Shown here: positions 1 to 64,000 of the stretch, one piece after another | Layout: each line of letters begins with the position of its first letter | Position numbering within the stretch: position 1 is the stretch's first letter | Assembly (NCBI RefSeq): GCF_900187455.1 | Contig: NZ_FYDX01000002.1 | Location: forward strand, 1-64,000 | Direction: 5' to 3' | Source of the DNA: Pseudomonas sp. Irchel 3E13 | Lineage (GTDB): Bacteria; Pseudomonadota; Gammaproteobacteria; Pseudomonadales; Pseudomonadaceae | Length of the DNA stretch: 64,000 bases | Translations under genes and position numbers: made by a program | The notes under the pieces: generated by a model | The model's input: only the letters and a program-made list of their open reading frames with translations | The model's database searches: none | Told to the model about the DNA's origin: nothing

Positions 1-3000
1 TATAGGTGTAGGAACCATCCGCCGCCAGAACCAATGTGCCGTAGGTGCCCGTGAAGGTGCCGGCGGTGATCGGTCCGGTGACACGGTCGGCGCCTTGGAT
101 GTCGTTGGTCAGCACATTCCCCGTCAGCACCGTCGATGCTTCGGTAGCAACCGACGCATTGGTATCCGGCGCAGCGGTTGGTACGTCGTCGACGATGTTT
201 ACGTCAAGGCTTCCGCTGGTGGTGCTGCCATCGGTGTCCGTCGCGGTGACGGTGAAGCTTTCGGTGAGGTTGTTGATGCCGCCAGCGTTTGGGTGAGCCT
301 CGTTATCCAGCAGGGTGTAGCTGTAGGTCACCACGCCGGTACTTGCGTTGTAGCCGGTGACGGTCAGCGTATTGCCCAAAGGCGTCGTGGCGGTTTGTGG
401 GAAACCAGCCGCCACACCACCAGAAACAACGTTGATGCCGCCCACGCTCAGGGTTTGTAGACCGTCCGGAGCGGTGACGGTAAAGGTACCGGTTTGGGTC
501 AGTGCCGGCGTGTTCGGGTTGCTGCCGTCGCTGAGGTTTTTCTCGTAGACCGTCAGTTCACCACCCGCAGTATCGAGGCCGTTGAGGGTGACTGAGTCGT
601 TCAGGTTCTTGATATCCAGAACCAGGTTCGCAGTACTGGTATCACCGTCGGCATCGGTCAGGGTATAGGCAAAGGTCTCAGTCCCCGTACCGCCACCATG
701 CAAATTGAAGAAGTCCGGATCGCCAGGATTCAGCGTATAGGTGTAAGACCCATCCGCAGCCAGAACCAACGTGCCGTAGGTGCCCGTGAAGGTGCCGGCG
801 GTGATCGGTCCGGTGACACGGTCGGCACCCTGGGTATCGTTGGTCAGGACGTTGCCGGTCAGGGTCAGTTGGGCTTCGGTTGCGGTGACGGCGTTGGTGT
901 CAGGCGCAGCGGTTGGTACGTCGTCGACGATGTTTACGTCAAGGCTTCCGCTGGTGGTGCTGCCATCGGTGTCCGTCGCGGTGACGGTGAAGCTTTCGGT
1001 GAGGTTGTTGATGCCGCCAGCGTTTGGGTGAGCCTCGTTATCCAGCAGGGTGTAGCTGTAGGTCACCACGCCGGTACTTGCGTTGTAGCCGGTGACGGTC
1101 AGCGTATTGCCCAAAGGCGTCGTGGCGGTTTGTGGGAAACCAGCCGCCACACCACCAGAAACAACGTTGATGCCGCCCACGCTCAGGGTTTGTAGACCGT
1201 CCGGAGCGGTGACGGTAAAGGTACCGGTTTGGGTCAGTGCCGGCGTGTTCGGGTTGCTGCCGTCGCTGAGGTTTTTCTCGTAGACCGTCAGTTCACCACC
1301 CGCAGTATCGAGGCCGTTGAGGGTGACTGAGTCGTTCAGGTTCTTGATATCCAGAACCAGGTTCGCAGTACTGGTATCACCGTCGGCATCGGTCAGGGTA
1401 TAGGCAAAGGTCTCAGTCCCCGTACCGCCACCATGCAAATTGAAGAAGTCCGGATCGCCAGGATTCAGCGTATAGGTGTAAGACCCATCCGCAGCCAGAA
1501 CCAACGTGCCGTAGGTTCCAGTGAAAGTGCCCGCAGTGATCGGTCCAACAACTCGGTCAGCGCCCTGAACGTCATTAGTCAGCACATTCCCTGTCAGCAC
1601 CGTGGATGCTTCGGTAGCGACCGACGCATTGGTATCCGGCGCAGCCGTCGGCACATCGTCGACGATGTTTACATCGAGGCTTCCGCTAGAGGTGCTGCCA
1701 TCGGTGTCCGTCGCGGTGACCGTGAAGCTCTCGGTCAGGTTGTTGATGCCGCCAGCGTTTGGATGGGTTTCGTTATCCAGCAAGGTGTAGCTGTAGGTCA
1801 CCACGCCGGTACTTGCGTTGTAGCCGGTGACGGTCAGCGTATTGCCCAGCGGAGTCGTGGCGGTTTGTGGGAAACCGGCAGCCACGCCACCGCTGATGAC
1901 ATTGATACCGCCCACGCTCAGAGTCTGTAGACCGTCCGGTGCGGTAACCGTGAAGGTGCCGGTTTGGGTCAGTGCCGGCGTGTTCGGGTTGCTGCCGTCG
2001 CTAAGATTTTTCTCGTAGACCGTCAGCTCACCACCCGCAGTATCGAGGCCGTTGAGGGTGACTGAGTCGTTCAGGTTCTTGATATCCAGAACCAGGTTCG
2101 CAGTACTGGTATCACCGTCGGCATCGGTCAGGGTATAGGCAAAGGTCTCAGTCCCCGTACCGCCACCATGCAAATTGAAGAAGTCCGGATCGCCAGGATT
2201 CAGCGTGTAGGTGTAAGACCCATCCGCCGCCAGAACCAACGTGCCGTAGGTTCCAGTGAAGGTGCCCGCAGTGATCGGTCCAACAACTCGGTCAGCGCCC
2301 TGAACGTCATTAGTCAACACATTCCCTGTCAGCACCGTGGATGCTTCGGTAGCGACCGACGCATTGGTATCCGGCGCAGCCGTCGGCACATCGTCGACGA
2401 TGTTTACGTCGAGGCTTCCGCTAGAGGTGCTGCCATCGGTGTCCGTCGCGGTGACCGTGAAGCTCTCGGTCAGGTTATTGATGCCGCCAGCGTTTGGATG
2501 CGCCTCGTTATCCAAAAGGGTGTAGCTGTAGGTCACCACGCCGGTGCTTGCGTTGTAACCGGTGACGGTCAGCGTGTTGCCCAGCGGAGTCGTGGCAGTT
2601 TGTGGGAAACCAGCGGCTACACCACCAGAAACGACGTTGATGCCGCCCACGCTTAAGGTCTGCAAACCATCCGGAGCGGTGACGGTAAAGGTGCCGGTTT
2701 GGGTCAGTGCCGGTGTGTTCGGGTTGCTGCCGTCGCTGAGGTTTTTCTCGTAAACCGTCAGTTCGCCACCCACAGCATCGAGGCCATTGAGAGTGACTGG
2801 ATCGTTCAGGTTCTTGATATCCAGGACCAAATTCGCAGTGCTGGTATCGCCATCCGCATCGGTCAGGGTATAGGCAAAGGTCTCAGTCCCCGTACCGCCA
2901 CCATGCAAATTGAAGAAATCCGGATCGCCAGAATTCAGCGTGTAGGTGTAAGACCCATCCGCAGCCAGAACCAGCGTGCCGTAGGTTCCAGTGAAGGTGC

Positions 3001-6000
3001 CCGCAGTGATCGGTCCAACAACACGGTCAGCGCCCTGAACGTCATTAGTCAGCACATTCCCCGTCAATACCGTCGCCGCCTCGGTAGCAACCGACGCATT
3101 GGTATCCGGCGCAGCCGTCGGCACATCGTCGACGATGTTCACGTCGAGGCTGCCGCTGCTGGTGCTGCCATCGGTATCCGTCGCGGTGACGGTGAAACTT
3201 TCGGTGAGGTTGTTGATGCCACCTGCGTTTGGATGAGCTTCGTTATCCAGAAGCGTGTAGCTGTAGGTCACCACGCCGGTACTTGCGTTGTACCCCGTAA
3301 CAGTCAGCGTATTGCCCAAAGGCGTCGTCGCAGTTTGTGGGAAACCAGCAGCCACACCGCCAGAAACAACGCTGATCCCACCCACGCTCAGGGTTTGCAG
3401 CCCGTCCGGAGCGGTGACGGTAAAGGTCCCGGTCTGGGTCAGCGCCCCCGCATCGGGGCTGCTGCCATCTCCAAGATTCTTCTCGTAAACCGAAAGCTCA
3501 CCACCATTGTTATCCAGCCCGCTCAGCGTCACCGGATCGTTCAGATTGGAGATGTTCAACACCAGGTTCGCAGTACTGGTATCACCGTCGGCATCGGTCA
3601 GGGTGTAGGCAAAGGTCTCAGTCCCCGTACCGCCACCATGCAAATTGAAAAAGTCCGGATCCGCAGGGTTCAGCGTGTAGGTGTAAGACCCATCCGCAGC
3701 CAGAACCAACGTGCCGTAGGTCCCCGTGAAGGTGCCCGCAGTGATCGGTCCGGTAACCCGGTCGGCCCCTTGAATGTCATTGGTCAGCACATTCCCCGTC
3801 AGGACCGTGGCAACCTCAGTAGCAACCGACGCATTGGTATCCGCCACAGCCGTCGGCACATCGTCAACAATGTTCACGTCGATACTGCCGCTGGTGCTGC
3901 TGCCATCGGTATCGGTGGCGATAACACTGAAGCTTTCGGTCAGGCTATTGGTGCCGCCGGCATTCGGATGCGCTTCGTTATCCAGCAGGGTGTAGCTGTA
4001 GGTCACCACGCCGGTGCCCGGGTTGTAGCCGGTGACGGTCAGGGTGTTGCCGAGCAAGGTGGTGGTGGATTGCGGAAAGCCGGCCGCCACGCCGCCGCTG
4101 ATCACATTGATGCCGCCGACACTCAGGGTCTGCAGGCCATCCGGCGCACTGATGGTGAAGGTGCCAGTCTGCGTCAGTGCCCCGGCATCCGGGCTGCTGC
4201 CATCACTCAGGTTCTTCTCGTAGACACTCAGTTCGCCGCCGGCGCTATCCAGGCCCGTCAGCGTCACCGGATCGTTGAGGTTGGTGATGTTCAGCACCAG
4301 GTTGGCAGTACTGGTATCGCCGTCCGCATCGGTGAGGGTGTAGGCAAAGGTCTCGGTCCCATTCCCGCCGCCATGCAGATTGAAGAAGTCCGGATCGGCA
4401 GGATTCAGCGTATAGGTGTAGGAACCATCCGCAGCCAGTACGAGCGTGCCGTAGGTGCCGGTGAAGGTGCCCGCAGTAATCGGTCCGGTTACCCGGTCGG
4501 CGCCTTGAATGTCGTTGGTCAGCACATTCCCCGTCAGCACCGTTGATACTTCGGTAGCGACCGACGCATTGCTGTCCGCCGCCGCGACAGGCTGATCATC
4601 GACGATGAGCACGTTCAGGTTGGCAGTGCTGGAGCTGCCATCGGTATCGCTGGCAACTACGGTGAAGCTTTCCGTCAGGGTGTTGGCGCCGTTGCCAGCC
4701 GGATGGGTTTCGCTGTCCAGCAAGGTGTAGCTGTAGGTCACCACGCCGGTGCCCGGGTTGTAGCCGGTGACGGTCAGGGTATTGCCCAAAGGTGTCGTCA
4801 CGGTTTGCGGGAAAGTGACCGCCACGCCGCCGGAAATAACGTTGATACCTCCCACGCTCAGGGTCTGCAGGCCATCCGCCGCGGTGACGGTAAAGCTGCC
4901 GGTCTGGGTCAGCGCGGCCGCATCCGGGCTGCTGCCGGTACTCAGGTTTTTCTCGAAGACGGTGATCGCCCCGGCATTGGTCCCCACCCCGCCCAGCACA
5001 ACCGGATCATCCAGGTTGGTGATGTTGAGCACGAGGTTGGCGTTGCTGGTGTCGCCATCGGCATCGGTCAGCGTGTAGGTAAAGGTCTCGGTCGCGTGAC
5101 CACCACCGTGAAGGTTGATGAAGTCCGGGTCCGAGGGATTCAGGGTGTAGGTGTACGAGCCGTCCGCCGCCAGTACGAGCGTGCCGTAGGTGCCGGTGAA
5201 CGTCCCCGGAATGATCGGATTGGGCGTGCGATCGGCGCCCTGGATATCGTTTGGCAGAACGTTGCCGGTCAGCACCGTCGAGGCTTCCGTGGCCACCGAG
5301 GCATTGGTGTCGTCCACCGCCCGTGGCACGTCGTCGAGAATGGTTGCATCGAGGCTGCCGCTGGTGACATCGCCATTGCTGTCACTGGCCGTGACCGGGA
5401 TGCTCTCGCCCAGCGAACTGCCGGCGGTGGTCAGGGTGTAGGTGTAACCAACGGTGCCGCTGGCCGGGTCGTAGGCGGTGATGGTCAGGACGTTGCCTGT
5501 ACCAGTGATGAAGGACTGTCCTACGCCGGTGACAACACCGGCCGTCAGCACATTCACGCCACCGACATTGAGGTTGAAGACACCATCAGGCGCGACCACG
5601 GTGAAGGTTCCGCCCTGGGTCAGGGCCCCGGCATTGCTCGCCGAACCCAGGGGCAGGTTGGCTTCGTTGACGATGACCTCGCCGCCCTGCACCGCCAGGC
5701 CATTCAGGCTGATGGGGTTGTTCACCTGGGGAGCGAAAGGCTGGTCGTGCGTCACATCACCGGTGCGCAGGTCCACCAGGTCGCCCTGGAAGTTGAAGCC
5801 GGCGGTAGGAAAACCAATGACCGGATCGACCCGGCCGCCCACTTCGGTCAACAGCACGAAACTGTGGCCGCCGCCCAGCGCACCGGGCGCGCCGTTGCCC
5901 GGGCCGGCGGCGGTCGCCTCGGCATCCTGGGTCGGGTCGCCGCCGGCGGCGATGGCTTGCTGGAGTCTCTCGACGTCGCTCAATTGCGCTTCAGTCGGGG

Positions 6001-6256
6001 TCACGACATCCGGGGCTTGCACATGAGGCGCGTGATGGTTCAGCAGGTTGCTGGAGAGGGTCAGGCTGCTGTCGCGGCCCAGGGTCAGTTCCCCGCCGTT
6101 GGCCAGGTGGACCGCCACCGCTCCAGCCGCGCCGGTCTCCAGTTGTTCGCCGACGAACAGGCGATCGCCTTCGACCAATGCCCGCCGGGTTCCGTCACTC
6201 GCGACCGCGAACACCAGACCGACCACCTTGCTGACCACACCGATTGACTGAGCCAT
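1..6256 (-). CDS. Giant LapA/MapA-type RTX repeat adhesin, N-terminal part (3' end beyond window)
   Basis: Cell-surface adhesin exported by a type I system and held in the outer membrane by its own N-terminus. The reading frame is open from the ATG at 6256 to the left edge (about 2085 codons). The start has a strong GGAGGAG eight bases upstream. Residues 1-70 form the retention module. A di-alanine LapG-type cleavage site (TAAG, residues 115-118, codons at 5903-5914) follows an AIAAGGDPTQD stretch typical of LapA. From about residue 385 the protein is made of 245-residue units, each a VCBS-like half (starting ASVATE..LTGNVL, with LAADGSYTYTL and TYTLTDADGD) plus a T1SS-143-like half (GNTLTVTGYN, SYTLLD). 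The C-terminal RTX repeats and secretion signal are not in the window. The exporter genes lie divergently at 6770-11699. LapA and MapA cannot be told apart here; the gbuA neighbourhood and absence of lapD/lapG nearby lean towards a second adhesin locus (inference). Confidence 0.93.
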   Translation of the reverse strand, partial: MAQSIGVVSKVVGLVFAVASDGTRRALVEGDRLFVGEQLETGAAGAVAVHLANGGELTLGRDSSLTLSSNLLNHHAPHVQAPDVVTPTEAQLSDVERLQQAIAAGGDPTQDAEATAAGPGNGAPGALGGGHSFVLLTEVGGRVDPVIGFPTAGFNFQGDLVDLRTGDVTHDQPFAPQVNNPISLNGLAVQGGEVIVNEANLPLGSASNAGALTQGGTFTVVAPDGVFNLNVGGVNVLTAGVVTGVGQSFITGTGNVLTITAYDPASGTVGYTYTLTTAGSSLGESIPVTASDSNGDVTSGSLDATILDDVPRAVDDTNASVATEASTVLTGNVLPNDIQGADRTPNPIIPGTFTGTYGTLVLAADGSYTYTLNPSDPDFINLHGGGHATETFTYTLTDADGDTSNANLVLNITNLDDPVVLGGVGTNAGAITVFEKNLSTGSSPDAAALTQTGSFTVTAADGLQTLSVGGINVISGGVAVTFPQTVTTPLGNTLTVTGYNPGTGVVTYSYTLLDSETHPAGNGANTLTESFTVVASDTDGSSSTANLNVLIVDDQPVAAADSNASVATEVSTVLTGNVLTNDIQGADRVTGPITAGTFTGTYGTLVLAADGSYTYTLNPADPDFFNLHGGGNGTETFAYTLTDADGDTSTANLVLNITNLNDPVTLTGLDSAGGELSVYEKNLSDGSSPDAGALTQTGTFTISAPDGLQTLSVGGINVISGGVAAGFPQSTTTLLGNTLTVTGYNPGTGVVTYSYTLLDNEAHPNAGGTNSLTESFSVIATDTDGSSTSGSIDVNIVDDVPTAVADTNASVATEVATVLTGNVLTNDIQGADRVTGPITAGTFTGTYGTLVLAADGSYTYTLNPADPDFFNLHGGGTGTETFAYTLTDADGDTSTANLVLNISNLNDPVTLSGLDNNGGELSVYEKNLGDGSSPDAGALTQTGTFTVTAPDGLQTLSVGGISVVSGGVAAGFPQTATTPLGNTLTVTGYNASTGVVTYSYTLLDNEAHPNAGGINNLTESFTVTATDTDGSTSSGSLDVNIVDDVPTAAPDTNASVATEAATVLTGNVLTNDVQGADRVVGPITAGTFTGTYGTLVLAADGSYTYTLNSGDPDFFNLHGGGTGTETFAYTLTDADGDTSTANLVLDIKNLNDPVTLNGLDAVGGELTVYEKNLSDGSNPNTPALTQTGTFTVTAPDGLQTLSVGGINVVSGGVAAGFPQTATTPLGNTLTVTGYNASTGVVTYSYTLLDNEAHPNAGGINNLTESFTVTATDTDGSTSSGSLDVNIVDDVPTAAPDTNASVATEASTVLTGNVLTNDVQGADRVVGPITAGTFTGTYGTLVLAADGSYTYTLNPGDPDFFNLHGGGTGTETFAYTLTDADGDTSTANLVLDIKNLNDSVTLNGLDTAGGELTVYEKNLSDGSNPNTPALTQTGTFTVTAPDGLQTLSVGGINVISGGVAAGFPQTATTPLGNTLTVTGYNASTGVVTYSYTLLDNETHPNAGGINNLTESFTVTATDTDGSTSSGSLDVNIVDDVPTAAPDTNASVATEASTVLTGNVLTNDVQGADRVVGPITAGTFTGTYGTLVLAADGSYTYTLNPGDPDFFNLHGGGTGTETFAYTLTDADGDTSTANLVLDIKNLNDSVTLNGLDTAGGELTVYEKNLSDGSNPNTPALTQTGTFTVTAPDGLQTLSVGGINVVSGGVAAGFPQTATTPLGNTLTVTGYNASTGVVTYSYTLLDNEAHPNAGGINNLTESFTVTATDTDGSTTSGSLDVNIVDDVPTAAPDTNAVTATEAQLTLTGNVLTNDTQGADRVTGPITAGTFTGTYGTLVLAADGSYTYTLNPGDPDFFNLHGGGTGTETFAYTLTDADGDTSTANLVLDIKNLNDSVTLNGLDTAGGELTVYEKNLSDGSNPNTPALTQTGTFTVTAPDGLQTLSVGGINVVSGGVAAGFPQTATTPLGNTLTVTGYNASTGVVTYSYTLLDNEAHPNAGGINNLTESFTVTATDTDGSTTSGSLDVNIVDDVPTAAPDTNASVATEASTVLTGNVLTNDIQGADRVTGPITAGTFTGTYGTLVLAADGSYTY
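178..5110 (-). repeat. Tandem 735-bp coding repeats of the adhesin
   Basis: The same landmark (a codon run for NLHGGG, seen as ccaccatgcaaattgaa on the + strand) recurs at 698, 1433, 2168, 2903, 3638, 4373 and, diverged, at 5108: exactly 735 bp each time, so 245 codons with no indel. Copies nearest the N-terminus (right side) are the most diverged, while copies at the left edge are almost identical DNA. The array continues beyond base 1. Confidence 0.95.
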
Positions 6257-6769
6257 GTACCCACTCCTCCACCGCCGAGTTCTGCAGGAAAGTGCGTGGT
6301 ATCTCGTGTGCGGGCCAAATCCATCAGCGCCCGATTCGAAGTACCCGCGACCATCAGGACCGGGGGATTCCAGGGGAAATCCACGATCCCGATCGATGTC
6401 GCCGCAGCGGATAGAGAACACCTACTGGCAACTGGCCTTGCGCCAAATTTCCGTCGCCAAGATTTGCGGTGTTTCCCCTCCCCTCCACTCTTTCCATGCC
6501 CTATGCCGAAAAACCATCTGAAAACTTTCTGACGCCAGTAAAAAAGCGCTTCAGCGCCCGGTATACGTGGCGCGTGGGTTAAACAATGTGCCGGTTTCCT
6601 TAGACCGCATAAGTTTTTTTTCGCATAACCCTTATGAAAATTTCTTCTTAGCTTTGCGTGCAAATGTTCTTAGCTCTGTTGTTACAAGCCTGAAACGGTT
6701 TGAACTCAATTTTTCGTCATTTTATTGGCGATGCAGCACCTAAAAATGAAACTCAGGGAGAAGTAACCC
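6257..6769. promoter_or_regulatory. 513-bp divergent intergenic region between adhesin and exporter operon
   Basis: No convincing gene: the minus ORF reaching 6663 overlaps the adhesin start in another frame and shows no family features. The half near the exporter (about 6600-6760) is clearly AT-rich, as expected for promoters, while the rest matches the genome average. It must hold the promoters for both the adhesin and the exporter operon. I could not assign a sigma-54 site or a clear -35/-10 pair. Confidence 0.5.
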
Positions 6770-8143
6770 ATGCGCGTTTTGACCCCCCTCACCAGTGCAG
6801 TTTTACTGGCCATGACCTGTGCCAATGCCCAGGCAATGTCTTTGCAGGAAGCAGTGCAAAGCGCGGTGGATTACCACCCGGAAGCCAAGGCGGGAATAAA
6901 CAGCAGGTTGTCCGCCGATGAAGATGTGAAGTTCGCTCGCGGTGGTTACTACCCGAGCGTCGATCTGGTCGCCGGCTACGGCCGTGAGCGCTCGGACAAC
7001 ACCAACACCCGCGGTATCAATGCCGACGGCACGCGCAACCACAACAAGGAATCCCTGAACTACACCCAGTCGGAACTGCGCCTGCGGCAGATGCTGTTCG
7101 ACGGTTTCAACACCTCCAATGAAGTGGCCCGCACCGAGGCGGTGGTCAATTCCCGCGCCTACTACCTGCAAGCCACCTCGCAGACCATCGCCCTGCGCGC
7201 CATCGAGGTGTACCTCGAAGTGCTCAAGCGCCGCGAACTGGTGACCCTGGCCAAGAACAACCTGCAGGCCCACTTGCGGGTCAACGATCAGATTGGCCTG
7301 CGCAGCGAGCGCGGCGTCGGCAGTACCGCCGACCTCGACCAGTCCACCGCCCGCCGGGCACTGGCGGAAAACAACCTGTACACCGCGGAAGTCGACCTGG
7401 CCGATGCCGAGGCGAATTTCTTCAGCGTCACCGGCCGCACCGCCGACGAGCTGGAAGCCCCGCCCTCGATCAAGGGCGAAATCCCCACCAGCCTGGTCGA
7501 CGCTCGCCAGGACATGCTGGCGAACAACCCCTACCTGAAATCGGCCCAGGCCGACATCCAGGCTGCCGAGCAACAATATGAAGTGGCGAAGTCGCCGTTC
7601 TACCCGCGCCTGGACGCCGAGCTGTCCACCGCCGCCAACAACAACCTGGGCGGCGAGCCCGGGCATGCCAACACCGACTGGCACGCCGGCGTGGTGATGA
7701 CCTATAACCTGTTCCGCGGCGGCAGCGACAAAGCCCGCCTGCAGTCCGACGCGCACAAGATCAACCAGGCCATGGACATCCGCAACAACGCGCTGCGCAC
7801 CCTCACCGAGGACCTGTCGCTGTCCTGGAACGCCCTGCAGAACGCTGCCAAACAGACCCCATCGGCCCGCCAGTACGCCGAGACCACCACCCGTGTGCGC
7901 GCGGCCTACCAGGACCAGTTCGGCCTCGGCCAACGTACCCTGCTCGACGTGCTCGACAGCGAAAACGAGCTGTACAACGCCAACCGGCGCTACGTCGAAG
8001 TGCGCTACATCGAGGAGTTCTCCGGCTATCGGCTGCTGGCCAACATGGGCGAACTGCTGAGCAAGCAGAAAATCTCGCTGCCGCCTGAAGCCGTCGCCCA
8101 GAGCGACGTCAAGACCGACGCGCGGTTGCCTGAAATGCGTTGA
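6770..8143 (+). CDS. TolC-family outer membrane protein of adhesin type I secretion system (LapE-like)
   Basis: Outer membrane channel of the type I secretion system that exports the divergently encoded adhesin. 457 residues, usual for the family. Residues 1-22 are a signal peptide ending AQA; the mature part begins MSLQEAVQSAVDYHPEA, the usual TolC opening. Two outer-membrane-efflux repeats follow, with long Ala/Gln/Asn-rich helices, and a late GQRTLLDVLDSENELYNA stretch that is strongly conserved in TolC/AggA/LapE proteins. GGGAGAAG lies about 9 bases before the ATG. First gene of a three-gene operon (36 bp to the ABC gene). Substrate assignment rests on position. Confidence 0.92.
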   Translation: MRVLTPLTSAVLLAMTCANAQAMSLQEAVQSAVDYHPEAKAGINSRLSADEDVKFARGGYYPSVDLVAGYGRERSDNTNTRGINADGTRNHNKESLNYTQSELRLRQMLFDGFNTSNEVARTEAVVNSRAYYLQATSQTIALRAIEVYLEVLKRRELVTLAKNNLQAHLRVNDQIGLRSERGVGSTADLDQSTARRALAENNLYTAEVDLADAEANFFSVTGRTADELEAPPSIKGEIPTSLVDARQDMLANNPYLKSAQADIQAAEQQYEVAKSPFYPRLDAELSTAANNNLGGEPGHANTDWHAGVVMTYNLFRGGSDKARLQSDAHKINQAMDIRNNALRTLTEDLSLSWNALQNAAKQTPSARQYAETTTRVRAAYQDQFGLGQRTLLDVLDSENELYNANRRYVEVRYIEEFSGYRLLANMGELLSKQKISLPPEAVAQSDVKTDARLPEMR

Positions 8144-8179
8144 GTATTTTCCGCCGCCTCGACTGAGGAGTAGGCCATT

Positions 8180-10333
8180 GTGACCAGCATGCAACCGGCG
8201 AACTCGGCGGACCAACGCCAGAGTTTCGATGATCCGTTACTCGATGGGCTGTTGATTCTCTGCAAGCTGCACGGTTGCACGGCCAGCCGCGCCAGCCTGA
8301 GCAGCGGCCTGCCGCTGCCGCAACAACGCCTGAGCGTCGATCTGCTGCCGCGCGCGGCGGCGCGTGCCGGCTTGCAGGCGCGCGTGCTACGCCGTGAGCT
8401 GGGCGCGATTTCCGCGCTCAACCTGCCCGTACTGCTGCTATTCAAGGATGGCCGTTGCGCGGTGCTGCAGCGCTGGAAAGAGGGCGATCAGGCGCTGATC
8501 CTGCCTTGCGAAGCCGACGGCGGCGAGCAGTGGGTCAGCCGTCAGGAACTGGACGAGGCCTACGCGGGCCAGGTCCTTTTCGCCCGCCCCCGGCATGAAC
8601 TTGAAGACCTGCGCAACCCGCTGGTGCCGCGGGTCAATGCGTGGTTTCGCGACACCCTCAAACAATCCCGCTGGCTGTACAGCGACGCCCTGCTGGCCAG
8701 CCTGCTGATCAACCTGCTGGGCCTGATGGTGCCGCTGTTCGTGATGCAGACCTACGACCGCGTGGTGCCGAACCAGGCCACCTCGACCCTCTGGGTGTTG
8801 GTCATCGGTCTGTTGATCGGCACCCTGTTCGAACTGGTGCTGCGCGTGGTCCGTGCGCACCTGCTCGATCAGGCCGGCAAGAAGACCGACATGATCCTCT
8901 CGGCAACCCTGTTCGAACGCATCACCGGCATGTCGATGAAAGCCCGCCCGGCCACCATCGGCGGCTTCGCCCAGAGCATCCACGACTTCCAGGGCCTGCG
9001 CGAATTCCTCACCGCGGTAACCCTGACCAGCGTTATCGACCTGCCCTTCGTGGTGCTGATGCTCGCGGTTATCGGCCTGCTCGGCGGCTGGCTGGTGATG
9101 ATTCCACTGATCGCGTTCCCGGTGACCATCGTCTTCGCCCTGCTGATCCAGGTGCGCCTGCGCGACACCGTGCAGAAAAGCCTGAGCCTCGGCGCGGTGC
9201 GCCAGGCACTGCTGATCGAAACCCTCGGCGGCCTGGAAACCCTCAAGGCCTGCGGCGCCGAAAGCGAGCGCCAGTACCAGTGGGAAAGCACCCATGGCGC
9301 CCTTACCCAACTGGACGTCCACGCCCGCAAACTCTCGGCCCTGGCCACCAACGGCACGCTGTTCATCCAGCAGTTCTGCGGGATGTCCACCATCGTCGCC
9401 GGGGTCTACAGCATCATTGCCGGCAGCCTCAGCGTCGGCGCCCTGGTCGCCTGCTATATGCTCGGCAGCCGGGTGCTCGCGCCGCTGGGGCAGATCGCCG
9501 GGCTGATCACCCGTTATCAACAGGCGCAATTGACCATGCGCAGCACCGACGCCCTGATGGCCCTGCCGCAGGAACGTCGCAGCGACCAGCAACCGCTGGA
9601 GCACACCCGCCTGCAAGGGGCGCTGGAAGTGAGCCGGGTGAGCTTCCGCTATCCCGGGCAGACCGCGCCGGCGCTGAACAACGTCAGTTTCAGCGTCAAG
9701 CCGGGCGAGCGTATCGGCATCATCGGCCGCAGCGGTTCGGGCAAGAGCACCCTGGCGCGGCTGGTGATGGGCTTCTACGAGCCGGACGAAGGCCAGATCC
9801 TGCTGGACAACCTCGACCTGCGCCAACTGGACATCACCGATTTGCGCCAGCAACTCGGCTACGTCGCCCACGACCTGCCGCTGCTGGCCGGCAGCCTGCG
9901 CGACAACCTGACCCTGGGGGCGCGCTACGTGAGTGACGCGCGGATGCTCGAAGTCGCCGAACTGACCGGCGTCAGCGAGCTGGCCCGGCAACACCCGCGC
10001 GGCTTCGACCGTCCGCTGGGCGAGCGTGGCCAACTGCTCTCCGGCGGCCAGCGCCAGGCCGTGCTGCTGGCCCGGGCGATGCTGCTGGAGCCGCCGATCA
10101 TGGTGCTGGACGAACCCACCAGCCACATGGACAACAGCAGCGAAGAACAACTGCGCAATCGCCTGCACGGCTGGATCGAGGGCAAGACCCTGTTGCTGGT
10201 CACCCATCGCACCTCGATGCTCAGCCTGGTTGACCGCCTGCTGGTACTGGACAACGGCAAGATCGTTGCCGACGGCGCCAAGGATGCGGTGATCGACGCC
10301 CTGCGCAAGGGCCGTATCGGTCAAGCCCTTTAG
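8180..10333 (+). CDS. Type I secretion ABC transporter/ATPase (LapB-like)
   Basis: Inner-membrane ATPase that powers adhesin export. 717 residues. Residues 15-130 are a C39-peptidase-like domain without the usual Gln..Asp-Cys catalytic start, so it should bind rather than cut the substrate, as in RTX exporters. Membrane domain about 160-430. The nucleotide-binding domain shows Walker A GRSGSGKST, signature LSGGQRQ, Walker B IMVLDEPTS and the switch His in LVTHRT. Start chosen is GTG at 8180 with GAGGAG nine bases upstream; an in-frame ATG lies nine bases further on. Sits between the TolC-like gene and the adaptor gene (19 bp gap), so one operon. Confidence 0.93.
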   Translation: MTSMQPANSADQRQSFDDPLLDGLLILCKLHGCTASRASLSSGLPLPQQRLSVDLLPRAAARAGLQARVLRRELGAISALNLPVLLLFKDGRCAVLQRWKEGDQALILPCEADGGEQWVSRQELDEAYAGQVLFARPRHELEDLRNPLVPRVNAWFRDTLKQSRWLYSDALLASLLINLLGLMVPLFVMQTYDRVVPNQATSTLWVLVIGLLIGTLFELVLRVVRAHLLDQAGKKTDMILSATLFERITGMSMKARPATIGGFAQSIHDFQGLREFLTAVTLTSVIDLPFVVLMLAVIGLLGGWLVMIPLIAFPVTIVFALLIQVRLRDTVQKSLSLGAVRQALLIETLGGLETLKACGAESERQYQWESTHGALTQLDVHARKLSALATNGTLFIQQFCGMSTIVAGVYSIIAGSLSVGALVACYMLGSRVLAPLGQIAGLITRYQQAQLTMRSTDALMALPQERRSDQQPLEHTRLQGALEVSRVSFRYPGQTAPALNNVSFSVKPGERIGIIGRSGSGKSTLARLVMGFYEPDEGQILLDNLDLRQLDITDLRQQLGYVAHDLPLLAGSLRDNLTLGARYVSDARMLEVAELTGVSELARQHPRGFDRPLGERGQLLSGGQRQAVLLARAMLLEPPIMVLDEPTSHMDNSSEEQLRNRLHGWIEGKTLLLVTHRTSMLSLVDRLLVLDNGKIVADGAKDAVIDALRKGRIGQAL

Positions 10334-10352
10334 TCCTACACAGAGGTGCGAG

Positions 10353-11699
10353 ATGTCCGCACTACGCAGTTACTTCCAGAGTTTCAACAAGACCGCCGAG
10401 CACGAGTACCTGCCGGACCTGACGAACGCCACCCTGCAGGACTCCCCGCGCCGCTCGCGGCTCACCGTGTGGCTGGCGGCGGCGCTGCTGCTGGTTGCGC
10501 TGGTCTGGGCCAAGGTGGCCGTGCTCGACGAGGTGACCACCGGCGAAGGCAAGGCAATTCCGTCGAGCAAGGTGCAGGTGATCCAGAACCTCGAAGGCGG
10601 CATCGTCACCGAGATTTTCGTCCGCGAAGGCCAGATGGTGAACAAGGGCGACACCCTGCTGCGCCTGGACGACACGCGCTTCCGCTCCAACAAGGGCGAA
10701 AGCGAGGCCGACCGCTACGCCCTTACCGCGCAGGTCGAGCGGCTGTCCGCCGAGACCGAGGGCAAGCCGTTCCAGGTGTCCCCGGAAGTGCGCAGCAAGG
10801 CGCCGCAAGTGGCCGAGGACGAAATGGCCCTGTACCAATCGCGCCAGCGCCGCCTGAACAGCGAGAAGCAGACCCTCAACGAACAACTTCGGCAGAAGAC
10901 CCAGGAACTGGCCGAGTTCCGCTCCAAGCTGGACCAGTACCGCTCGGGCCTGGCCCTGCTGCAGCAGGAGCTGGACATGTCGACGCCGCTGGTGAAAACC
11001 GGGGCGATTTCGCCGGTGGAAATCCTTCGCCTCAGACGCAGCGCGGTGGAAGCCCGCGGCTCGATGAACGCCACCAGCCTGGCGATCCCCCGGGCCGAAT
11101 CGGCCGTGGCGGAGATCAAGAGCAAGATCGAAGAATCCGAGGCGGGTTTCCGCTCCGAAGCGGCCAAGGAACTCAACGAAAAACGCACCGACCTGTCGAA
11201 AATCACCGCCACCAGCGTCGCCATCGACGACCGGGTCAACCGCACCACCGTGGTGTCACCGGTGCACGGCATCATCAAGCTGCTCAAGGTCAACACCATC
11301 GGCGGCGTGGTCCAGCCCGGCAGCGACCTGGTGGAAGTGGTGCCGCTGGAAGACAACCTGCTGATCGAAGCCAAGGTCCGTCCGCAGGATGTCGCCTTCC
11401 TGCATCCGGGGCAGAGCGCGATGGTCAAGTTCAGCGCCTACGACTACTCCATCTACGGTGGGCTCAAGGCCAAACTGGAACTGATCGGCGCCGACACCGT
11501 CACCGACGACAAGGGCAACGCCTTCTACATGATCCAGGTGCGCACCGACAAAAATCATTTGGGCGGGGACAACAAACCGCTGCTGATCATCCCGGGGATG
11601 GTGGCGACGGTGGACATCATTACCGGCGAGAAGAGCGTGCTGGATTACTTGCTGAAGCCGGTGCTGAAGGCGCGGACGGAGGCGTTGCGGGAACGCTAG
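10353..11699 (+). CDS. HlyD-family type I secretion periplasmic adaptor (LapC-like)
   Basis: Membrane-fusion protein linking the ABC transporter to the TolC-like channel. 448 residues: a short cytosolic tail, one transmembrane helix (about 34-55), a biotinyl-lipoyl-like first half (VIQNLEGGIVTEIFVREGQ, hallmark of HlyD/LapC), a long coiled-coil hairpin rich in Glu, Arg and Gln (about 115-275), then the second lipoyl half (VVSPVHGIIKLLKVNT) and beta-barrel (PGMVATVDIITGEKSVLDYLLKP). AGAGGTG precedes the ATG. Last gene of the exporter operon. Confidence 0.93.
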   Translation: MSALRSYFQSFNKTAEHEYLPDLTNATLQDSPRRSRLTVWLAAALLLVALVWAKVAVLDEVTTGEGKAIPSSKVQVIQNLEGGIVTEIFVREGQMVNKGDTLLRLDDTRFRSNKGESEADRYALTAQVERLSAETEGKPFQVSPEVRSKAPQVAEDEMALYQSRQRRLNSEKQTLNEQLRQKTQELAEFRSKLDQYRSGLALLQQELDMSTPLVKTGAISPVEILRLRRSAVEARGSMNATSLAIPRAESAVAEIKSKIEESEAGFRSEAAKELNEKRTDLSKITATSVAIDDRVNRTTVVSPVHGIIKLLKVNTIGGVVQPGSDLVEVVPLEDNLLIEAKVRPQDVAFLHPGQSAMVKFSAYDYSIYGGLKAKLELIGADTVTDDKGNAFYMIQVRTDKNHLGGDNKPLLIIPGMVATVDIITGEKSVLDYLLKPVLKARTEALRER

Positions 11700-11773
11700 T
11701 CAGTGGTCCCATCCCCGCGAAGGCGATCCCGACCACAGACTTCACCTGAGGAATGGCTGGGTTGCTGAGGGCC

Positions 11774-11846
11774 ATCGCGAGCGAGCTCGCTCTTACACTG
11801 TCCACGGCATGGTGCAATGAACTGTAGGAGCGAGCTTGCTCGCGAT
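11774..11846. repeat. REPIN: inverted pair of REP elements
   Basis: Two 24-base arms (11774-11797 and 11823-11846) are inverted repeats of each other with two mismatches, around a 25-base centre. Each arm carries the GAGCGAGCT/AGCTTGCTC core typical of Pseudomonas REP sequences. It lies between the end of the exporter operon and the convergent DTW gene. The same arm sequence occurs at 42873-42923. Confidence 0.88.
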
Positions 11847-11867
11847 GCGGTGTCTAGCCCTCACAAA

Positions 11868-12467
11868 TCAGCGCAAATGATTACGCTCAAACGTTTCCCG
11901 CCCCATCGCCGCAATCTGCCCCTCGATCAACGCATCGAAAGGCCTGAGCAATTCATCGAAACGCCCTTCCCCTTCCAGCACATTCAGCGCCTGGGTCACC
12001 GCCTCGATGGTCGACAACGCACCCGCTTCCGGCGCCTTGCGCAGCCGATAGCGGGAAGGCTGGACACAGGCCAGGGTCACTCGCGGCAATGCGTCCAGCA
12101 GCGGATTCAGGTAGAGCAGTTTGCGCGCCTTGCGCCAGGTGCCGTCCGGCACGATCAGCAACCAGGGACGCGGATCCGGATCCTCGCCATACGCCCGCAA
12201 CGGCTGCGCCTGTTCACCGGGAAACAACAAGCCCACCCGATACCCCGGCGCAGCAATCAGCTCGGCCAGCCCCTCGAACACCTCGCCCACCCGCAACTCG
12301 CCGTTGCGCAGGCCAAGGGCGGCAAGGCGCGCGGTATTGAGGGCATGACGGACTTCATCGGGATGCTGCAACAGGACCACGCGGGTGCGGCTGTCGAGCG
12401 ACGGGATCAAGGGACAAAGGCAACGGGACTGCGGACGCTGACAGCGCTCGCACTGGATTCTGGACAT
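11868..12467 (-). CDS. DTW-domain protein, probable tRNA-uridine aminocarboxypropyltransferase
   Basis: Family transfers the aminocarboxypropyl group of SAM to a tRNA uridine (acp3U, as E. coli TapT). 199 residues from the ATG at 12467, which has GGAG nine bases upstream; a longer frame to 12650 overlaps the neighbouring gene and lacks conservation. An N-terminal CxxC..CLC zinc-type cluster (CERCQRPQSRCLC) is followed by the DTW signature in LIVPDGTWRKARKL (about residues 110-123) and SRYRLRKAP, both typical. Which tRNA it acts on cannot be told from sequence. Confidence 0.85.
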   Translation of the reverse strand: MSRIQCERCQRPQSRCLCPLIPSLDSRTRVVLLQHPDEVRHALNTARLAALGLRNGELRVGEVFEGLAELIAAPGYRVGLLFPGEQAQPLRAYGEDPDPRPWLLIVPDGTWRKARKLLYLNPLLDALPRVTLACVQPSRYRLRKAPEAGALSTIEAVTQALNVLEGEGRFDELLRPFDALIEGQIAAMGRETFERNHLR

Positions 12468-12544
12468 CGGGTTCTCCTGGGCGGACAAAGTGTGCCACAG
12501 CAGTCCCGGAAAAGACCCACATCCCTGTGGGCAGGATGGTACGA

Positions 12545-14110
12545 CTAGCGGTTGAACCGTTCGGCCAGGTCGTGCAGGTACTCGGCCATGCGTTCGAGTT
12601 CCTGGCTGATTTCGGCCCCTTGCCTGGCCTGGCCGGCACTGTGATCGCACAACTGCGCAATGCGCACGATCTGTTGGTTGATGTCTTCCACCACATGACT
12701 CTGCTGCTCGGAGGCCGTGGCGATCTGCTGGCTCATGCCGGTGATACGACTGACCGCCTCGCTGATCCCGCTCAGCGCGCTCTGCACCGCCTCGACGCTG
12801 TGCACGCTGTCGCGGGAGATCTGCTCGCCCTTGTTCGCGCTGGTCACCGCCCGATCGGCACCCGCACGCAGCGAGGCGATGATCTGGTGGATTTCCTCGG
12901 TCGAGGCGCGGGTCCGCTGGGCCAGCGAGCGCACTTCGTCGGCGACCACGGCGAAGCCGCGCCCCTGCTCGCCGGCCCGTGCCGCTTCGATGGCGGCATT
13001 GAGGGCCAGCAAGTTGGTCTGCTCGGCGATCGAGGTGATCACGTCCACCACGCTGCCGATGGACTGAGTCTGCTCGGCCAGGGCGTGCACCGCCTGCCCG
13101 ATATCGTTGACCGCATCCGCCATGCTACTCATCGCCCGCAAGCTCTGCTGCGCCAGCGTGCTGCCCTGACGGGTCAGCTCGTCGGCGTCGGACGCCGCGT
13201 GCGCGGTGTTCTGCACGTTCTGGGTCACCTGCTGGATGGTCGCCGCCATCTGCGCGATAGCCGTCGCCGACTGATCGGTCTCGCTGCGCTGACGATCGAG
13301 CATCTGCGCCTGGGCACCGGACAAATCCGACGACTGCGACGCCCGCGTTCGTACGCTGACGCCGGCATCCACCAGCCGGGTCAGCGCCGTTTGCAGGCGC
13401 GCTTCCTCGCTGATCATGGCCAGGTCCAGTTGCCCTTGCAGGCCCAGGTTGCGGCTGTAGGTCAGCGCCACCAGCGGGCTGGTGAACGCCTTGGGGTGCT
13501 CGGCCAGGGTACGGCGGATCACCCGGCTCTGGCGGTTTTCCAACAGGAACCAGGCCGACAGCAAGCTAGCCATCAACACCCCGAGAGCGGCGTATTGCGG
13601 CAAGACCAGGTAGGCGATCACCGATACCACGCCAGCACCGACCAACGGCCAGCCATGTTCGAGCACATCCAGCGTGCGCGCCGCCCAGGAGGTGGGTGAG
13701 CGCCCGGCACGCAAGCGCTCGTACAAGGCCGCGGCGCGCTGCACCTGATCCCGGCTGGGCAGCGAGCGGACCGACTCGTAGCCGCTGATCCGACCGTTCT
13801 CGTAGATGGCCGTGACATAGGCGCTGACCCAATAGAAGTCACCGTTCTTGGCGCGGTTCTTGACCACGCCCATCCACGGCTTTCCCTCCTTGATGGTCTC
13901 CCACATATGGGCGAACACCGCGGGCGGCATGTCGGGATGGCGTACCAGGTTATGGGGTTGGTGGAGCAGTTCGTCGCGGGTGAACCCGCTGATGGCGACA
14001 AAGGCGTCGTTGCAATAGGTAATGCGGCTATTCAGGTCGGTGGTGGAGATCAGCCGCTGCTCTTGGGGGAAGGTTCTTTCCTGCTCAGTGACGGGCAAAT
14101 TCATGCGCAT
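12545..14110 (-). CDS. aer: Aer-type aerotaxis/energy-taxis methyl-accepting receptor
   Basis: Senses redox/energy state through PAS-bound FAD and signals to CheA/CheW. 521 residues from the ATG at 14110 ([11 protein letters not shown], the standard Aer opening; AGGGA nine bases upstream), the usual Aer length. The PAS domain covers about 20-120 ([23 protein letters not shown]). Two hydrophobic stretches (about 165-205) form the membrane hairpin. HAMP-like and signalling domains follow with the conserved hairpin tip ([19 protein letters not shown]). Monocistronic. Pseudomonas genomes carry several Aer paralogues, so the exact orthologue is uncertain. Confidence 0.88.
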
Positions 14111-14237
14111 CTTGGGCGTTCCCTGCTGACAAGGTGGGGAGGAAGTTTCATCACGGCAAGAAAAGTAGTAGCAGAGCATTAACGCTTTCGTGGTGCTTTT
14201 TACCACCCGCGCAAAGTAATTTTCGCCGACGTTCGCC

Positions 14238-15131
14238 TCATGCTGGCGTCAGTTGCGCCCGCAGCAGGTCGCGGAAGGTCTGGATCAGCGGCTCGCGACT
14301 GCGGCCACGGCGGATGATCATCGAGAACGGCGCCTGATAACCGAAGGTCGCGGGAGATAGCACCCGCAAGTCGCCCTTGTCGACCCACGCCTGGGCGTAA
14401 TGCTCCGGCAGGTAGCCGATGTAGGCCCCGGACAGCACCAGGATCAGTTGCGCCTCCATGCTTTCTACCGTCGCGGCGCTGTGCTTGAAGCCGTGCCGGG
14501 CCAGTTCCGCCTGGCTCCAGTAGCCCCGGCCGACCATGCGTTGCTGGGTGATGACCTGCTCGGGAATCCGCCGCTCGCTGAACAGCGGGTGACGGTTACT
14601 GCAGTACAGCCAGTGCTGCTCGCGGTACAGCGGCTGGTAGACCAGCCCGCTCATGCGTGTGGAAAAAGCGCCGATAGCGAGGTCGAGGCGGTTGTCCTGC
14701 ACGCCCAGTTGTAACTCGTAGGGGCTGGACACCGACAAATGCAGGTGCACCGCCGGATGTTCCTGGCTGTAAGCGCCGATGGCTTCGGCCAGCGGCAAGG
14801 CGCGATCGCCCACGGTGGAGTCGATCACCCCCAGGTTGAGGGTGCCGCGCAGCTCGCCCTTGAGCGCCGCCGCGTATTGCTCGAAACCGTCCAGTTCGGC
14901 CAGCAGACGCAAAGTCTCCTGGTGAAACAGCTCGCCCTTGCTGGTCAGGCTGAAGCCGCCACGGCCGCGATGGCACAGCACGATGCCGAGGGCGGCCTCG
15001 AGCTGGCTCATGTAGGTGCTGATGGCTGACGTGGAGAGGTTGAGGTCGCGCTGGGCATTGGCGAAACCCTGGTGGCGCACCACGCTGGCGAAGATACGCA
15101 GCAGCTTCAGATCGGGCAGGTTCGAGGCCAT
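14238..15131 (-). CDS. gbuR: LysR-family regulator, probable GbuR of guanidinobutyrase gene
   Basis: 297 residues: an N-terminal winged helix (about 7-66, [26 protein letters not shown]) and a LysR effector-binding domain. It is divergent from gbuA, the arrangement known for GbuR/GbuA in P. aeruginosa, where GbuR activates gbuA with 4-guanidinobutyrate. A perfect inverted repeat at 15187-15208 between the two genes is the likely binding site. Start at 15131 gives [14 protein letters not shown], a normal LysR N-terminus. Confidence 0.82.
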
Positions 15132-15186
15132 GAAAACGGAGGTCCGCAGGTCGGAAATGGCGACAGTCTAACCCCGCTCCCAGCGA

Positions 15187-15208
15187 TAGTTCAGAAAAAC
15201 CTGAACTA
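15187..15208. promoter_or_regulatory. Probable GbuR operator (8-bp inverted repeat)
   Basis: TAGTTCAG (15187-15194), six bases AAAAAC, then CTGAACTA (15201-15208): a perfect palindrome midway between gbuR and gbuA. It fits the LysR recognition rule (T-N11-A within dyad symmetry). No other palindrome of this quality is seen in the gap. Confidence 0.7.
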
Positions 15209-15355
15209 AGTATTTGCCTGTAGCGATTCTTCTACGGCACTACCTTTTGCAGACTTTGCCGCACTGCAACTGTTCCAGGGCACTTTCGGCTGGCTGGCCG
15301 GTGTTGAGAACAGGTTTCAACAACTAGAACAATCGAACCGATGAGGCCCGAAACC

Positions 15356-16306
15356 GTGGACAAGATCCTGCACCAACCACTGGGCGGCAACGAAATGCCG
15401 CGCTTCGGCGGCATCGCAACCATGATGCGCCTGCCCCACCTGCAAAGTCCCGCCGGCCTCGACGCCGCCTTTATCGGCGTGCCGCTGGACATCGGCACCT
15501 CCCTGCGCTCCGGCACCCGCTTCGGCCCGCGGCAGATCCGCGCCGAGTCGGTGATGATCCGTCCGTACAACATGGCCACCGGTGCCGCCCCGTTCGACTC
15601 GCTGTCGGTGGCCGACATCGGCGACGTGGCGATCAACACCTTCAACCTACTCGACGCCGTGCGCATCATCGAAGAGGCCTACGACACCATCGTCGAACAC
15701 AATGTCATCCCGCTGACCCTCGGCGGCGACCACACCATCACCCTGCCGATCCTGCGCGCCCTGCACAAAAAGCACGGCAAGATCGGCCTGGTCCACATCG
15801 ACGCCCACGCTGACGTCAACGACCACATGTTCGGTGAGAAAATCGCTCACGGCACCACCTTCCGCCGCGCCGTCGAAGAAGGCCTGCTGGACTGCGACCG
15901 CGTGGTGCAGATCGGCCTGCGCGCCCAGGGCTACACCGCTGAAGACTTCAACTGGAGCCGCAAACAGGGCTTCCGCGTGGTGCAGGCCGAAGAGTGCTGG
16001 CACAAGTCGCTGGAACCGCTGATGGCCGAAGTTCGCGAGAAAGTCGGCGGCGGCCCGGTGTACCTGTCCTTCGACATCGACGGCATCGACCCGGCCTGGG
16101 CGCCCGGCACCGGCACCCCGGAAATCGGCGGCCTGACCACCATCCAGGCGATCGAAGTGATCCGTGGCTGCCAGGGCCTCGACCTGATCGGCTGCGACCT
16201 GGTCGAGGTGTCCCCGCCCTACGACACCACCGGCAACACCTCGTTGCTCGGCGCCAACCTGCTTTACGAAATGCTCTGCGTTCTGCCCGGCGTTGCACGT
16301 CGCTAA
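15356..16306 (+). CDS. gbuA: Guanidinobutyrase (ureohydrolase)
   Basis: Hydrolyses 4-guanidinobutyrate to 4-aminobutyrate and urea, feeding arginine/agmatine-derived carbon into the GABA route. 316 residues of the arginase/agmatinase fold with all Mn-binding motifs: GGDHTITLP, HIDAHADVND and SFDIDGIDP. The N-terminus LHQPLGGNEMPRFGGIATMM and the PPYDTTGNTSLLGANL region match P. aeruginosa GbuA as I recall it. Start set at GTG 15356 because GAGG (15343-15346) is nine bases away; the ATG at 15341 would itself overlap that site. Followed by a hairpin and a symporter gene. Confidence 0.92.
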   Translation: MDKILHQPLGGNEMPRFGGIATMMRLPHLQSPAGLDAAFIGVPLDIGTSLRSGTRFGPRQIRAESVMIRPYNMATGAAPFDSLSVADIGDVAINTFNLLDAVRIIEEAYDTIVEHNVIPLTLGGDHTITLPILRALHKKHGKIGLVHIDAHADVNDHMFGEKIAHGTTFRRAVEEGLLDCDRVVQIGLRAQGYTAEDFNWSRKQGFRVVQAEECWHKSLEPLMAEVREKVGGGPVYLSFDIDGIDPAWAPGTGTPEIGGLTTIQAIEVIRGCQGLDLIGCDLVEVSPPYDTTGNTSLLGANLLYEMLCVLPGVARR

Positions 16307-16346
16307 TAGCCAAGGCAAGGAAAGATATCAGGCAGGAGCCATGACG

Positions 16347-16369
16347 GCGGCCCGTGAAGAACGGGCCGC
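16347..16369 (+). terminator. Intergenic hairpin between gbuA and symporter
   Basis: Nine-base perfect stem GCGGCCCGT / ACGGGCCGC with loop GAAGA. No T-run follows, so it may be a processing or attenuating hairpin within a gbuA-symporter transcript rather than a full terminator. Confidence 0.5.
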
Positions 16370-16445
16370 ACTACGAAGAATGACCCGCGGCGGCCTACCC
16401 GACCGCGAGATTGATCTCACATAAAAAAGATAATTGGAGACACCC

Positions 16446-17825
16446 ATGGCCTTGGACATATTCGTTGTACTGATTTATGCCGCCGGCATGCTGATACTGG
16501 GCTGGTACGGCATGCGCAAGGCAAAGACCCACGAGGACTACCTCGTGGCCGGCCGTAACCTCGGCCCGAGCCTGTACATGGGCACCATGGCCGCAACGGT
16601 ACTGGGTGGCGCGTCCACCGTCGGCACCGTGAAACTGGGCTATGTGCACGGTATTTCCGGTTTCTGGCTGTGCGCGGCGCTGGGCCTGGGCATCATCGCC
16701 CTGAACCTGTTCCTCGCCAAACCGCTGCTGCGCCTGCGCATCTTCACCGTCACCCAGGTGCTGGAAAAGCGCTACAACCCCATGGCCCGTCAGGCCAGCG
16801 CCGTGATCATGCTGGCCTACGCGCTGATGATCGGCGTGACCTCGACCCTGGCCATCGGCACCGTCCTGCAAGTGCTGTTCGAACTGCCGTTCTGGAGTGC
16901 GATCCTGCTCGGCGGCGGCGTGGTGGTGGTGTACTCGACCATCGGCGGCATGTGGTCGCTGACCCTGACCGACATCGTCCAGTTCGTGATCAAGACCGTC
17001 GGCCTGATGTTCGTCCTGCTGCCGATCTGCCTGTACCGCGTTGGCGGTTGGGATCAACTGGTAGCCAAGCTGCCGGCGTCCAGCTTCAGCCTGACCACCA
17101 TCGGCTGGGACACGATCATCACCTACTTCCTGATCTACTTCTTCGGCATCCTGATCGGCCAGGACATCTGGCAGCGGGTGTTCACCGCCCGTGACGAGAA
17201 GGTCGCCAAATACGCCGGCACCACCGCAGGCGTGTACTGCGTGATCTACGGCCTGGTCTGCGCGGTGATCGGCATGGCCGCTCACGTGCTGCTGCCAGAC
17301 CTGGGCAACGCCAACAACGCCTTCGCCGCCATCGTCAAATCCGCCCTGCCTGACGGCATCCGCGGCCTGGTGATCGCTGCTGCGCTGGCGGCAATGATGT
17401 CCACCGCCAGTGCCGGCCTGCTGGCTGCGTCCACCGTTCTGACCGAAGACCTGCTGCCACGGCTGCGCGGCGGCAAACAGTCGAGCCTGTCGATCAACCG
17501 CCTGTTCACCCTGCTGACCGGCCTGGCCGTGCTGGCTATCGCCCTGGTGGTGGAAGACGTGATCAGCGCCCTGACCCTGGCCTACAACCTGCTGGTGGGC
17601 GGCATGCTGGTGCCGCTGATCGGCGCCATCTACTGGAAACGCGCCACCACTCGCGGCGCGATCACCAGCATGGCGCTGGGCTTCGTTACCGCGCTGGTGT
17701 TCATGATCAAGGACGGCATGGACGCGAACACCCCGATCTACTACAGCCTGGCGATCGCCTTGGTGAGCTTCGTGGTGGTCAGCCTGATGTCCCGCTCGGA
17801 AGTGAATGCGGCGAAACTGGCTTGA
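16446..17825 (+). CDS. Sodium:solute symporter (SSS family), likely for guanidino compound or related substrate
   Basis: 459 residues and about 13 transmembrane helices; the N-terminal sequence (DYLVAGRNLGPSLYMGTMAATVLGGASTVG) is the sodium-site region of the SSS/SLC5 family. GGAGA lies just upstream of the ATG at 16446; the TTG twelve bases earlier is less likely. It follows gbuA by 139 bp, as a similar symporter (PA1418) lies near gbuA in P. aeruginosa, so uptake of guanidinobutyrate or a related compound is inferred, not shown. A strong terminator follows. Confidence 0.85.
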   Translation: MALDIFVVLIYAAGMLILGWYGMRKAKTHEDYLVAGRNLGPSLYMGTMAATVLGGASTVGTVKLGYVHGISGFWLCAALGLGIIALNLFLAKPLLRLRIFTVTQVLEKRYNPMARQASAVIMLAYALMIGVTSTLAIGTVLQVLFELPFWSAILLGGGVVVVYSTIGGMWSLTLTDIVQFVIKTVGLMFVLLPICLYRVGGWDQLVAKLPASSFSLTTIGWDTIITYFLIYFFGILIGQDIWQRVFTARDEKVAKYAGTTAGVYCVIYGLVCAVIGMAAHVLLPDLGNANNAFAAIVKSALPDGIRGLVIAAALAAMMSTASAGLLAASTVLTEDLLPRLRGGKQSSLSINRLFTLLTGLAVLAIALVVEDVISALTLAYNLLVGGMLVPLIGAIYWKRATTRGAITSMALGFVTALVFMIKDGMDANTPIYYSLAIALVSFVVVSLMSRSEVNAAKLA

Positions 17826-17831
17826 AACAAG

Positions 17832-17859
17832 AAGGGCCTGCGCAAAGCAGGCCCTTTTT
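17832..17859 (+). terminator. Rho-independent terminator after symporter
   Basis: Ten-base stem AAGGGCCTGC / GCAGGCCCTT with loop GCAAA, running into TTTTT. It starts seven bases after the symporter stop codon. Confidence 0.9.
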
Positions 17860-17871
17860 CTTTGGGATGAA

Positions 17872-17920
17872 GAGCCTCATCGCTGCGGTTCGGGGCGCCG
17901 AACAGCAGCGATGGGGCCTC
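17872..17920 (-). terminator. Long bulged hairpin downstream of PA1414-like gene
   Basis: Outer stem GAGCCTCATCGCTG / CAGCGATGGGGCCTC (one bulge, one G.U), inner stem GTTCGG / CCGAAC. It directly follows the stop codon of the small minus-strand gene at 17929 and could end or stabilise its transcript. Bases 17875-17893 recur at 26158-26176, so part of it is a dispersed repeat. Confidence 0.55.
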
Positions 17921-17928
17921 TGAATACT

Positions 17929-18051
17929 TCAACGTCGAGGCTGACGCTTGCGCTTCTCGTCGTCGCTGGGGATCGGTACCGGTTGCATCGGCGGGATCAG
18001 GCCCAAGGCAACAGCGAGGTCATGGAGCCAGTTCATCATCAGGTTTTTCAT
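17929..18051 (-). CDS. 40-residue PA1414-family small protein (SicX-like sRNA locus)
   Basis: ORF MKNLMMNWLHDLAVALGLIP.. ending in a basic tail (KRKRQPRR). GGGGG precedes the ATG at 18051; an upstream in-frame ATG (18111) is not needed. The sequence and its place beside the gbuA/symporter genes match the PA1414 family. In P. aeruginosa the PA1414 transcript is the low-oxygen-induced regulatory RNA SicX (established knowledge, recalled). Here too an Anr-type half-perfect box and a good -10 precede it. It may act as an RNA, as a peptide with an amphipathic N-terminal helix, or both. Confidence 0.7.
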   Translation of the reverse strand: MKNLMMNWLHDLAVALGLIPPMQPVPIPSDDEKRKRQPRR

Positions 18052-18106
18052 AATTCCCCCTTGAGGGTCATCGTCCAATCCAGTTTGGCTACGATGTTTC
18101 CTAGCA

Positions 18107-18167
18107 ATCATAGCCTCAAGTCCTACAAATCGCTTGCGTAAATTCCTACACCTGTGACCTGCATCAA
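18107..18167 (-). promoter_or_regulatory. Anr/FNR-type promoter of the PA1414-like locus
   Basis: On the minus strand: TTGAT-GCAG-GTCAC (18154-18167; nine of ten FNR/Anr positions), then TATGAT as -10 (18107-18112). The expected transcript start near 18100 places the box centre at about -61, a class I FNR/Anr position. No good -35 is present, as expected for an activator-dependent promoter. The box overlaps the stop codon of the LysR gene (18164-18166). Confidence 0.5.
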
Positions 18168-19057
18168 GCGCTGAGCGCCGTTCCGACAGGCGGTCCTTCC
18201 CGCCCCTCTTCCTGCAGGTTCACCCAGGCATCCAGATTCGCCCCGCGCATGCCCCGCCGCCACACCAGCCAGGTGGTCGCCAGATCGAAAGGCGTCTGCA
18301 ACCGGTGCACCGCGACGTTCTCGCGCCCCGGCAGGCTGTCGAGCATCGACTGCGACATCAATGCCACCCCGGAACCCGCCACCACACAGGCCAACATGCT
18401 CGGGTAGGACTCGATTTCCATGGCCCGGCCCATGGCCGCGTGATCATGGGCGTACCAGGCCTCCAGCCGCATGCGGTAGGAACAGCCCTTGCGGAAGGTG
18501 AACACCGCACGCCCCGTCACATCCCGTGCGCTGCGCACGGGCGGATGGTCCGACTCGGTGATCAACACCAGAGTTTCCTCGCACAGCGGCACGCCGTCGA
18601 GACCGGCCAGCGACAGCGGCCCATCGAGCATGGCGGCGTCCAGCCGACCGGCGAGCAGCCCTTCCAGCAGCTCGCCGCTGGGCGCGGTCTGCACCTGCAG
18701 GTTCACCGCCGGATAGGTCCGGTGATACCGCGCCAGCAACCCCGGCAGGTGAATCGCCGCGGTGCTGTACATGCTGCCGAGGATGAACTCGCCGGCCGGT
18801 TCTCCGCCCTGCACCGCCGCGAACGCCTCATCGTGCAGCGCCAGCATGCGCCCGGCGTAGTCCAGCAACACCTTGCCGGCCGGCGACAACTGCAGACGCT
18901 GACGCTCGCGGTGGAACAGTTCCACGCCCAGTTGCTCCTCGAGCTGACGCAAACGCGTCGACAGGTTCGACGGCACCCGGTGCAATTGCTCGGCGGCGCG
19001 GGTCACCGAACCGGTCTCGGCGACCGCCTGAAAGATGCGCAACTGGCTCAGTTCCAT
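18164..19057 (-). CDS. LysR-family transcriptional regulator
   Basis: 297 residues from the ATG at 19057, preceded by GGAGA eight bases upstream. Helix-turn-helix at about 3-60 (LRIFQAVAETGSVTRAAEQLHRVPSNLS) and a LysR substrate domain. Divergent from the MFS transporter gene at 19164 (106-bp gap), which it probably controls. Effector unknown. Confidence 0.88.
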   Translation of the reverse strand: MELSQLRIFQAVAETGSVTRAAEQLHRVPSNLSTRLRQLEEQLGVELFHRERQRLQLSPAGKVLLDYAGRMLALHDEAFAAVQGGEPAGEFILGSMYSTAAIHLPGLLARYHRTYPAVNLQVQTAPSGELLEGLLAGRLDAAMLDGPLSLAGLDGVPLCEETLVLITESDHPPVRSARDVTGRAVFTFRKGCSYRMRLEAWYAHDHAAMGRAMEIESYPSMLACVVAGSGVALMSQSMLDSLPGRENVAVHRLQTPFDLATTWLVWRRGMRGANLDAWVNLQEEGREGPPVGTALSA

Positions 19058-19163
19058 AGCCGTTCTCCAAAAGTGAACAAGTTGCTCATCATTATTCAAT
19101 TTTTAAGAAAAGCAACCGCCGGTAGTCTGAACGCATCACTTGCCTTGCAGAGGAATACCGGAC

Positions 19164-20345
19164 ATGTCGCCGACACTGCGTCTTCTGGCCAGCTTCGTTG
19201 CCCTGATGATGGCAATGGGCATCGGCCGCTTCGCCCTCACCCCGCAACTGCCGCATCTGGTCGGCGAAGGCCAGTTGAGCCTGACCGCCGCCGGTCTGGT
19301 CGCTGCGGCCAACTACCTCGGCTACTTCCTTGGCGCGCTGGACGCCATGCTCGCCCGCCGCCCACAACAAGTGCGGCTGCGCCTCAACCTCGGGCTGTGG
19401 TTGTGCGTGCTGCTGACGGTGCTGTCGTTCTGGGCTGACAGCTTTATCACCCACGCCCTGCTGCGTTTCGGCACCGGCGTGGCTAGCGCCTGGGTAATGG
19501 TGATGATCACCAGCCTGAGCCAACCCCTCGCCGCGCGCAGCAACCTGCCGCGACTGGGCGCCCTGGTGTTCGCCGGTCCCGGCCTGGGCATCATGCTGAC
19601 AGGGCTGCTGGCGCTGGTTTCGAACCTGTACGGGCTGGGGTCGGCGCCGCTGTGGCTGATCTATGCCGCTGCCGCGTTGGTCATGCTGCTGGCCGTGCGG
19701 CCAATGCTGCCGCAGCCGGAGGAGGCGCCAGCCACGCCAACACCAACACTGGCCGCCACGCCTTCGCGGGGTATCCCGCGATTGGGCCTGATCTACGGCC
19801 TGTACGGCATCGGCTACATCATCCCCGCGACGTTCATGTCGCAGATGGCCAGCGCGCGCTTTCACGGGCAGTGGATGGCCGACCTGTTCTGGCCCGGCTT
19901 CGGCCTCGCCGCCGCGGTCGGAGTGATGCTGCTGAGCCTGCGCCGGCCGCAACCGGGCAGCACCTCACGCTGGTTGAGGGTGACACTGTGGCTGCAGGCC
20001 ATCGGTGTGTTCGCCTGCCTGATGGGCGACGGTCCGGGGCTGGCGCTGGGGGTGATCTTCTGCGGTACGCCGTTCCTGGCCTGCATGCAACTGGTGATGC
20101 AGCGCTCGCGGGAACTGGCGCCCCACGCTACCCAACGCAATGCCGGCCTGCTGACCGCCTGCTTCGCCATCGGCCAGCTCGGCGGGCCCTTGCTGGCGGC
20201 GCTGAGCAACCTGTTCGCCGGCAGCCTGCAACCGGCGCTGCTGGTCGCTGGCGCCGGGCTGATGCTGGCCGGTGCCCTGAGCTGGGGGCCTGGAACCTAT
20301 CAGAACGCACCTACTCGTCATTCGCCCGCACCTGACAGGCTCTGA
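19164..20345 (+). CDS. YbfB/YjiJ-family MFS transporter
   Basis: 393 residues with about 12 transmembrane helices. The opening MGIGRFALTPQLPHL and ALLRFGTGVASAWVMV are typical of the YbfB/YjiJ group of major facilitators. Start ATG at 19164 with GAGG about nine bases upstream. A short Pro/Ala/Thr-rich loop near residue 190 separates the two halves. Substrate unknown; probably regulated by the divergent LysR protein. Confidence 0.85.
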   Translation: MSPTLRLLASFVALMMAMGIGRFALTPQLPHLVGEGQLSLTAAGLVAAANYLGYFLGALDAMLARRPQQVRLRLNLGLWLCVLLTVLSFWADSFITHALLRFGTGVASAWVMVMITSLSQPLAARSNLPRLGALVFAGPGLGIMLTGLLALVSNLYGLGSAPLWLIYAAAALVMLLAVRPMLPQPEEAPATPTPTLAATPSRGIPRLGLIYGLYGIGYIIPATFMSQMASARFHGQWMADLFWPGFGLAAAVGVMLLSLRRPQPGSTSRWLRVTLWLQAIGVFACLMGDGPGLALGVIFCGTPFLACMQLVMQRSRELAPHATQRNAGLLTACFAIGQLGGPLLAALSNLFAGSLQPALLVAGAGLMLAGALSWGPGTYQNAPTRHSPAPDRL

Positions 20346-20390
20346 TCAGTGCCATAAACGAGCATCACCGCTCCGTTTTCGAAGGAGTGA

Positions 20391-20586
20391 ATGGACCGCT
20401 CTGGACTACGGAGGAAAAGCCGACGCGCTTGCCAACAACGCCCAGAGAATCAGAGCAGAACAACAAATCCACTTTCAATTGCTGCCGTCCGCGCTGCGGG
20501 CAGAAATAGTACAGCGCAGTGGAGAGGTTCAGGGGCTCTCCTCGACAGCGGCGTCTCTGTACCCGTATTACCCAACCACCCTCTAG
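20391..20586 (+). pseudogene. Possible remnant of a small gene (frame-shifted)
   Basis: In the 237-bp gap after the MFS gene, AAGGAG and an ATG (20391) are out of frame with an open frame from 20404 that reads protein-like (GGKADALANNAQRIRAEQQ..., ending SLYPYYPTTL, stop at 20584-20586). Reading from the ATG would need a one-base shift within the first five codons. It carries AGA and other non-preferred codons. It overlaps the end of the convergent transporter gene by four bases. Not recognised; chance is a real possibility. Confidence 0.22.
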
Positions 20587-21515
20587 CGTTGCCCCAGCAA
20601 CGAACGCAGACGCCTGCGCAGCCACTGCTCGGCGCTGACCATGACGATACCGAGCAACACACACAGCGCGCCGATCACGAAGTTCAGGCTCAGCGGTTCG
20701 TTCAGCAACAGCACACCGAAGGTCACGCCGAAGATCGGCGTGATAAAGGAAAACACAGCAAGGTTGGACGCCAGGTATTTGCGCAGCAGCCAGAACCAGG
20801 TCAAGTAGCTGAAGAACGACACCACCAGCGCCTGGAACAGCACGCTGCCGATGGCAATGGGCGTCAGGCTGACGTGGGTCAGCTTGCCGTTGAAGGCAGC
20901 GATCAACAGCAGACCGACAAAGCCCACCGCCAACTGATAGAACAGCGTAAGGGTCGCAGGCGCTTCAGACAGCCGCGAGCAGCGCACCACCACCGTGGTG
21001 GCGCCCCAGGACGCGCCAGCGAGTACACCGAAGGCATCGCCGAGCAGCATCGGTCCGTTGAGATCATCCAGGGAAATACCGCCAGCGAAGGCCAGGGCAA
21101 TCCCGCCAAAGGCCAGCAGGATGCCCAGCCACTGCAGCGGCCGCAGGCGCTCGCTGGGCAGCATGAAATGCAAACCGAGGGCGGTGAACACCGGCGCGGT
21201 GTAGAGGAACACCGACATATGCGCCGCCGACGTCAGTGTCAGCCCTTCGGCGATGAACAGGAACTCGATCCCGAACAACGCGCCCGCCAGCAGCCCTCCG
21301 CGCCAGGTGGTGCCCACGTGCTCCCAGCCACCACGCCAGCACATCAGCAGGCCCACCAGCAACGCGGCGATCCCCGAACGGGTCGCCGCCTGCATCACCG
21401 GGGCGACATCGGCGGCGGCCCATTTGACCATCACCTGCTGCACGCCCCAGATCAGGCACAGCCCCAGCATGACCTGAAAGGCGAAGGCATCGGGATCGCG
21501 ACGGGGTGCGCTCAT
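20583..21515 (-). CDS. EamA/DMT-family transporter
   Basis: 310 residues, ten predicted helices in two EamA repeats (FQVMLGLCLIWGVQQVMVKWA at the start of the first; GDAFGVLAGASWGATTVVVR at the second). Start ATG 21515, with a GTG nine bases upstream as the alternative; the ribosome site is weak in both cases. Probably exports a metabolite or amino acid; substrate unknown. Stands alone. Confidence 0.85.
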   Translation of the reverse strand: MSAPRRDPDAFAFQVMLGLCLIWGVQQVMVKWAAADVAPVMQAATRSGIAALLVGLLMCWRGGWEHVGTTWRGGLLAGALFGIEFLFIAEGLTLTSAAHMSVFLYTAPVFTALGLHFMLPSERLRPLQWLGILLAFGGIALAFAGGISLDDLNGPMLLGDAFGVLAGASWGATTVVVRCSRLSEAPATLTLFYQLAVGFVGLLLIAAFNGKLTHVSLTPIAIGSVLFQALVVSFFSYLTWFWLLRKYLASNLAVFSFITPIFGVTFGVLLLNEPLSLNFVIGALCVLLGIVMVSAEQWLRRRLRSLLGQR

Positions 21516-21622
21516 TGGCGGCACCCCACTTCTGGCAATGGCATGACAACCTCTTGGCAGCGAAGAATTGGCGCCAATTATTGATGGTTGTCGTCAGCTA
21601 TTACCAGATATGTCTGACTCGC

Positions 21623-22018
21623 TCAGGCAATCTGCGCCTTCGAGGCCACCTCGTCGAAGGTCGCTTCGTCCAGCGCATCGGCCTGCTCATCGAGGACCTG
21701 GCGCGGGTGATCGTTGCCGGGAATGCTGCTGTCGATCAGGCTCAACAGCCGCGAACCACGCTCGGTCAGGACGAAGTTCTCGCCGTTGCCGCCCTCCTCT
21801 TCGGGCCGGCTGACGATGTAGCCGCGTTCCACCAGCAGCCGCTCATAGTCGCAGGCGCGGGTCTTAAGGTGGTCGAGGTCGGGCACCGCGTCGCCATCGG
21901 CGGCAAGCTGCGCGGCGTGCTGCTCGGCATAGGGGCGCGGGGTGAAGTTGTGTCCGGCACTGTTCTGGACTTCATGCAGCAGACGTTCGATCAGGTCCCA
22001 GTCATACACGGTGCTCAT
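21623..22018 (-). CDS. Conserved small protein with winged-helix-like fold (DUF2513-like)
   Basis: 131 residues starting MSTVYDWDLIERLLHEVQN, with a middle CDYERLLVERGYIV and an ENFVLTERGSRLLSLI segment that looks like the wing-helix pattern of DUF2513 proteins, often labelled transcriptional regulators. GAGG lies eight bases before the ATG. The C-terminal 35 residues are acidic. Function unknown; assignment to DUF2513 is by pattern only. Confidence 0.7.
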   Translation of the reverse strand: MSTVYDWDLIERLLHEVQNSAGHNFTPRPYAEQHAAQLAADGDAVPDLDHLKTRACDYERLLVERGYIVSRPEEEGGNGENFVLTERGSRLLSLIDSSIPGNDHPRQVLDEQADALDEATFDEVASKAQIA

Positions 22019-22144
22019 GGGTGCGGCCTCGGTGGGGGTATGTAAGGTTGTGACCGGCCGCATGCGCCACGGTTCGACTGAACTTTCCCGATGGCACGCC
22101 CCTCAACCGGGAACATCACCCGCCATGGATAACGAGGCCCGACC

Positions 22145-22414
22145 ATGAAGACACTGATGATGCTGACCGCCACCGCCAGCCTGCTGTTCGCCCTGCCGAG
22201 CTGGGCATGCACGCTGGAAGAAGCCACGGAGAAACGCGAGGAACTGGCCAAGGAAGTGACCCGCCTGACTGAGCAGAACCCGCAGAAGGCCAAGGAAATC
22301 AACGAGGAGTTGCAGGGAATGAAGCTGGGCACGGAGGCCAGTGATTTGCCGGACAAATGTCAGTTGATCGACAAGCGGCTGCAGGAATTGCGGGAGGCCG
22401 AGAAGAAAACGTGA
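22145..22414 (+). CDS. Small exported helical protein
   Basis: 89 residues: signal peptide of about 21 residues ending SWA, then a charged, Glu/Lys-rich helical body with two cysteines (start of mature chain and DKCQLID), which could form a disulfide. ATG at 22145. Not recognised beyond a conserved-hypothetical periplasmic type. A hairpin terminator follows at 22433. Confidence 0.75.
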   Translation: MKTLMMLTATASLLFALPSWACTLEEATEKREELAKEVTRLTEQNPQKAKEINEELQGMKLGTEASDLPDKCQLIDKRLQELREAEKKT

Positions 22415-22432
22415 GGGTGCTGGAAAATTTGA

Positions 22433-22466
22433 GGGTCTCAGCGCCGGGAAGCCGGCGATGAGACCC
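22433..22466. terminator. Bidirectional hairpin between convergent genes
   Basis: Stem GGGTCTCA / TGAGACCC (22433-22440, 22459-22466) stacked on CGCCGG / CCGGCG with a GAAG tetraloop. It lies between the stop of the small exported protein and the stop of the DEAD-box helicase; a T-rich stretch follows on the minus strand. Confidence 0.75.
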
Positions 22467-22473
22467 TTGAGCC

Positions 22474-23817
22474 TTACTCCGCCGCAGCAGCCGGCTTGCG
22501 CTTCTTCAGCGGCGCCAGGCCATCAGAGCTGGTCAGCGGTGCATTAGGCTTCGGCTTGGCCGTCGGCTTGCGCTTGGCCACGGCTTTCTTGTCGCCCTTC
22601 TTGTCGGTCTTTTTCTTCTTCACGCCAACCGCTTTGCCCGACGCCTTGACCTTCTTCGGGCCGGTGTAGGTGCCCTTCACTTCCTTGATGGTGCGACGCT
22701 CGAAGGTCTGCTTCAGGTAGCGCTCGATGCTCGACATCAGGTTCCAGTCGCCGTGGCAGATCAGCGACACCGCCAGGCCTTCGGCGCCAGCACGACCGGT
22801 ACGACCAATACGGTGCACATACTCGTCGCCGCTGCGCGGCATGTCGAAGTTGATCACCAGGTCCAGGCCGTCGACGTCCAGGCCACGGGCAGCCACGTCA
22901 GTCGCCACCAGCACCTTGGCGCCGCCGGTCTTGAAGCGTTCGATGGCCAGCTTGCGGTCTTTCTGGTCCTTGTCGCCGTGCAGCACGAACGCCTTCATGT
23001 CCTTGGCCACGAGGTGACCGTAGATGCGGTCGGCCATGACCCGGGTGTTGGTGAAGATAATCGCCTTCTGGTACGTCTCGTTTTCCAGCAACCACTGAGC
23101 GATCTGCTCTTTGTGCTGGTTGTGGTCGGCGGTGATGATCTGCTGGCGGGTGCCTTCGTTGAGCTGGCTGACACTGTTGAGCATCAGGTGCTCAGGGTTC
23201 TTCAGCACCTTGCTGATCATGTCGCGCAGACCGGCGCCACCCGTGGTGGCGGAGAACAGCAGGGTCTGTTGACGGTTCGGGCACTCGCCGCACAGGCGCT
23301 CGACGTCTTCCGAGAAGCCCATGTCCAGCATGCGGTCGGCTTCGTCGAGGATCACCACCTGCACGTGTTTCAGGTCCAGGTTGCCGGCGTTCAGTTGCTC
23401 CAGCAGACGGCCCGGGGTGCCGATCAGGATGTCAGGCACCTTGCGCAGCATCGCGGCCTGTTCCTTGAAGTCCTCGCCACCGGTGATCATCCCGGCCTTG
23501 ACGAAGGTGAACTGGGAGAAACGTTCCACTTCCTTCAGGGTCTGCTGGGCCAGCTCGCGGGTCGGCAGCAGGATCAGTGCGCGGATCTCGACGCGTTTCT
23601 GGTTCAGGTCGACCAGACGGTTGAGCAGCGGCAGGACGAATGCGGCGGTCTTGCCACTACCGGTTTTCGCCGTGACCCGCAGGTCGCGCCCTTGCAGCGC
23701 CAAGGGAATGGCGGCCGCCTGCACAGGGGTAGGCTCGACAAAGTTCAGTGCGGCCACGGCTTTGAGCAGGCGTTCGTGCAGGGCGAATTGGGAAAACACG
23801 GATGTAACCTCGGGCAT
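22474..23817 (-). CDS. DEAD-box ATP-dependent RNA helicase (RhlE/SrmB group)
   Basis: 447 residues. Q-motif region at FVEPTPVQAAAIP, motif I AKTGSGKTA, Ia PTRELAQQ, Ib GTPGRL, II DEAD in LDEADRMLDMGF, III SAT, V ATDVAARGLD and VI HRIGRTGRAG. The C-terminal ~75 residues are a Lys/Pro-rich RNA-binding tail (KKKKTDKKGDKKAVAKRK). Likely helps ribosome assembly or RNA turnover. Start ATG 23817 chosen because the family begins just before the Q motif; no clear Shine-Dalgarno is visible. Confidence 0.9.
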   Translation of the reverse strand: MPEVTSVFSQFALHERLLKAVAALNFVEPTPVQAAAIPLALQGRDLRVTAKTGSGKTAAFVLPLLNRLVDLNQKRVEIRALILLPTRELAQQTLKEVERFSQFTFVKAGMITGGEDFKEQAAMLRKVPDILIGTPGRLLEQLNAGNLDLKHVQVVILDEADRMLDMGFSEDVERLCGECPNRQQTLLFSATTGGAGLRDMISKVLKNPEHLMLNSVSQLNEGTRQQIITADHNQHKEQIAQWLLENETYQKAIIFTNTRVMADRIYGHLVAKDMKAFVLHGDKDQKDRKLAIERFKTGGAKVLVATDVAARGLDVDGLDLVINFDMPRSGDEYVHRIGRTGRAGAEGLAVSLICHGDWNLMSSIERYLKQTFERRTIKEVKGTYTGPKKVKASGKAVGVKKKKTDKKGDKKAVAKRKPTAKPKPNAPLTSSDGLAPLKKRKPAAAAE

Positions 23818-23945
23818 GAGCGGAAATTCAGCCACATAGGGTAACGTTTTCCGGCGCCCGAGCCGAATTTCTTTTTGCCGCAGGCCCGGTACATTCGTTC
23901 TAATTGGCACTTCTTTTAAAAGGTTACGGAGAATTTCCGCAGCGC

Positions 23946-25250
23946 ATGGCTATTCAACAGTTCTGGCAAAACGCCCTCGACCTCTGGGGCACCCTCGACC
24001 AACAACCGCTGCTGCACGCCGCGCTCGGCCTGGCGGTGCTGCTGGTCATCGCCCTGGTGCTGGGGCGGGTGGCGCGGTTTCTCATCCTCCACGCGATCAA
24101 GCTGCTGAGCCGCCAATCGGCGCTGCTCTGGCTTGGCGACCTGCTGCAAAACAAGGTGTTCCACCGCCTGGCGCAGATGACACCGTCACTGGTGGTGCAA
24201 TTCGGCCTGAAGCTGGTGCCGGAACTCAGCGCCACCAGCCAGCATTTCCTCGGCAACGTGGCGCTGGCCTTCACCATCCTGTTCCTGGTGCTCGCCCTGA
24301 GCGCCCTGCTCGATGCCCTGCTGGACATCTACGCCCGCACCGAACACGCCCGCACCCGCTCGATCAAAGGCTACGTGCAACTGGCGAAGATGGTGCTCTA
24401 CGTGTTCGGCACGATCATCATCGTCGCCACCTTGATCGACCGCTCGCCGCTGTTGCTGCTGTCGGGCCTGGGTGCGATGTCGGCTGTGATCCTGTTGGTC
24501 TACAAGGACACCCTGCTGTCGTTCGTCGCCAGCGTGCAGTTGACCAGCAACGACATGCTGCGGGTCGGCGACTGGATCGAAATGCCCCAGGTCGGCGCCG
24601 ACGGCGACGTGGTGGACATCACCCTGCACACCGTGAAGGTGCAGAACTTCGACAAGACCATCGTCTCCATCCCCACCTGGCGCCTGATGAGCGAGTCGTT
24701 CAAGAACTGGCGCGGCATGCAGCAATCGGGCGGGCGGCGGATCAAGCGCAGCCTGTTCATCGATGCCGGCGGCGTGCGCTTCGTCACCGCCGAGGAAGAG
24801 CGGCGCATGGGCGAAGTGCGCCTGCTGACCGACTACATGGCACGCAAGCGCAGCGAGCTGCATAGCTGGAACGAGGCCCAGGGCCAGGTGGCGGAACTGT
24901 CGGCCAACCGCCGCCGGCTGACCAATATCGGCACCTTCCGCGCCTTCGCCCTGGCGTACTTGAAAAGCCACCCGGACATTCAGCCGAACATGACCTGCAT
25001 GGTCCGCCAGATGCAGACCACCGCGCAGGGTGTTCCGCTGGAAATCTACTGCTTCACCCGCACCACGGTGTGGGCCGAGTACGAGCGAATCCAGGGCGAT
25101 ATCTTCGATTACCTGTTGGCGGTGCTGCCGGAGTTCGGCCTGAGCCTGTACCAGCAGCCCAGCGGCAACGACCTGCGCGCCGGCCTGCTACCGGCCAGTA
25201 TTCCCGGCCAGCAGCGGGCGTTGGGTGCCGAGCCGGCTGAGCCACAGTGA
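23946..25250 (+). CDS. MscS-family mechanosensitive channel (YbdG-like)
   Basis: 434 residues. Several N-terminal membrane helices, then the pore helix/beta-domain region (LLLLSGLGAMSAVILLVYKDTLLSFVASVQLTSNDMLRVGDWIEMP) and VVDITLHTVKVQNFDKTIVSIP, typical of the larger YbdG subgroup. Start ATG 23946; GGAGAA sits about 13 bases upstream, a long spacing. Its last 63 bases overlap the 3' end of the convergent transporter gene. Confidence 0.88.
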   Translation: MAIQQFWQNALDLWGTLDQQPLLHAALGLAVLLVIALVLGRVARFLILHAIKLLSRQSALLWLGDLLQNKVFHRLAQMTPSLVVQFGLKLVPELSATSQHFLGNVALAFTILFLVLALSALLDALLDIYARTEHARTRSIKGYVQLAKMVLYVFGTIIIVATLIDRSPLLLLSGLGAMSAVILLVYKDTLLSFVASVQLTSNDMLRVGDWIEMPQVGADGDVVDITLHTVKVQNFDKTIVSIPTWRLMSESFKNWRGMQQSGGRRIKRSLFIDAGGVRFVTAEEERRMGEVRLLTDYMARKRSELHSWNEAQGQVAELSANRRRLTNIGTFRAFALAYLKSHPDIQPNMTCMVRQMQTTAQGVPLEIYCFTRTTVWAEYERIQGDIFDYLLAVLPEFGLSLYQQPSGNDLRAGLLPASIPGQQRALGAEPAEPQ

Positions 25251-26066
25251 CGCGAGAATCACCGCCCCGCCGATGAACAACCGTCCCAGCGGCTCGTGCT
25301 GATTCCAGATCAGCAGGTTGAGCAGCAACCCCACCGGGACATGCAGGTTGTTCATCACCGCAAGGGTGCCGCCGGAAACCAGGCAAGCGCCCTTGTTCCA
25401 CCAGTACAACCCGAGCGCCGTCGGGCACAGCCCGAGAAACAGCAGCACCAGCCACTGCACGTCGGTTGTGGGCAAGTGCTGCGTGTTGCCGAACAGCAGG
25501 AACGCCGGCAGCACCACCAGCAAGGCACCCAGGTAGAAATAGCCGAAGCGCCGGTAATGCGGCAGGTCGCTGGGGTGGCTCGCGATCAGGTGCTTGTACA
25601 GGACCTGGCCGGCGGCGTAGGTGAAGTTGGCCAGTTGCAGCAGCAGGAAACCGATGAAGAAGTCCGGGTTGATGCTGTCGAAGCGGATCACCGCCGCGCC
25701 GGCCACCGCCACCAATGCCGCGATCAACGCCCACGGGTTGAAGCGACGGTTCAGCGCGTCTTCGATCAAGGTCACGTGCAGCGGCGTGAGGATAGTGAAC
25801 AGCAGCACTTCCGGCACTGTCAGCACGCGGAAGCTCAGGTACAGGCAGACATAGGTGATACCGAACTGCAGCGCACCGATCAGCAGCATGGCGCGCATGA
25901 AACGCGGCTCCACCTGGCGCCAGCGGGTCAGCGGCAGGAACACCAGCAAAGCCAGCAGGACCCGGGCCAGCACGGCGAAGTAACTGTCGACATGGCCAGC
26001 GAGATATTCGCCGATCAGGCTGAAGGAAAACGCCTGGATCAGCGCGACGATCAATAGGTAGTGCAT
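25188..26066 (-). CDS. EamA/DMT-family transporter (carboxylate/amino acid type)
   Basis: 292 residues, ten predicted helices (MHYLLIVALIQAFSFSLIGEYLAGHVDSY at the N-terminus; FFIGFLLLQLANFTYAAGQV starts the second half). Resembles the Pseudomonas group annotated as carboxylate/amino acid/amine transporters. Converges on, and overlaps, the MscS-type gene by 63 bp. Confidence 0.82.
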   Translation of the reverse strand: MHYLLIVALIQAFSFSLIGEYLAGHVDSYFAVLARVLLALLVFLPLTRWRQVEPRFMRAMLLIGALQFGITYVCLYLSFRVLTVPEVLLFTILTPLHVTLIEDALNRRFNPWALIAALVAVAGAAVIRFDSINPDFFIGFLLLQLANFTYAAGQVLYKHLIASHPSDLPHYRRFGYFYLGALLVVLPAFLLFGNTQHLPTTDVQWLVLLFLGLCPTALGLYWWNKGACLVSGGTLAVMNNLHVPVGLLLNLLIWNQHEPLGRLFIGGAVILASLWLSRLGTQRPLLAGNTGR

Positions 26067-26157
26067 GGCGGCCTCTCGGGGATCAAGGCGGCGACCTTAG
26101 CGGGTTGGGGTATCCGGGTGCAATTGTCGGGATTGGTTTGGGCGGTGTGGTCAAGGA

Positions 26158-26176
26158 CCTCATCGCTGCGGTTCGG
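26158..26176. repeat. Second copy of a 19-base dispersed repeat
   Basis: CCTCATCGCTGCGGTTCGG is identical to bases 17875-17893. At 17872 it forms one side of a long hairpin; here the partner arm is missing, so it looks like a solo half-element of a REP-like family distinct from the 11774/42873 type. Confidence 0.6.
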
Positions 26177-26190
26177 CCCGAAACGCCCAT

Positions 26191-26227
26191 AAAAAAGCCC
26201 GGTCGAGCGCGAGGCAATCGACCGGGC
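26191..26227 (-). terminator. Rho-independent terminator of azoR
   Basis: Perfect ten-base stem GCCCGGTCGA / TCGACCGGGC (26197-26206, 26218-26227). Read on the minus strand it is followed by TTTTTT (26191-26196). It lies about 50 bases beyond the azoR stop codon. Confidence 0.9.
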
Positions 26228-26278
26228 AGCACACCCAAAGGAGCAAAAAGGGGTGTCAGGCAGGGAAAAACAGTTGAA

Positions 26279-26878
26279 TCACGCCACCGCAGCCAGTTGC
26301 GCCTTGGCCTGGTTCAGGCCCTTCTCGTGGAAGTCGCCGCCCATGTTCAGGCCTTCGGCGTGAATAAAGGTCACATCGTGGATACCGATGAAGGCCAGCA
26401 CCTGGCGCAGGTAAGGTTCCTGATGGTCGCTGGAAGCACCGGCGTGGATGCCGCCGCGGGCGGTCAGGACATAGGCGCGCTTGCCGGTCAGCAGGCCTTG
26501 CGGGCCGGTTTCGGTGTACTTGAAGGTGATCCCGGCGCGCAGCACATGGTCCAGCCAGGCTTTCAGGGTGCTGGGGATGGCAAAGTTGTACATCGGCGCC
26601 GCCAGCACCAGCACGTCGGCGGCCAGTACTTCGTCGGTCAATTCGTTGGAGCGGGCCAGGGCCTGCAGTTCGTCAGCGCTACGCTGGGCTTCGGGCTTCA
26701 TCCAGCCACCGAGCAGGTTGGCATCTAGGTGCGGCACAGGATTCACCGCCAGGTCGCGCAGGGTGATCGTGTCAGACGGGTTGGCGGCTTGCCACTGGCT
26801 GACGAAATCGCGGGTCAGTTGGCGGGACACCGAATCCTGCTGGCGGGCGCTGCTTTCGATGATCAGTACGCGGGACAT
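26279..26878 (-). CDS. azoR: FMN-dependent NADH-azoreductase
   Basis: Flavodoxin-fold quinone/azo reductase using FMN and NADH, probably in quinone detoxification. 199 residues from the ATG at 26878. SRVLIIESSARQQDSVSRQL is the phosphate-binding start, APMYNFAIPSTLKAWLDHVLRAG is the strongly conserved FMN loop, and LTARGGIHAG and GLNMGGDF are also typical. The ribosome site GGAGG (eight bases from ATG) is buried in a perfect 12-bp hairpin (26884-26922). A strong terminator follows. Confidence 0.92.
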   Translation of the reverse strand: MSRVLIIESSARQQDSVSRQLTRDFVSQWQAANPSDTITLRDLAVNPVPHLDANLLGGWMKPEAQRSADELQALARSNELTDEVLAADVLVLAAPMYNFAIPSTLKAWLDHVLRAGITFKYTETGPQGLLTGKRAYVLTARGGIHAGASSDHQEPYLRQVLAFIGIHDVTFIHAEGLNMGGDFHEKGLNQAKAQLAAVA

Positions 26879-26883
26879 GAAGG

Positions 26884-26922
26884 TTGCCTCCATCGGCAAG
26901 GTCGCTAAGTCGATGGAGGCAA
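26884..26922 (-). promoter_or_regulatory. 5'UTR hairpin sequestering the azoR Shine-Dalgarno
   Basis: Perfect inverted repeat TTGCCTCCATCG (26884-26895) / CGATGGAGGCAA (26911-26922) with 15 bases between. In the azoR mRNA the 3' arm of the hairpin contains GGAGG and ends five bases before AUG, so the ribosome site is fully paired. Could instead be a DNA-binding palindrome. See findings. Confidence 0.7.
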
Positions 26923-26986
26923 GATTAATGATTGACCTATCGATAAAAAAGCGTAAAAACTCGGTTAAATCTATCAGTTAATTTGT

Positions 26987-27307
26987 TTATTGCGCTTTGC
27001 AGTCCACCGCGATACGCAGCTTGAGAATCTCGCGGTTGAATTTGACGTTGCTGTCGACGCTCTGTTTCGCCGGCACCTGCACCCGCCGTACACGCGGCGC
27101 TTCGGGGCCGTTGCGGAAGGTCAGCTTGCACTGCGCGGCGACGTCGCCGTAGTTGTTCAGGGTGATCGACCCCATGTCGTAAGCGGTGTCATAGGTGGTG
27201 GTATCGATCTTGATGCCGCTTTCCAGGTGCTTTTCCACATCAATGGGATAGGCCCCCAGCGCCGTGAGCGGAAGCAAGGCCAGCAAGGCAAGACAACTTT
27301 TCTTCAT
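26987..27307 (-). CDS. Small periplasmic protein of unknown function
   Basis: 106 residues from ATG 27307 (GGAGAGCGCCGT just upstream). Signal peptide of about 18 residues (KKSCLALLALLPLTALG) then a beta-rich domain: DTAYDMGSITLNNYGDVAAQCKLTF and RVRRVQVPAKQSVDSNVKFN, with two cysteines likely bonded. The pattern suggests an immunoglobulin-like fold. A family of such proteins is common in Pseudomonas; role unknown. Divergent from the LysR gene at 27357 (49-bp gap). Confidence 0.8.
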   Translation of the reverse strand: MKKSCLALLALLPLTALGAYPIDVEKHLESGIKIDTTTYDTAYDMGSITLNNYGDVAAQCKLTFRNGPEAPRVRRVQVPAKQSVDSNVKFNREILKLRIAVDCKAQ

Positions 27308-27356
27308 ACGGCGCTCTCCACGCAAAGAGCGCAGCTTAGGACAACAGGAGCCGAAG

Positions 27357-28280
27357 ATGAAAGCGCCGCGCGTTACCCTGGATCAGTGGCGGACCCTGCA
27401 AGCCGTGGTCGATCACGGCGGCTTCGCCCAGGCCGCCGAAGCCCTGCACCGCTCGCAATCCTCGGTCAGCTACACCGTGGCGCGGATGCAGGACCAACTG
27501 GGGGTGCCGCTGCTGCGGATCGACGGGCGCAAGGCGGTGCTCACCGATGCCGGCGGCGTGTTGCTGCGCCGCTCGCGGCAACTGGTCAAGCAGGCCAGCC
27601 AACTGGAAGACCTCGCCCACCATATGGAGCAGGGCTGGGAAGCCGAGGTCCGCCTGGTGGTGGACGCCGCCTACCCCAACGCTCGTCTGGTCCGCGCCCT
27701 GAGCGCGTTCATGCCGCAAAGCCGCGGCTGTCGGGTGCGTCTGCGCGAAGAAGTGCTGTCCGGCGTCGAGGAGGTGCTGCACGAAGGCATCGCCGACCTG
27801 GCCATCAGCAGTTTCAGCATCGCCGGCTATCTCGGCGCCGAGTTGAGCGCGGTGGAGTTCGTCGCCGTCGCTCACCCCGAGCATCCCCTGCACCGCCTGG
27901 GCCGGGTGCTCAACTTCCAGGACCTGGAAAGCCAGTTGCAGGTGGTGATCCGCGATTCCGGCCGCTCGCAGCCCCGCGATGTCGGCTGGCTCGGCGCCGA
28001 ACAGCGCTGGACCGTCGGCAGCCTGGCCACCGCCGCCACCTTCGTCAGCAGCGGCCTGGGCTTCGCCTGGCTGCCGCGCCACCTGATCGAACGCGAGCTG
28101 CGCGAAGGCGTGCTCAAGCCATTGCCGCTGGATCAGGGTGGCAGCCGCCATCCACTGTTCTACCTTTACTCCAACAAAGACAAGCCCCTGGGCCCGGCCA
28201 CGCAGATCCTCATCGAATTGCTGCGCAACTTCGATACCGCGCCGCTGGACGTGCCCTTCGCCGCTCCCGCCCAAGCCTGA
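27357..28280 (+). CDS. LysR-family transcriptional regulator
   Basis: 307 residues from ATG 27357 with CAGGAG nine bases upstream. HTH at about 8-66 (WRTLQAVVDHGGFAQAAEALHRSQSSVSYTV) and LysR effector domain. Twelve bases separate it from the hydrolase gene downstream, so it may share that transcript. Divergent from the small periplasmic protein gene. Target unknown. Confidence 0.88.
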   Translation: MKAPRVTLDQWRTLQAVVDHGGFAQAAEALHRSQSSVSYTVARMQDQLGVPLLRIDGRKAVLTDAGGVLLRRSRQLVKQASQLEDLAHHMEQGWEAEVRLVVDAAYPNARLVRALSAFMPQSRGCRVRLREEVLSGVEEVLHEGIADLAISSFSIAGYLGAELSAVEFVAVAHPEHPLHRLGRVLNFQDLESQLQVVIRDSGRSQPRDVGWLGAEQRWTVGSLATAATFVSSGLGFAWLPRHLIERELREGVLKPLPLDQGGSRHPLFYLYSNKDKPLGPATQILIELLRNFDTAPLDVPFAAPAQA

Positions 28281-28292
28281 CAGGTAACGCCC

Positions 28293-29108
28293 ATGGCCTA
28301 CTTCGAACATGAAGGTTGCACACTGCACTACGAAGAATATGGCCGGGGCGCCCCCCTGGTTCTGCTGCACGGCCTCGGCTCCAGTTGCCAGGACTGGGAA
28401 TTCCAGGTCCCGGTGCTGGCCGCCGATTACCGCGTGATCCTCCTCGATTTGCGTGGCCACGGCCGTTCCGACAAACCCCGCGAGTCCTACAGCATCGCCG
28501 GTTTCAGCGCCGACCTGATGGCCCTGCTGGAACACCTGCACACCGGCCCGGTGCATCTGGTGGGCCTGTCCATGGGCGGCATGGTCGGTTTCCAGTTCGC
28601 CGTGGACCACCCCGGCTGGCTGCGCAGCCTGACCATCGTCAACAGCGCGCCGGCAGTGAAAGTGCGCAGCCGCGACGATTACTGGCAGTGGGCCAAGCGC
28701 TGGACCCTGGCCCGTGTTCTCAGCCTCAGGACCATCGGCAAGGGCCTCGCCGCGCGGCTGTTCCCCAAACCGGAACAGGCCGAGCTGCGACGCAAGATGA
28801 CCGAGCGCTGGGCGAAAAACGACAAACGCGCCTACCTCGCCAGTTTCGACGCCATCGTCGGCTGGGGCGTGGAGGAACGCCTGGGGCGGATCGACTGTCC
28901 CACCCTGGTCATCAGCGCGGACCACGACTACACCCCGGTGGCGCTCAAGGAGCGTTACGTCGGCCTGATTCCCGGGGCACGACTGGCGGTCATTGCCGAT
29001 TCACGGCACGCTACGCCGCTGGACCAGCCACACCACTTCAACCAGACCCTGCTGCAGTTTCTCGCTGCGGCGCCAACCACCTCTCAAGGATCATTGAGTT
29101 CATGCTGA
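28293..29108 (+). CDS. Alpha/beta-fold hydrolase
   Basis: 271 residues. Oxyanion motif LHGLGSS, nucleophile elbow GLSMGG (Ser about 97), acid in VISADHDY and His in [11 protein letters not shown] near the end, so the catalytic triad is complete. Substrate unknown; similar to small esterase/lactonase hydrolases. Its stop overlaps the start of the PPIase gene (29102-29108), so the two are translationally linked. Confidence 0.85.
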
Positions 29109-29659
29109 AGAAAATCCTCATGACCGCCTGCTCGGTCGCCTTTGCCAGCAGCCTGATGGCAGCGGAAAAAAATCCTCATGTGCTGATGGACACCAGCTTC
29201 GGCCAGGTCGAAATCGAGCTGAATGCGGAAAAGGCGCCGATCAGCACCAAGAACTTCCTGCAGTACGTCGACAGCGGCTTCTACAACAACACCATCTTCC
29301 ACCGCGTGATTCCGGGCTTCATGGTCCAGGGCGGCGGCTTCACCGAGCAGATGGTGCAGAAAGACACCAAGGACCCGATCCGCAACGAAGCCAGCAACGG
29401 CCTGCACAACACCCGCGGCACGCTATCCATGGCCCGCACCTCCAACCCCAACTCGGCGACCAGCCAGTTCTTCATCAACGTTGTCGACAACGCCATGCTC
29501 GATCCCGGCCGCGACGCCGGCTACGCGGTGTTCGGCAAAGTGGTGAAAGGCATGGACGTGGTCGACCTGATCGTCAATTCGCCGACCACCGTCAAAAAAG
29601 GCATGCGTGACGTGCCCGCCGATCCGGTGTTCATCAAATCGGCCAAGCGCATCGATTGA
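29102..29659 (+). CDS. ppiA: Periplasmic cyclophilin-type peptidyl-prolyl isomerase
   Basis: 185 residues: signal peptide (about 20 residues, ending LMA), then a cyclophilin domain with [13 protein letters not shown], the catalytic Arg in this motif, and [18 protein letters not shown]. Speeds proline isomerisation in exported proteins. Starts inside the last codons of the upstream hydrolase gene. Confidence 0.9.
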
Positions 29660-29725
29660 TCGCCGTGTCACAGGGATGTGACCCGCGGGCGGTGCGCGAG
29701 CCCTCAAACAGGAGTGACCTTCTAC

Positions 29726-31558
29726 ATGCTGTTCCGTCGTTTCGAGCAGTTGATCGACATCTTCCGCGAGGCGCCCACCGCGGCGCCGCCCACCACGGTC
29801 CTGCCCTTCTATCTGTATTACCTGCGTCAGGTCTGGCCGACGTTCGCGGTACTGATGGTGCTGGGGCTGATCGTGGCGCTGATCGAGGTGGCGCTGTTCA
29901 GCTACCTGAGCCGGATCATCGACCTCGCCCAGGGCACGCCCAACGTCAATCTGTTCAGTGAACACGCGGGCGAACTGACCTGGATGCTAGTGGTGGCGCT
30001 GATCCTCAGGCCGGTATTCGTCGGTCTGCATGACCTGCTGGTGCACCAGGCCATCAGCCCGGGCATGACCAGCATGATCCGCTGGCAAAACCACACCCAT
30101 GTGCTCAAGCAGAGCCTGAATTTCTTTCAGAGCGACTTCGCCGGGCGCATCGCCCAGCGCATCATGCAGACCGGCAACTCGCTGCGCGATTCGCTGGTGC
30201 AGGCCATGGACGCGCTCTGGCATGTATCGATCTACGCCATCAGCTCACTGGTGCTGTTCGCCGAGGCGGACTGGCGGCTGATGATTCCACTGCTGACCTG
30301 GATCGCCTGCTACATCGCCGCGCTGTACTACTTCGTGCCGCGGGTGAAAGAGCGCTCAGTGGTGTCCTCCGACGCCCGCTCCAAGCTGATGGGGCGCATC
30401 GTCGACGGCTACACCAACATCGCCACCCTCAAATTGTTCGCCCACACCGACTTCGAACAGCAGTACGCCCGCGAAGCGATTCGCGAACAGACCGAAAAGA
30501 CCCAACTGGCCAGCCGCGTCATCACCAGCATGGACGTGGTCATCACCAGCCTCAACGGCCTGCTGATCGTCAGCACCACGGGCCTGGCCCTGTGGCTCTG
30601 GACCCAATCGCTGATCACTGCCGGCGCCATCGCCCTGGCCACCGGTCTGGTGATCCGCATCGTCAACATGAGCGGCTGGATCATGTGGGTGGTCAACGGC
30701 ATCTTCGAAAACATCGGCATGGTCCAGGACGGTCTGCAGAGCATCTCCCAGCCGGTGAGCATCACCGACCGGCCCGACGCGCCGGCGCTGAAAGTCGAGC
30801 GCGGCGCGGTGCGTTTCGAGCACGTCGATTTCCATTACGGCAAGGGCAGCCGGATCATCAGCGACCTCGACCTGGACATCCGCCCCGGCGAGAAGATCGG
30901 CCTGATCGGGCCGTCCGGCGCCGGCAAGTCGACCCTGGTCAACCTGCTGCTGCGCCTCTACGACCTCGAAGGCGGGCGCATCCTCATCGATGACCAGGAC
31001 ATCGCCCAGGTCACCCAGTCCAGCCTGCGCGGACAGATCGGCATGATCACCCAGGACACCTCGCTGCTGCACCGCTCGATCCGCGACAACCTGCTGTACG
31101 GCAAGCCCGACGCCACCGATGAAGAACTATGGGCCGCAGTACGCGGGGCGCGGGCCGAGGAGTTCATTCCGAGCCTGACCGATGCCCAGGGCCGCACCGG
31201 CTTCGATGCCCATGTCGGCGAGCGCGGCGTGAAGCTCTCCGGCGGTCAGCGCCAGCGCATCGCCATTGCCCGCGTGCTGCTGAAGAACGCGCCAATCCTG
31301 ATCATGGACGAGGCGACCTCGGCGCTGGACTCGGAAGTCGAGGCGGCGATCCAGGAAAGCCTGGAAACCCTGATGGAGGGCAAGACCGTGATCGCCATCG
31401 CCCACCGCCTCTCGACCATCGCGCGGATGGATCGTCTGGTGGTCCTGGAAAAAGGCCGCATCGCCGAGATGGGCAGCCATGCCGAGTTGCTGGCGCATCA
31501 AGGGCTGTATGCGCGGCTGTGGCATCACCAGACCGGCGGTTTCGTCGGCGTCGATTGA
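29726..31558 (+). CDS. ABC transporter, fused permease-ATPase (exporter type)
   Basis: 610 residues from ATG 29726 (GGAG eleven bases upstream). Six-helix membrane domain about 30-350, then the nucleotide-binding domain: Walker A GPSGAGKST, Q-loop MITQDTSLL, signature KLSGGQRQR, Walker B ILIMDEATSALDSE and switch AHRLST. Belongs to the multidrug/lipid exporter half-transporters (MdlB/YheH-like); works as a homodimer. Substrate unknown. Confidence 0.9.
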   Translation: MLFRRFEQLIDIFREAPTAAPPTTVLPFYLYYLRQVWPTFAVLMVLGLIVALIEVALFSYLSRIIDLAQGTPNVNLFSEHAGELTWMLVVALILRPVFVGLHDLLVHQAISPGMTSMIRWQNHTHVLKQSLNFFQSDFAGRIAQRIMQTGNSLRDSLVQAMDALWHVSIYAISSLVLFAEADWRLMIPLLTWIACYIAALYYFVPRVKERSVVSSDARSKLMGRIVDGYTNIATLKLFAHTDFEQQYAREAIREQTEKTQLASRVITSMDVVITSLNGLLIVSTTGLALWLWTQSLITAGAIALATGLVIRIVNMSGWIMWVVNGIFENIGMVQDGLQSISQPVSITDRPDAPALKVERGAVRFEHVDFHYGKGSRIISDLDLDIRPGEKIGLIGPSGAGKSTLVNLLLRLYDLEGGRILIDDQDIAQVTQSSLRGQIGMITQDTSLLHRSIRDNLLYGKPDATDEELWAAVRGARAEEFIPSLTDAQGRTGFDAHVGERGVKLSGGQRQRIAIARVLLKNAPILIMDEATSALDSEVEAAIQESLETLMEGKTVIAIAHRLSTIARMDRLVVLEKGRIAEMGSHAELLAHQGLYARLWHHQTGGFVGVD

Positions 31559-31570
31559 CGACCGCCGCGT

Positions 31571-32695
31571 TCAGCCCTGTCGGTACGGCAAGGCTGAACG
31601 GGCTTCCTCGGCGTAAGCCAGCACCCCGACACGTTCCTGACGCAGGAAATCATCCACCGCCGTGCGCAGGCCGGGATGCAGCAGGTAATGCCAGGACCGG
31701 GTGATCACCGGCTCGAACCCGCGAATCAGTTTGTGCTCGCCCTGGGCGCCGGCGTCGAAGCGTTGCAGCCCTTCGGCGATGGCGTAGTCCATGCCCTGGT
31801 AGAAACAGGTTTCGAAATGCAACCGGTCGAACTCGGCCAGGCAACCCCAGTAGCGGCCATAGAAGCTGTCGCCCGCGACCAGGCTGAACGCCATCGCCAC
31901 CTCGCGCCCGCCCTGCATCGCCATCACCACCCGAATGGCGTCGGGCATGCGCTCGGCCAGCAGGCTGAAGAAGGCACGGGTCAAATACGGCGCGCGCCGG
32001 CGCACTGCGTAGGTATTGGCGTAGCAGGCGAAGACGAAGTCCCACTGCGCCTCGCTCAACTCGGCACCGCAGTACCAGCGGAACTCGATGCCCTGCCCCG
32101 CCACCTGTTCGCGCTCCTTGCGCATCTGCTTGCGCTTGCGCGAGCTGAGGGCGTCGAGAAAATCCTGGAAATCCCGGTAACCCTGGTTGCGCCAGTGGAA
32201 CTGGCAACCGAGGCGCTCCAGCCAGCCGTCGCGGTGGCGCAAGGCGTCGTCGCTGGCATCCTCGGTGAAATTCACATGCAGGCTGGACAGCCCCTGTTCC
32301 AGCAACGATTCCTCTACCTCATCGAGCAAACCGGACAGCGCCTCTGGCGGCCCAAGCAGGCGCGACCCGCCCACCGGCGAGAACGGCACGGCGCAAAGCA
32401 GCTTCGGGTAATAGCCGATACCGGCCCGCTCGCAGGCATCGGCCCAGCCGTGGTCGAACACGTACTCACCGAAGGAATGGGTTTTGACGTAGGCCGGCAT
32501 GGCTGCGAGAAGCGCGCCGTCGGCGGCGGTGAGGATGCGATGGGACGGCGTCCAGCCGGTGCGCGGGCTGACACTGCCGCTGTCTTCCAGGCTGGTGAGA
32601 AACGCGTGGCGCAGGAACGGCTGGTCACCGGGAACCAGGGCATCCCAGGTGGCGGCGTCGAGATCGGCGAGGTGATTCAGGGTCAGGATCGGCAT
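31571..32695 (-). CDS. GNAT/FemAB-like acyltransferase (DUF482 family)
   Basis: 374 residues. GYRDFQDFLDALSSRKRKQMRKERE and GFEPVITRSWHYL are the signature of the PF04339 FemAB-like group (peptidoglycan biosynthesis/recognition). The two halves each look like GNAT folds. Start ATG 32695 inferred from family; the ribosome site is weak. Acceptor unknown. Confidence 0.85.
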   Translation of the reverse strand: MPILTLNHLADLDAATWDALVPGDQPFLRHAFLTSLEDSGSVSPRTGWTPSHRILTAADGALLAAMPAYVKTHSFGEYVFDHGWADACERAGIGYYPKLLCAVPFSPVGGSRLLGPPEALSGLLDEVEESLLEQGLSSLHVNFTEDASDDALRHRDGWLERLGCQFHWRNQGYRDFQDFLDALSSRKRKQMRKEREQVAGQGIEFRWYCGAELSEAQWDFVFACYANTYAVRRRAPYLTRAFFSLLAERMPDAIRVVMAMQGGREVAMAFSLVAGDSFYGRYWGCLAEFDRLHFETCFYQGMDYAIAEGLQRFDAGAQGEHKLIRGFEPVITRSWHYLLHPGLRTAVDDFLRQERVGVLAYAEEARSALPYRQG

Positions 32696-32770
32696 GGAGT
32701 GGAGTGTGCCGGGTTGGCGGGCAGAAAAGAAGATTCTCTGTTGAGTATCAGGGGCTTGATCGTCGAGCAA

Positions 32771-32795
32771 AAAAAAGCCCCACCGAAGTGGGGCT
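32771..32795 (-). terminator. Rho-independent terminator of the porin gene
   Basis: Stem AGCCCCAC / GTGGGGCT with loop CGAA (32776-32795). On the minus strand it runs into a T-run formed by 32769-32775. It lies about 30 bases after the porin stop codon. Confidence 0.9.
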
Positions 32796-32825
32796 GAAAT
32801 TTAACGGATGAAGGAGCGTTGCTGC

Positions 32826-34139
32826 TTAGAACACGTACTGCGCGCGAACTACGAAGCCGTCACCATCGTCGTCGCCATTGGCGTTCTGGGCGTTGTCGAC
32901 CTTGGCCTTGACGTAGGTGCCGCTCAGCTTGATCGACTCGTTGGCGTACCAGTTCAGACCCAGGTTGTGCACCTTGGCTTCGATGTCGCTGACGTTGGCG
33001 AAGGCGCCGTTGTCGTCATCGACGCTCAGGTGGTCGTAGCGGTAGAACAGTTCCCAGGCACCGATCTGCTTGTTCGAAGGCTTGATGCTGTCGAACTTGC
33101 CGAGTTTGTAGGCACGGGCTTCGCCGGTCAGGGTGTAGGCAACCTGAGCGTAGTAACCGTCAGCCTTGATGTCCTGGTAAGCGGCAGCGTCAGCTTCGAC
33201 CTTACGCTTGATGTATTCGCCCTGTACCGAGAAAGGACCGGTAGCGAAGGCAGCTTCCAGACCCAGTGCGCGGTCGGTGTCGTAGGCACCGGCAGGGGTG
33301 TTGTTGGCGCCGCCGAGGGTCAGGCGGTTGCCGTTGGTGCCGGCATCCTGGCCACCGTCGGTGCTCACGCCACGCATGCCCAGACGGCTGCGGATACGGC
33401 CGTCGAACGAGGTGTCGGACAAGTCGCGCTGGGCCAGGTTGACGCCGAAGTGCAGAACGTTGCCGCTATCGTGCATCGGGGCGAAGACAGCGCGCAGGTT
33501 GAACTGCTTGGTGCTGTCGCCGTCTTTGTCGGCGTTGGTGGCGTCTTTGGCGAATACGCCGAAGGAGCCGTACAGCGAGTCGCCGGCGTTGCCCGACGCC
33601 TGGATGCCCAGGCCGCCGTTGTGGCCGTTGGTCCAGTCAACCAGATCGTACGCGGCGTTACGCTCAGGCGCGGTCACCCACTTGGAACTGGTGGCTTTTT
33701 CCAGGCCGAACTCAGGGTCGAAACGACCGATCTTGATCGAGACCGGCTTGAAGCCGTTGTAGGCCAGCGAGGCTTCGTCGAAGTAACCATCTTCGGAACG
33801 GTTGTCGCCGCCGGAGTTGTGCGAGAAGTCGTAGTTGATCTGGTAAGCCCAGTCGGTGTAGAGCACACCGCCCAGTTCCAGGTAGGCGCGGCGGAAGTAG
33901 CCGGCGTCAGCGGTGTTACCGTTGTTGGTGTAGAAACCGTCGAAGCGGCTGTAGTCCGCCTGGATGCGACCGCCCAGCTTGAAGCTGAATTCCTTGTCAG
34001 TGGTAGCGACTTCGAGGCCGCCTTTGGTCTTGACTACGATATCGGCGCCGTCGGTGGTCACGGTACCCGCGAAAGCCTGGGCGGTAACGGCCATTGCCAA
34101 TGCGCTGGCTGCGAAACCTGCGAAGTGCTTACGGATCAT
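32826..34139 (-). CDS. Phosphate/polyphosphate-selective porin (OprO/OprP family)
   Basis: 437 residues: signal peptide ending AQAFA (residue 24), then a 16-strand-type porin. [16 protein letters not shown] and [25 protein letters not shown] are the OprP/OprO start pattern, and the chain ends with the outer-membrane signal RAQYVF. Expected to take up phosphate or pyrophosphate under phosphate limitation. A Pho-box-like site lies 117-134 bp upstream. In P. aeruginosa oprP/oprO lie close to fabH2, as here. OprO versus OprP cannot be decided from the sequence by eye. Confidence 0.9.
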
Positions 34140-34255
34140 CGATGAAGCTCCCCTAACGTTTATGGTCTTGATTACGTTGAAAAAACACGCGGCTTAGGCC
34201 ACTTGTGCTGGGGAGGAATCTTGGCGGGGGGTTATTTCAGATCAGTGGCTTTTAT

Positions 34256-34273
34256 ATAAATGTTTTGTGACAG
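34256..34273 (-). promoter_or_regulatory. Pho-box-like PhoB site
   Basis: CTGTCAC (34267-34273) and CATTTAT (34256-34262) spaced by AAAA on the minus strand, the 7-4-7 arrangement of a PhoB half-site pair. First half differs from consensus at one base, second at three. Position upstream of a phosphate-type porin is the main support. Confidence 0.45.
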
Positions 34274-34380
34274 GGGAACTTTTTTACTTCGAATAGGCAT
34301 ATGCAAAAGGCCCGGTTTCCGGGGCTTTGCGAGCCATTAAAGGCACTTTGCCTTCATCGCATGAAGATTACACCAGGATA

Positions 34381-34418
34381 AAAAACGCCCGATCCGGTAA
34401 CCCGGATCGAGCGTTTTT
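34381..34418. terminator. Terminator after fabH2-like gene
   Basis: Inner stem CGATCCGG / CCGGATCG with loop TAAC, outer AAAAACGC / GCGTTTTT. Symmetric, so it works in both directions; it lies 23 bases beyond the fabH2 stop codon on the minus strand. Confidence 0.9.
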
Positions 34419-34440
34419 GGTCTTTCGGCCTCGCGGCGGA

Positions 34441-35562
34441 TCAGCGCTTGCGCAGAATCACGCTGCCGATCGAGTAACCCGCACCGAACGAGCTGAGCAC
34501 GCCCAGCGCACCCTTGGGCAGGTCGTCCTGGTGGGTGTGCAGGGAAATCACCGAGCCGGCCGAGCTGGTGTTGGCGTAGCGGTCGAGGATCACCGGTGCC
34601 TCTTCTTCCAGCGCATCACGGCCCAGGAGTTTCTTCACGATCAGGTGGTTCATGCTCAGGTTGGCCTGGTGCAGCCAGAAGCGCTTGACGTCACTGACGT
34701 TGAGGTTGTTTTCCGAAAGGTGCTGGCCGATCAGCTCGGCGACCATCGGGCAAACCTCGCGGAACACCTTGCGGCCTTCCTGGACGAACAGCTTGTCCGG
34801 CGCACCGACGCCCTCTTCCGCGGCACGGTTGAGGAAGCCGAAGTTGTTGCGGATGTTGTTGGAGAACTGGGTCAGCAGCTTGGTGCTGACGATGTCGAAC
34901 TGGTGCTCGGAGGTCGCCAGGTCGGCGCGCTCCACCAGCACAGCAGTGGCGGCGTCGCCGAAGATGAAGTGGCTGTCGCGGTCACGGAAGTTCAGGTGGC
35001 CGGTGCAGATTTCCGGGCTGATCACCAGCACCGAGCGGGCCTGGCCCAATTGCACGCTGTTGCTCGCGGCCTGGATGCCGAAGGTGGCCGAGGAACAGGC
35101 GACGTTCATGTCGAAGCCAAAGCCCTTGATGCCCAGCGCTTGCTGAATTTCGATGGCGACGGCCGGATAAGGGCGCTGCAGGTTGGAACAGGCAACGATC
35201 ACCGCATCGACATCGGCGGCAGTCCGGCCCGCGCGGGCCAGGGCCTGTTCGGCGGCGGCCACGCCCATCTGGCAGAGGATCGACTGTTCGTCGTTACTGC
35301 GCTCGGGCAAGCGCGGCCTCATGCGTTGCGGGTCGAGGATGCCGTCCTTGTCCATGACGTAACGGCTCTTGATCCCCGAAGCCTTCTCGATGAAGGCGGC
35401 GCTGGACTCGGCCAGGGCCTCGACTTCACCGCGGGCGATGGCTTCGGCGTTGTCGGCGTTGAACTGCGTGACGTAGGCGTTGAAAGAGTCCACCAGCTCT
35501 TCGTTGGAAATGCTGTTGGCCGGGGTGTACAGGCCAGTGCCGCTGATGACGACGTTATGCAC
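34441..35562 (-). CDS. fabH2: Beta-ketoacyl-ACP synthase III, FabH2 type (beta-oxidation shunt)
   Basis: 373 residues; long form of KAS III. Catalytic Cys in [10 protein letters not shown], His in [12 protein letters not shown] and Asn in [10 protein letters not shown]. The family member in P. aeruginosa (PA3286) condenses octanoyl-CoA from beta-oxidation with malonyl-ACP, feeding degradation products into fatty acid synthesis. Start is GTG 35562 ([14 protein letters not shown]) with GAGG eight bases upstream. The nearby fadD1/fadD2 support the role. Lies next to hrpA, as in P. aeruginosa. Confidence 0.88.
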
Positions 35563-35618
35563 GGTCGATCCTCTGTTCGGGGCCATTGCCAGCCGGGCAA
35601 CGGCCTGTTCGGTTCGGC

Positions 35619-35642
35619 GAGCTGGCACCAAGGTGCCAACTC
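35619..35642 (-). other. Hairpin between hrpA and fabH2-like gene
   Basis: GAGYTGGCACC / GGTGCCARCTC with a two-base loop; fully paired as minus-strand RNA with one G.U. It may act as terminator or processing site in the hrpA-fabH2 gap, but no T-run follows. Confidence 0.4.
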
Positions 35643-35804
35643 GTACAGGCAATGACCCCGACGCCAGGGGCATTACGCAGTGTTGGGTTGTCGGCCACCC
35701 CGTCGGAACAGCGCCGGGGCGGCGGGAAATGCCGCCAAGTGTGCCACAACTGCGCCGGGTTGGCCTCTGTCAGACGACAACCCGGAACAGTGTCGGAAGC
35801 GTCG

Positions 35805-38800
35805 TCAGGCGTCCACCTGACTCCACTGTTTGGCCAGGCGCTTATCGGAAATCGGCACCTTGGTCCCCAGTTGCTGAGCGAACAGCGAGACGCGGTATTC
35901 CTCCAGCCACCAGCGGTACAACTGCAACTGCTCGTCGCGCTTGCCTTCCTGGGCATGCTTGTCGGCGCGGGCCTTGTACTGCGCCCAGCAGTTGCTCAGT
36001 TCGCCGCTCCACACCCGGTCCCGCTGCACTTGCGAGCCCAGTTTCTCCAGACGCAGTTCCACCGCCTTCAGGTAGCGCGGCAGTTCCTTGAGCCACACCC
36101 CCGGGGTTTCCCGGACGAAGCCCGGATAGACCAGATTGGCCAGTTGCTGCTTGATGTCGTTGAGCGCCACGGCCTGGGCCAGGTCGATCTTGCCTTTGAA
36201 GCGCTTCTGCAAACCGTGCCAGAGCTTGAGGATATCCAGCACCAGCCGCGCCAGCCGCTCGGCGTGCTCGCTCCAGTCACCGCGCTTGCGCTCGGCCAGC
36301 GAGGCCAGCGCGGCGCCGTCGCGGGGCAAGGTGCTTTCGCCTTCCAGCACGCAACTGTCGAGGCTGGCCAGCAGGATGTCCTCGACCAGCGATTCGACCC
36401 GGCCCAGCTCGCGGTAGAGCAGGCCCAGTTCGGTCAACCCCGGCAGCTTGCCGCGCAGGAACTTGGCCGGCTCGGCCAGTTGCTGCAACAGCAGGCGCTG
36501 CAAGGCGCGGCGGTGCTGGAACGTGGCTTCGGCCTGGGTCGAGAAACGCCCTTCCTTGACCGTGCCGCCCTCCTCCACCAGCGCCGGATAGACCGTCATC
36601 GACAGCCCGGCGATCTTCTGTTGCGCGGTCTGTTCGACCTTGCTGAAGACCTTGGCTTCCACCGGTTTCTGAGTCTTTTCCGACTGCGGCACGGCCAGCG
36701 CAGCCTGGCTGGCGGCGGCGAAACGCGCGGTCAGCTCGGCCAGGTCGCGGCCTTCGCCAAGGAACTTGCCCTCGCCATCGACCACTTCCAGGTTCATCTT
36801 CAGGTGGTTTTCCACCTGCTCCGCCGCCTCGGCCCAAGCCTCGTCGCTGACCCGCGCGCCGGTCATGCGCAGCAGCTCGCGGCCCAGCGCCTGGGGCAGC
36901 GAGCCCTCGGCGAAGGTCATGCGCGACAGCGCCGCCTTGACGAAGTCCGGCACCGGCACGAAGTTCTTGCGCAGCGCCTTGGGCAGGTTGCGCACCAGGG
37001 CGATGCACTTGGCTTCCAGCAGCCCCGGCACCAGCCATTCCAGGCGCTCGCCCGGCAGGCTCGGCAACAGTGGCGCCGGCACCCGCACGGTGACGCCGTC
37101 GCGTGGATGGTTGGGTTCGAAGTGATAACTCAGCGCCAGGCTCAGATCGCCCAGGCGCAAGGTGTCGGGGTACTGCGCGGCAGTGACTTCGCTGGCCTCG
37201 CGGGCCAGCACGTCTTCGGCACGCATGATCAGCAACTGCGGGTCTTTCTGGCTGTTGACCTTGTACCAGCTGTCGAAGGTGGCGGTCTGGTGGATCTCCG
37301 CCGGCAGCCGCGCTTCGTAGAAGGCGTAGAGGGTTTCTTCGTCGGCGAGAATGTCGCGGCGGCGGGCCTTGGCTTCCAGTTCGTCCAGCTCTTCCAGCAG
37401 GCGTTTGTTGGCCGCCAGGCACTTGGCCCGGGAGTTGATCTCGCCGCCCACCAGGCCTTCGCGGATAAACAGCTCGCGAGACATCTGCGGATCGATCGGC
37501 CCGAAGTGCACCGCACGCCGGCCCACCACGATCAGCCCGTAAAGAGTGACCTGCTCAAACGCCACCACCTGCCCGCGCTTTTTCTCCCAGTGCGGTTCGA
37601 AGTGGTTTTTCTTCAGCAGGTGGCCGGCCAGCGGTTCGATCCAGTCGGAATCGATCTTCGCCACCATGCGCGCATACAGCTTGGTGGTTTCCACCAGTTC
37701 GGCGGTCATCAGCCACTGCGGACGCTTCTTGCCGATGCCCGAAGACGGATGAATCCAGAAGCGCCGCTGGCGCGCACCGAGGTAGTCGCCTTCCTCGGCC
37801 TTGTGGCCGATCTGGCTGAGCAAGCCGGAGAGGATCGCCTTGTGCAGCCGCGGAAAGTCCGCCGGCTCCTTGTTGATGCTCAGTTGCAGGTCGCGGCAGA
37901 TCAGCGCGAGCTGGCGATGGGCATCGCGCCATTCACGCAGGCGCAGGTAATTGAGGAAATTCTTGCGGCACCAGTTGCGCAGCGGGCTGGCGGTCAGCGC
38001 CTGGCGCTGCTCTTCGAAGCCACGCCAGAGATTGACCAGCCCGGCGAAGTCGGAATCCGCGTCTTTCCACTGCGCGTGGGCCTGGTCGGCGGCCTGTTGG
38101 CGTTCCGGCGGCCGCTCGCGCGGGTCCTGCACCGACAGCGCACTGGCGACGATCAAGACTTCCTGCAGGCTGCCCTGCTTGGCGCCTTCCAGCAGCATCC
38201 GGCCCAGCCGCGGGTCCACCGGCAACCGCGCCAATTGGCGGCCCAGCGGCGTGAGCTGGTTCTCGCGGTTGACCGCCGAGAGCTCCTGCAACAGGTTGAA
38301 GCCGTCGCTGATGGCCTTGCCATCCGGCGGCTCGATGAACGGGAACGCGTCGATCTCGCCGAGGCGCAGGTGCAGCATCTGCAGGATCACCGCGGCGAGG
38401 TTGGTGCGCAGGATTTCAGGATCGGTGAAAGCCGGCCGCGCGTTGAAATCCTCTTCGCTGTACAGGCGCACACAAATGCCCGGCTCGACCCGGCCGCAAC
38501 GGCCCTTGCGCTGGTTGGCGCTGGCCTGGGAAACGGCCTCGATCGGCAGGCGCTGGACCTTGGCGCGGTAGCTGTAGCGGCTGATGCGCGCGGTGCCGCT
38601 GTCGATCACATAACGGATACCCGGCACCGTCAGCGAGGTTTCCGCGACGTTGGTCGCCAGCACCACGCGACGCCCCGGATGGGACTGGAAAATGCGCTGC
38701 TGCTCGGCCGGCGACAGCCGCGCATACAACGGCAAAATCTCGGTGTGGCGCAACTGCGCCTTGCGCAGCATCTCGGCGGCGTCGCGAATCTCGCGCTCGC

Positions 38801-39716
38801 CGGGCAGGAACACCAGCACGTCGCCCGGGCCTTTGCCGACACTGCGCTCATGGGCGGCGATTTCATCGAGAGTGGCGAGGATCGCCTGGTCCACCGTCAG
38901 GTCGTCCTCGACGCGGTTGCCCTCCTCGTCCTGCTCGCTGGTCAGCGGGCGATACCAGGTGTCCACCGGGTAGGTGCGGCCGGACACTTCGATGATCGGC
39001 GCGTCGTTGAAGTGCTTGGAGAAGCGCTCCAGGTCGATGGTCGCCGAGGTAATGATGACTTTCAGGTCGGGACGGCGCGGCAACAGGGTTTTCAGGTAGC
39101 CCAGCAGGAAGTCGATGTTCAGGCTGCGTTCGTGGGCTTCGTCGACGATGATCGTGTCGTAGCGTTCGAGGAAGCGGTCGTGCTGGGTTTCGACCAGGAG
39201 GATGCCGTCGGTCATCAGCTTGACCAGAGTATTGGCGTCGCTCTGGTCTTCGAAACGCACCTGGTAACCGACCAGCGCGCCCAGCGGCGTGCCCATTTCC
39301 TCGGCGACCCGGGCGGCGACGCTGCGCGCCGCGATACGGCGCGGCTGGGTATGGGCGATCTGGCCGAACTGGCCACGGCCCAGCTCCAGGCAGATCTTCG
39401 GCAACTGGGTGGTTTTGCCCGAGCCGGTCTCGCCGGCAATGATCACCACCTGGTTTTCCGCCACCAGCTTCTTGATTTCGTCGCGCTTGGCGGCAATCGG
39501 CAGGCTGTCGTCGTAGCGGATCCGCGGGATGCTGGCCTGGCGTGCGGCGGCCTGGTCGCAGGAGGCCTGGACCTTCGCAGCCCACTGGGCAAGCTTTGCC
39601 TCGTCCGGGCGCTTGCGCAGCTCGTGCAATTGCCGGCGCAGGCGATGGCGCTCGGCGATCATGGCGTGGTCGATATTTTTCAACAGTTGCCCGATGGCGG
39701 CGTTCTGGTCAGTCAT
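35805..39716 (-). CDS. hrpA: HrpA-type ATP-dependent DEAH-box RNA helicase
   Basis: 1303 residues, the usual HrpA length. Motif I GETGSGKTTQL, DEAH in VDEAHERSLN, III SAT, V ATNVAETSLT and VI NQRKGRCGR. C-terminal half holds the HrpA-specific DUF3418-like region. Mediates RNA unwinding, including rescue of stalled ribosomes in E. coli. Start ATG 39716; ribosome site weak. Large antisense ORFs in this region are shadows of the GC-rich coding strand. Confidence 0.94.
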   Translation of the reverse strand: MTDQNAAIGQLLKNIDHAMIAERHRLRRQLHELRKRPDEAKLAQWAAKVQASCDQAAARQASIPRIRYDDSLPIAAKRDEIKKLVAENQVVIIAGETGSGKTTQLPKICLELGRGQFGQIAHTQPRRIAARSVAARVAEEMGTPLGALVGYQVRFEDQSDANTLVKLMTDGILLVETQHDRFLERYDTIIVDEAHERSLNIDFLLGYLKTLLPRRPDLKVIITSATIDLERFSKHFNDAPIIEVSGRTYPVDTWYRPLTSEQDEEGNRVEDDLTVDQAILATLDEIAAHERSVGKGPGDVLVFLPGEREIRDAAEMLRKAQLRHTEILPLYARLSPAEQQRIFQSHPGRRVVLATNVAETSLTVPGIRYVIDSGTARISRYSYRAKVQRLPIEAVSQASANQRKGRCGRVEPGICVRLYSEEDFNARPAFTDPEILRTNLAAVILQMLHLRLGEIDAFPFIEPPDGKAISDGFNLLQELSAVNRENQLTPLGRQLARLPVDPRLGRMLLEGAKQGSLQEVLIVASALSVQDPRERPPERQQAADQAHAQWKDADSDFAGLVNLWRGFEEQRQALTASPLRNWCRKNFLNYLRLREWRDAHRQLALICRDLQLSINKEPADFPRLHKAILSGLLSQIGHKAEEGDYLGARQRRFWIHPSSGIGKKRPQWLMTAELVETTKLYARMVAKIDSDWIEPLAGHLLKKNHFEPHWEKKRGQVVAFEQVTLYGLIVVGRRAVHFGPIDPQMSRELFIREGLVGGEINSRAKCLAANKRLLEELDELEAKARRRDILADEETLYAFYEARLPAEIHQTATFDSWYKVNSQKDPQLLIMRAEDVLAREASEVTAAQYPDTLRLGDLSLALSYHFEPNHPRDGVTVRVPAPLLPSLPGERLEWLVPGLLEAKCIALVRNLPKALRKNFVPVPDFVKAALSRMTFAEGSLPQALGRELLRMTGARVSDEAWAEAAEQVENHLKMNLEVVDGEGKFLGEGRDLAELTARFAAASQAALAVPQSEKTQKPVEAKVFSKVEQTAQQKIAGLSMTVYPALVEEGGTVKEGRFSTQAEATFQHRRALQRLLLQQLAEPAKFLRGKLPGLTELGLLYRELGRVESLVEDILLASLDSCVLEGESTLPRDGAALASLAERKRGDWSEHAERLARLVLDILKLWHGLQKRFKGKIDLAQAVALNDIKQQLANLVYPGFVRETPGVWLKELPRYLKAVELRLEKLGSQVQRDRVWSGELSNCWAQYKARADKHAQEGKRDEQLQLYRWWLEEYRVSLFAQQLGTKVPISDKRLAKQWSQVDA

Positions 39717-39900
39717 GAGGTCTTTCGAGGGGCAGGTGGGCCCTGCCTGGACTTATCGGCTTTGGTTGGGCGGCGATTGTCGCAGATTTGCCCCGCCTCG
39801 GCACGGCCTGCGGGGCCGGCGGGATTGTTTAGCCATGGCTTGACTGAAGGTATACAAACGCCAATTTAATGAACCTTCGACGGCGTGGGAGTATCGCTGC
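39717..39900. promoter_or_regulatory. Divergent promoter region between hrpA and puuA-type genes
   Basis: Possible promoter for the plus-strand unit: TTGACT (39840-39845), 17 bases, AATTTA (39863-39868), followed by GGGAG and the ATG of the small ORF at 39901. The match is moderate. GGTATACAAA inside the spacer resembles half of a GntR-type site. Confidence 0.35.
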
Positions 39901-40059
39901 ATGACTTCACCCGCCGCCGTGCCCCGTCCCAACCAGGCCCCTTCGTTCCCGAAGGTGCGGGCCCGCCGTGGTGAAAACCCGCTGTTCAATGTGATCCTCG
40001 CCTTCTGGGCGCTGTGGCACTGCCGCCACGCCCGCCCGCCAGACACCACGCTCTCCTGA
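39901..40059 (+). CDS. 52-codon ORF ahead of puuA-type gene (leader or small protein)
   Basis: MTSPAAVPRPNQAPSFPK then RARRGENPLFNVILAFWALWHCRHARPP; 52 residues. It has a proper GGGAG nine bases before ATG and lies in the otherwise over-long leader of the glutamylpolyamine synthetase gene. The centre (NVILAFWALW) is hydrophobic and could be a short membrane or amphipathic segment; the rest is basic and Pro-rich. Not recognised. It could be a regulatory leader peptide or a small protein co-expressed with puuA/puuB. Confidence 0.5.
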   Translation: MTSPAAVPRPNQAPSFPKVRARRGENPLFNVILAFWALWHCRHARPPDTTLS

Positions 40060-40160
40060 CCGATTCCTCGGCCGCGCCCGTGCGCCGGCCTTTCCGTCGA
40101 TGACCGCCCGCCGTTGCGCGGCCGGTCCTGTGCGCTGCCATGGCGCAAGCGAGAGCACCC

Positions 40161-41525
40161 ATGCACTTTGCCCCTGTAGAACAGGCCCGGGCATTCCTGG
40201 CCGCCAACCCCGATATCGAGATGTTCGAGCTGTTTATCCTCGACGCCAATGGCGTGCCTCGCGGCAAGCTGCTGCACCGCGAGGAACTGCTGGCGGTCTA
40301 CGAAAGCGGGCGGCCGCTGCCCAGCACCATCCTCGGCCTGACCCTGCACGGCGAAGATGTGGAAAACTCCGGGCTGGTCTGGGATGTCGGCGATATCGAC
40401 TGCCGCGCCTATCCGCTGGAAGGCAGCCTGGTGCGCCTGCCGTGGCGGCAGATTCCCACGGCGGCGGTGCAGGTCAGCATGCACCCGAGCGAGGGCCTGC
40501 CGGCGACCATCGCCGATCCTCGCCACGTGTTGGTGCGGGTGGTCGACGCGCTCAAGGCCGAGGGTTATCACCCGGTGATGGCCTGCGAACTGGAGTTCTA
40601 CCTGCTCGACCAGAAGCGCGACCACCAAGGCCGACCGCAACCGGCGCTGGACGCCGACGGTGGGCGACCGCGAAGCACGCAGGTCTATGGCCTGCGTGAA
40701 CTGGAACAGATCGAACCCTTCCTCGCTGACCTCTACGCCGCCTGCAAGGCCCAGGGCATTCCGGCTCGCACCGCGATTTCGGAATACGCCCCCGGCCAGG
40801 TGGAAATCACCCTGGAACACGGCGATGCCCTGCTGGCGATGGACCAGGCGGTGCGCTACAAGCGGCTGGTCAAGGGGGTGGCGCACAAGCACGGCATGCA
40901 GGCCTGTTTCATGGCCAAGCCGTTCGACCACCTGGCCGGCACCGGCATGCACCTGCATGTGAGCCTGGCCGATGCCGACGGCAATAACCTGTTCGCCAGC
41001 GAAGACCCGGCCGGCACCCCGCTGTTGCGCCAGGCCGTGGGCGGCATGCTCGATGCGCTGCTCGATTCGCTGCTGCTGTTCTGCCCCAACGCCAACTCCT
41101 ACCGCCGCTTCCAGGCCAACAGCTATGCGCCGCTGGCGCCGACCTGGGGCATCGACAACCGCACCGTGAGCCTGCGTGTGCCCGGCGGCCCGGCGCCGAC
41201 CCGGCATATCGAACACCGCATCTGCGGCGCCGACGCCAACCCTTATCTGGCCGCCGCCGCCCTGCTCGGCGCGGTCCATCACGGCCTGCGCTTGCAGCTC
41301 GACCCCGGCGCGCCGGTGGAAGGCAACGGCTACGCCCAGGCCACCGAACTGCTGCCCACCGACTGGCTCAGCTCGCTCACCGCGCTGGAACGCTCGGCCT
41401 GGGCCCGCGACACCCTGGGCGCCGAGTTCCTCGGCGTGTACCTGGCGGTCAAGCGCGCGGAGTACCGCCAGTTCATGGCCGAAGTCGGCGAACAAGACTG
41501 GCGCTGGTACCTGACCCAGGCCTGA
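40161..41525 (+). CDS. puuA: Glutamine-synthetase-family gamma-glutamylpolyamine synthetase (PuuA/PauA-like)
   Basis: Ligates glutamate to a polyamine or other amine as first step of gamma-glutamyl catabolism. 454 residues from ATG 40161 (GAGAG five bases upstream; an ATG at 40140 has no ribosome site). GS-fold motifs: AISEYAPGQVEITLEH, the ATP-site MHLHVSL, the glutamate-site region RRFQANSYAPLAPTWGIDNR, and EHRICGADANPYLAAAALL. The adjacent PuuB-type oxidase supports polyamine use; the exact amine is not known. Pseudomonas carries several paralogues. Confidence 0.88.
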   Translation: MHFAPVEQARAFLAANPDIEMFELFILDANGVPRGKLLHREELLAVYESGRPLPSTILGLTLHGEDVENSGLVWDVGDIDCRAYPLEGSLVRLPWRQIPTAAVQVSMHPSEGLPATIADPRHVLVRVVDALKAEGYHPVMACELEFYLLDQKRDHQGRPQPALDADGGRPRSTQVYGLRELEQIEPFLADLYAACKAQGIPARTAISEYAPGQVEITLEHGDALLAMDQAVRYKRLVKGVAHKHGMQACFMAKPFDHLAGTGMHLHVSLADADGNNLFASEDPAGTPLLRQAVGGMLDALLDSLLLFCPNANSYRRFQANSYAPLAPTWGIDNRTVSLRVPGGPAPTRHIEHRICGADANPYLAAAALLGAVHHGLRLQLDPGAPVEGNGYAQATELLPTDWLSSLTALERSAWARDTLGAEFLGVYLAVKRAEYRQFMAEVGEQDWRWYLTQA

Positions 41526-41559
41526 ACCGACTTCTCTTTTTCCGCCAAGGATCCGAATC

Positions 41560-42867
41560 ATGAATGCAGCTTTGAACTCGCGTACCGCGCAGCGCGCCGC
41601 GTCCTACTACGCCGCCAGCCTCAACGACCCGACCCAGTACCCGACCCTGCAAGGCACGGTCGAGGTCGATGTGGTGATCATCGGCGGCGGCTTCACCGGC
41701 GTTGCCAGCGCGGTGGAACTGGCCGAGCGCGGCCTTAAAGTCGCCATCGTCGAAACCAACCGCATCGGCTGGGGCGCCAGCGGGCGCAACGGCGGGCAGG
41801 TCACCGGCAGCCTGTCCGGCGATGAAGCGATGCGTAAACAGATGCGCGGCAAACTGGGCGATGACGTCGATGATTTCATCTGGCACCTGCGCTTTCGCGG
41901 CCACCAGATCATCGAGCAGCGGGTGCAGCGCTATGGCATCGACTGCGACCTCAAGCACGGTCACCTGCACGCGGCGATGAAGCCGTCGCACATGGCCGAA
42001 CTGCGCGCCTTCGCCGAAGAAGCCGAGCGGCGCGGCATGGGCGATCAGGTGCAGTTGCTGGACCGCGAAGGCATGCGCCAGCACCTGGATTCGCCGCTGT
42101 ACCTCGGCGCGCTGAAAAACCTGCGCAACCTGCACCTGCACCCGCTCAACCTGTGCCTGGGCGAAGCCCGCGCCGCCCACAGCCTGGGCGCGCTGATCTT
42201 CGAGAACTCGGAGGTGCTGGACATCGTGCATGGCGCGAACCCGGCAGTGGTCACCGCCCAGGGCCGGATCAACGCGAAGCAGGTGCTGCTGGCCGGCGAC
42301 GTCTATCACAAGCTCGAGCCGGGCCAACTCAAGGGCAAGATCTTCCCGGCCATGGGCGGCATCGTCACCACCGCGCCATTGGGCGACCTGGCAAAGCAGA
42401 TCAACCCGCAGGATCTGGCGGTGTACGACTGCCGTTTCGTCCTCGACTACTACCGCATGACCGCCGATGGCCGCCTGCTGTTCGGCGGTGGCGCCAACTA
42501 CTCCGGTCGCGACTCACGGGATATCGCCGGCGAACTGCGGCCGTGCATCGAGCGCACGTTCCCGGCGCTGAAAGGCGTGCCGATCGAGTTCCAGTGGAGT
42601 TGCGCCATGGGCATCGTGGTCAACCGCATTCCGCAACTGGGCAAGCTGTCGGACAACGTCTGGTACTGCCAGGGCTATTCCGGGCATGGCGTTGCCAGCA
42701 GCCACATCATGGGCGAGATCATGGCCGAGGCGATTACCGGGACGCTGGAGAAATTCGACACCTTCGCCGGCTGCTCGCATGTGCGCGTGCCGCTGGGCGA
42801 TGTGCTGGGGAATCCGCTGTTGGCGGCGGGGATGTGGTACTACCAGATGCTTGAGAAATTGCGCTGA
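41560..42867 (+). CDS. puuB: Gamma-glutamylpolyamine oxidoreductase (FAD, PuuB/PauB-like)
   Basis: 435 residues. FAD-binding VVIIGGGFTGVASAVELAERG and GASGRNGGQV near the N-terminus; DAO fold with GYSGHGVASSHIMGEI near the end. Oxidises the gamma-glutamyl-amine made by the upstream synthetase. 34-bp gap to puuA, so co-transcribed. A perfect REPIN follows. Confidence 0.9.
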   Translation: MNAALNSRTAQRAASYYAASLNDPTQYPTLQGTVEVDVVIIGGGFTGVASAVELAERGLKVAIVETNRIGWGASGRNGGQVTGSLSGDEAMRKQMRGKLGDDVDDFIWHLRFRGHQIIEQRVQRYGIDCDLKHGHLHAAMKPSHMAELRAFAEEAERRGMGDQVQLLDREGMRQHLDSPLYLGALKNLRNLHLHPLNLCLGEARAAHSLGALIFENSEVLDIVHGANPAVVTAQGRINAKQVLLAGDVYHKLEPGQLKGKIFPAMGGIVTTAPLGDLAKQINPQDLAVYDCRFVLDYYRMTADGRLLFGGGANYSGRDSRDIAGELRPCIERTFPALKGVPIEFQWSCAMGIVVNRIPQLGKLSDNVWYCQGYSGHGVASSHIMGEIMAEAITGTLEKFDTFAGCSHVRVPLGDVLGNPLLAAGMWYYQMLEKLR

Positions 42868-42872
42868 AGCCT

Positions 42873-42923
42873 CTTCGCGAGCAAGCTCGCTCCTACAGTG
42901 TAGGAGCGAGCTTGCTCGCGAAG
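42873..42923. repeat. REPIN: perfect palindromic REP pair
   Basis: Two 25-base arms are perfect reverse complements around a single G: CTTCGCGAGCAAGCTCGC then TCCTACA, and the mirror arm. Same core as at 11774-11846. It separates puuB from the convergent fadD1 gene and may serve as a transcription or mRNA-stability boundary. Confidence 0.92.
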
Positions 42924-42931
42924 GATTTGAA

Positions 42932-44629
42932 TCAAGCGATCTTCTTGAGACCCAACTTCTTCAACTCTTCATCCCGCAGCTCGCGCCGCAGGATCTTGCC
43001 GACGTTGGTGGTCGGCAAGGTATCGCGGAACTCGACGAAGCGCGGCACCTTGTAGCCGGTGACGTTGGCACGCATGTGCTCCATCACCTGCTCGCGGGTC
43101 AGGGTCACGCCCGGCTTGACCACGATGAACACCTTGATGAGCTCGCCCGACTTCTCGTCCGGCACGCCGATAGCCGCGCATTGCAGCACACCCGGCAGGG
43201 TCGCCATGACATCTTCCAGCTCGTTGGGGTACACGTTGAAGCCGGACACCAGGATCATGTCTTTCTTGCGATCGACAATCCGCATGTAGCCGTCCGGCCG
43301 GATAACCGCGATGTCACCCGTCTTCAACCAGCCTTCGGCATCGAGGATTTCGGCGGTGGCGTCCGGACGCTGCCAGTAGCCCTTCATCACTTGCGGGCCC
43401 TTGACGCACAACTCGCCCACTTCACCCAGCGGCAACTCGTTGCCGGCATCGTCAACCACCCGACACAGGGTCGAGGGCACCGGAATGCCAATGGTGCCGG
43501 CCTGGATGTTCTGCGCCGGGTTGACCGACGCTACCGGGCTGGTCTCGGTCATGCCGTAGCCTTCGCAGATCGCGCAACCGGTCACGTCTTTCCAGCGCTC
43601 GCCGACCGATAACTGCAAGGCCATGCCGCCGGAGAGGGTCACTTTCAGCGCCGAGAAGTCCAGAGCGCGGAAACCTTCGTTGTTGCACAGGGCAACGAAC
43701 AGGGTGTTCAGCCCGACGAAGCCGCTGAACTTCCACTTCGACAGTTCCTTGACCATCGCCGGCAGGTCACGCGGGTTGCTGATCAGGATGTTGTGACCGC
43801 CGATCAGCATCATCGCCATGCAGTGAAAGGTGAAGGCGTAGATGTGATAGAGCGGCAGCGGGGTGATGAGGATTTCGCAGCCTTCATTGAGGTTCGAACC
43901 CATCAGCGCCTTGCACTGCAGCATGTTGGCCACCAGGTTGCGGTGGGTCAGCATGGCGCCCTTGGCAACGCCGGTGGTGCCGCCGGTGTATTGCAGGACG
44001 GCAACGTCGTCATGGGCCGGCGAGGCTTCCTTGACCGACTTGCCGCGCCCCTTGGCCAGGGCATCGTTGAACTTCACGGCGGTAGGCAGGTGATAGGCCG
44101 GCACCATCTTCTTCACGTACTTGATCACGCTGTTGACCAGCAGCCGCTTGAGCGGTGGCAGCAGGTCGGCAACCTCGGTGACGATGATGTGCTTGACCTG
44201 GGTCTTGGGCACGACTTTCTCGGCCAGGTGCGCCATGTTCGCCAGGCACACCAGCGCCTTGACGCCCGCGTCGTTGAATTGATGTTCCATTTCCCGCGCC
44301 GTGTAGAGCGGGTTGGTGTTGACCACGATCAGGCCGGCGCGCATGGCGCCGAAGACCGCGACAGGGTATTGCAGAACGTTCGGCAGTTGAACGGCAATGC
44401 GGTCGCCGGGTTGCAGGTCGGTGTGCTGCTGCAGATAAGCAGCAAAGGCACCGGACAACTCGTACAATTCGCCGTAAGTCAGGGTCTTGCCCAAGTTGCT
44501 GAATGCCGGTTTATCGGCAAAGCGCTGGCAGGACTGCTTCAACACCGCTTGGATATTCGGATACTCATCAGGATTGATTTGCGAGGCAACCCCGGCTGGG
44601 TACTTATCCTTCCAAAAGTTTTCAATCAT
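42932..44629 (-). CDS. fadD1: Long-chain fatty acyl-CoA ligase FadD1
   Basis: Activates fatty acids with ATP and CoA for beta-oxidation. 565 residues from ATG 44629 (GGAGGAG about ten bases upstream). AMP-binding motif YTGGTTGVAKGA; YGMTETSPVAS; FACS motif WLKTGDIAVIRPDGYMRIVDRKKDMI; C-terminal Lys in TNVGKILRREL. N-terminus IENFWKDKYPAG matches P. aeruginosa FadD1 as recalled; fadD2 lies upstream on the same strand. Confidence 0.93.
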   Translation of the reverse strand: MIENFWKDKYPAGVASQINPDEYPNIQAVLKQSCQRFADKPAFSNLGKTLTYGELYELSGAFAAYLQQHTDLQPGDRIAVQLPNVLQYPVAVFGAMRAGLIVVNTNPLYTAREMEHQFNDAGVKALVCLANMAHLAEKVVPKTQVKHIIVTEVADLLPPLKRLLVNSVIKYVKKMVPAYHLPTAVKFNDALAKGRGKSVKEASPAHDDVAVLQYTGGTTGVAKGAMLTHRNLVANMLQCKALMGSNLNEGCEILITPLPLYHIYAFTFHCMAMMLIGGHNILISNPRDLPAMVKELSKWKFSGFVGLNTLFVALCNNEGFRALDFSALKVTLSGGMALQLSVGERWKDVTGCAICEGYGMTETSPVASVNPAQNIQAGTIGIPVPSTLCRVVDDAGNELPLGEVGELCVKGPQVMKGYWQRPDATAEILDAEGWLKTGDIAVIRPDGYMRIVDRKKDMILVSGFNVYPNELEDVMATLPGVLQCAAIGVPDEKSGELIKVFIVVKPGVTLTREQVMEHMRANVTGYKVPRFVEFRDTLPTTNVGKILRRELRDEELKKLGLKKIA

Positions 44630-44696
44630 GGAAGCCCACTCCTCCAGCACAGCGAATTCTTCACCGCGTCGATGCGATTATTATTGATATTTGATG

Positions 44697-44715
44697 TCGG
44701 TTTATTGCAAACCGA
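44697..44715. promoter_or_regulatory. Palindrome upstream of fadD1
   Basis: TCGGTTT (44697-44703), ATTGC, AAACCGA (44709-44715): perfect seven-base arms, 68 bases upstream of the fadD1 start. It may be an operator for a fatty-acid regulator; the arm orientation (GGTTT..AAACC) is the reverse of the published PsrA pattern. The remainder of the 296-bp fadD1-fadD2 gap is AT-rich with no gene seen. Confidence 0.45.
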
Positions 44716-44925
44716 TTGATCAGAAGCGCGCCGAGAGTAGCAGCTTTACCAGGGGTCGCCTAGAGCTAAAGCGGCCCAACTGGTCACTAAAATGACTCAT
44801 GAATAATCATTGGTCATGTTTAGAGTAAAGATTCTAGGCGCGAGTAAAAGCCATAAATAACAAGCCGCAGGATAGTGCGACAAACCGCTCTATCCTGCCG
44901 CTTTCAGCTTATAGCTTGTAGCTGC

Positions 44926-46614
44926 TCAAGCCGGTTCGCGCAACTCGCGACGAAGAATTTTGCCCACCGGCGTCATCGGCAGCGAGTCGCGCAACACGAT
45001 GTGCTTGGGCACTTTGTAGCCGGTGAAGTTGGCTTTGCAGTAGGCCTTGAGCTCTTCAAGGCTGACGCCGCCCTCGCGCGCGACCACGAACAACTTCACC
45101 GCCTCGCCGGAACGCTCGTCCGGCACGCCGATGGCCGCGCAACTGGCGACCTTCGGGTGCGCCATCATCACGTCTTCGATTTCGTTCGGGTACACGTTGA
45201 AACCCGAGACGATGATCATGTCCTTCTTGCGGTCAACGATACGGGTGAAGCCGTCCGGATCGATCACCGCGATATCGCCGGTCTTGAACCAGCCTTCGGC
45301 GTCGAACGCTTCGGCGGTGGACTCCGGACGCTGCCAATAGCCCTTCATCACCTGTGGCCCCTTGATGCACAGCTCGCCGCGCTCGCCCAGCGGCAACTCG
45401 TTGCCGTCGTCATCGGTGACCTTGAACGCCGTGCCCGGCACCGGAATGCCCACCGTGCCGAGGCGCGCCAGTTGCCCGTAAGGGTTGGTGCTGGCCACCG
45501 GCGAGGTTTCGGTCAGGCCGTAGCCTTCGACAATGCGACAGCCCGTGATCTGCTCCCAGCGCTCGGCAGTGGCCTTGACCAGCGCGGTGCCGCCGGAGTT
45601 GGTGACCTTGAGCGCGGAGAAATCCAGGTCCTTGAAACCGGGGTTGTCCATCAGCGCAACGAATAGCGTGTTCAGCCCCAGCAGCGCCGAGAAGCGCCAC
45701 TTCTTCAGTTCCTTGACGAAGCCGGGAATGTCGCGCGGGTTGGTGATCAGTACGTTGTGGTTGCCGGTGACCATCATGCACATGCAATTCGCGGTGAAGG
45801 CATAGATGTGGTACAGCGGCAGCGGCGCGATCATCACCTCCTGGCCGTCCTTGAGCAGCTTCTGCCCGTCAGGCCCGATCTGCGAGAAACACGCCAGCAC
45901 CTGGAGCATGTTCGCCACCAGATTGCCGTGGCTGAGCATCGCGCCCTTGGCCACGCCGGTGGTGCCGCCGGTGTATTGCAGCACCGCAATGTCCTCGTGG
46001 TTCGACTGCACCGGCTTGAGCGAATGGCCCCTGCCCTGGCGCAGCACCTGCTTGAACGGCAACGCCTGCGGCAAGTGATAGGCGGGGACCATCTTCTTCA
46101 CCTTGGCCACCACGGTATTGACCAGCCAGCCCTTGGCGGCAGGCAGCATGTCGCCCATCTTCGCCTCGATCAGCACCTCGATGCCGGTATCGGGCAGCAC
46201 TTCCTGCACCAGCTTGCCGAACATGTTCAGGTAGACCAGCGCGCGGGCGCCGGAGTCCTTGAATTGGTGGCGCATCTCGCGAGCGGTATACAGCGGGTTG
46301 GTGTTGACCACGATCAGCCCGGCGCGCAACGCGCCGAACACGGCGATGGGGTATTGCAGGACATTGGGCATCTGCACCGCGATGCGATCGCCCGGCTTCA
46401 GGTCGGTGTACTGCTGCAGCCAGCCGGCGAAGGCCGCGGAATAACGGTCCAGCTCGGCATAGGTAAGGGTCACGCCCAGGTTGGTGAAGGCCGGACGGTC
46501 GGCGAACTTCTTGCAGGAGCGCTCGAACACTTCGATCACCGATTTATAGGTGCTCATGTCGATCTGCGAAGGGACGCCCTCGGGGCGCTTGTCGTTCCAG
46601 AAATCGGCGTGCAT
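44926..46614 (-). CDS. fadD2: Long-chain fatty acyl-CoA ligase FadD2
   Basis: 562 residues, paralogue of the downstream fadD1. YTGGTTGVAKGA, YGLTETSPVASTN, WFKTGDIAVIDPDGFTRIVDRKKDMI and PVGKILRREL are all present. GAGG lies ten bases upstream of the ATG. It is next to the lipase-like gene and MaoC gene in the order known from P. aeruginosa PA3300-PA3302. The two copies probably have different substrate or expression ranges. Confidence 0.92.
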   Translation of the reverse strand: MHADFWNDKRPEGVPSQIDMSTYKSVIEVFERSCKKFADRPAFTNLGVTLTYAELDRYSAAFAGWLQQYTDLKPGDRIAVQMPNVLQYPIAVFGALRAGLIVVNTNPLYTAREMRHQFKDSGARALVYLNMFGKLVQEVLPDTGIEVLIEAKMGDMLPAAKGWLVNTVVAKVKKMVPAYHLPQALPFKQVLRQGRGHSLKPVQSNHEDIAVLQYTGGTTGVAKGAMLSHGNLVANMLQVLACFSQIGPDGQKLLKDGQEVMIAPLPLYHIYAFTANCMCMMVTGNHNVLITNPRDIPGFVKELKKWRFSALLGLNTLFVALMDNPGFKDLDFSALKVTNSGGTALVKATAERWEQITGCRIVEGYGLTETSPVASTNPYGQLARLGTVGIPVPGTAFKVTDDDGNELPLGERGELCIKGPQVMKGYWQRPESTAEAFDAEGWFKTGDIAVIDPDGFTRIVDRKKDMIIVSGFNVYPNEIEDVMMAHPKVASCAAIGVPDERSGEAVKLFVVAREGGVSLEELKAYCKANFTGYKVPKHIVLRDSLPMTPVGKILRRELREPA

Positions 46615-46826
46615 TTATTATTGTCCTCGTTCCTGAGCCTTTGACGGGGCCGGTTGCCTGCTTGCAAAACGGCATTCTGCCGACGTTAGCAGCTCCGCCA
46701 CAGGCGGCAAATACGCCAAGGACCGTCATTGATTGTGTGAATCTCGGCGCCCCGCGTGGCTCGATCCAGGCGCTGGCTATAGGCTATACAGTAGCTGCAC
46801 CCGCGATCCGCACAGGGAAATCCGCC

Positions 46827-47771
46827 ATGTTCCACGACGCCTTCTGGCTGCCGGCCAGCAATCACTGCAGCCTGTATGTCCACCAATGGCTGCCGACTAC
46901 ACCAGTCCGCGCCGTGGTGTTGCTGGCCCACGGCATGGCTGAGCACGCCGGTCGTTACCAGCGCCTCGGCGAGGCCCTGAGCAGTGCCGGTTTCGCGCTG
47001 TACGCCCATGACCAGCGCGGCCACGGCCGCACTGCCGAACTCGGCACCCTCGGCCTGTTCGCCCGTGAAAATGGCTGGAATGCCGTGGTCAACGACCTGG
47101 GCCTGCTCAACCAGCACATCGGCCAGCAATACCCGGGGGTGCCGGTATTTCTGTTCGGTCACAGCATGGGCAGCTACATCGCCCAGGCCTACCTGCTGCA
47201 CCACAGCGGCAGCCTGCAAGGCGCGGTGCTCAGCGGCTCGAACTTCCAGCCTCCGGAGCTCTACCGTGCGGCGCGGCAGATCGCTCGTCTGGAGAGTTGG
47301 CGTCAGGGCCCGCAAGGGCGCAGCGCGCTGATCGAATGGCTGTCGTTCGGTTCGTTCAACAAGGCGTTCAAGCCGACCCGCACGGCCTTCGACTGGCTCA
47401 GCCGCGACCCCGCCGAAGTCGACCGCTACGTCGCCGACCCGCTGTGCGGCTTCCGCTGCTGCAACCGGTTATGGATCGACCTGCTCACCGGCCTTGAACA
47501 CATCAGCCGCCACGCCAACCTCGCGCAGATCGATCCGAACCTGCCAATTCTGGTCATGGGCGGTGAATGTGATCCGGTGAGTGCCGGCAAGCGTCTGAAA
47601 GATCTGACCGGCGCCCTGCGCCTGTCCGGGAACCAGCACGTGCAACTGCGACTCTATCCGCGGGCACGGCATGAATTGCTCAACGAAACCAACCGCGACG
47701 AGGTTACCGCGCAGCTTATCGACTGGCTGGAACAGACCCTGGCCCTTGGCCGGCCAGCCCGCAGCGAGTAA
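46827..47771 (+). CDS. Alpha/beta hydrolase, monoacylglycerol lipase/lysophospholipase-like
   Basis: 315 residues from ATG 46827 (AGGGAAA nine bases upstream). VLLAHGMAEHAGRY is the HGxxEH motif of the monoacylglycerol lipase group; the nucleophile is Ser in FLFGHSMGSY, with Asp in GGECDPVS and His in PRARHELLNE. Releases fatty acids for the neighbouring acyl-CoA ligases (inference). Divergent from fadD2 and followed 40 bp on by a MaoC gene. Confidence 0.87.
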   Translation: MFHDAFWLPASNHCSLYVHQWLPTTPVRAVVLLAHGMAEHAGRYQRLGEALSSAGFALYAHDQRGHGRTAELGTLGLFARENGWNAVVNDLGLLNQHIGQQYPGVPVFLFGHSMGSYIAQAYLLHHSGSLQGAVLSGSNFQPPELYRAARQIARLESWRQGPQGRSALIEWLSFGSFNKAFKPTRTAFDWLSRDPAEVDRYVADPLCGFRCCNRLWIDLLTGLEHISRHANLAQIDPNLPILVMGGECDPVSAGKRLKDLTGALRLSGNQHVQLRLYPRARHELLNETNRDEVTAQLIDWLEQTLALGRPARSE

Positions 47772-47811
47772 TACTGCCCGCCCCCGTCGCGCCCTGAAGG
47801 AAGCACCACGA

Positions 47812-48282
47812 ATGACCCAGGTCACCAACACGCCTTACGAATCCCTCGAAGTCGGCCAGACCGCCAGCTTCAGCAAGACCGTCGAAGAACGTGACATCCA
47901 ACTGTTCGCCGCGATGTCCGGTGACCACAACCCGGTGCACCTGGATGCCGAGTTCGCGGCCAAGAGCATGTTCAAGGAGCGCATTGCCCACGGCATGTTC
48001 AGCGGCGCGCTGATCAGTGCGGCGGTGGCCTGTGAACTGCCAGGCCCCGGCACCATCTACCTGGGCCAGCAAATGAGCTTCCAGAAGCCGGTGAAGATCG
48101 GCGACACCCTGACCGTGCGCCTGGAAATCCTCGAAAAACTGCCAAAATTCCGCGTGCGCATCGCCACCCGCGTGTTCAACCAGAACGAAGAGCTGGTGGT
48201 GGACGGCGAAGCCGAGATCCTCGCCCCGCGCAAACAGCAGACCGTCGATCTGGTCAGCCCGCCGCCGATCACCTTCGGCTGA
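47812..48282 (+). CDS. MaoC-family (R)-specific enoyl-CoA hydratase
   Basis: 156 residues, hotdog fold. The hydratase motif FAAMSGDHNPVHLDAEFAAKSMFKERIAHGMFSGALIS holds the catalytic Asp (GDHNPVH) and His. Such enzymes make (R)-3-hydroxyacyl-CoA, linking beta-oxidation to polyhydroxyalkanoate or to the fatty-acid shunt. Probably one operon with the lipase-like gene. Confidence 0.88.
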   Translation: MTQVTNTPYESLEVGQTASFSKTVEERDIQLFAAMSGDHNPVHLDAEFAAKSMFKERIAHGMFSGALISAAVACELPGPGTIYLGQQMSFQKPVKIGDTLTVRLEILEKLPKFRVRIATRVFNQNEELVVDGEAEILAPRKQQTVDLVSPPPITFG

Positions 48283-48341
48283 CGCCCTCCCGCAAGCGGC
48301 GCTCGCTGCAGCGCCGCTTGGGACGACAGGTTGGCCGCGTG

Positions 48342-48827
48342 TCAGCCCTCCAGCGGGATCCAGATTTCTACCAGCCCGCTGGCAGTCTCCGCATCGAAAT
48401 CATCGCCATAACGCTCGAACTCCGGCGCCTCGGCGGCGCGTTCACCGGAAGCCGGCAACCACTGTTTCCAGATTTTTTCGAAGGTGTGGCCCAGGCCGCT
48501 CACCTTGCCACGGTGTTCGAACACCGCATAACGCTGCGGCGCCAGGGTGTGCCAGGTGAAATACGGCGGCAGGACACTGGTGCTGCGCACCTCCACGCCG
48601 GCGATATACAGGAACCCGCCGTGGCCGTCGAAGTTGCAGCACACGCCGTAGGTATCGTCACCGATCTGCCCTGGGATCTTGCCGATTTGCGGTGCCAGGC
48701 GCTCCCAGAGCGCGGGAATGCTTTTGTTGGTCTGTTGGGTGTAGCGCTCGCCAAAACCGGCGATGGTGAATGACCGCCCATGTTCGAATCGTGCGGGAGC
48801 AAACCCGGCTTCCATTTGGGTCGACAT
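48342..48827 (-). CDS. GyrI-like/AraC effector-binding domain protein
   Basis: 161 residues starting MSTQMEAG at 48827, where GAGG gives a proper spacing (the ATG six bases earlier would overlap it). GyrI-like/SOUL fold: SIPALWERLAP, YFTWHTLAPQRYAVFEHRGKV and the terminal VEIWIPL. No DNA-binding domain is present. Related proteins bind small hydrophobic ligands; function unknown. Divergent from the AraC regulator gene. Confidence 0.8.
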   Translation of the reverse strand: MSTQMEAGFAPARFEHGRSFTIAGFGERYTQQTNKSIPALWERLAPQIGKIPGQIGDDTYGVCCNFDGHGGFLYIAGVEVRSTSVLPPYFTWHTLAPQRYAVFEHRGKVSGLGHTFEKIWKQWLPASGERAAEAPEFERYGDDFDAETASGLVEIWIPLEG

Positions 48828-48943
48828 ATCCATGCCTCACAAGGTCAATTCATAAAGATCCATGACGGGCGGCATTATGGGTTGCCGCGCCTAATGGCAC
48901 TCCGCTAGCGTAGCCGCGTTGCATACTCGGGGAAACCTGCCAA

Positions 48944-49747
48944 ATGGCATTAATCAGTCAGCCACTCCAAGCCTTCGGCCTGGTCGAGTCGTCCTGGGTC
49001 AGGGCCAGTTCGGCCTGCTTCGAGCGGCATACCCACGACGAATATGTGCTCGGCGCCAACCTGCGCGGCAACGAGCGCATCTGGCTGGACGGCCAGACCC
49101 TGGAAGTGCCGCCCGGCAGTGTCACGCTGTACAACCCGCTGGCGGTGCAGGCCTCGGAGTTCGCCGAGGACGGTGTCGAATACATCAGCCTGCACCTGGA
49201 CCCGGACGCCCTGCGCCACATCGCCAGGGACAACAATCTGCAACAGTTTGATGACAGCTTGAGCTTCGCCCAGGGTGTGCTGCACAACACGGCGCTGTAC
49301 CGCGCCATTGTCGACTTCGCCAAAGCGGACGCCGGCGAACCGGCGTATCAGGAAGAAGCGCTACTGGCCCTGCTCGCCCAGTTGCTCGAACAACCGACGG
49401 CGCCAGCCATCGAACAGGCGGGCTCACTGCGCCTGGCCATGCAACTCATGCGCGACACGCCGCAGGCCAAACTCGCGCTGGAGGATGTGGCCGCCGCTGC
49501 AGGGCTGAGCAAATACCACTTCGTGCGCTGCTTCAAAAAGGCCACGGGGCTGGCGCCCTTGCAGTACCACATGCAATTGCGCCTGAGCGAAGCGCGGCGG
49601 CGCTTGCGTGATGGCCTGCATCCCGCGGAGGTGGCGGATGCCCTGGGCTTCTACGACCAGAGCCACTTCATCAACGCTTTCCGCCGGGTCATGGGCGTGA
49701 CGCCGAACAGCTATTGGCAGGCGTTCAGAGCGTCGGCGCGAGGATGA
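48944..49747 (+). CDS. AraC-family transcriptional regulator
   Basis: 267 residues. N-terminal cupin sensor (CFERHTHDEYVLGANLRG) and two C-terminal HTH motifs (LEDVAAAAGLSKYHFVRCFKKATG and PAEVADALGFYDQSHFINAFRRVMG). GGGGAAA precedes the ATG. Its end overlaps the convergent LysE exporter by 23 bp; this AraC-LysE pairing is common, so it may control the exporter. Confidence 0.87.
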   Translation: MALISQPLQAFGLVESSWVRASSACFERHTHDEYVLGANLRGNERIWLDGQTLEVPPGSVTLYNPLAVQASEFAEDGVEYISLHLDPDALRHIARDNNLQQFDDSLSFAQGVLHNTALYRAIVDFAKADAGEPAYQEEALLALLAQLLEQPTAPAIEQAGSLRLAMQLMRDTPQAKLALEDVAAAAGLSKYHFVRCFKKATGLAPLQYHMQLRLSEARRRLRDGLHPAEVADALGFYDQSHFINAFRRVMGVTPNSYWQAFRASARG

Positions 49748-50369
49748 ATTCGCGGTAGCCGGAAACGATCACATAGACCGCGAAATAGCAGAAGATCGCT
49801 GCCGAAGCGAGGTAAGACCAGGTCAACAAACGATCACCGAGCAGCCGCCCACCGTGGCTGGCCACCCCGCACAGTGTCACGCACCAGAGCACCCCGGCGC
49901 TGAAGAAGCCGCTCAGGAACACCCCCGCCTCCACCGGCCCACCGGCGCCGGAGCGAGAGATCAGCACACCGCCCACCGCGGCGAACCAGAGGATCGCGCT
50001 GGGCGACGACATGGCCAGAAAGATCCCGCGCAAGAACTCCCGCCAGGGCGACTCGCGCACCACCTTCGCCTCGGTGTCCAGATGCGCATCACCGCGGATC
50101 GCGGCCAACAACATCTTCACCGCGAACCACACCAGCAGCAGCGAACCGCCAACCCACAGCACCCAGCGCACGGCGCTGAACTGCAACAGCATGGTCATCC
50201 CCGCCAGCGCCGCCAGGGCGTAGAGCAGATCGCCGACGCACGTCCCCAGTCCCAACCACATGCCCTGCCAGAAGCCACGCTGCATGGCCAGGGTGATCAT
50301 CGCGATATTGGCCACGCCGATGTCCAGGCACAGCGACAGGCTCAGAAGAAATCCGTTGGAAAAAGGCAT
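49725..50369 (-). CDS. LysE/RhtB-family amino acid exporter
   Basis: 214 residues and six transmembrane helices (FLLSLSLCLDIGVANIAMI; FLAMSSPSAILWFAAVGG), typical LysE pattern. Exports an amino acid or related compound. Probably controlled by the convergent AraC regulator. Confidence 0.85.
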   Translation of the reverse strand: MPFSNGFLLSLSLCLDIGVANIAMITLAMQRGFWQGMWLGLGTCVGDLLYALAALAGMTMLLQFSAVRWVLWVGGSLLLVWFAVKMLLAAIRGDAHLDTEAKVVRESPWREFLRGIFLAMSSPSAILWFAAVGGVLISRSGAGGPVEAGVFLSGFFSAGVLWCVTLCGVASHGGRLLGDRLLTWSYLASAAIFCYFAVYVIVSGYREFILAPTL

Positions 50370-50455
50370 GAACGATCCGCTACCGGCTACAGGAAAAGGC
50401 AGCCGGCATTAAAACGGATCTGGTGGGGGATGTATTGGAAGAAATTGCGCGCGGA

Positions 50456-50788
50456 TCAGACCAGAGCGGCCTGCTCGAACACCTCATCGGCCCACTGATT
50501 GAGGCTCTTGCCGGCCTTCTGCGCGGCGATGGTTGCGGCGGCGTGCACTTCCGGGCGGATGCGCAGCATCACTTTGCCGGAAGCCGGTTTTTCCGGCGCG
50601 ACCCCGCGCTCCGCGCAATCGCTCAGGTAATCCTCCAGCGCCAGCCGGAACGCCTCGTGCAGCGCACTGACGGAACTGGCGTGGAAGCTGATGATGTCCC
50701 GCACACCCAGGACACGCCCGACGAAGATGTCGTCGCGGGCGTCATAGTCGATTCGGGCCGCATAGCCCTTGTAACTCATGCTACTCAT
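50456..50788 (-). CDS. hicB: HicB-type antitoxin
   Basis: 110 residues from ATG 50788 (AGGAG seven bases upstream). The N-terminal half is the degenerate RNase-H-like HicB fold (YKGYAARIDYDARDDIFVGRVLG.R; LHEAFRLALEDYL), and the C-terminal half a ribbon-helix-helix (KVMLRIRPEVHAAATIAAQKAGKSLNQWADEV). Neutralises HicA and represses the operon. Overlaps hicA by eight bases. Confidence 0.9.
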   Translation of the reverse strand: MSSMSYKGYAARIDYDARDDIFVGRVLGVRDIISFHASSVSALHEAFRLALEDYLSDCAERGVAPEKPASGKVMLRIRPEVHAAATIAAQKAGKSLNQWADEVFEQAALV

Positions 50789-51038
50789 GTTCAACTCCTG
50801 CCCGCAGGAGAAACTCCCGGGCTTCCTCAACCTGATAACGCCTGGCCTCCTTGCCGGGATGTGGCCGGTGGCAGCGCCATTGCTCCTGCCCCAGCACCAG
50901 CTTGACCCTCGACCCTTCACGCTCATGCACCGAGCCGCCTAGAAAGACGATCAAAGCTTCAATGTCGGCGAACACCAGTGAACTGCTGGTGGGTGACCGA
51001 AAGAGGGTTTCGAGGGTTTTGCGATGTCGATTTTTCAT
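50781..51038 (-). CDS. hicA: HicA-type mRNA-interferase toxin
   Basis: 85 residues, dsRBD-like fold: opening KNRHRKTLETLFRSPTSSSL and ADIEALIVFLGGSVHEREGSRVKL, with the catalytic-type His in CHRPHPGKE. Cuts mRNA to arrest growth when antitoxin is lost. No clear Shine-Dalgarno, which suits low toxin expression. A palindrome lies just upstream. Confidence 0.9.
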   Translation of the reverse strand: MKNRHRKTLETLFRSPTSSSLVFADIEALIVFLGGSVHEREGSRVKLVLGQEQWRCHRPHPGKEARRYQVEEAREFLLRAGVEHE

Positions 51039-51045
51039 TCGCGGA

Positions 51046-51066
51046 TGCTATCAAATCAAGATAGCA
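51046..51066. promoter_or_regulatory. hicAB operator palindrome
   Basis: TGCTATC (51046-51052), seven bases, GATAGCA (51060-51066): perfect dyad ending eight bases before the hicA start codon. This is the expected place for HicB ribbon-helix-helix binding, covering promoter and leader. Confidence 0.7.
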
Positions 51067-51096
51067 CTCTTTCCGCCGAGATCCATTCAAGACTTT

Positions 51097-52053
51097 TCAG
51101 TCACCCGCCAACACCCGCGCAAACTGCTCCCGATCAATATTCGCGCCGCTGAGAATCACCGCCACCTTGCGCCCCTTTTGCCGCTCGCGTTCCTGGTGCA
51201 ATGCGGCAAGGCCGGCCGCGCCGGCGCCTTCGGCGGTGTTGTGGGTGTCTTCGTGGTAGATGCGGATGGCGCGGGCGATTTCATCGTCGCTGACCCGGAC
51301 GATGCGCGCCGCGCCCTCGCGGATGATGTCGAAGGCTTCCGGCTGCGGAATGCGGCAGGCCATACCGTCGGCAAAGGTGTCGGCGGTTTCGGTGGTGACG
51401 ATGCGGCCCTGCTCGACACTGCGGGCAAAGGCATCGGCCTCGGTGGAGACCACGCCGATGATCTCGGTCTTCAGCCCGAGCAGATCACGGGTACGGATCA
51501 ACCCGCAGATGCCAGAGCCCATGCCGATCGGAACGTAGACCGCATCCAGGTCCGCCACCGCCTCGAACAGTTCCAACGCATAGGTGGCCACGCCGCGAAT
51601 CAGTTGCGGGTGAAACGGCGGCACGCTCTCGTAGCCATGCACTTGTCCCAGCCGCGCGGCCTCGGCCCTGGCCTGGTCGAAGTCGCTGCCGTGCTCCACC
51701 AGCTCGGCGCCAAGGCCGCGCATGGCTGCGTTTTTTTCCCGGGAGTTGCCTTCGGGCACCACGATGATGATCGGCAACCCGGCATTGCGCGCCGCCAGCG
51801 CCATGCTCTGGCCGTGGTTGCCGCGCGTAGCGGTGACCAGGCCACGCACGGCTGGCGAGCGGCCATGCAGAGACTGCACGTAAAGCAAGCCGCCACGCAC
51901 CTTGAAGGCACCGGTGGGCGTGTGGTTTTCATGCTTGACCCAGACCTCGCAACCCAGCCGCTCGGCCAGCCGCGGCCAGGCGTACTGCGGGGTGGCGGGC
52001 ACCTGGGCGTGGACCAGGCGGGCGGCTTCGCGCAAGGCAGGCAGATCGAACAT
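51097..52053 (-). CDS. Threonine dehydratase-like PLP enzyme
   Basis: 318 residues of the fold-type II PLP family. PLP Lys in PTGAFKVRGG, the RGNHGQS loop and the glycine-rich IGMGSGICG binding loop. Probably converts threonine or serine to the keto acid and ammonia, or acts on a related hydroxy-amino acid. No regulatory ACT domain, so the catabolic type. Divergent from the MocR regulator at 52143, its likely controller. Confidence 0.83.
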   Translation of the reverse strand: MFDLPALREAARLVHAQVPATPQYAWPRLAERLGCEVWVKHENHTPTGAFKVRGGLLYVQSLHGRSPAVRGLVTATRGNHGQSMALAARNAGLPIIIVVPEGNSREKNAAMRGLGAELVEHGSDFDQARAEAARLGQVHGYESVPPFHPQLIRGVATYALELFEAVADLDAVYVPIGMGSGICGLIRTRDLLGLKTEIIGVVSTEADAFARSVEQGRIVTTETADTFADGMACRIPQPEAFDIIREGAARIVRVSDDEIARAIRIYHEDTHNTAEGAGAAGLAALHQERERQKGRKVAVILSGANIDREQFARVLAGD

Positions 52054-52099
52054 GGAACACCTCGGGTCAGGGGATTTGACCCGATCCTAGTGGCCGCGC

Positions 52100-52129
52100 A
52101 TTGTATGGGTAAAACCTTATATTGCATGG
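52100..52129. promoter_or_regulatory. Direct repeat ATTGYATGG x2, likely MocR operator
   Basis: ATTGTATGG at 52100-52108 and ATTGCATGG at 52121-52129: 21 bp apart, two helical turns. Located between the divergent dehydratase and MocR genes, 14 bases before the MocR ATG. Direct repeats on one helix face are how MocR/GabR/PdxR proteins bind. Confidence 0.6.
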
Positions 52130-52142
52130 CCGACAATAAAAC

Positions 52143-53507
52143 ATGTGGATCCCCAGCCTTCCCGACGACGGACAACCCCGCTACCTGGCCCTGGTCGCCG
52201 CCATCGCCCGCGCCATCGAAAGCGGCGAGCTTCAGGTCGGCGCCCGCCTGCCACCGCAGCGGCGCCTGGCCTGGGCGCTGGGCCTGAACCCGAGCACCAC
52301 GCAACAGGCCTATCGCGAGGCGGCGGCGCGGCATCTGGTGTCCGGCGAGGTCGGTCGCGGCACCTACGTGCTGGCCGGCAGCAAGGAGGCCACCCTGTTC
52401 CGCCTCAAACAGCGGGACAACGGTAGCTCGCAGATCGACCTGTCGACCAACGTGCCCGTGGTCGATACCGACAGCGAAGATTTCGACCGGACCCTGCGCG
52501 AGTTGCTGCAGCAAAACCCAAGCCACACCCTTGAACACTACCTCGGCGCCGAACAGTTGCTGCTCGGTCGCGTGCACGGCGCCAGTTGGTTGTCGCAGCG
52601 CGGACTGCACCTGACCGCCGCGCAGGTGCTGCTGTGCGGTGGCGCTCAGCAGGGGCTGTTCAGTGTGCTGTTGTCGTTCTGCCAGCCCGGCGAAGCGGTG
52701 ATGGTCGAAGCGCTGACCGCTCCCGGGATCAAGGCTGCTTGCCGGCAATTGCGCTTGCCGCTGCACGGCGTCGCCATGGACCACGAAGGCATCCTCCCCG
52801 ACGACCTCGACCGCGTCGCCCGGGCCAGCGGCGCCCGGGTGCTGGTGCTGACGCCGGCGCTGCACAATCCCACCGGCGCCTGCATGGGCGAACAACGTCG
52901 TCGCGATATCGCAGCGGTGGTGGAACGGCTGGACCTGTTGCTGGTGGAGGACGATGTCTACGGCGCCCTGGGCGACCAGCCACCCTTGCTGCCGCTGTTG
53001 GGCCCGCGAGGGTTGCTGGTCAGCAGCCTGTCCAAGACCGTCTGCGCCGGCCTGCGCCTGGGCTGGATCGTCGGCGACGCGGCGTTGCTGGAGCGCATCG
53101 ACCCGTATTCCCAGGCCACCCATTGGCCCATCGCCCCGCTGGTCCTGCAAATCGCCTGCCGCTGGATCGAGGACGGCACCGCCGCGCGCAAGCTCGCCTG
53201 GCAGCGTGAAGAGGTCAATCAACGCTGGCGCCTCGCGGCCAGGCTGCTGGGCCCGGCGCTGGCCGATCAAAGCACGCCGTCGCCGCACATCTGGGTCAGC
53301 GGCCCGCGTCCGGGCGAAGTGCTGGCCGCAGCCTGCCGGGCCAAGGGCGTCGAAGTCGTGCCCGCCCAGGTGTTCGCGGTCAAGCAGGGCCAGGTGCCGG
53401 CTATCCGCGTCAGCCTCACGGCCGCCCGCAGCCGGGCCGAACTGAAGCAGGCGCTGGAACGGGTGGCGCAGGTGCTGGACGAATTCGCCGCGCAGGATCC
53501 GGAGTGA
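52143..53507 (+). CDS. MocR/PdxR-type regulator (GntR winged helix + aminotransferase domain)
   Basis: 454 residues: N-terminal GntR winged helix (SGELQVGARLPPQRRLAWALGLNPSTTQQAYREA, about 20-75), then an aminotransferase fold I domain with PLP Lys in SSLSKTVCAGLRLGWI and LLVEDDVYGALG. Uses PLP as ligand sensor. No Shine-Dalgarno precedes the ATG. Divergent from the PLP-dependent dehydratase gene, so it probably controls that gene. Confidence 0.88.
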   Translation: MWIPSLPDDGQPRYLALVAAIARAIESGELQVGARLPPQRRLAWALGLNPSTTQQAYREAAARHLVSGEVGRGTYVLAGSKEATLFRLKQRDNGSSQIDLSTNVPVVDTDSEDFDRTLRELLQQNPSHTLEHYLGAEQLLLGRVHGASWLSQRGLHLTAAQVLLCGGAQQGLFSVLLSFCQPGEAVMVEALTAPGIKAACRQLRLPLHGVAMDHEGILPDDLDRVARASGARVLVLTPALHNPTGACMGEQRRRDIAAVVERLDLLLVEDDVYGALGDQPPLLPLLGPRGLLVSSLSKTVCAGLRLGWIVGDAALLERIDPYSQATHWPIAPLVLQIACRWIEDGTAARKLAWQREEVNQRWRLAARLLGPALADQSTPSPHIWVSGPRPGEVLAAACRAKGVEVVPAQVFAVKQGQVPAIRVSLTAARSRAELKQALERVAQVLDEFAAQDPE

Positions 53508-53559
53508 CAGCCGCGCCGGCCCTCCTACACTCAAGCCGCCGTTACGGAACCGGACGCTC

Positions 53560-54186
53560 ATGACTTCACTCGAAACCTTCTACACCCAGGCCGCCGCCCA
53601 CCTCAGCCAGCAAGACCCGGCGTGGGCCGCGCACATTGAGGCCATCGGCCCGTGCCTGCACACCCCGCTGCCGACCCGCGATCCTTACCAGGCGCTGGTC
53701 CGCGCCATCGCCTACCAGCAACTGCATGCGCGCGCCGCCGAGGCGATCCTCGCGCGCTTTCTCGCGCTCTATCCTGATTCCGCGTTTCCCACCCCCGCGC
53801 AACTGCTGGCGACCACGCCGGAGCAACTGCGCGCCTGTGGATTTTCCGGGCGCAAGATCAACACCGTGCAGGCCGTCGCCCAGGCGCGGCTGGACGGTTT
53901 GGTGCCGGATCACGACGAGGCCCGGCAACTGGCACATGAAGTGCTGATCGAGCGCCTGACCCGGCTGCCCGGTGTCGGCCGCTGGACCGTGGAAATGCTG
54001 CTGATCTACACCCTGGAACAGATGGACATCCTGCCGGTCGATGACTTCGGCGTGCGCGAAGGCTACCGTCGTCTGCACGGGCTCGCGGCACAACCGACGC
54101 GCAAGCACCTACAGGAACTGGGCGCGGCCTGGAGCCCGTACCGCACGGTCGCGGCGTGGTATCTGTGGCGGGTGCCAGCGAAGTGA
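53560..54186 (+). CDS. DNA-3-methyladenine glycosylase II (AlkA-like)
   Basis: 208 residues. HhH-GPD fold: helix-hairpin-helix LTRLPGVGRWTVEML followed by catalytic Asp in LPVDDFGVREG. Removes alkylated bases. Shorter than E. coli AlkA (282) because it lacks the N-terminal TBP-like domain. Next to ada in the same direction (81-bp gap), an alkylation-repair unit. Confidence 0.88.
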   Translation: MTSLETFYTQAAAHLSQQDPAWAAHIEAIGPCLHTPLPTRDPYQALVRAIAYQQLHARAAEAILARFLALYPDSAFPTPAQLLATTPEQLRACGFSGRKINTVQAVAQARLDGLVPDHDEARQLAHEVLIERLTRLPGVGRWTVEMLLIYTLEQMDILPVDDFGVREGYRRLHGLAAQPTRKHLQELGAAWSPYRTVAAWYLWRVPAK

Positions 54187-54267
54187 ATTCAAAAGCAAGC
54201 GACGGAGTTTTTCGTGGCCTGGGGATTTCTAGACTGTGCTCCAGCTTCAGCCGTTCGGAGAAAGAAC

Positions 54268-55332
54268 ATGCGCCCTAAAACCCAACCCACGGTCAGCGAA
54301 TCCGATCCACGCTGGCAAGCCCTGCTCGCCCGCGACCCGGCCGCCGACCCGTCGTTCGTCTACGGCGTGCGCACCACCGGCGTCTATTGCCGCGCGTCCA
54401 GCCCGGCGCGCCGGCCGCGCATCGAAAACGTCGAGTTCTTCGCCACTGCGGCCGAAGCCGAAGCCGCCGGCTACCGACCAAGCCGACGCCGCGGCACCGA
54501 CCAGAACGATCTGGCGCGGCAACACGCAGTCCAGGTCGCCCGGGCCTGCAAGCTGATCGAAGAAGCCGAGACCGAACCGAGCCTGGAGCAGTTGGCCGAG
54601 CAGGTGAACATGAGCCCGTACCATTTCCACCGGGTGTTCAAGCGCGCCACCGGCCTGACGCCCAAGGCCTACGCCACGGCGCACCGCGCGCAAAAGCTGC
54701 GCCAGCACCTGCAGCGTGCCGACTCCATCACCGAGGCGGTCTACGAAGCGGGTTTCAATTCCAACAGCCGCTTCTACGAATCCAGCAATGCCCGCCTCGG
54801 CATGACACCGGCGACCTACCGCGATGGCGGCGCCAAGACCGATATCCACTTCGCCATCGCCCAGTGCTCGCTGGGCGCAATACTCGTCGCACAGAGCACC
54901 AAGGGCATCTGCGCGATCCTGCTGGGCGACGACCCGCAGGCGCTGCTGCAGGACCTGCAGGACAAATTCCCCAAGGCCCATTTCATCGGCGCCGATGCCG
55001 CGTTCGAACGTTTGGTGGCGCGGGTGGTGGGTTTCGTCGAAGCGCCGGCGATCGGTCTCGACCTGCCGCTGGACCTGCGCGGCACAGCGTTCCAGGAGCG
55101 GGTCTGGCAGGCGTTGCGGGATATTCCGGTGGGCAGCACTGCCAGCTATGCCGAGATCGCCGAACGCATCGGCTCGCCCAAGGCGGTTCGCGCCGTGGCC
55201 AAGGCCTGCGCGGCCAACAGCATCGCGGTGGCGGTGCCCTGCCATCGAGTAGTGCGCAGCGACGGCAACCTGTCGGGTTATCGCTGGGGCGTGGCGCGCA
55301 AACAGCAGTTGCTGGAGCGGGAAAGAACCTGA
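54268..55332 (+). CDS. ada: Ada: AraC-type regulator/O6-alkylguanine methyltransferase with degenerate zinc site
   Basis: 354 residues from ATG 54268 (GGAG eight bases upstream). N-terminal Ada domain, AraC HTH (about 105-190), C-terminal methyltransferase with active Cys in VAVPCHRVV (about 325). In E. coli Ada the Zn-thiolate centre is Cys38, 42, 69, 72. Here only the first is kept (Cys41, in TTGVYC); the others are Ser45, Ser72 and Arg75. The usual phosphotriester switch should therefore not work as in E. coli. Follows the alkA-like gene. Confidence 0.88.
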   Translation: MRPKTQPTVSESDPRWQALLARDPAADPSFVYGVRTTGVYCRASSPARRPRIENVEFFATAAEAEAAGYRPSRRRGTDQNDLARQHAVQVARACKLIEEAETEPSLEQLAEQVNMSPYHFHRVFKRATGLTPKAYATAHRAQKLRQHLQRADSITEAVYEAGFNSNSRFYESSNARLGMTPATYRDGGAKTDIHFAIAQCSLGAILVAQSTKGICAILLGDDPQALLQDLQDKFPKAHFIGADAAFERLVARVVGFVEAPAIGLDLPLDLRGTAFQERVWQALRDIPVGSTASYAEIAERIGSPKAVRAVAKACAANSIAVAVPCHRVVRSDGNLSGYRWGVARKQQLLERERT

Positions 55333-55388
55333 TTGGTTATCGAAGCCACCCTAATAAACCGTCTACAAGTGCAAACTCAAGACAATAA

Positions 55389-55414
55389 AAAGCCCCCGTT
55401 AAAACGGGGGCTTT
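55389..55414. terminator. Bidirectional terminator between ada and DUF2790 gene
   Basis: Perfect 12-base stem AAAGCCCCCGTT / AACGGGGGCTTT with a two-base loop; A-run on one side, T-run on the other. It serves the convergent ada and small gene. Confidence 0.9.
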
Positions 55415-55434
55415 GAATCAACCAAGTGCAACTT

Positions 55435-55680
55435 TCAACCCTGGCTGCAACCGTCACCCATGACCCGGTATTCGACGGTGTGGCGCTGGCCCTGATGATC
55501 TTCGTAGACCATGGTCGCCGGTACCACTTCACAGACATTCGGAACATTCGACAGGCTGATGACCTTGGCGATATCCAGCTTGGTGCCGTAGCTGTATTGC
55601 TCAACGGCGGGCTGTACGGCCGTGTCGGCAAGGGCGAACGAAGAGACGGCAAGCAGTGCAGCTGCAATTAATGCTTTCAT
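55435..55680 (-). CDS. DUF2790 small periplasmic protein
   Basis: 81 residues: signal peptide of 19 residues (ending ALA), then YGTKLDIAKVISLSNVPNVCEVVPA and YEDHQGQRHTVEYRVMGDGCSQG, the DUF2790 signature with two conserved Cys. Secreted to the periplasm. A ten-base direct repeat (AGAAGTTGTT at 55743 and 55793) lies in its upstream region. Function unknown. Confidence 0.88.
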   Translation of the reverse strand: MKALIAAALLAVSSFALADTAVQPAVEQYSYGTKLDIAKVISLSNVPNVCEVVPATMVYEDHQGQRHTVEYRVMGDGCSQG

Positions 55681-55957
55681 GAGAGTTGGGCCTTTAAAGC
55701 AATCGAGCGAACAGATTGACTTCATGTGCCGAGGTGGCGCGGAGAAGTTGTTATATCAATAAGTGGACATAACACGAAGTACCGATCCCGGTAGAAGTTG
55801 TTGACTGGGGATGCGCTCAGTTTACTGATCTGCTAACTTCGTTGAATCGCGAAGCCTGACATTCACTGTTACCGTTTTCGCAACAATAATCGCCGATCCT
55901 TACCTGCCGGCAACGCTTTGCGCTCAGCGCAAACGCCCGTGCCAGAGCCCTCGCCCC
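55681..55957. other. 277-bp gap between DUF2790 gene and GNAT gene
   Basis: AT-rich near 55740-55860. The only structure seen is the direct repeat AGAAGTTGTT (55743-55752, 55793-55802), 50 bp apart, possibly a regulator site for the DUF2790 gene. No gene seen. Confidence 0.35.
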
Positions 55958-56419
55958 GTGCCAAACCCGAGCCCGATCCCGTGCAGCCTGCTTAGTACCT
56001 CCGAGCGGCCGCTGCTGAATAAATTCTACAAACGCCATGCTTCGCCAATGCGCGCCAACGAGAACAGCGTGGTTTGGGTCGCCCGGGCGGGTGAAATCAT
56101 CGCCGCGCTGAACCTGACAGCGGTGCCGGGTGGTCAGTGGCTGACGGGGCTGTTGGTCGCGCCGGACTGGCGCAAGCAACAGGTCGCCCGGCGCCTGATC
56201 GACGAAGCCAGCCAGGATGCCGAAGGCTTCATCTGGCTGTTCTGTCATCCGGATCTGCGGGCGTTCTATGAACGGCTCGGCTTCGTCGTCGATGAAACGC
56301 TACCCGCGGTCCTCGCCGAACGCCTGGCCCGCTACCGACGCAGCAAGCCATTGCTGGCGATGGCGCGGGATCAGTCGTCGCTGGCCGGATCCAGCCCGGG
56401 GAACAGCACCTCGGTGTAA
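55958..56419 (+). CDS. GNAT-family N-acetyltransferase (start uncertain)
   Basis: About 153 residues. [24 protein letters not shown] is the acetyl-CoA-binding GNAT motif A, and [18 protein letters not shown] is the closing pattern. The start is unclear: the frame is open further upstream without ATG, the GTG at 55958 has no good ribosome site, and the first ~15 residues look unlike the family, so the N-terminus may be degraded. The 3' end overlaps the convergent def gene by 49 bp. Confidence 0.7.
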
Positions 56420-56910
56420 CCGAAGCGGCTGAAGTCGTGGATGCGCGAGGGGTAGAGGCGACCGATCAGGTGGTCGCACTCATGTTGCACCACCCGGGCG
56501 TGGAAGCCTTCGGCGGTGCGGCGGATCGGCTGGCCATCGGGGTCGACGCCTTCGTAGTAGATGCCCTTGTAGCGGCTGACCACGCCGCGCAGACCCGGCA
56601 CCGACAAACAACCTTCCCAGCCCTCTTCCAGTTCGCTGCCCATCGGCGTGATGACCGGGTTGAGCAGGATGGTCTGCGGCACCGGTTCGGCATCCGGGTA
56701 ACGCTCGCTGCGCTCGAAGCCGAAGATCACCAGTTGCAGGTCGACACCGATCTGCGGCGCGGCCAGGCCGACACCGCCGACATGGCGCATGGTTTCGAAC
56801 ATGTCGTCGATCAGTTGCGTCAGTTCGGCGCTGCCGAACATATGCTCCGGGACCGGCGGGGCGATGCGCAGCAAGCGCTCATCGCCCATCTTGAGAATGT
56901 CATGAATCAT
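56371..56910 (-). CDS. def: Peptide deformylase
   Basis: 179 residues. Removes the N-formyl group from new proteins. Motif 1 [10 protein letters not shown], motif 2 EGCLSVPG, motif 3 QHECDHLIG (HExxH metal site) are all intact. Starts inside the end of the yihY-type gene (56900-56910), so coupled. Pseudomonas normally has several deformylases; this is not the fmt-linked one. Confidence 0.92.
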
Positions 56911-57874
56911 GGGGGGCTCGGTTGACAGGTTCTGCCTCGGGAGCCAGGGAATGATCGCGCCCCAGCCCGGAAACATGCTTTTTATCATGCTCGGCAGCGT
57001 TTTCACCGGGTTCTTTTTCCCCCGGGTCCTTGCCCTCGTCGGACATGTGCTCGATCACCGCATTCATTTCCGCACCAAGCAGCAACACCGCCGCAGAAAT
57101 GTAGAAATACAGCAACAGCACGATGATCGCGCCGATGCTGCCGTACATCGCGTTGTAGTCGGCGAAGGTCTTCACGTAGTAACCGAAGCCCAGCGAGGCG
57201 ATGATCCACACCACCACCGCCAGCACCGAGCCGGGGGTGATGAAGCGGAATTCCTGTTTCACATCGGGCATCACGTAGTAGATCAACGCCACCGCCACCA
57301 TCATCAGAATCACGATGGCCGGCCAGCGCAGCACCGTCCACACCGTGACGATGATTTCTTCCATACCGATTTGCGACGCCACCCAGCTCATGACCTGAGG
57401 CCCCAGCACCATCAGCGCCGCAGCCGCCAGCAGCATGCCGGCAATACCGACTGTGTAGAAAATCGACAGCGGAATGCGCTTCCACACCGGACGGCCTTCG
57501 GTCACGTCGTAGGCGGCGTTCATCGCGCTCATCATCAGGCGCACGCCGGCCGAGGCGGTCCACAGGGCGATGACGATACCCACCGAAAGCAAGCCGCCCT
57601 TGGATTGCTGCAACTGGTCGATCACCGGGTTGACCTGTTCCAGCGCCTGCGGCGGCAGCACCAGCTCCGACTGCAGGCGCAGCCAGGAGAAGAAGTCCGG
57701 CAGGTGCAGGAAACCGATCAGGGCAATGAGAAACAGCAGGAAGGGGAACAACGAGAACAGCATCTGGTAGGCGAGTGCCGAGGCGTAGGTGGACATCTCA
57801 TCATCGAGAAACTCGCTGACCGTACGCACCAGCACGCGGTGTAGTGGAATCCCGCGCAAGTGGGGAAGAATCAT
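56900..57874 (-). CDS. YihY/BrkB-family inner membrane protein
   Basis: 324 residues, six transmembrane helices ([64 protein letters not shown]). Charged C-terminal tail. Family once named RNase BN; function unknown. AGGAGACGCC precedes the ATG 57874. Overlaps def by 11 bases. Confidence 0.88.
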
Positions 57875-57983
57875 GGCGTCTCCTTTCGCTGCCCGAAGCA
57901 CTGGTTCCCGGGTCGAAATTGGGAAAAGTTACAAAACAGTCTAATAGACCCCACGCAGATGGTCGCGATTCAATCCTGCAGAC

Positions 57984-58014
57984 AAAAAAACGGCCACCCG
58001 AAGATGGCCGCTTT
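57984..58014 (-). terminator. Terminator of the csbD-type gene
   Basis: On the minus strand: CGGCCA / TGGCCG stem with loop TCTTCGGG, then TTTTTTT. It follows the 58031 gene after about 16 bases. Confidence 0.88.
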
Positions 58015-58030
58015 CCGACAGCTACAGCAA

Positions 58031-58210
58031 TCAAGGCTTCTTCACGGCATCCTTGACCTTGCCGACCGCTTGCTGGGCTTCGCCCTTGAGTTCCTGGGCC
58101 TTGCCCTCAGCGCGCAGACGATCATTGTCGGTAGCCTTGCCGACGCCTTGCTTGATGTTGCCGACCGCTTCGTTGGCCACGCCTTTGACTTTATCTTTGG
58201 TGCCACTCAT
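58031..58210 (-). CDS. CsbD-family stress protein
   Basis: 59 residues from ATG 58210 (GAGGAGA about seven bases upstream). Sequence [20 protein letters not shown] and [21 protein letters not shown] is the CsbD pattern: a charged helical bundle. General-stress proteins of unknown role. Confidence 0.92.
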
Positions 58211-58300
58211 GGGATTTCTCCTCGAAGGGAACGTCAGAATTGACATGGTGGTTGAGTGGCGGACGAAGCCGAGAGTTTCATTTATTTTTTGCCCGGAGAC

Positions 58301-58726
58301 TCACTGGGTCTCGGAATAGCACATGGCGCGTAGATCCGAGTTGCTGATGGTCCCGCAACTCCCGCTCCCTGTCTTGGCATAGCAGTACGTACGCTGATCG
58401 CTGTCGCTGATCGTGCCGCAACTGCCGTTACCGGTCTCGGCATAGCATTGCGTGCGCAAATCGGAGTTGCTGATGGTGCCGCAACTGCCGCTCCCCGTCT
58501 TGGCATAGCAGTACGTACGCTGATCGCTGTCGCTGATGGTGCCGCAACTGCCGTTACCGGTCTCTGCATAGCATTGCGTGCGCAGATCGGAGTTGCTGAT
58601 GGTTCCGCAACTGCCACTCCCCGTCTTGGCATAGCAGTACGTCCGTTGATCGGAGTCGCTGATCGTTCCACAACTGGCATTGGCATACCCGCTGAACATC
58701 AACAGCAAAGCGATGAGTACCCGCAT
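58301..58726 (-). CDS. Secreted protein of six Cys-containing 21-residue repeats
   Basis: 141 residues. Signal peptide of about 17 residues ending NA, then six 21-residue units alternating two kinds: SCGTISDSDQRTYCYAKTG.. and SCGTISNSDLRTQCYAETG.., each with two Cys. The pair repeats at 126 bp and DNA copies are nearly identical. Disulfide-rich; likely to bind a surface, metal or cell wall, but no function known. GGAAG precedes the ATG. Confidence 0.8.
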   Translation of the reverse strand: MRVLIALLLMFSGYANASCGTISDSDQRTYCYAKTGSGSCGTISNSDLRTQCYAETGNGSCGTISDSDQRTYCYAKTGSGSCGTISNSDLRTQCYAETGNGSCGTISDSDQRTYCYAKTGSGSCGTISNSDLRAMCYSETQ

Positions 58727-58933
58727 TTCTTTTTCTTCCATGGCGATACCAGGGACCAGCCTGGCACTAAATAAGGCGACTTCAATTGTCGACGCTGGTT
58801 TTGCGCAATCAAATTGACATCATTTCTGGAAAAAGTTCAGAGAGGGCGTTGAGAACCAAAGCGGTCGCTTTATGTTTCACAGCATTGCCAGCACAATATC
58901 CGACCTTTCAAGCGTCACCCGTAGGAAACCTGC

Positions 58934-59311
58934 ATGAAACTCGATAAACCCACCGCCATCGCCCGGCGCAACCAGGCGCTGGAAAAACCCATGCTGAACA
59001 GCGACAACACGCTCTTCGCGGTGCTCGACAGCAAGCGCAACCTGTGGTGGTTCGATGTCCCGGTGGCCTGGCTGCGCAAGAACAGTGAGTTCGTCAACCT
59101 GCTCCTGCACACCCCCGAGACTGACAATCTGCAGCACCTGAAAGTGCCGGTGCGCGACCTGCGCACGCACCAGGAGAAGATGGAAGTGCGTAACGCCGGC
59201 AAACGCCGCGCGACCATCAGCCTTGCGCTGTCGGCCGACCGTGACTCGCTGTTGCGTGACTTGCGGCCCGGTGGCGACAACCTGGACTTCTCCGGTTATC
59301 GCCAACGCTGA
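58934..59311 (+). CDS. Conserved hypothetical protein
   Basis: 125 residues. No signal peptide; many Arg, Lys and Asn; TLFAVLDSKRNLWWFDVPVAWL and RATISLALSADRDSLLRDL look like a compact mixed fold. AGGAAA precedes the ATG at about 11 bases. Not recognised. It ends directly against the convergent CvfB gene, one base apart at the stop codons. Confidence 0.7.
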   Translation: MKLDKPTAIARRNQALEKPMLNSDNTLFAVLDSKRNLWWFDVPVAWLRKNSEFVNLLLHTPETDNLQHLKVPVRDLRTHQEKMEVRNAGKRRATISLALSADRDSLLRDLRPGGDNLDFSGYRQR

Positions 59312-60148
59312 TCAGGCCAGCTCGATGCGGTTGTCGTGGATAACGATCTGACCGCTCTTGTACAAGGCGCCGATGGCCTTTTTGAAGTTGCCCTTGCTGA
59401 CCCCGAACATGTCGCTGATCACTTGCGGATCGCTCTTGTCGTTGAGCGGCAGCACGCCATCGGAAGCCTTGAGCTTCGCCAGGATCTGCTCGTGCAGGCC
59501 AAGAGCGGCGTCCTGGCCGATGGGCTGCAGGCTCAGGGCGATCTTGCCGTCGGCGCGCAGTTCCTTGATGTAGCCCTTTTCCTGCTTGCCGGAACGCAGG
59601 AACTTGAACACTTCGTTCTTGTGAATCAGGCCCCAGTGCTTGTTGTTGATGATGGCCTTGAAGCCCATCGGGCTCTCTTCCACCACCAGCAGGTCAACCT
59701 GCTGGCCGACCCGGTAGTTGGCCGGCGTCTGGTCCAGGTAGCGGTCCAGCTTGGCGGTGGCCGTGATACGGCGGGTGCGGCGGTCGAGGTAGACGTGCAC
59801 CACGCAGTACTCACCGGCGCGCATCTGGCGCTTTTCTTCGGAGTACGGCATCAGCAGGTCCTTGGGCAGGCCCCAGTCGAGGAAGATGCCGATGCTGTTG
59901 ATTTCGATGACCTTGAGGCTGGCGAACTCGCCCACCTGGACCTTGGCCTTCTCGGTGGTGGCGATCAGCTTGTCTTCGCTGTCCAGGTAGACAAAGACGT
60001 TCAGCCAGTCTTCGACCTCACTGGGCGTGTCCTTGGGGATATAGCGGTTGGGCAGAAGAATCTCGCCATCCGCGCCGCCATCCAGGTACAGACCGAAGTC
60101 CGTGTGCTTGACCACCTGCAAGGTGTTGTAACGCCCAACTAAAGCCAT
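59312..60148 (-). CDS. CvfB-family S1 RNA-binding protein
   Basis: 278 residues. N-terminal S1-like domains (YLDGGADGEILLPNRY; IFLDWGLPKDLLMPY), a third S1 region GLIHKNEVF, and a C-terminal winged helix (ISDMFGVSKGNFKKAIGALYKSGQIVI), the CvfB arrangement. Binds RNA in other bacteria; influences virulence in Staphylococcus. Start ATG 60148. Confidence 0.87.
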   Translation of the reverse strand: MALVGRYNTLQVVKHTDFGLYLDGGADGEILLPNRYIPKDTPSEVEDWLNVFVYLDSEDKLIATTEKAKVQVGEFASLKVIEINSIGIFLDWGLPKDLLMPYSEEKRQMRAGEYCVVHVYLDRRTRRITATAKLDRYLDQTPANYRVGQQVDLLVVEESPMGFKAIINNKHWGLIHKNEVFKFLRSGKQEKGYIKELRADGKIALSLQPIGQDAALGLHEQILAKLKASDGVLPLNDKSDPQVISDMFGVSKGNFKKAIGALYKSGQIVIHDNRIELA

Positions 60149-60303
60149 GTCCGAAAATCCTCGTTGCGAGCCGCGCATTCTACACCCGAACCATGGGAAT
60201 CGCCCGACAGATCAGCGCTTTCATTGCTGAAGGAGATCAGGTTGAACCGGTATGGGAAGACCTGTTCTATACCCAGTAAGGATGCCAACCGAAGGGACTC
60301 GCC

Positions 60304-61170
60304 ATGTCCGCTCGTCTACTGCGCTGCCTGCGCCCCGCTGCCTTGATCGTCGCCAGCCTGTTTCTGCTGTCATGCACCCGGCTGGACCTCGCTTACCGCA
60401 ACCTCGATGTGCTGGTGCCCTGGTCCCTCAGCGATTACCTGGACATGAACCGCCAGCAGAAAAGCTGGCTCAACGAGCGCCTCAAGCAGCAATTGGCCTG
60501 GCACTGCAAAACCCAACTGCCCGGCTATCTGGACTGGATGGACCGCATTCGCGGCATGGTCGCCAACGATCAGGTCACCGATCAGGGTTTGCAGGAGCGC
60601 ACCCAGGAAGCCCGTCAGGCCGTGGCCCGGGTCGCCGAGCAAATCACCCCGTCGGCGGCGCAGTTGCTCAAGGGCATGGATGACGAGCAGGTCCGCGAAA
60701 TGCGCCAGAGCTTCGCGGAGGATATTCGCGAGCGGCAGGCAAAATACGTGAAAACACCGCTCTCGAAGCAGATCGCGCAGCGTGGCGAGCGAATGGAGAA
60801 ACGCCTGTCGCCGTGGTTCGGCGGCCTCAGTCCACAGCAGCAAGAACGGGTCGCCGCCTGGTCGGCGAGCCTGGGCGAGCAAAACCGCGCCTGGATCGCC
60901 AACCGTGCTCACTGGCAGAACGAATTCAGCAACCTGATGGACCAGCGCCAGAGCGACAACTTCGAGCCGCGCCTGGGTGATCTGCTGAAAAACCGCGAAC
61001 AATTCTGGACCCCGGAATACCGCGTCGCCTTCCAGAACACCGAAGAGCAATTGCGCAGCTTGCTGGTGGACCTGATGGCGCAGAGCAGTGCTCAACAGCG
61101 CCAGCACCTGGACAGCCGGCTGGCCCAGGTGCGGCGCGACTTCAGTGAACTGAAGTGCCTGAAAAGCTGA
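60304..61170 (+). CDS. DUF6279-type lipoprotein
   Basis: 288 residues. Signal peptide with lipobox LLSC (Cys 24), then an all-helical, Arg/Gln/Glu-rich body including WSLSDYLDMNRQQKSWLNERL. No Asp at +2, so probably outer-membrane. Function unknown. Not clearly in an operon. Confidence 0.8.
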   Translation: MSARLLRCLRPAALIVASLFLLSCTRLDLAYRNLDVLVPWSLSDYLDMNRQQKSWLNERLKQQLAWHCKTQLPGYLDWMDRIRGMVANDQVTDQGLQERTQEARQAVARVAEQITPSAAQLLKGMDDEQVREMRQSFAEDIRERQAKYVKTPLSKQIAQRGERMEKRLSPWFGGLSPQQQERVAAWSASLGEQNRAWIANRAHWQNEFSNLMDQRQSDNFEPRLGDLLKNREQFWTPEYRVAFQNTEEQLRSLLVDLMAQSSAQQRQHLDSRLAQVRRDFSELKCLKS

Positions 61171-61179
61171 AGCGGTCCG

Positions 61180-62910
61180 TCAGGCGATCATTTCTTCGCG
61201 GCCTTTACGCCGGTACGGGAAGACATCGATCACCTTGCCGGCGCTGATCGCGTCCTGCAGGCCTTTCCAGTACTCGGCATCGTACAGCTCGCCATGCAAC
61301 TGGCTGAACAGACGGCGCTGGCCCATATCGGCGAAGAGAAACGGCGGGAACTCCTCGGGGAACACGTCGTGCGGGCCAATGGAATACCAGGGCTCGCTGG
61401 ACATCTCGTCCTCGGGGAAACGCGGCGCCGGGATGCGGCGGAAATTGGCCTCGGTGAGCAGGGTGATTTCGTCATAGTCGTAGAACACCACCCGGCCGTG
61501 ACGGGTGACGCCGAAGTTCTTCAGCAGCATGTCGCCGGGAAAGATGTTCGCCGCCGCCAGTTGCTTGATCGCCAGACCGTAATCGTCCAGCGCTTCGCGG
61601 ACCTGGGCATCGGTGGCGTTTTCCAGGTACAGGTTCAGCGGGGTCATGCGCCGCTCGGTCCAGCAGTGACGCACCAGCACCGTGTCGCCTTCCAGGGTCA
61701 CGGTCGAGGGTGCCACTTCCAGCAGTTCGGCCAGGCAATCCGGGTCAAACTTGCTCACCGGGAAGCGAAAATCGGCGAACTCCTGGGTATCGGCCATACG
61801 CCCTACCCGGTCGACGCTCTTCACCATGCGGTACTTTTCGATCACCGTGGCGCGGTCGACGCTTTTCGACGGCGAGAAGCGGTCCTTGATGATCTTGAAC
61901 ACGGTGTTGAAGCCCGTCAGGGTGAACACGCTCATCACCATGCCGCGCACGCCGGGCGCCATGATGAAGCGGTCGTCGGTGCTGGCCAGGTGGTTGATCA
62001 GCGCCCGGTAGAACTCCGATTTGCCGTGCTTGTAGAACCCGATCGAGGTGTACAGCTCGGCAATATGTTTGCCCGGCAGAATGCGCTTGAGGAAGCCGAC
62101 GAACTCCGCCGGCACCGGCACATCCACCATGAAATAGGAGCGGGTGAAGGAGAAGATGATCGACACATCAGCTTCGTCGGTGATCAGCGCGTCGATCTCG
62201 ATGCCATGGCCTTCGCGGTGCAGCAGCGGGATCACCAGCGGCCATTGCTCGTCCTGGGTGAAGATCCGCCCCACCAGGTACGCGCCTTTGTTGCGGTAGA
62301 GCACCGGCGAGAACAGCTCGATCTGTAATTGCGGGTCCTTGCACATCCAGTCCGGCAGGTTGTCGCGCAATTGCGCTTCCAGGCGGGCCAGGTCGCCCGG
62401 CAGGTCGGCGTAGGGCACATCGAAGCGGTAGTCGTTGAAAATCTGCCCGAGCAGCCCGGCCAGTTGCCCGTCCGGGCGATAGACGCGGGTCTGCGCTGCA
62501 CGTTCATGGGCGCGCAGCGACGGCCGGGTGGTGTGGATGAACATGCAGCCGTCGCTGATCAGGTCGTGGCTGAACAGGCTGCAGAAGATCGAGTTGTACC
62601 AGGTCTCCGACAGCTCATCGTCGAGACGCGGGTCGATCAGGTTGATATAGGCGCTCTTCACCAGCGGCCAGAACGAGACATCCAGCAGCACCTCGGCATC
62701 AAAGCCCTCGTGCAGGCGGGCGCTGACCTCGGCGACCTTTTCCTCGTAGAGATTGATCCGCGCCGCCGCAGCGCTCTGGATCTGTTGCCAGAGGGCTTTT
62801 TCGAAACGTTCGCGGGCACCGACGGTGATCTGGCGGAAGTGCTCGCGGTAGTTGTCGAAACCTTCGAGGATCATCCGGGCGATATCGGCGGCCGGCCATT
62901 GCTGGGGCAT
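61180..62910 (-). CDS. aceK: Isocitrate dehydrogenase kinase/phosphatase
   Basis: 576 residues, normal AceK length. Switches isocitrate dehydrogenase on and off by phosphorylation, sending carbon into the glyoxylate bypass. Has the characteristic [19 protein letters not shown] region (ATP binding) and ..[28 protein letters not shown] (kinase Asp and DYDE). ATG 62910 with AGAGG about nine bases upstream. Stand-alone, as usual in Pseudomonas, where aceA and aceB are elsewhere. Confidence 0.94.
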
Positions 62911-63139
62911 ATCTAGACCTCTGGCACAAAGGACGAAAGCCTGAGAGTAACCGCGGCGCAGGCCGCTGCACAGGGGCGGATCGGCCAAATAGGCACCACT
63001 CTGCCAGCATCGCGAACGGGCGTTTTTGCGCGCTGGACGACATTAACCGGCATGAACGGATTCAGCCCGCAAGAAAGCGGACGAGATCGCCCCGGCTTAT
63101 GCCTTACACTCCTTCCCCCGTTTCTGCCCGGAGAGTCCC

Positions 63140-64000
63140 GTGAGCCCCATCGCTTTGTCCCGTCTGCTGATCCTCGCCGCCGTCTGGGGCGCCAGCTTTC
63201 TGTTCATGCGCATCATCGCCCCGGTGCTGGGCACCGTGCCCACGGCGTTTTTCCGGGTGTCGATCGCCTGCGCCGGATTGCTGGTGATCCTCGCGCTGAT
63301 GCGGGTGCGCTGGGATTTCCAGGGCAAGTTCAAGGTCGCCCTGATGCTCGGAATGATCAACTCGGGGATTCCGGCGACGCTCTACGCGGTGGCCGCGCAG
63401 GTGCTGCCGGCCGGCTACTCGGCGATCTTCAACGCCACCACGCCGCTGATGGGCGTGCTGATCGGCGTGCTGTTCTTCCAGGAAACCATGACGCTGCCCA
63501 AGCTGCTGGGGATCTTCCTCGGTCTGCTCGGCGTGGGGATTCTCAGCGGTGCCGGGCCGGTGGCCTTCGACCTGAAGCTGATGCAGGGCGCCCTCGCCTG
63601 CCTCGGTGCCACCACCTGTTACGGCCTGTCGGGCTTTCTCGCCCGGCGCTGGCTGGACCAGCGCGGCGGCCTCGACAGCCGTTTGTCCGCGCTGGGCAGC
63701 ATGATGGGCGCCACCCTCCTGCTGACGCCGCTGTTCATCTGGAGCGTCGCCACCCAGCCACCCGCGAGCTGGGGCGGATGGCCGGTGTGGCTGTCACTGC
63801 TGGGCCTGGGCCTGCTGTGCACCGCCTTCGCCTACATCCTGTACTTCCGCCTGATCACGGAAATCGGTCCGGTGAAATCCTCCACCGTGACCTTCTTGAT
63901 CCCGGCATTCGGCGTGCTCTGGGGCGCCTGGCTGCTGGACGAGCCGATCTCCACGGCGCACCTGTACGGCGGGCTGCTGATCGGCCTGGCCCTGTGGCTG
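63140..64000 (+). CDS. EamA/DMT-family transporter (3' end beyond window)
   Basis: 287 codons in the window with no stop. GTG start (63140) with GGAGAG six bases upstream. Two EamA repeats (LILAAVWGASFLFMRII; GALACLGATTCYGLSGFLARR), about ten helices. Substrate unknown. Only a few codons should be missing at the end. Confidence 0.85.
   Translation, partial: MSPIALSRLLILAAVWGASFLFMRIIAPVLGTVPTAFFRVSIACAGLLVILALMRVRWDFQGKFKVALMLGMINSGIPATLYAVAAQVLPAGYSAIFNATTPLMGVLIGVLFFQETMTLPKLLGIFLGLLGVGILSGAGPVAFDLKLMQGALACLGATTCYGLSGFLARRWLDQRGGLDSRLSALGSMMGATLLLTPLFIWSVATQPPASWGGWPVWLSLLGLGLLCTAFAYILYFRLITEIGPVKSSTVTFLIPAFGVLWGAWLLDEPISTAHLYGGLLIGLALWL

Follow-up and report, generated by a model that had tools for sequence, protein, structure and literature searches.

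A large group of Pseudomonas Ada proteins lacks three of the four zinc-ligand cysteines and may have kept a working A-domain

Introduction

Ada is the textbook case of a zinc-bound cysteine that performs an irreversible methyl transfer. What becomes of such a protein when most of its zinc site is gone? The question is raised by an ada gene in the 64,000-nucleotide stretch of Pseudomonas sp. Irchel 3E13 analysed here (the window), whose product keeps the methyl-acceptor cysteine and has lost the other three ligands. An earlier note on this DNA had described Cys41 with Ser45, Ser72 and Arg75 as partners, and had suggested that the protein might sense damage in another way, or have become constitutive or a pure repair enzyme, unless the substitutions were sequencing errors. 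We lean towards the first of these: the window protein is probably an Ada orthologue from a group of Pseudomonas in which the zinc tetrathiolate was lost and the domain stayed in service.

Results

The Ada protein of the window

The gene and the relevant parts of its product are the following:

54268-55332, forward strand: ada coding sequence, 354 residues, C1-type (Cys41, Ser45, Ser72, Arg75), from translation and domain matches
54301-54501, forward strand: A-domain (residues 12-78), a homologue of Ada_Zn_binding (PF02805, 97 bits) with three of the four zinc ligands missing
54388-54390, forward strand: Cys41 codon TGC (methyl-acceptor Cys38 of E. coli)
54400-54402, forward strand: Ser45 codon AGC (Cys42 of E. 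coli)
54481-54483, forward strand: Ser72 codon AGC (Cys69 of E. coli)
54490-54492, forward strand: Arg75 codon CGC (Cys72 of E. coli), a position that varies across the C1 group
54592-54825, forward strand: AraC-type DNA-binding domain (PF12833, residues 109-186)
55087-55326, forward strand: O6-methylguanine methyltransferase DNA-binding/active-site domain (PF01035)
55240-55242, forward strand: codon of the PCHR cysteine, Cys325, within the PF01035 domain

The protein has the architecture of an Ada, with A-domain, AraC domain and O6-alkylguanine methyltransferase in the same order as in E. coli Ada (PF02805, AraC, PF01035). It scores 458 bits against the NCBIfam model NF011964 “Ada” (cut-off 345) and is 52% identical to E. 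coli Ada (b2213, NC_000913.3) over residues 8-349. In this alignment C38, C42, C69 and C72 of E. coli correspond to C41, S45, S72 and R75, so the residues had been named correctly. The equivalents of Cys38 (Cys41) and Cys321 (Cys325) are both present, and the AraC domain and the latter cysteine are intact, as the earlier note had also said. The window protein further has R48 and R74, the equivalents of R45 and R71, which the available text of PMC3788762 gives as the A-box contacts of E. coli Ada.

Of four zinc-ligand cysteines expected in an A-domain of the E. coli type, the window protein keeps one, and we therefore file it as a zinc-site-less Ada variant and not as a canonical zinc Ada. With three ligands gone, the classical four-cysteine switch should indeed be unable to run as described. 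A second A-domain protein acting as a backup was considered and rejected, since the profile search of the window genome gave one PF02805 match in total, the window Ada itself.

A group of Pseudomonas Adas without the zinc site

Comparison with related Pseudomonas Adas, which had been proposed as a check, showed that the Ser45 state is common to 191 loci (the window counted once, some species entered both as a named and as an unnamed record), i.e., 170 distinct full proteins and 151 distinct domains. This rules out sequencing errors. What had seemed a single odd protein turns out to be standard for a large part of the genus, and the loss of three ligands is the normal state of a large group, here called C1, not a one-off mutation. 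Residue 41 is a cysteine in 189 of the 191 loci (149 of the 151 distinct domains) and a glycine in two; position 72 holds Ser or Asn, whereas position 75 is unconstrained. The nearest named relative is Pseudomonas japonica, whose Ada is 87% identical to that of the window; the Ada of another locus (L171, genome G130) is 99% identical.

The remaining A-domains, classed like the others with an HMM built from Pseudomonas and E. coli Adas, comprise 139 with four cysteines and one (L317) in which the fourth cysteine is shifted. Part of the classified loci came from two draws, one covering 274 genomes of the class and the other 249 of the phylum. Only some of the matches in these draws were fetched, so a second zinc-less lineage may exist elsewhere.

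In a first tree of 85 rows, the Ser45 group formed one side of a branch (SH-aLRT 94), beside the four-cysteine Pseudomonas orthologues. The Ada of L317 (genome G041) has cysteines at positions 41, 45 and 72 (“CCCA”) and its fourth cysteine two residues further on. Once added to the tree, it fell inside the Ser45 group without strong support, and a single clade of all Ser45 rows that excludes it was not rejected by the AU test (p 0.167). Because L317 sits weakly inside C1, the cysteines may not have gone in a single clean loss. This protein could be an intermediate, a reversion or a recombinant. Other apparent three-cysteine intermediates (L009, L010, L011, L028, L115 and the L020 type, and likewise L222, L225, L230, L232 and L233) turned out to be artefacts of alignment gaps and have all four cysteines.

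We also looked at 75 genomes whose best match lay outside an earlier listing (G182 added), which are not an unbiased census. Among them, 62 have a single PF02805 match, which is Ser45-type in 41 (40 with Cys41, one with Gly41) and four-cysteine in 21; the other 13 have two matches, and a four-cysteine second domain occurs in five of these among the loci fetched. Three Ser45-type Adas come from records labelled Paucimonas (L033), Burkholderia multivorans (L060) and Ralstonia pickettii (L099), which may be mislabelled genomes or cases of gene transfer.

Fold and metal binding

Zinc is reported to be essential for the folding of this domain in E. coli (PMC4999995, available text), which counts against a domain that works without it. 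From its model, the C1 A-domain is expected to have the known fold. AlphaFold2, run with 36 C1 sequences, gave pLDDT block means of 85-91 over residues 11-70, but the full-length model (overall mean 61.5) is poor beyond its N-terminal part. In structure comparison the model matches 1u8b (Z 12.7, 5.3 Å over 130 residues) and 1adn (Z 7.1, 2.8 Å over 66 residues; a Z under 8 is weak by itself). It is silent on metal; AlphaFold2 models metal sites without metal regardless.

The domain might still bind zinc or another metal through Cys41 and non-cysteine ligands, e.g., Asp13, Asp78 and His86. All 136 distinct C1 proteins have Asp13, Asp78 and His86 have frequencies of 0.96 and 0.90, and Asp27 is frequent too. 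However, the 13 four-cysteine outgroup rows also have Asp13 (7 rows), Asp27 (13), Asp78 (7) and His86 (5), hence these residues are not new ligands. Moreover, no new cysteine or histidine that could make up a replacement site has become fixed in the A-domain of the 136 C1 proteins. We consider a metal site of this kind improbable.

Selection on the A-domain and Cys41

To judge by its coding sequences, the C1 A-domain is maintained and not decaying. The A-domain has a median dN/dS (NG86, 250 sampled pairs) of 0.146, compared with 0.211 in the AraC domain and 0.076 in the active-site domain; in the four-cysteine Pseudomonas orthologues (135 pairs) the value for the A-domain is 0.230. Invariant in the 136 distinct C1 proteins are D13, R15, W16, R22, T36, T37, G38, Y40, S45, P50, N54, F58, G68 and R70 (1.00), and the A-box arginines come close (R48 0.99, R74 0.97).

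For parsimony counts of codon changes we used a tree with 172 distinct coding sequences, of which 168 are C1 and four are others. Codon 41 has 15 synonymous and two non-synonymous changes, both from Cys to Gly on separate tips. Codon 45 has 28 synonymous changes and otherwise just C>S and S>C. In contrast, codon 75, where another zinc ligand used to be encoded, needs 18 non-synonymous changes, including the loss itself (C>A). It serves as an internal control, since position 75, freed from zinc, drifts while position 41 does not. The low dN/dS (0.15), the conservation of codon 41, and the retention of the A-box arginines and of the Ada box described below all argue against decay.

The two Gly41 proteins, from L095 (P. 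salomonii) and L182, share 85.4% identity, less than the 88.8% and 90.2% that they share with Cys41 neighbours, and their glycines are separate events on the tree. Both genes have upstream Ada boxes and are candidates for a constitutively active adaptive response. According to the available text of PMC10957082, a Cys-to-Gly change in the A-box domain renders E. coli Ada constitutive. Natural Gly41 proteins would by analogy be locked-on forms. This evidence is suggestive only, because two cases are few and glycine is one of several residues within reach of a single base change.

The ada promoter

Upstream of ada, the window has the following elements:

54186-54208, forward strand: Ada box AATTCAAAAGCAAGCGACGGAGT, with A-box, B-box and an X-box-like CGG part, between alkA and ada
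54230-54235, forward strand: putative -10 element TAGACT, 21 bases after the box, a spacing shared with relatives

The A-box and B-box operator (AATTCAAAAGCAA, at 54186) is a regular feature of the group. All 152 C1 ada loci of the first set carry an upstream box of the form AATT-N5-GCAAG-N3-CGGAGT, and 87 of 119 distinct promoters have TAANCT 21 bases further on. A strict pattern, GCAAG-N(3-6)-C(A/G/T)G(A/G)(G/T), was found within 150 bases upstream in 143 of these loci, with a spacer of three in 142. Over the same distance, a weight matrix built from the C1 sites detected the box in 148 of the 152 loci and in none of 3040 shuffled regions. We rejected absence of the box as the reason for the nine and four misses; in the four loci missed by the matrix, L171 included, it lies 196-590 bases upstream. 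Among 117 distinct C1 sites, positions -7 and -6 are T (0.99 each) and position -8 is A (0.73) or G (0.26).

The matrix also matched all 39 C1 loci fetched later, of which seven are protein-identical to earlier loci; 12 of the other 32 have sites new to the matrix. In each of 80 loci of about 6-11 kb (L032-L111) there is one match upstream of ada. A second box occurs in 40 of them, always upstream on the same strand, although most of these sequences had also been used to build the matrix. In the three cases examined (L038, L066 and L060), a repair gene comes directly after the second box.

In the form and spacing of its A-box, the C1 box agrees with that of E. coli, whose ada has AATT-N5-GCAA upstream, and with those of the four-cysteine outgroups. 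It differs from that of E. coli in the CGG that follows the B-box. Within 150 bases upstream of ada, only 84 of the 152 C1 loci match the E. coli-like pattern A(A/T)T-N6-GCAA (1.6 expected from shuffles), because the second A-box position is a G in roughly one in four distinct sites. In the same region it was found in none of 17 four-cysteine Pseudomonas orthologues and in one of 27 others (E. coli). In nine of these 17 four-cysteine loci AATT-N6-GCAA lies 700-870 bases ahead of ada, at the expected place of the alkA promoter, and ten have GCAAG-N3-CGG(A/G)GT with a different A-part just upstream of ada. The far-upstream box, e.g., in L007, L115 and L123, is one base longer than the boxes of E. 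coli, the outgroups and C1. Among 13 four-cysteine Adas of other families in the class draw (L205-L217), seven scored at least 20 with the matrix and six scored 5 to 18. CGG after GCAA is present in several of these EcAda-like promoters of other gammaproteobacteria and is not confined to Cada2-type regulators.

These data bear on the suggestion of a constitutive protein or a pure repair enzyme with the A-domain as a relic. In its favour, the classical switch would not be expected to survive without three of its ligands. A dead A-domain is hard to reconcile with boxes that, upstream of zinc-site-less proteins, match those of E. coli and the outgroups in A-box form and spacing. The box, the -10-like element, the A-box arginines, purifying selection, an invariant Ser45 and a Cys41 found in all but two loci point instead to a working activator that is still regulated. 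We find this suggestion very hard to believe.

In the window genome, GCAAG-N3-CGGAGT occurs once and the reversed control pattern twice, so this count alone is uninformative; a longer pattern that includes the TT occurs once and its control not at all. A wider regulon in this genome was rejected, as there is no box near its other PF01035 matches or its AlkB-like match, and upstream of alkA only a degenerate sequence.

Genomic setting

Two further features lie upstream of the Ada box:

53482-53506, forward strand: degenerate box-like sequence AATT-N6-GCAGG-N3-CGGAGTG, with a score of 5.6 versus 30.6 for the ada box
53560-54186, forward strand: alkA-like DNA glycosylase gene (HhH-GPD, PF00730) upstream of ada, from domain match and synteny

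The degenerate sequence ends 53 bases before the alkA start, within the end of an upstream GntR/MocR-type gene. It is perhaps the remnant of an alkA box and may also be due to chance. Two more PF01035 matches, perhaps Ogt-like and Atl-like, and one AlkB-like match occur in the window genome; the matrix found no box near any of these three.

In E. coli alkB lies downstream of ada, whereas in C1 alkA or alkB is often upstream. Within 2 kb upstream of ada in 138 C1 loci (some with flanks of only about 1.5 kb), we found alkA in 26, alkB in 83, both in one and neither in 28. L066 has, in this order, a box, Oxygenase-NA (PF09859), alkB (PF13532), a second box and ada, and in L038 Oxygenase-NA adjoins ada. 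This setting matters for the idea that Cys41 senses electrophiles or oxidants directly through its thiol and does not respond to DNA methylphosphotriesters. A lone conserved cysteine in a DNA-binding domain is compatible with such a role. Yet, the neighbours of C1 ada are alkylation-repair genes, and its promoter has the same box as those of four-cysteine Adas. A thiol sensor is thus quite unlikely.

A candidate switch without zinc

What can be read from the sequences is that the ligands are lost with no fixed cysteine or histidine in their place, that Cys41 and Ser45 are under strong selection, and that the A-box arginines and a promoter with A-box, B-box and their spacing are kept. The explanation we find somewhat the most convincing is a metal-free switch, in which Ada would still be an autoregulator and Cys41 would still accept the methyl group without a zinc tetrathiolate. 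The A-domain would fold and bind the A-box without zinc. Cys41, perhaps with hydrogen bonds from Ser45 and Ser72 and polarisation by nearby arginines, would as a metal-free thiolate take the methyl from a methylphosphotriester. Loss of this single thiolate charge would strengthen binding at the box and turn ada on. Gly41 proteins would then be natural locked-on forms. The conservation of Cys41 could also reflect another role, which speaks against this switch. We hold it as a tentative proposal, with somewhat less confidence, that the whole lineage uses a zinc-independent methylphosphotriester switch run by a lone thiolate, with P. salomonii and one other genome carrying locked-on Gly41 forms.

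The main rival of the metal-free Cys41 switch is a shift of the switch to Cys325, where methylation of the PCHR cysteine would activate the protein, the A-domain would only bind DNA, and Cys41 would have a lesser, structural role. Caulobacter Cada2 is reported to work in this way (PMC10957082, available text). It resembles the window protein in its AraC and methyltransferase parts and perhaps in the GCAA and CGG elements of its operator, but has no A-domain and is switched by the PCHR cysteine, which the window protein has as Cys325. The Cys325 codon has 30 synonymous and no non-synonymous changes on the tree of 172 coding sequences. At position 168, all 23 C1 and all 16 four-cysteine Pseudomonas rows sampled have Arg, as do 12 of 13 outgroup rows, whereas E. 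coli has Ser. C1 promoters also have the X-box-like CGG after GCAA. In the window (GCAAGCGACGGAGT) four bases separate the two, compared with three in the published description of Cada2. However, several four-cysteine outgroups carry the same element, so it does not mark a changed mechanism. In addition, the second HTH motif of Cada2, RLHD, is missing from the window protein, which has SRFYES in its second HTH. A shift to Cys325 explains induction, but neither the constancy of Cys41 against the drift at position 75 nor the fact that the two escapes are both to glycine. We consider such a shift unlikely, though still worth weighing.

Does work on P. putida KT2440 settle the matter? Its Ada (PP_0706) is an orthologue with the same alkA-ada gene order, and the available text of PMC3788762 describes this operon as MMS-inducible and Ada-dependent, with an alkA box ATT-N6-GCAA and 54.6% identity between its Ada and that of E. 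coli. By our alignments the four-cysteine Pseudomonas orthologues are 52.0-56.2% identical to E. coli Ada and C1 reaches at most 53.9%, although the published value was obtained by a different method and the comparison is indicative only. Because 54.6% exceeds the C1 maximum and the alkA box fits the AATT-N6-GCAA sites of four-cysteine loci, KT2440 Ada is probably of the four-cysteine type, judged from these published data and not from its sequence. Its MMS induction is hence no proof of C1 function, and knowledge from KT2440 may not extend to much of the genus.

In open-licence PubMed Central papers, we found no biochemical or expression reports on C1 Adas and no reports of this cysteine loss, which is not mentioned in the available portions of PMC4437013 or PMC3788762. 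If the metal-free Cys41 switch is right, the zinc tetrathiolate would be dispensable for both chemistry and signalling. C1 has in nature retained the acceptor cysteine, the DNA contacts and the operator, but not the zinc site. It thereby separates the roles of zinc in folding, thiolate activation and the electrostatic switch, which makes them testable by comparing orthologues.

Another observation from the window

Downstream of ada, at 58301-58741 on the reverse strand, a 146-residue open reading frame has a signal-like N-terminus and cysteine-containing units made from 63-base repeats, which TRF delimits at 58333-58676 (5.5 copies).
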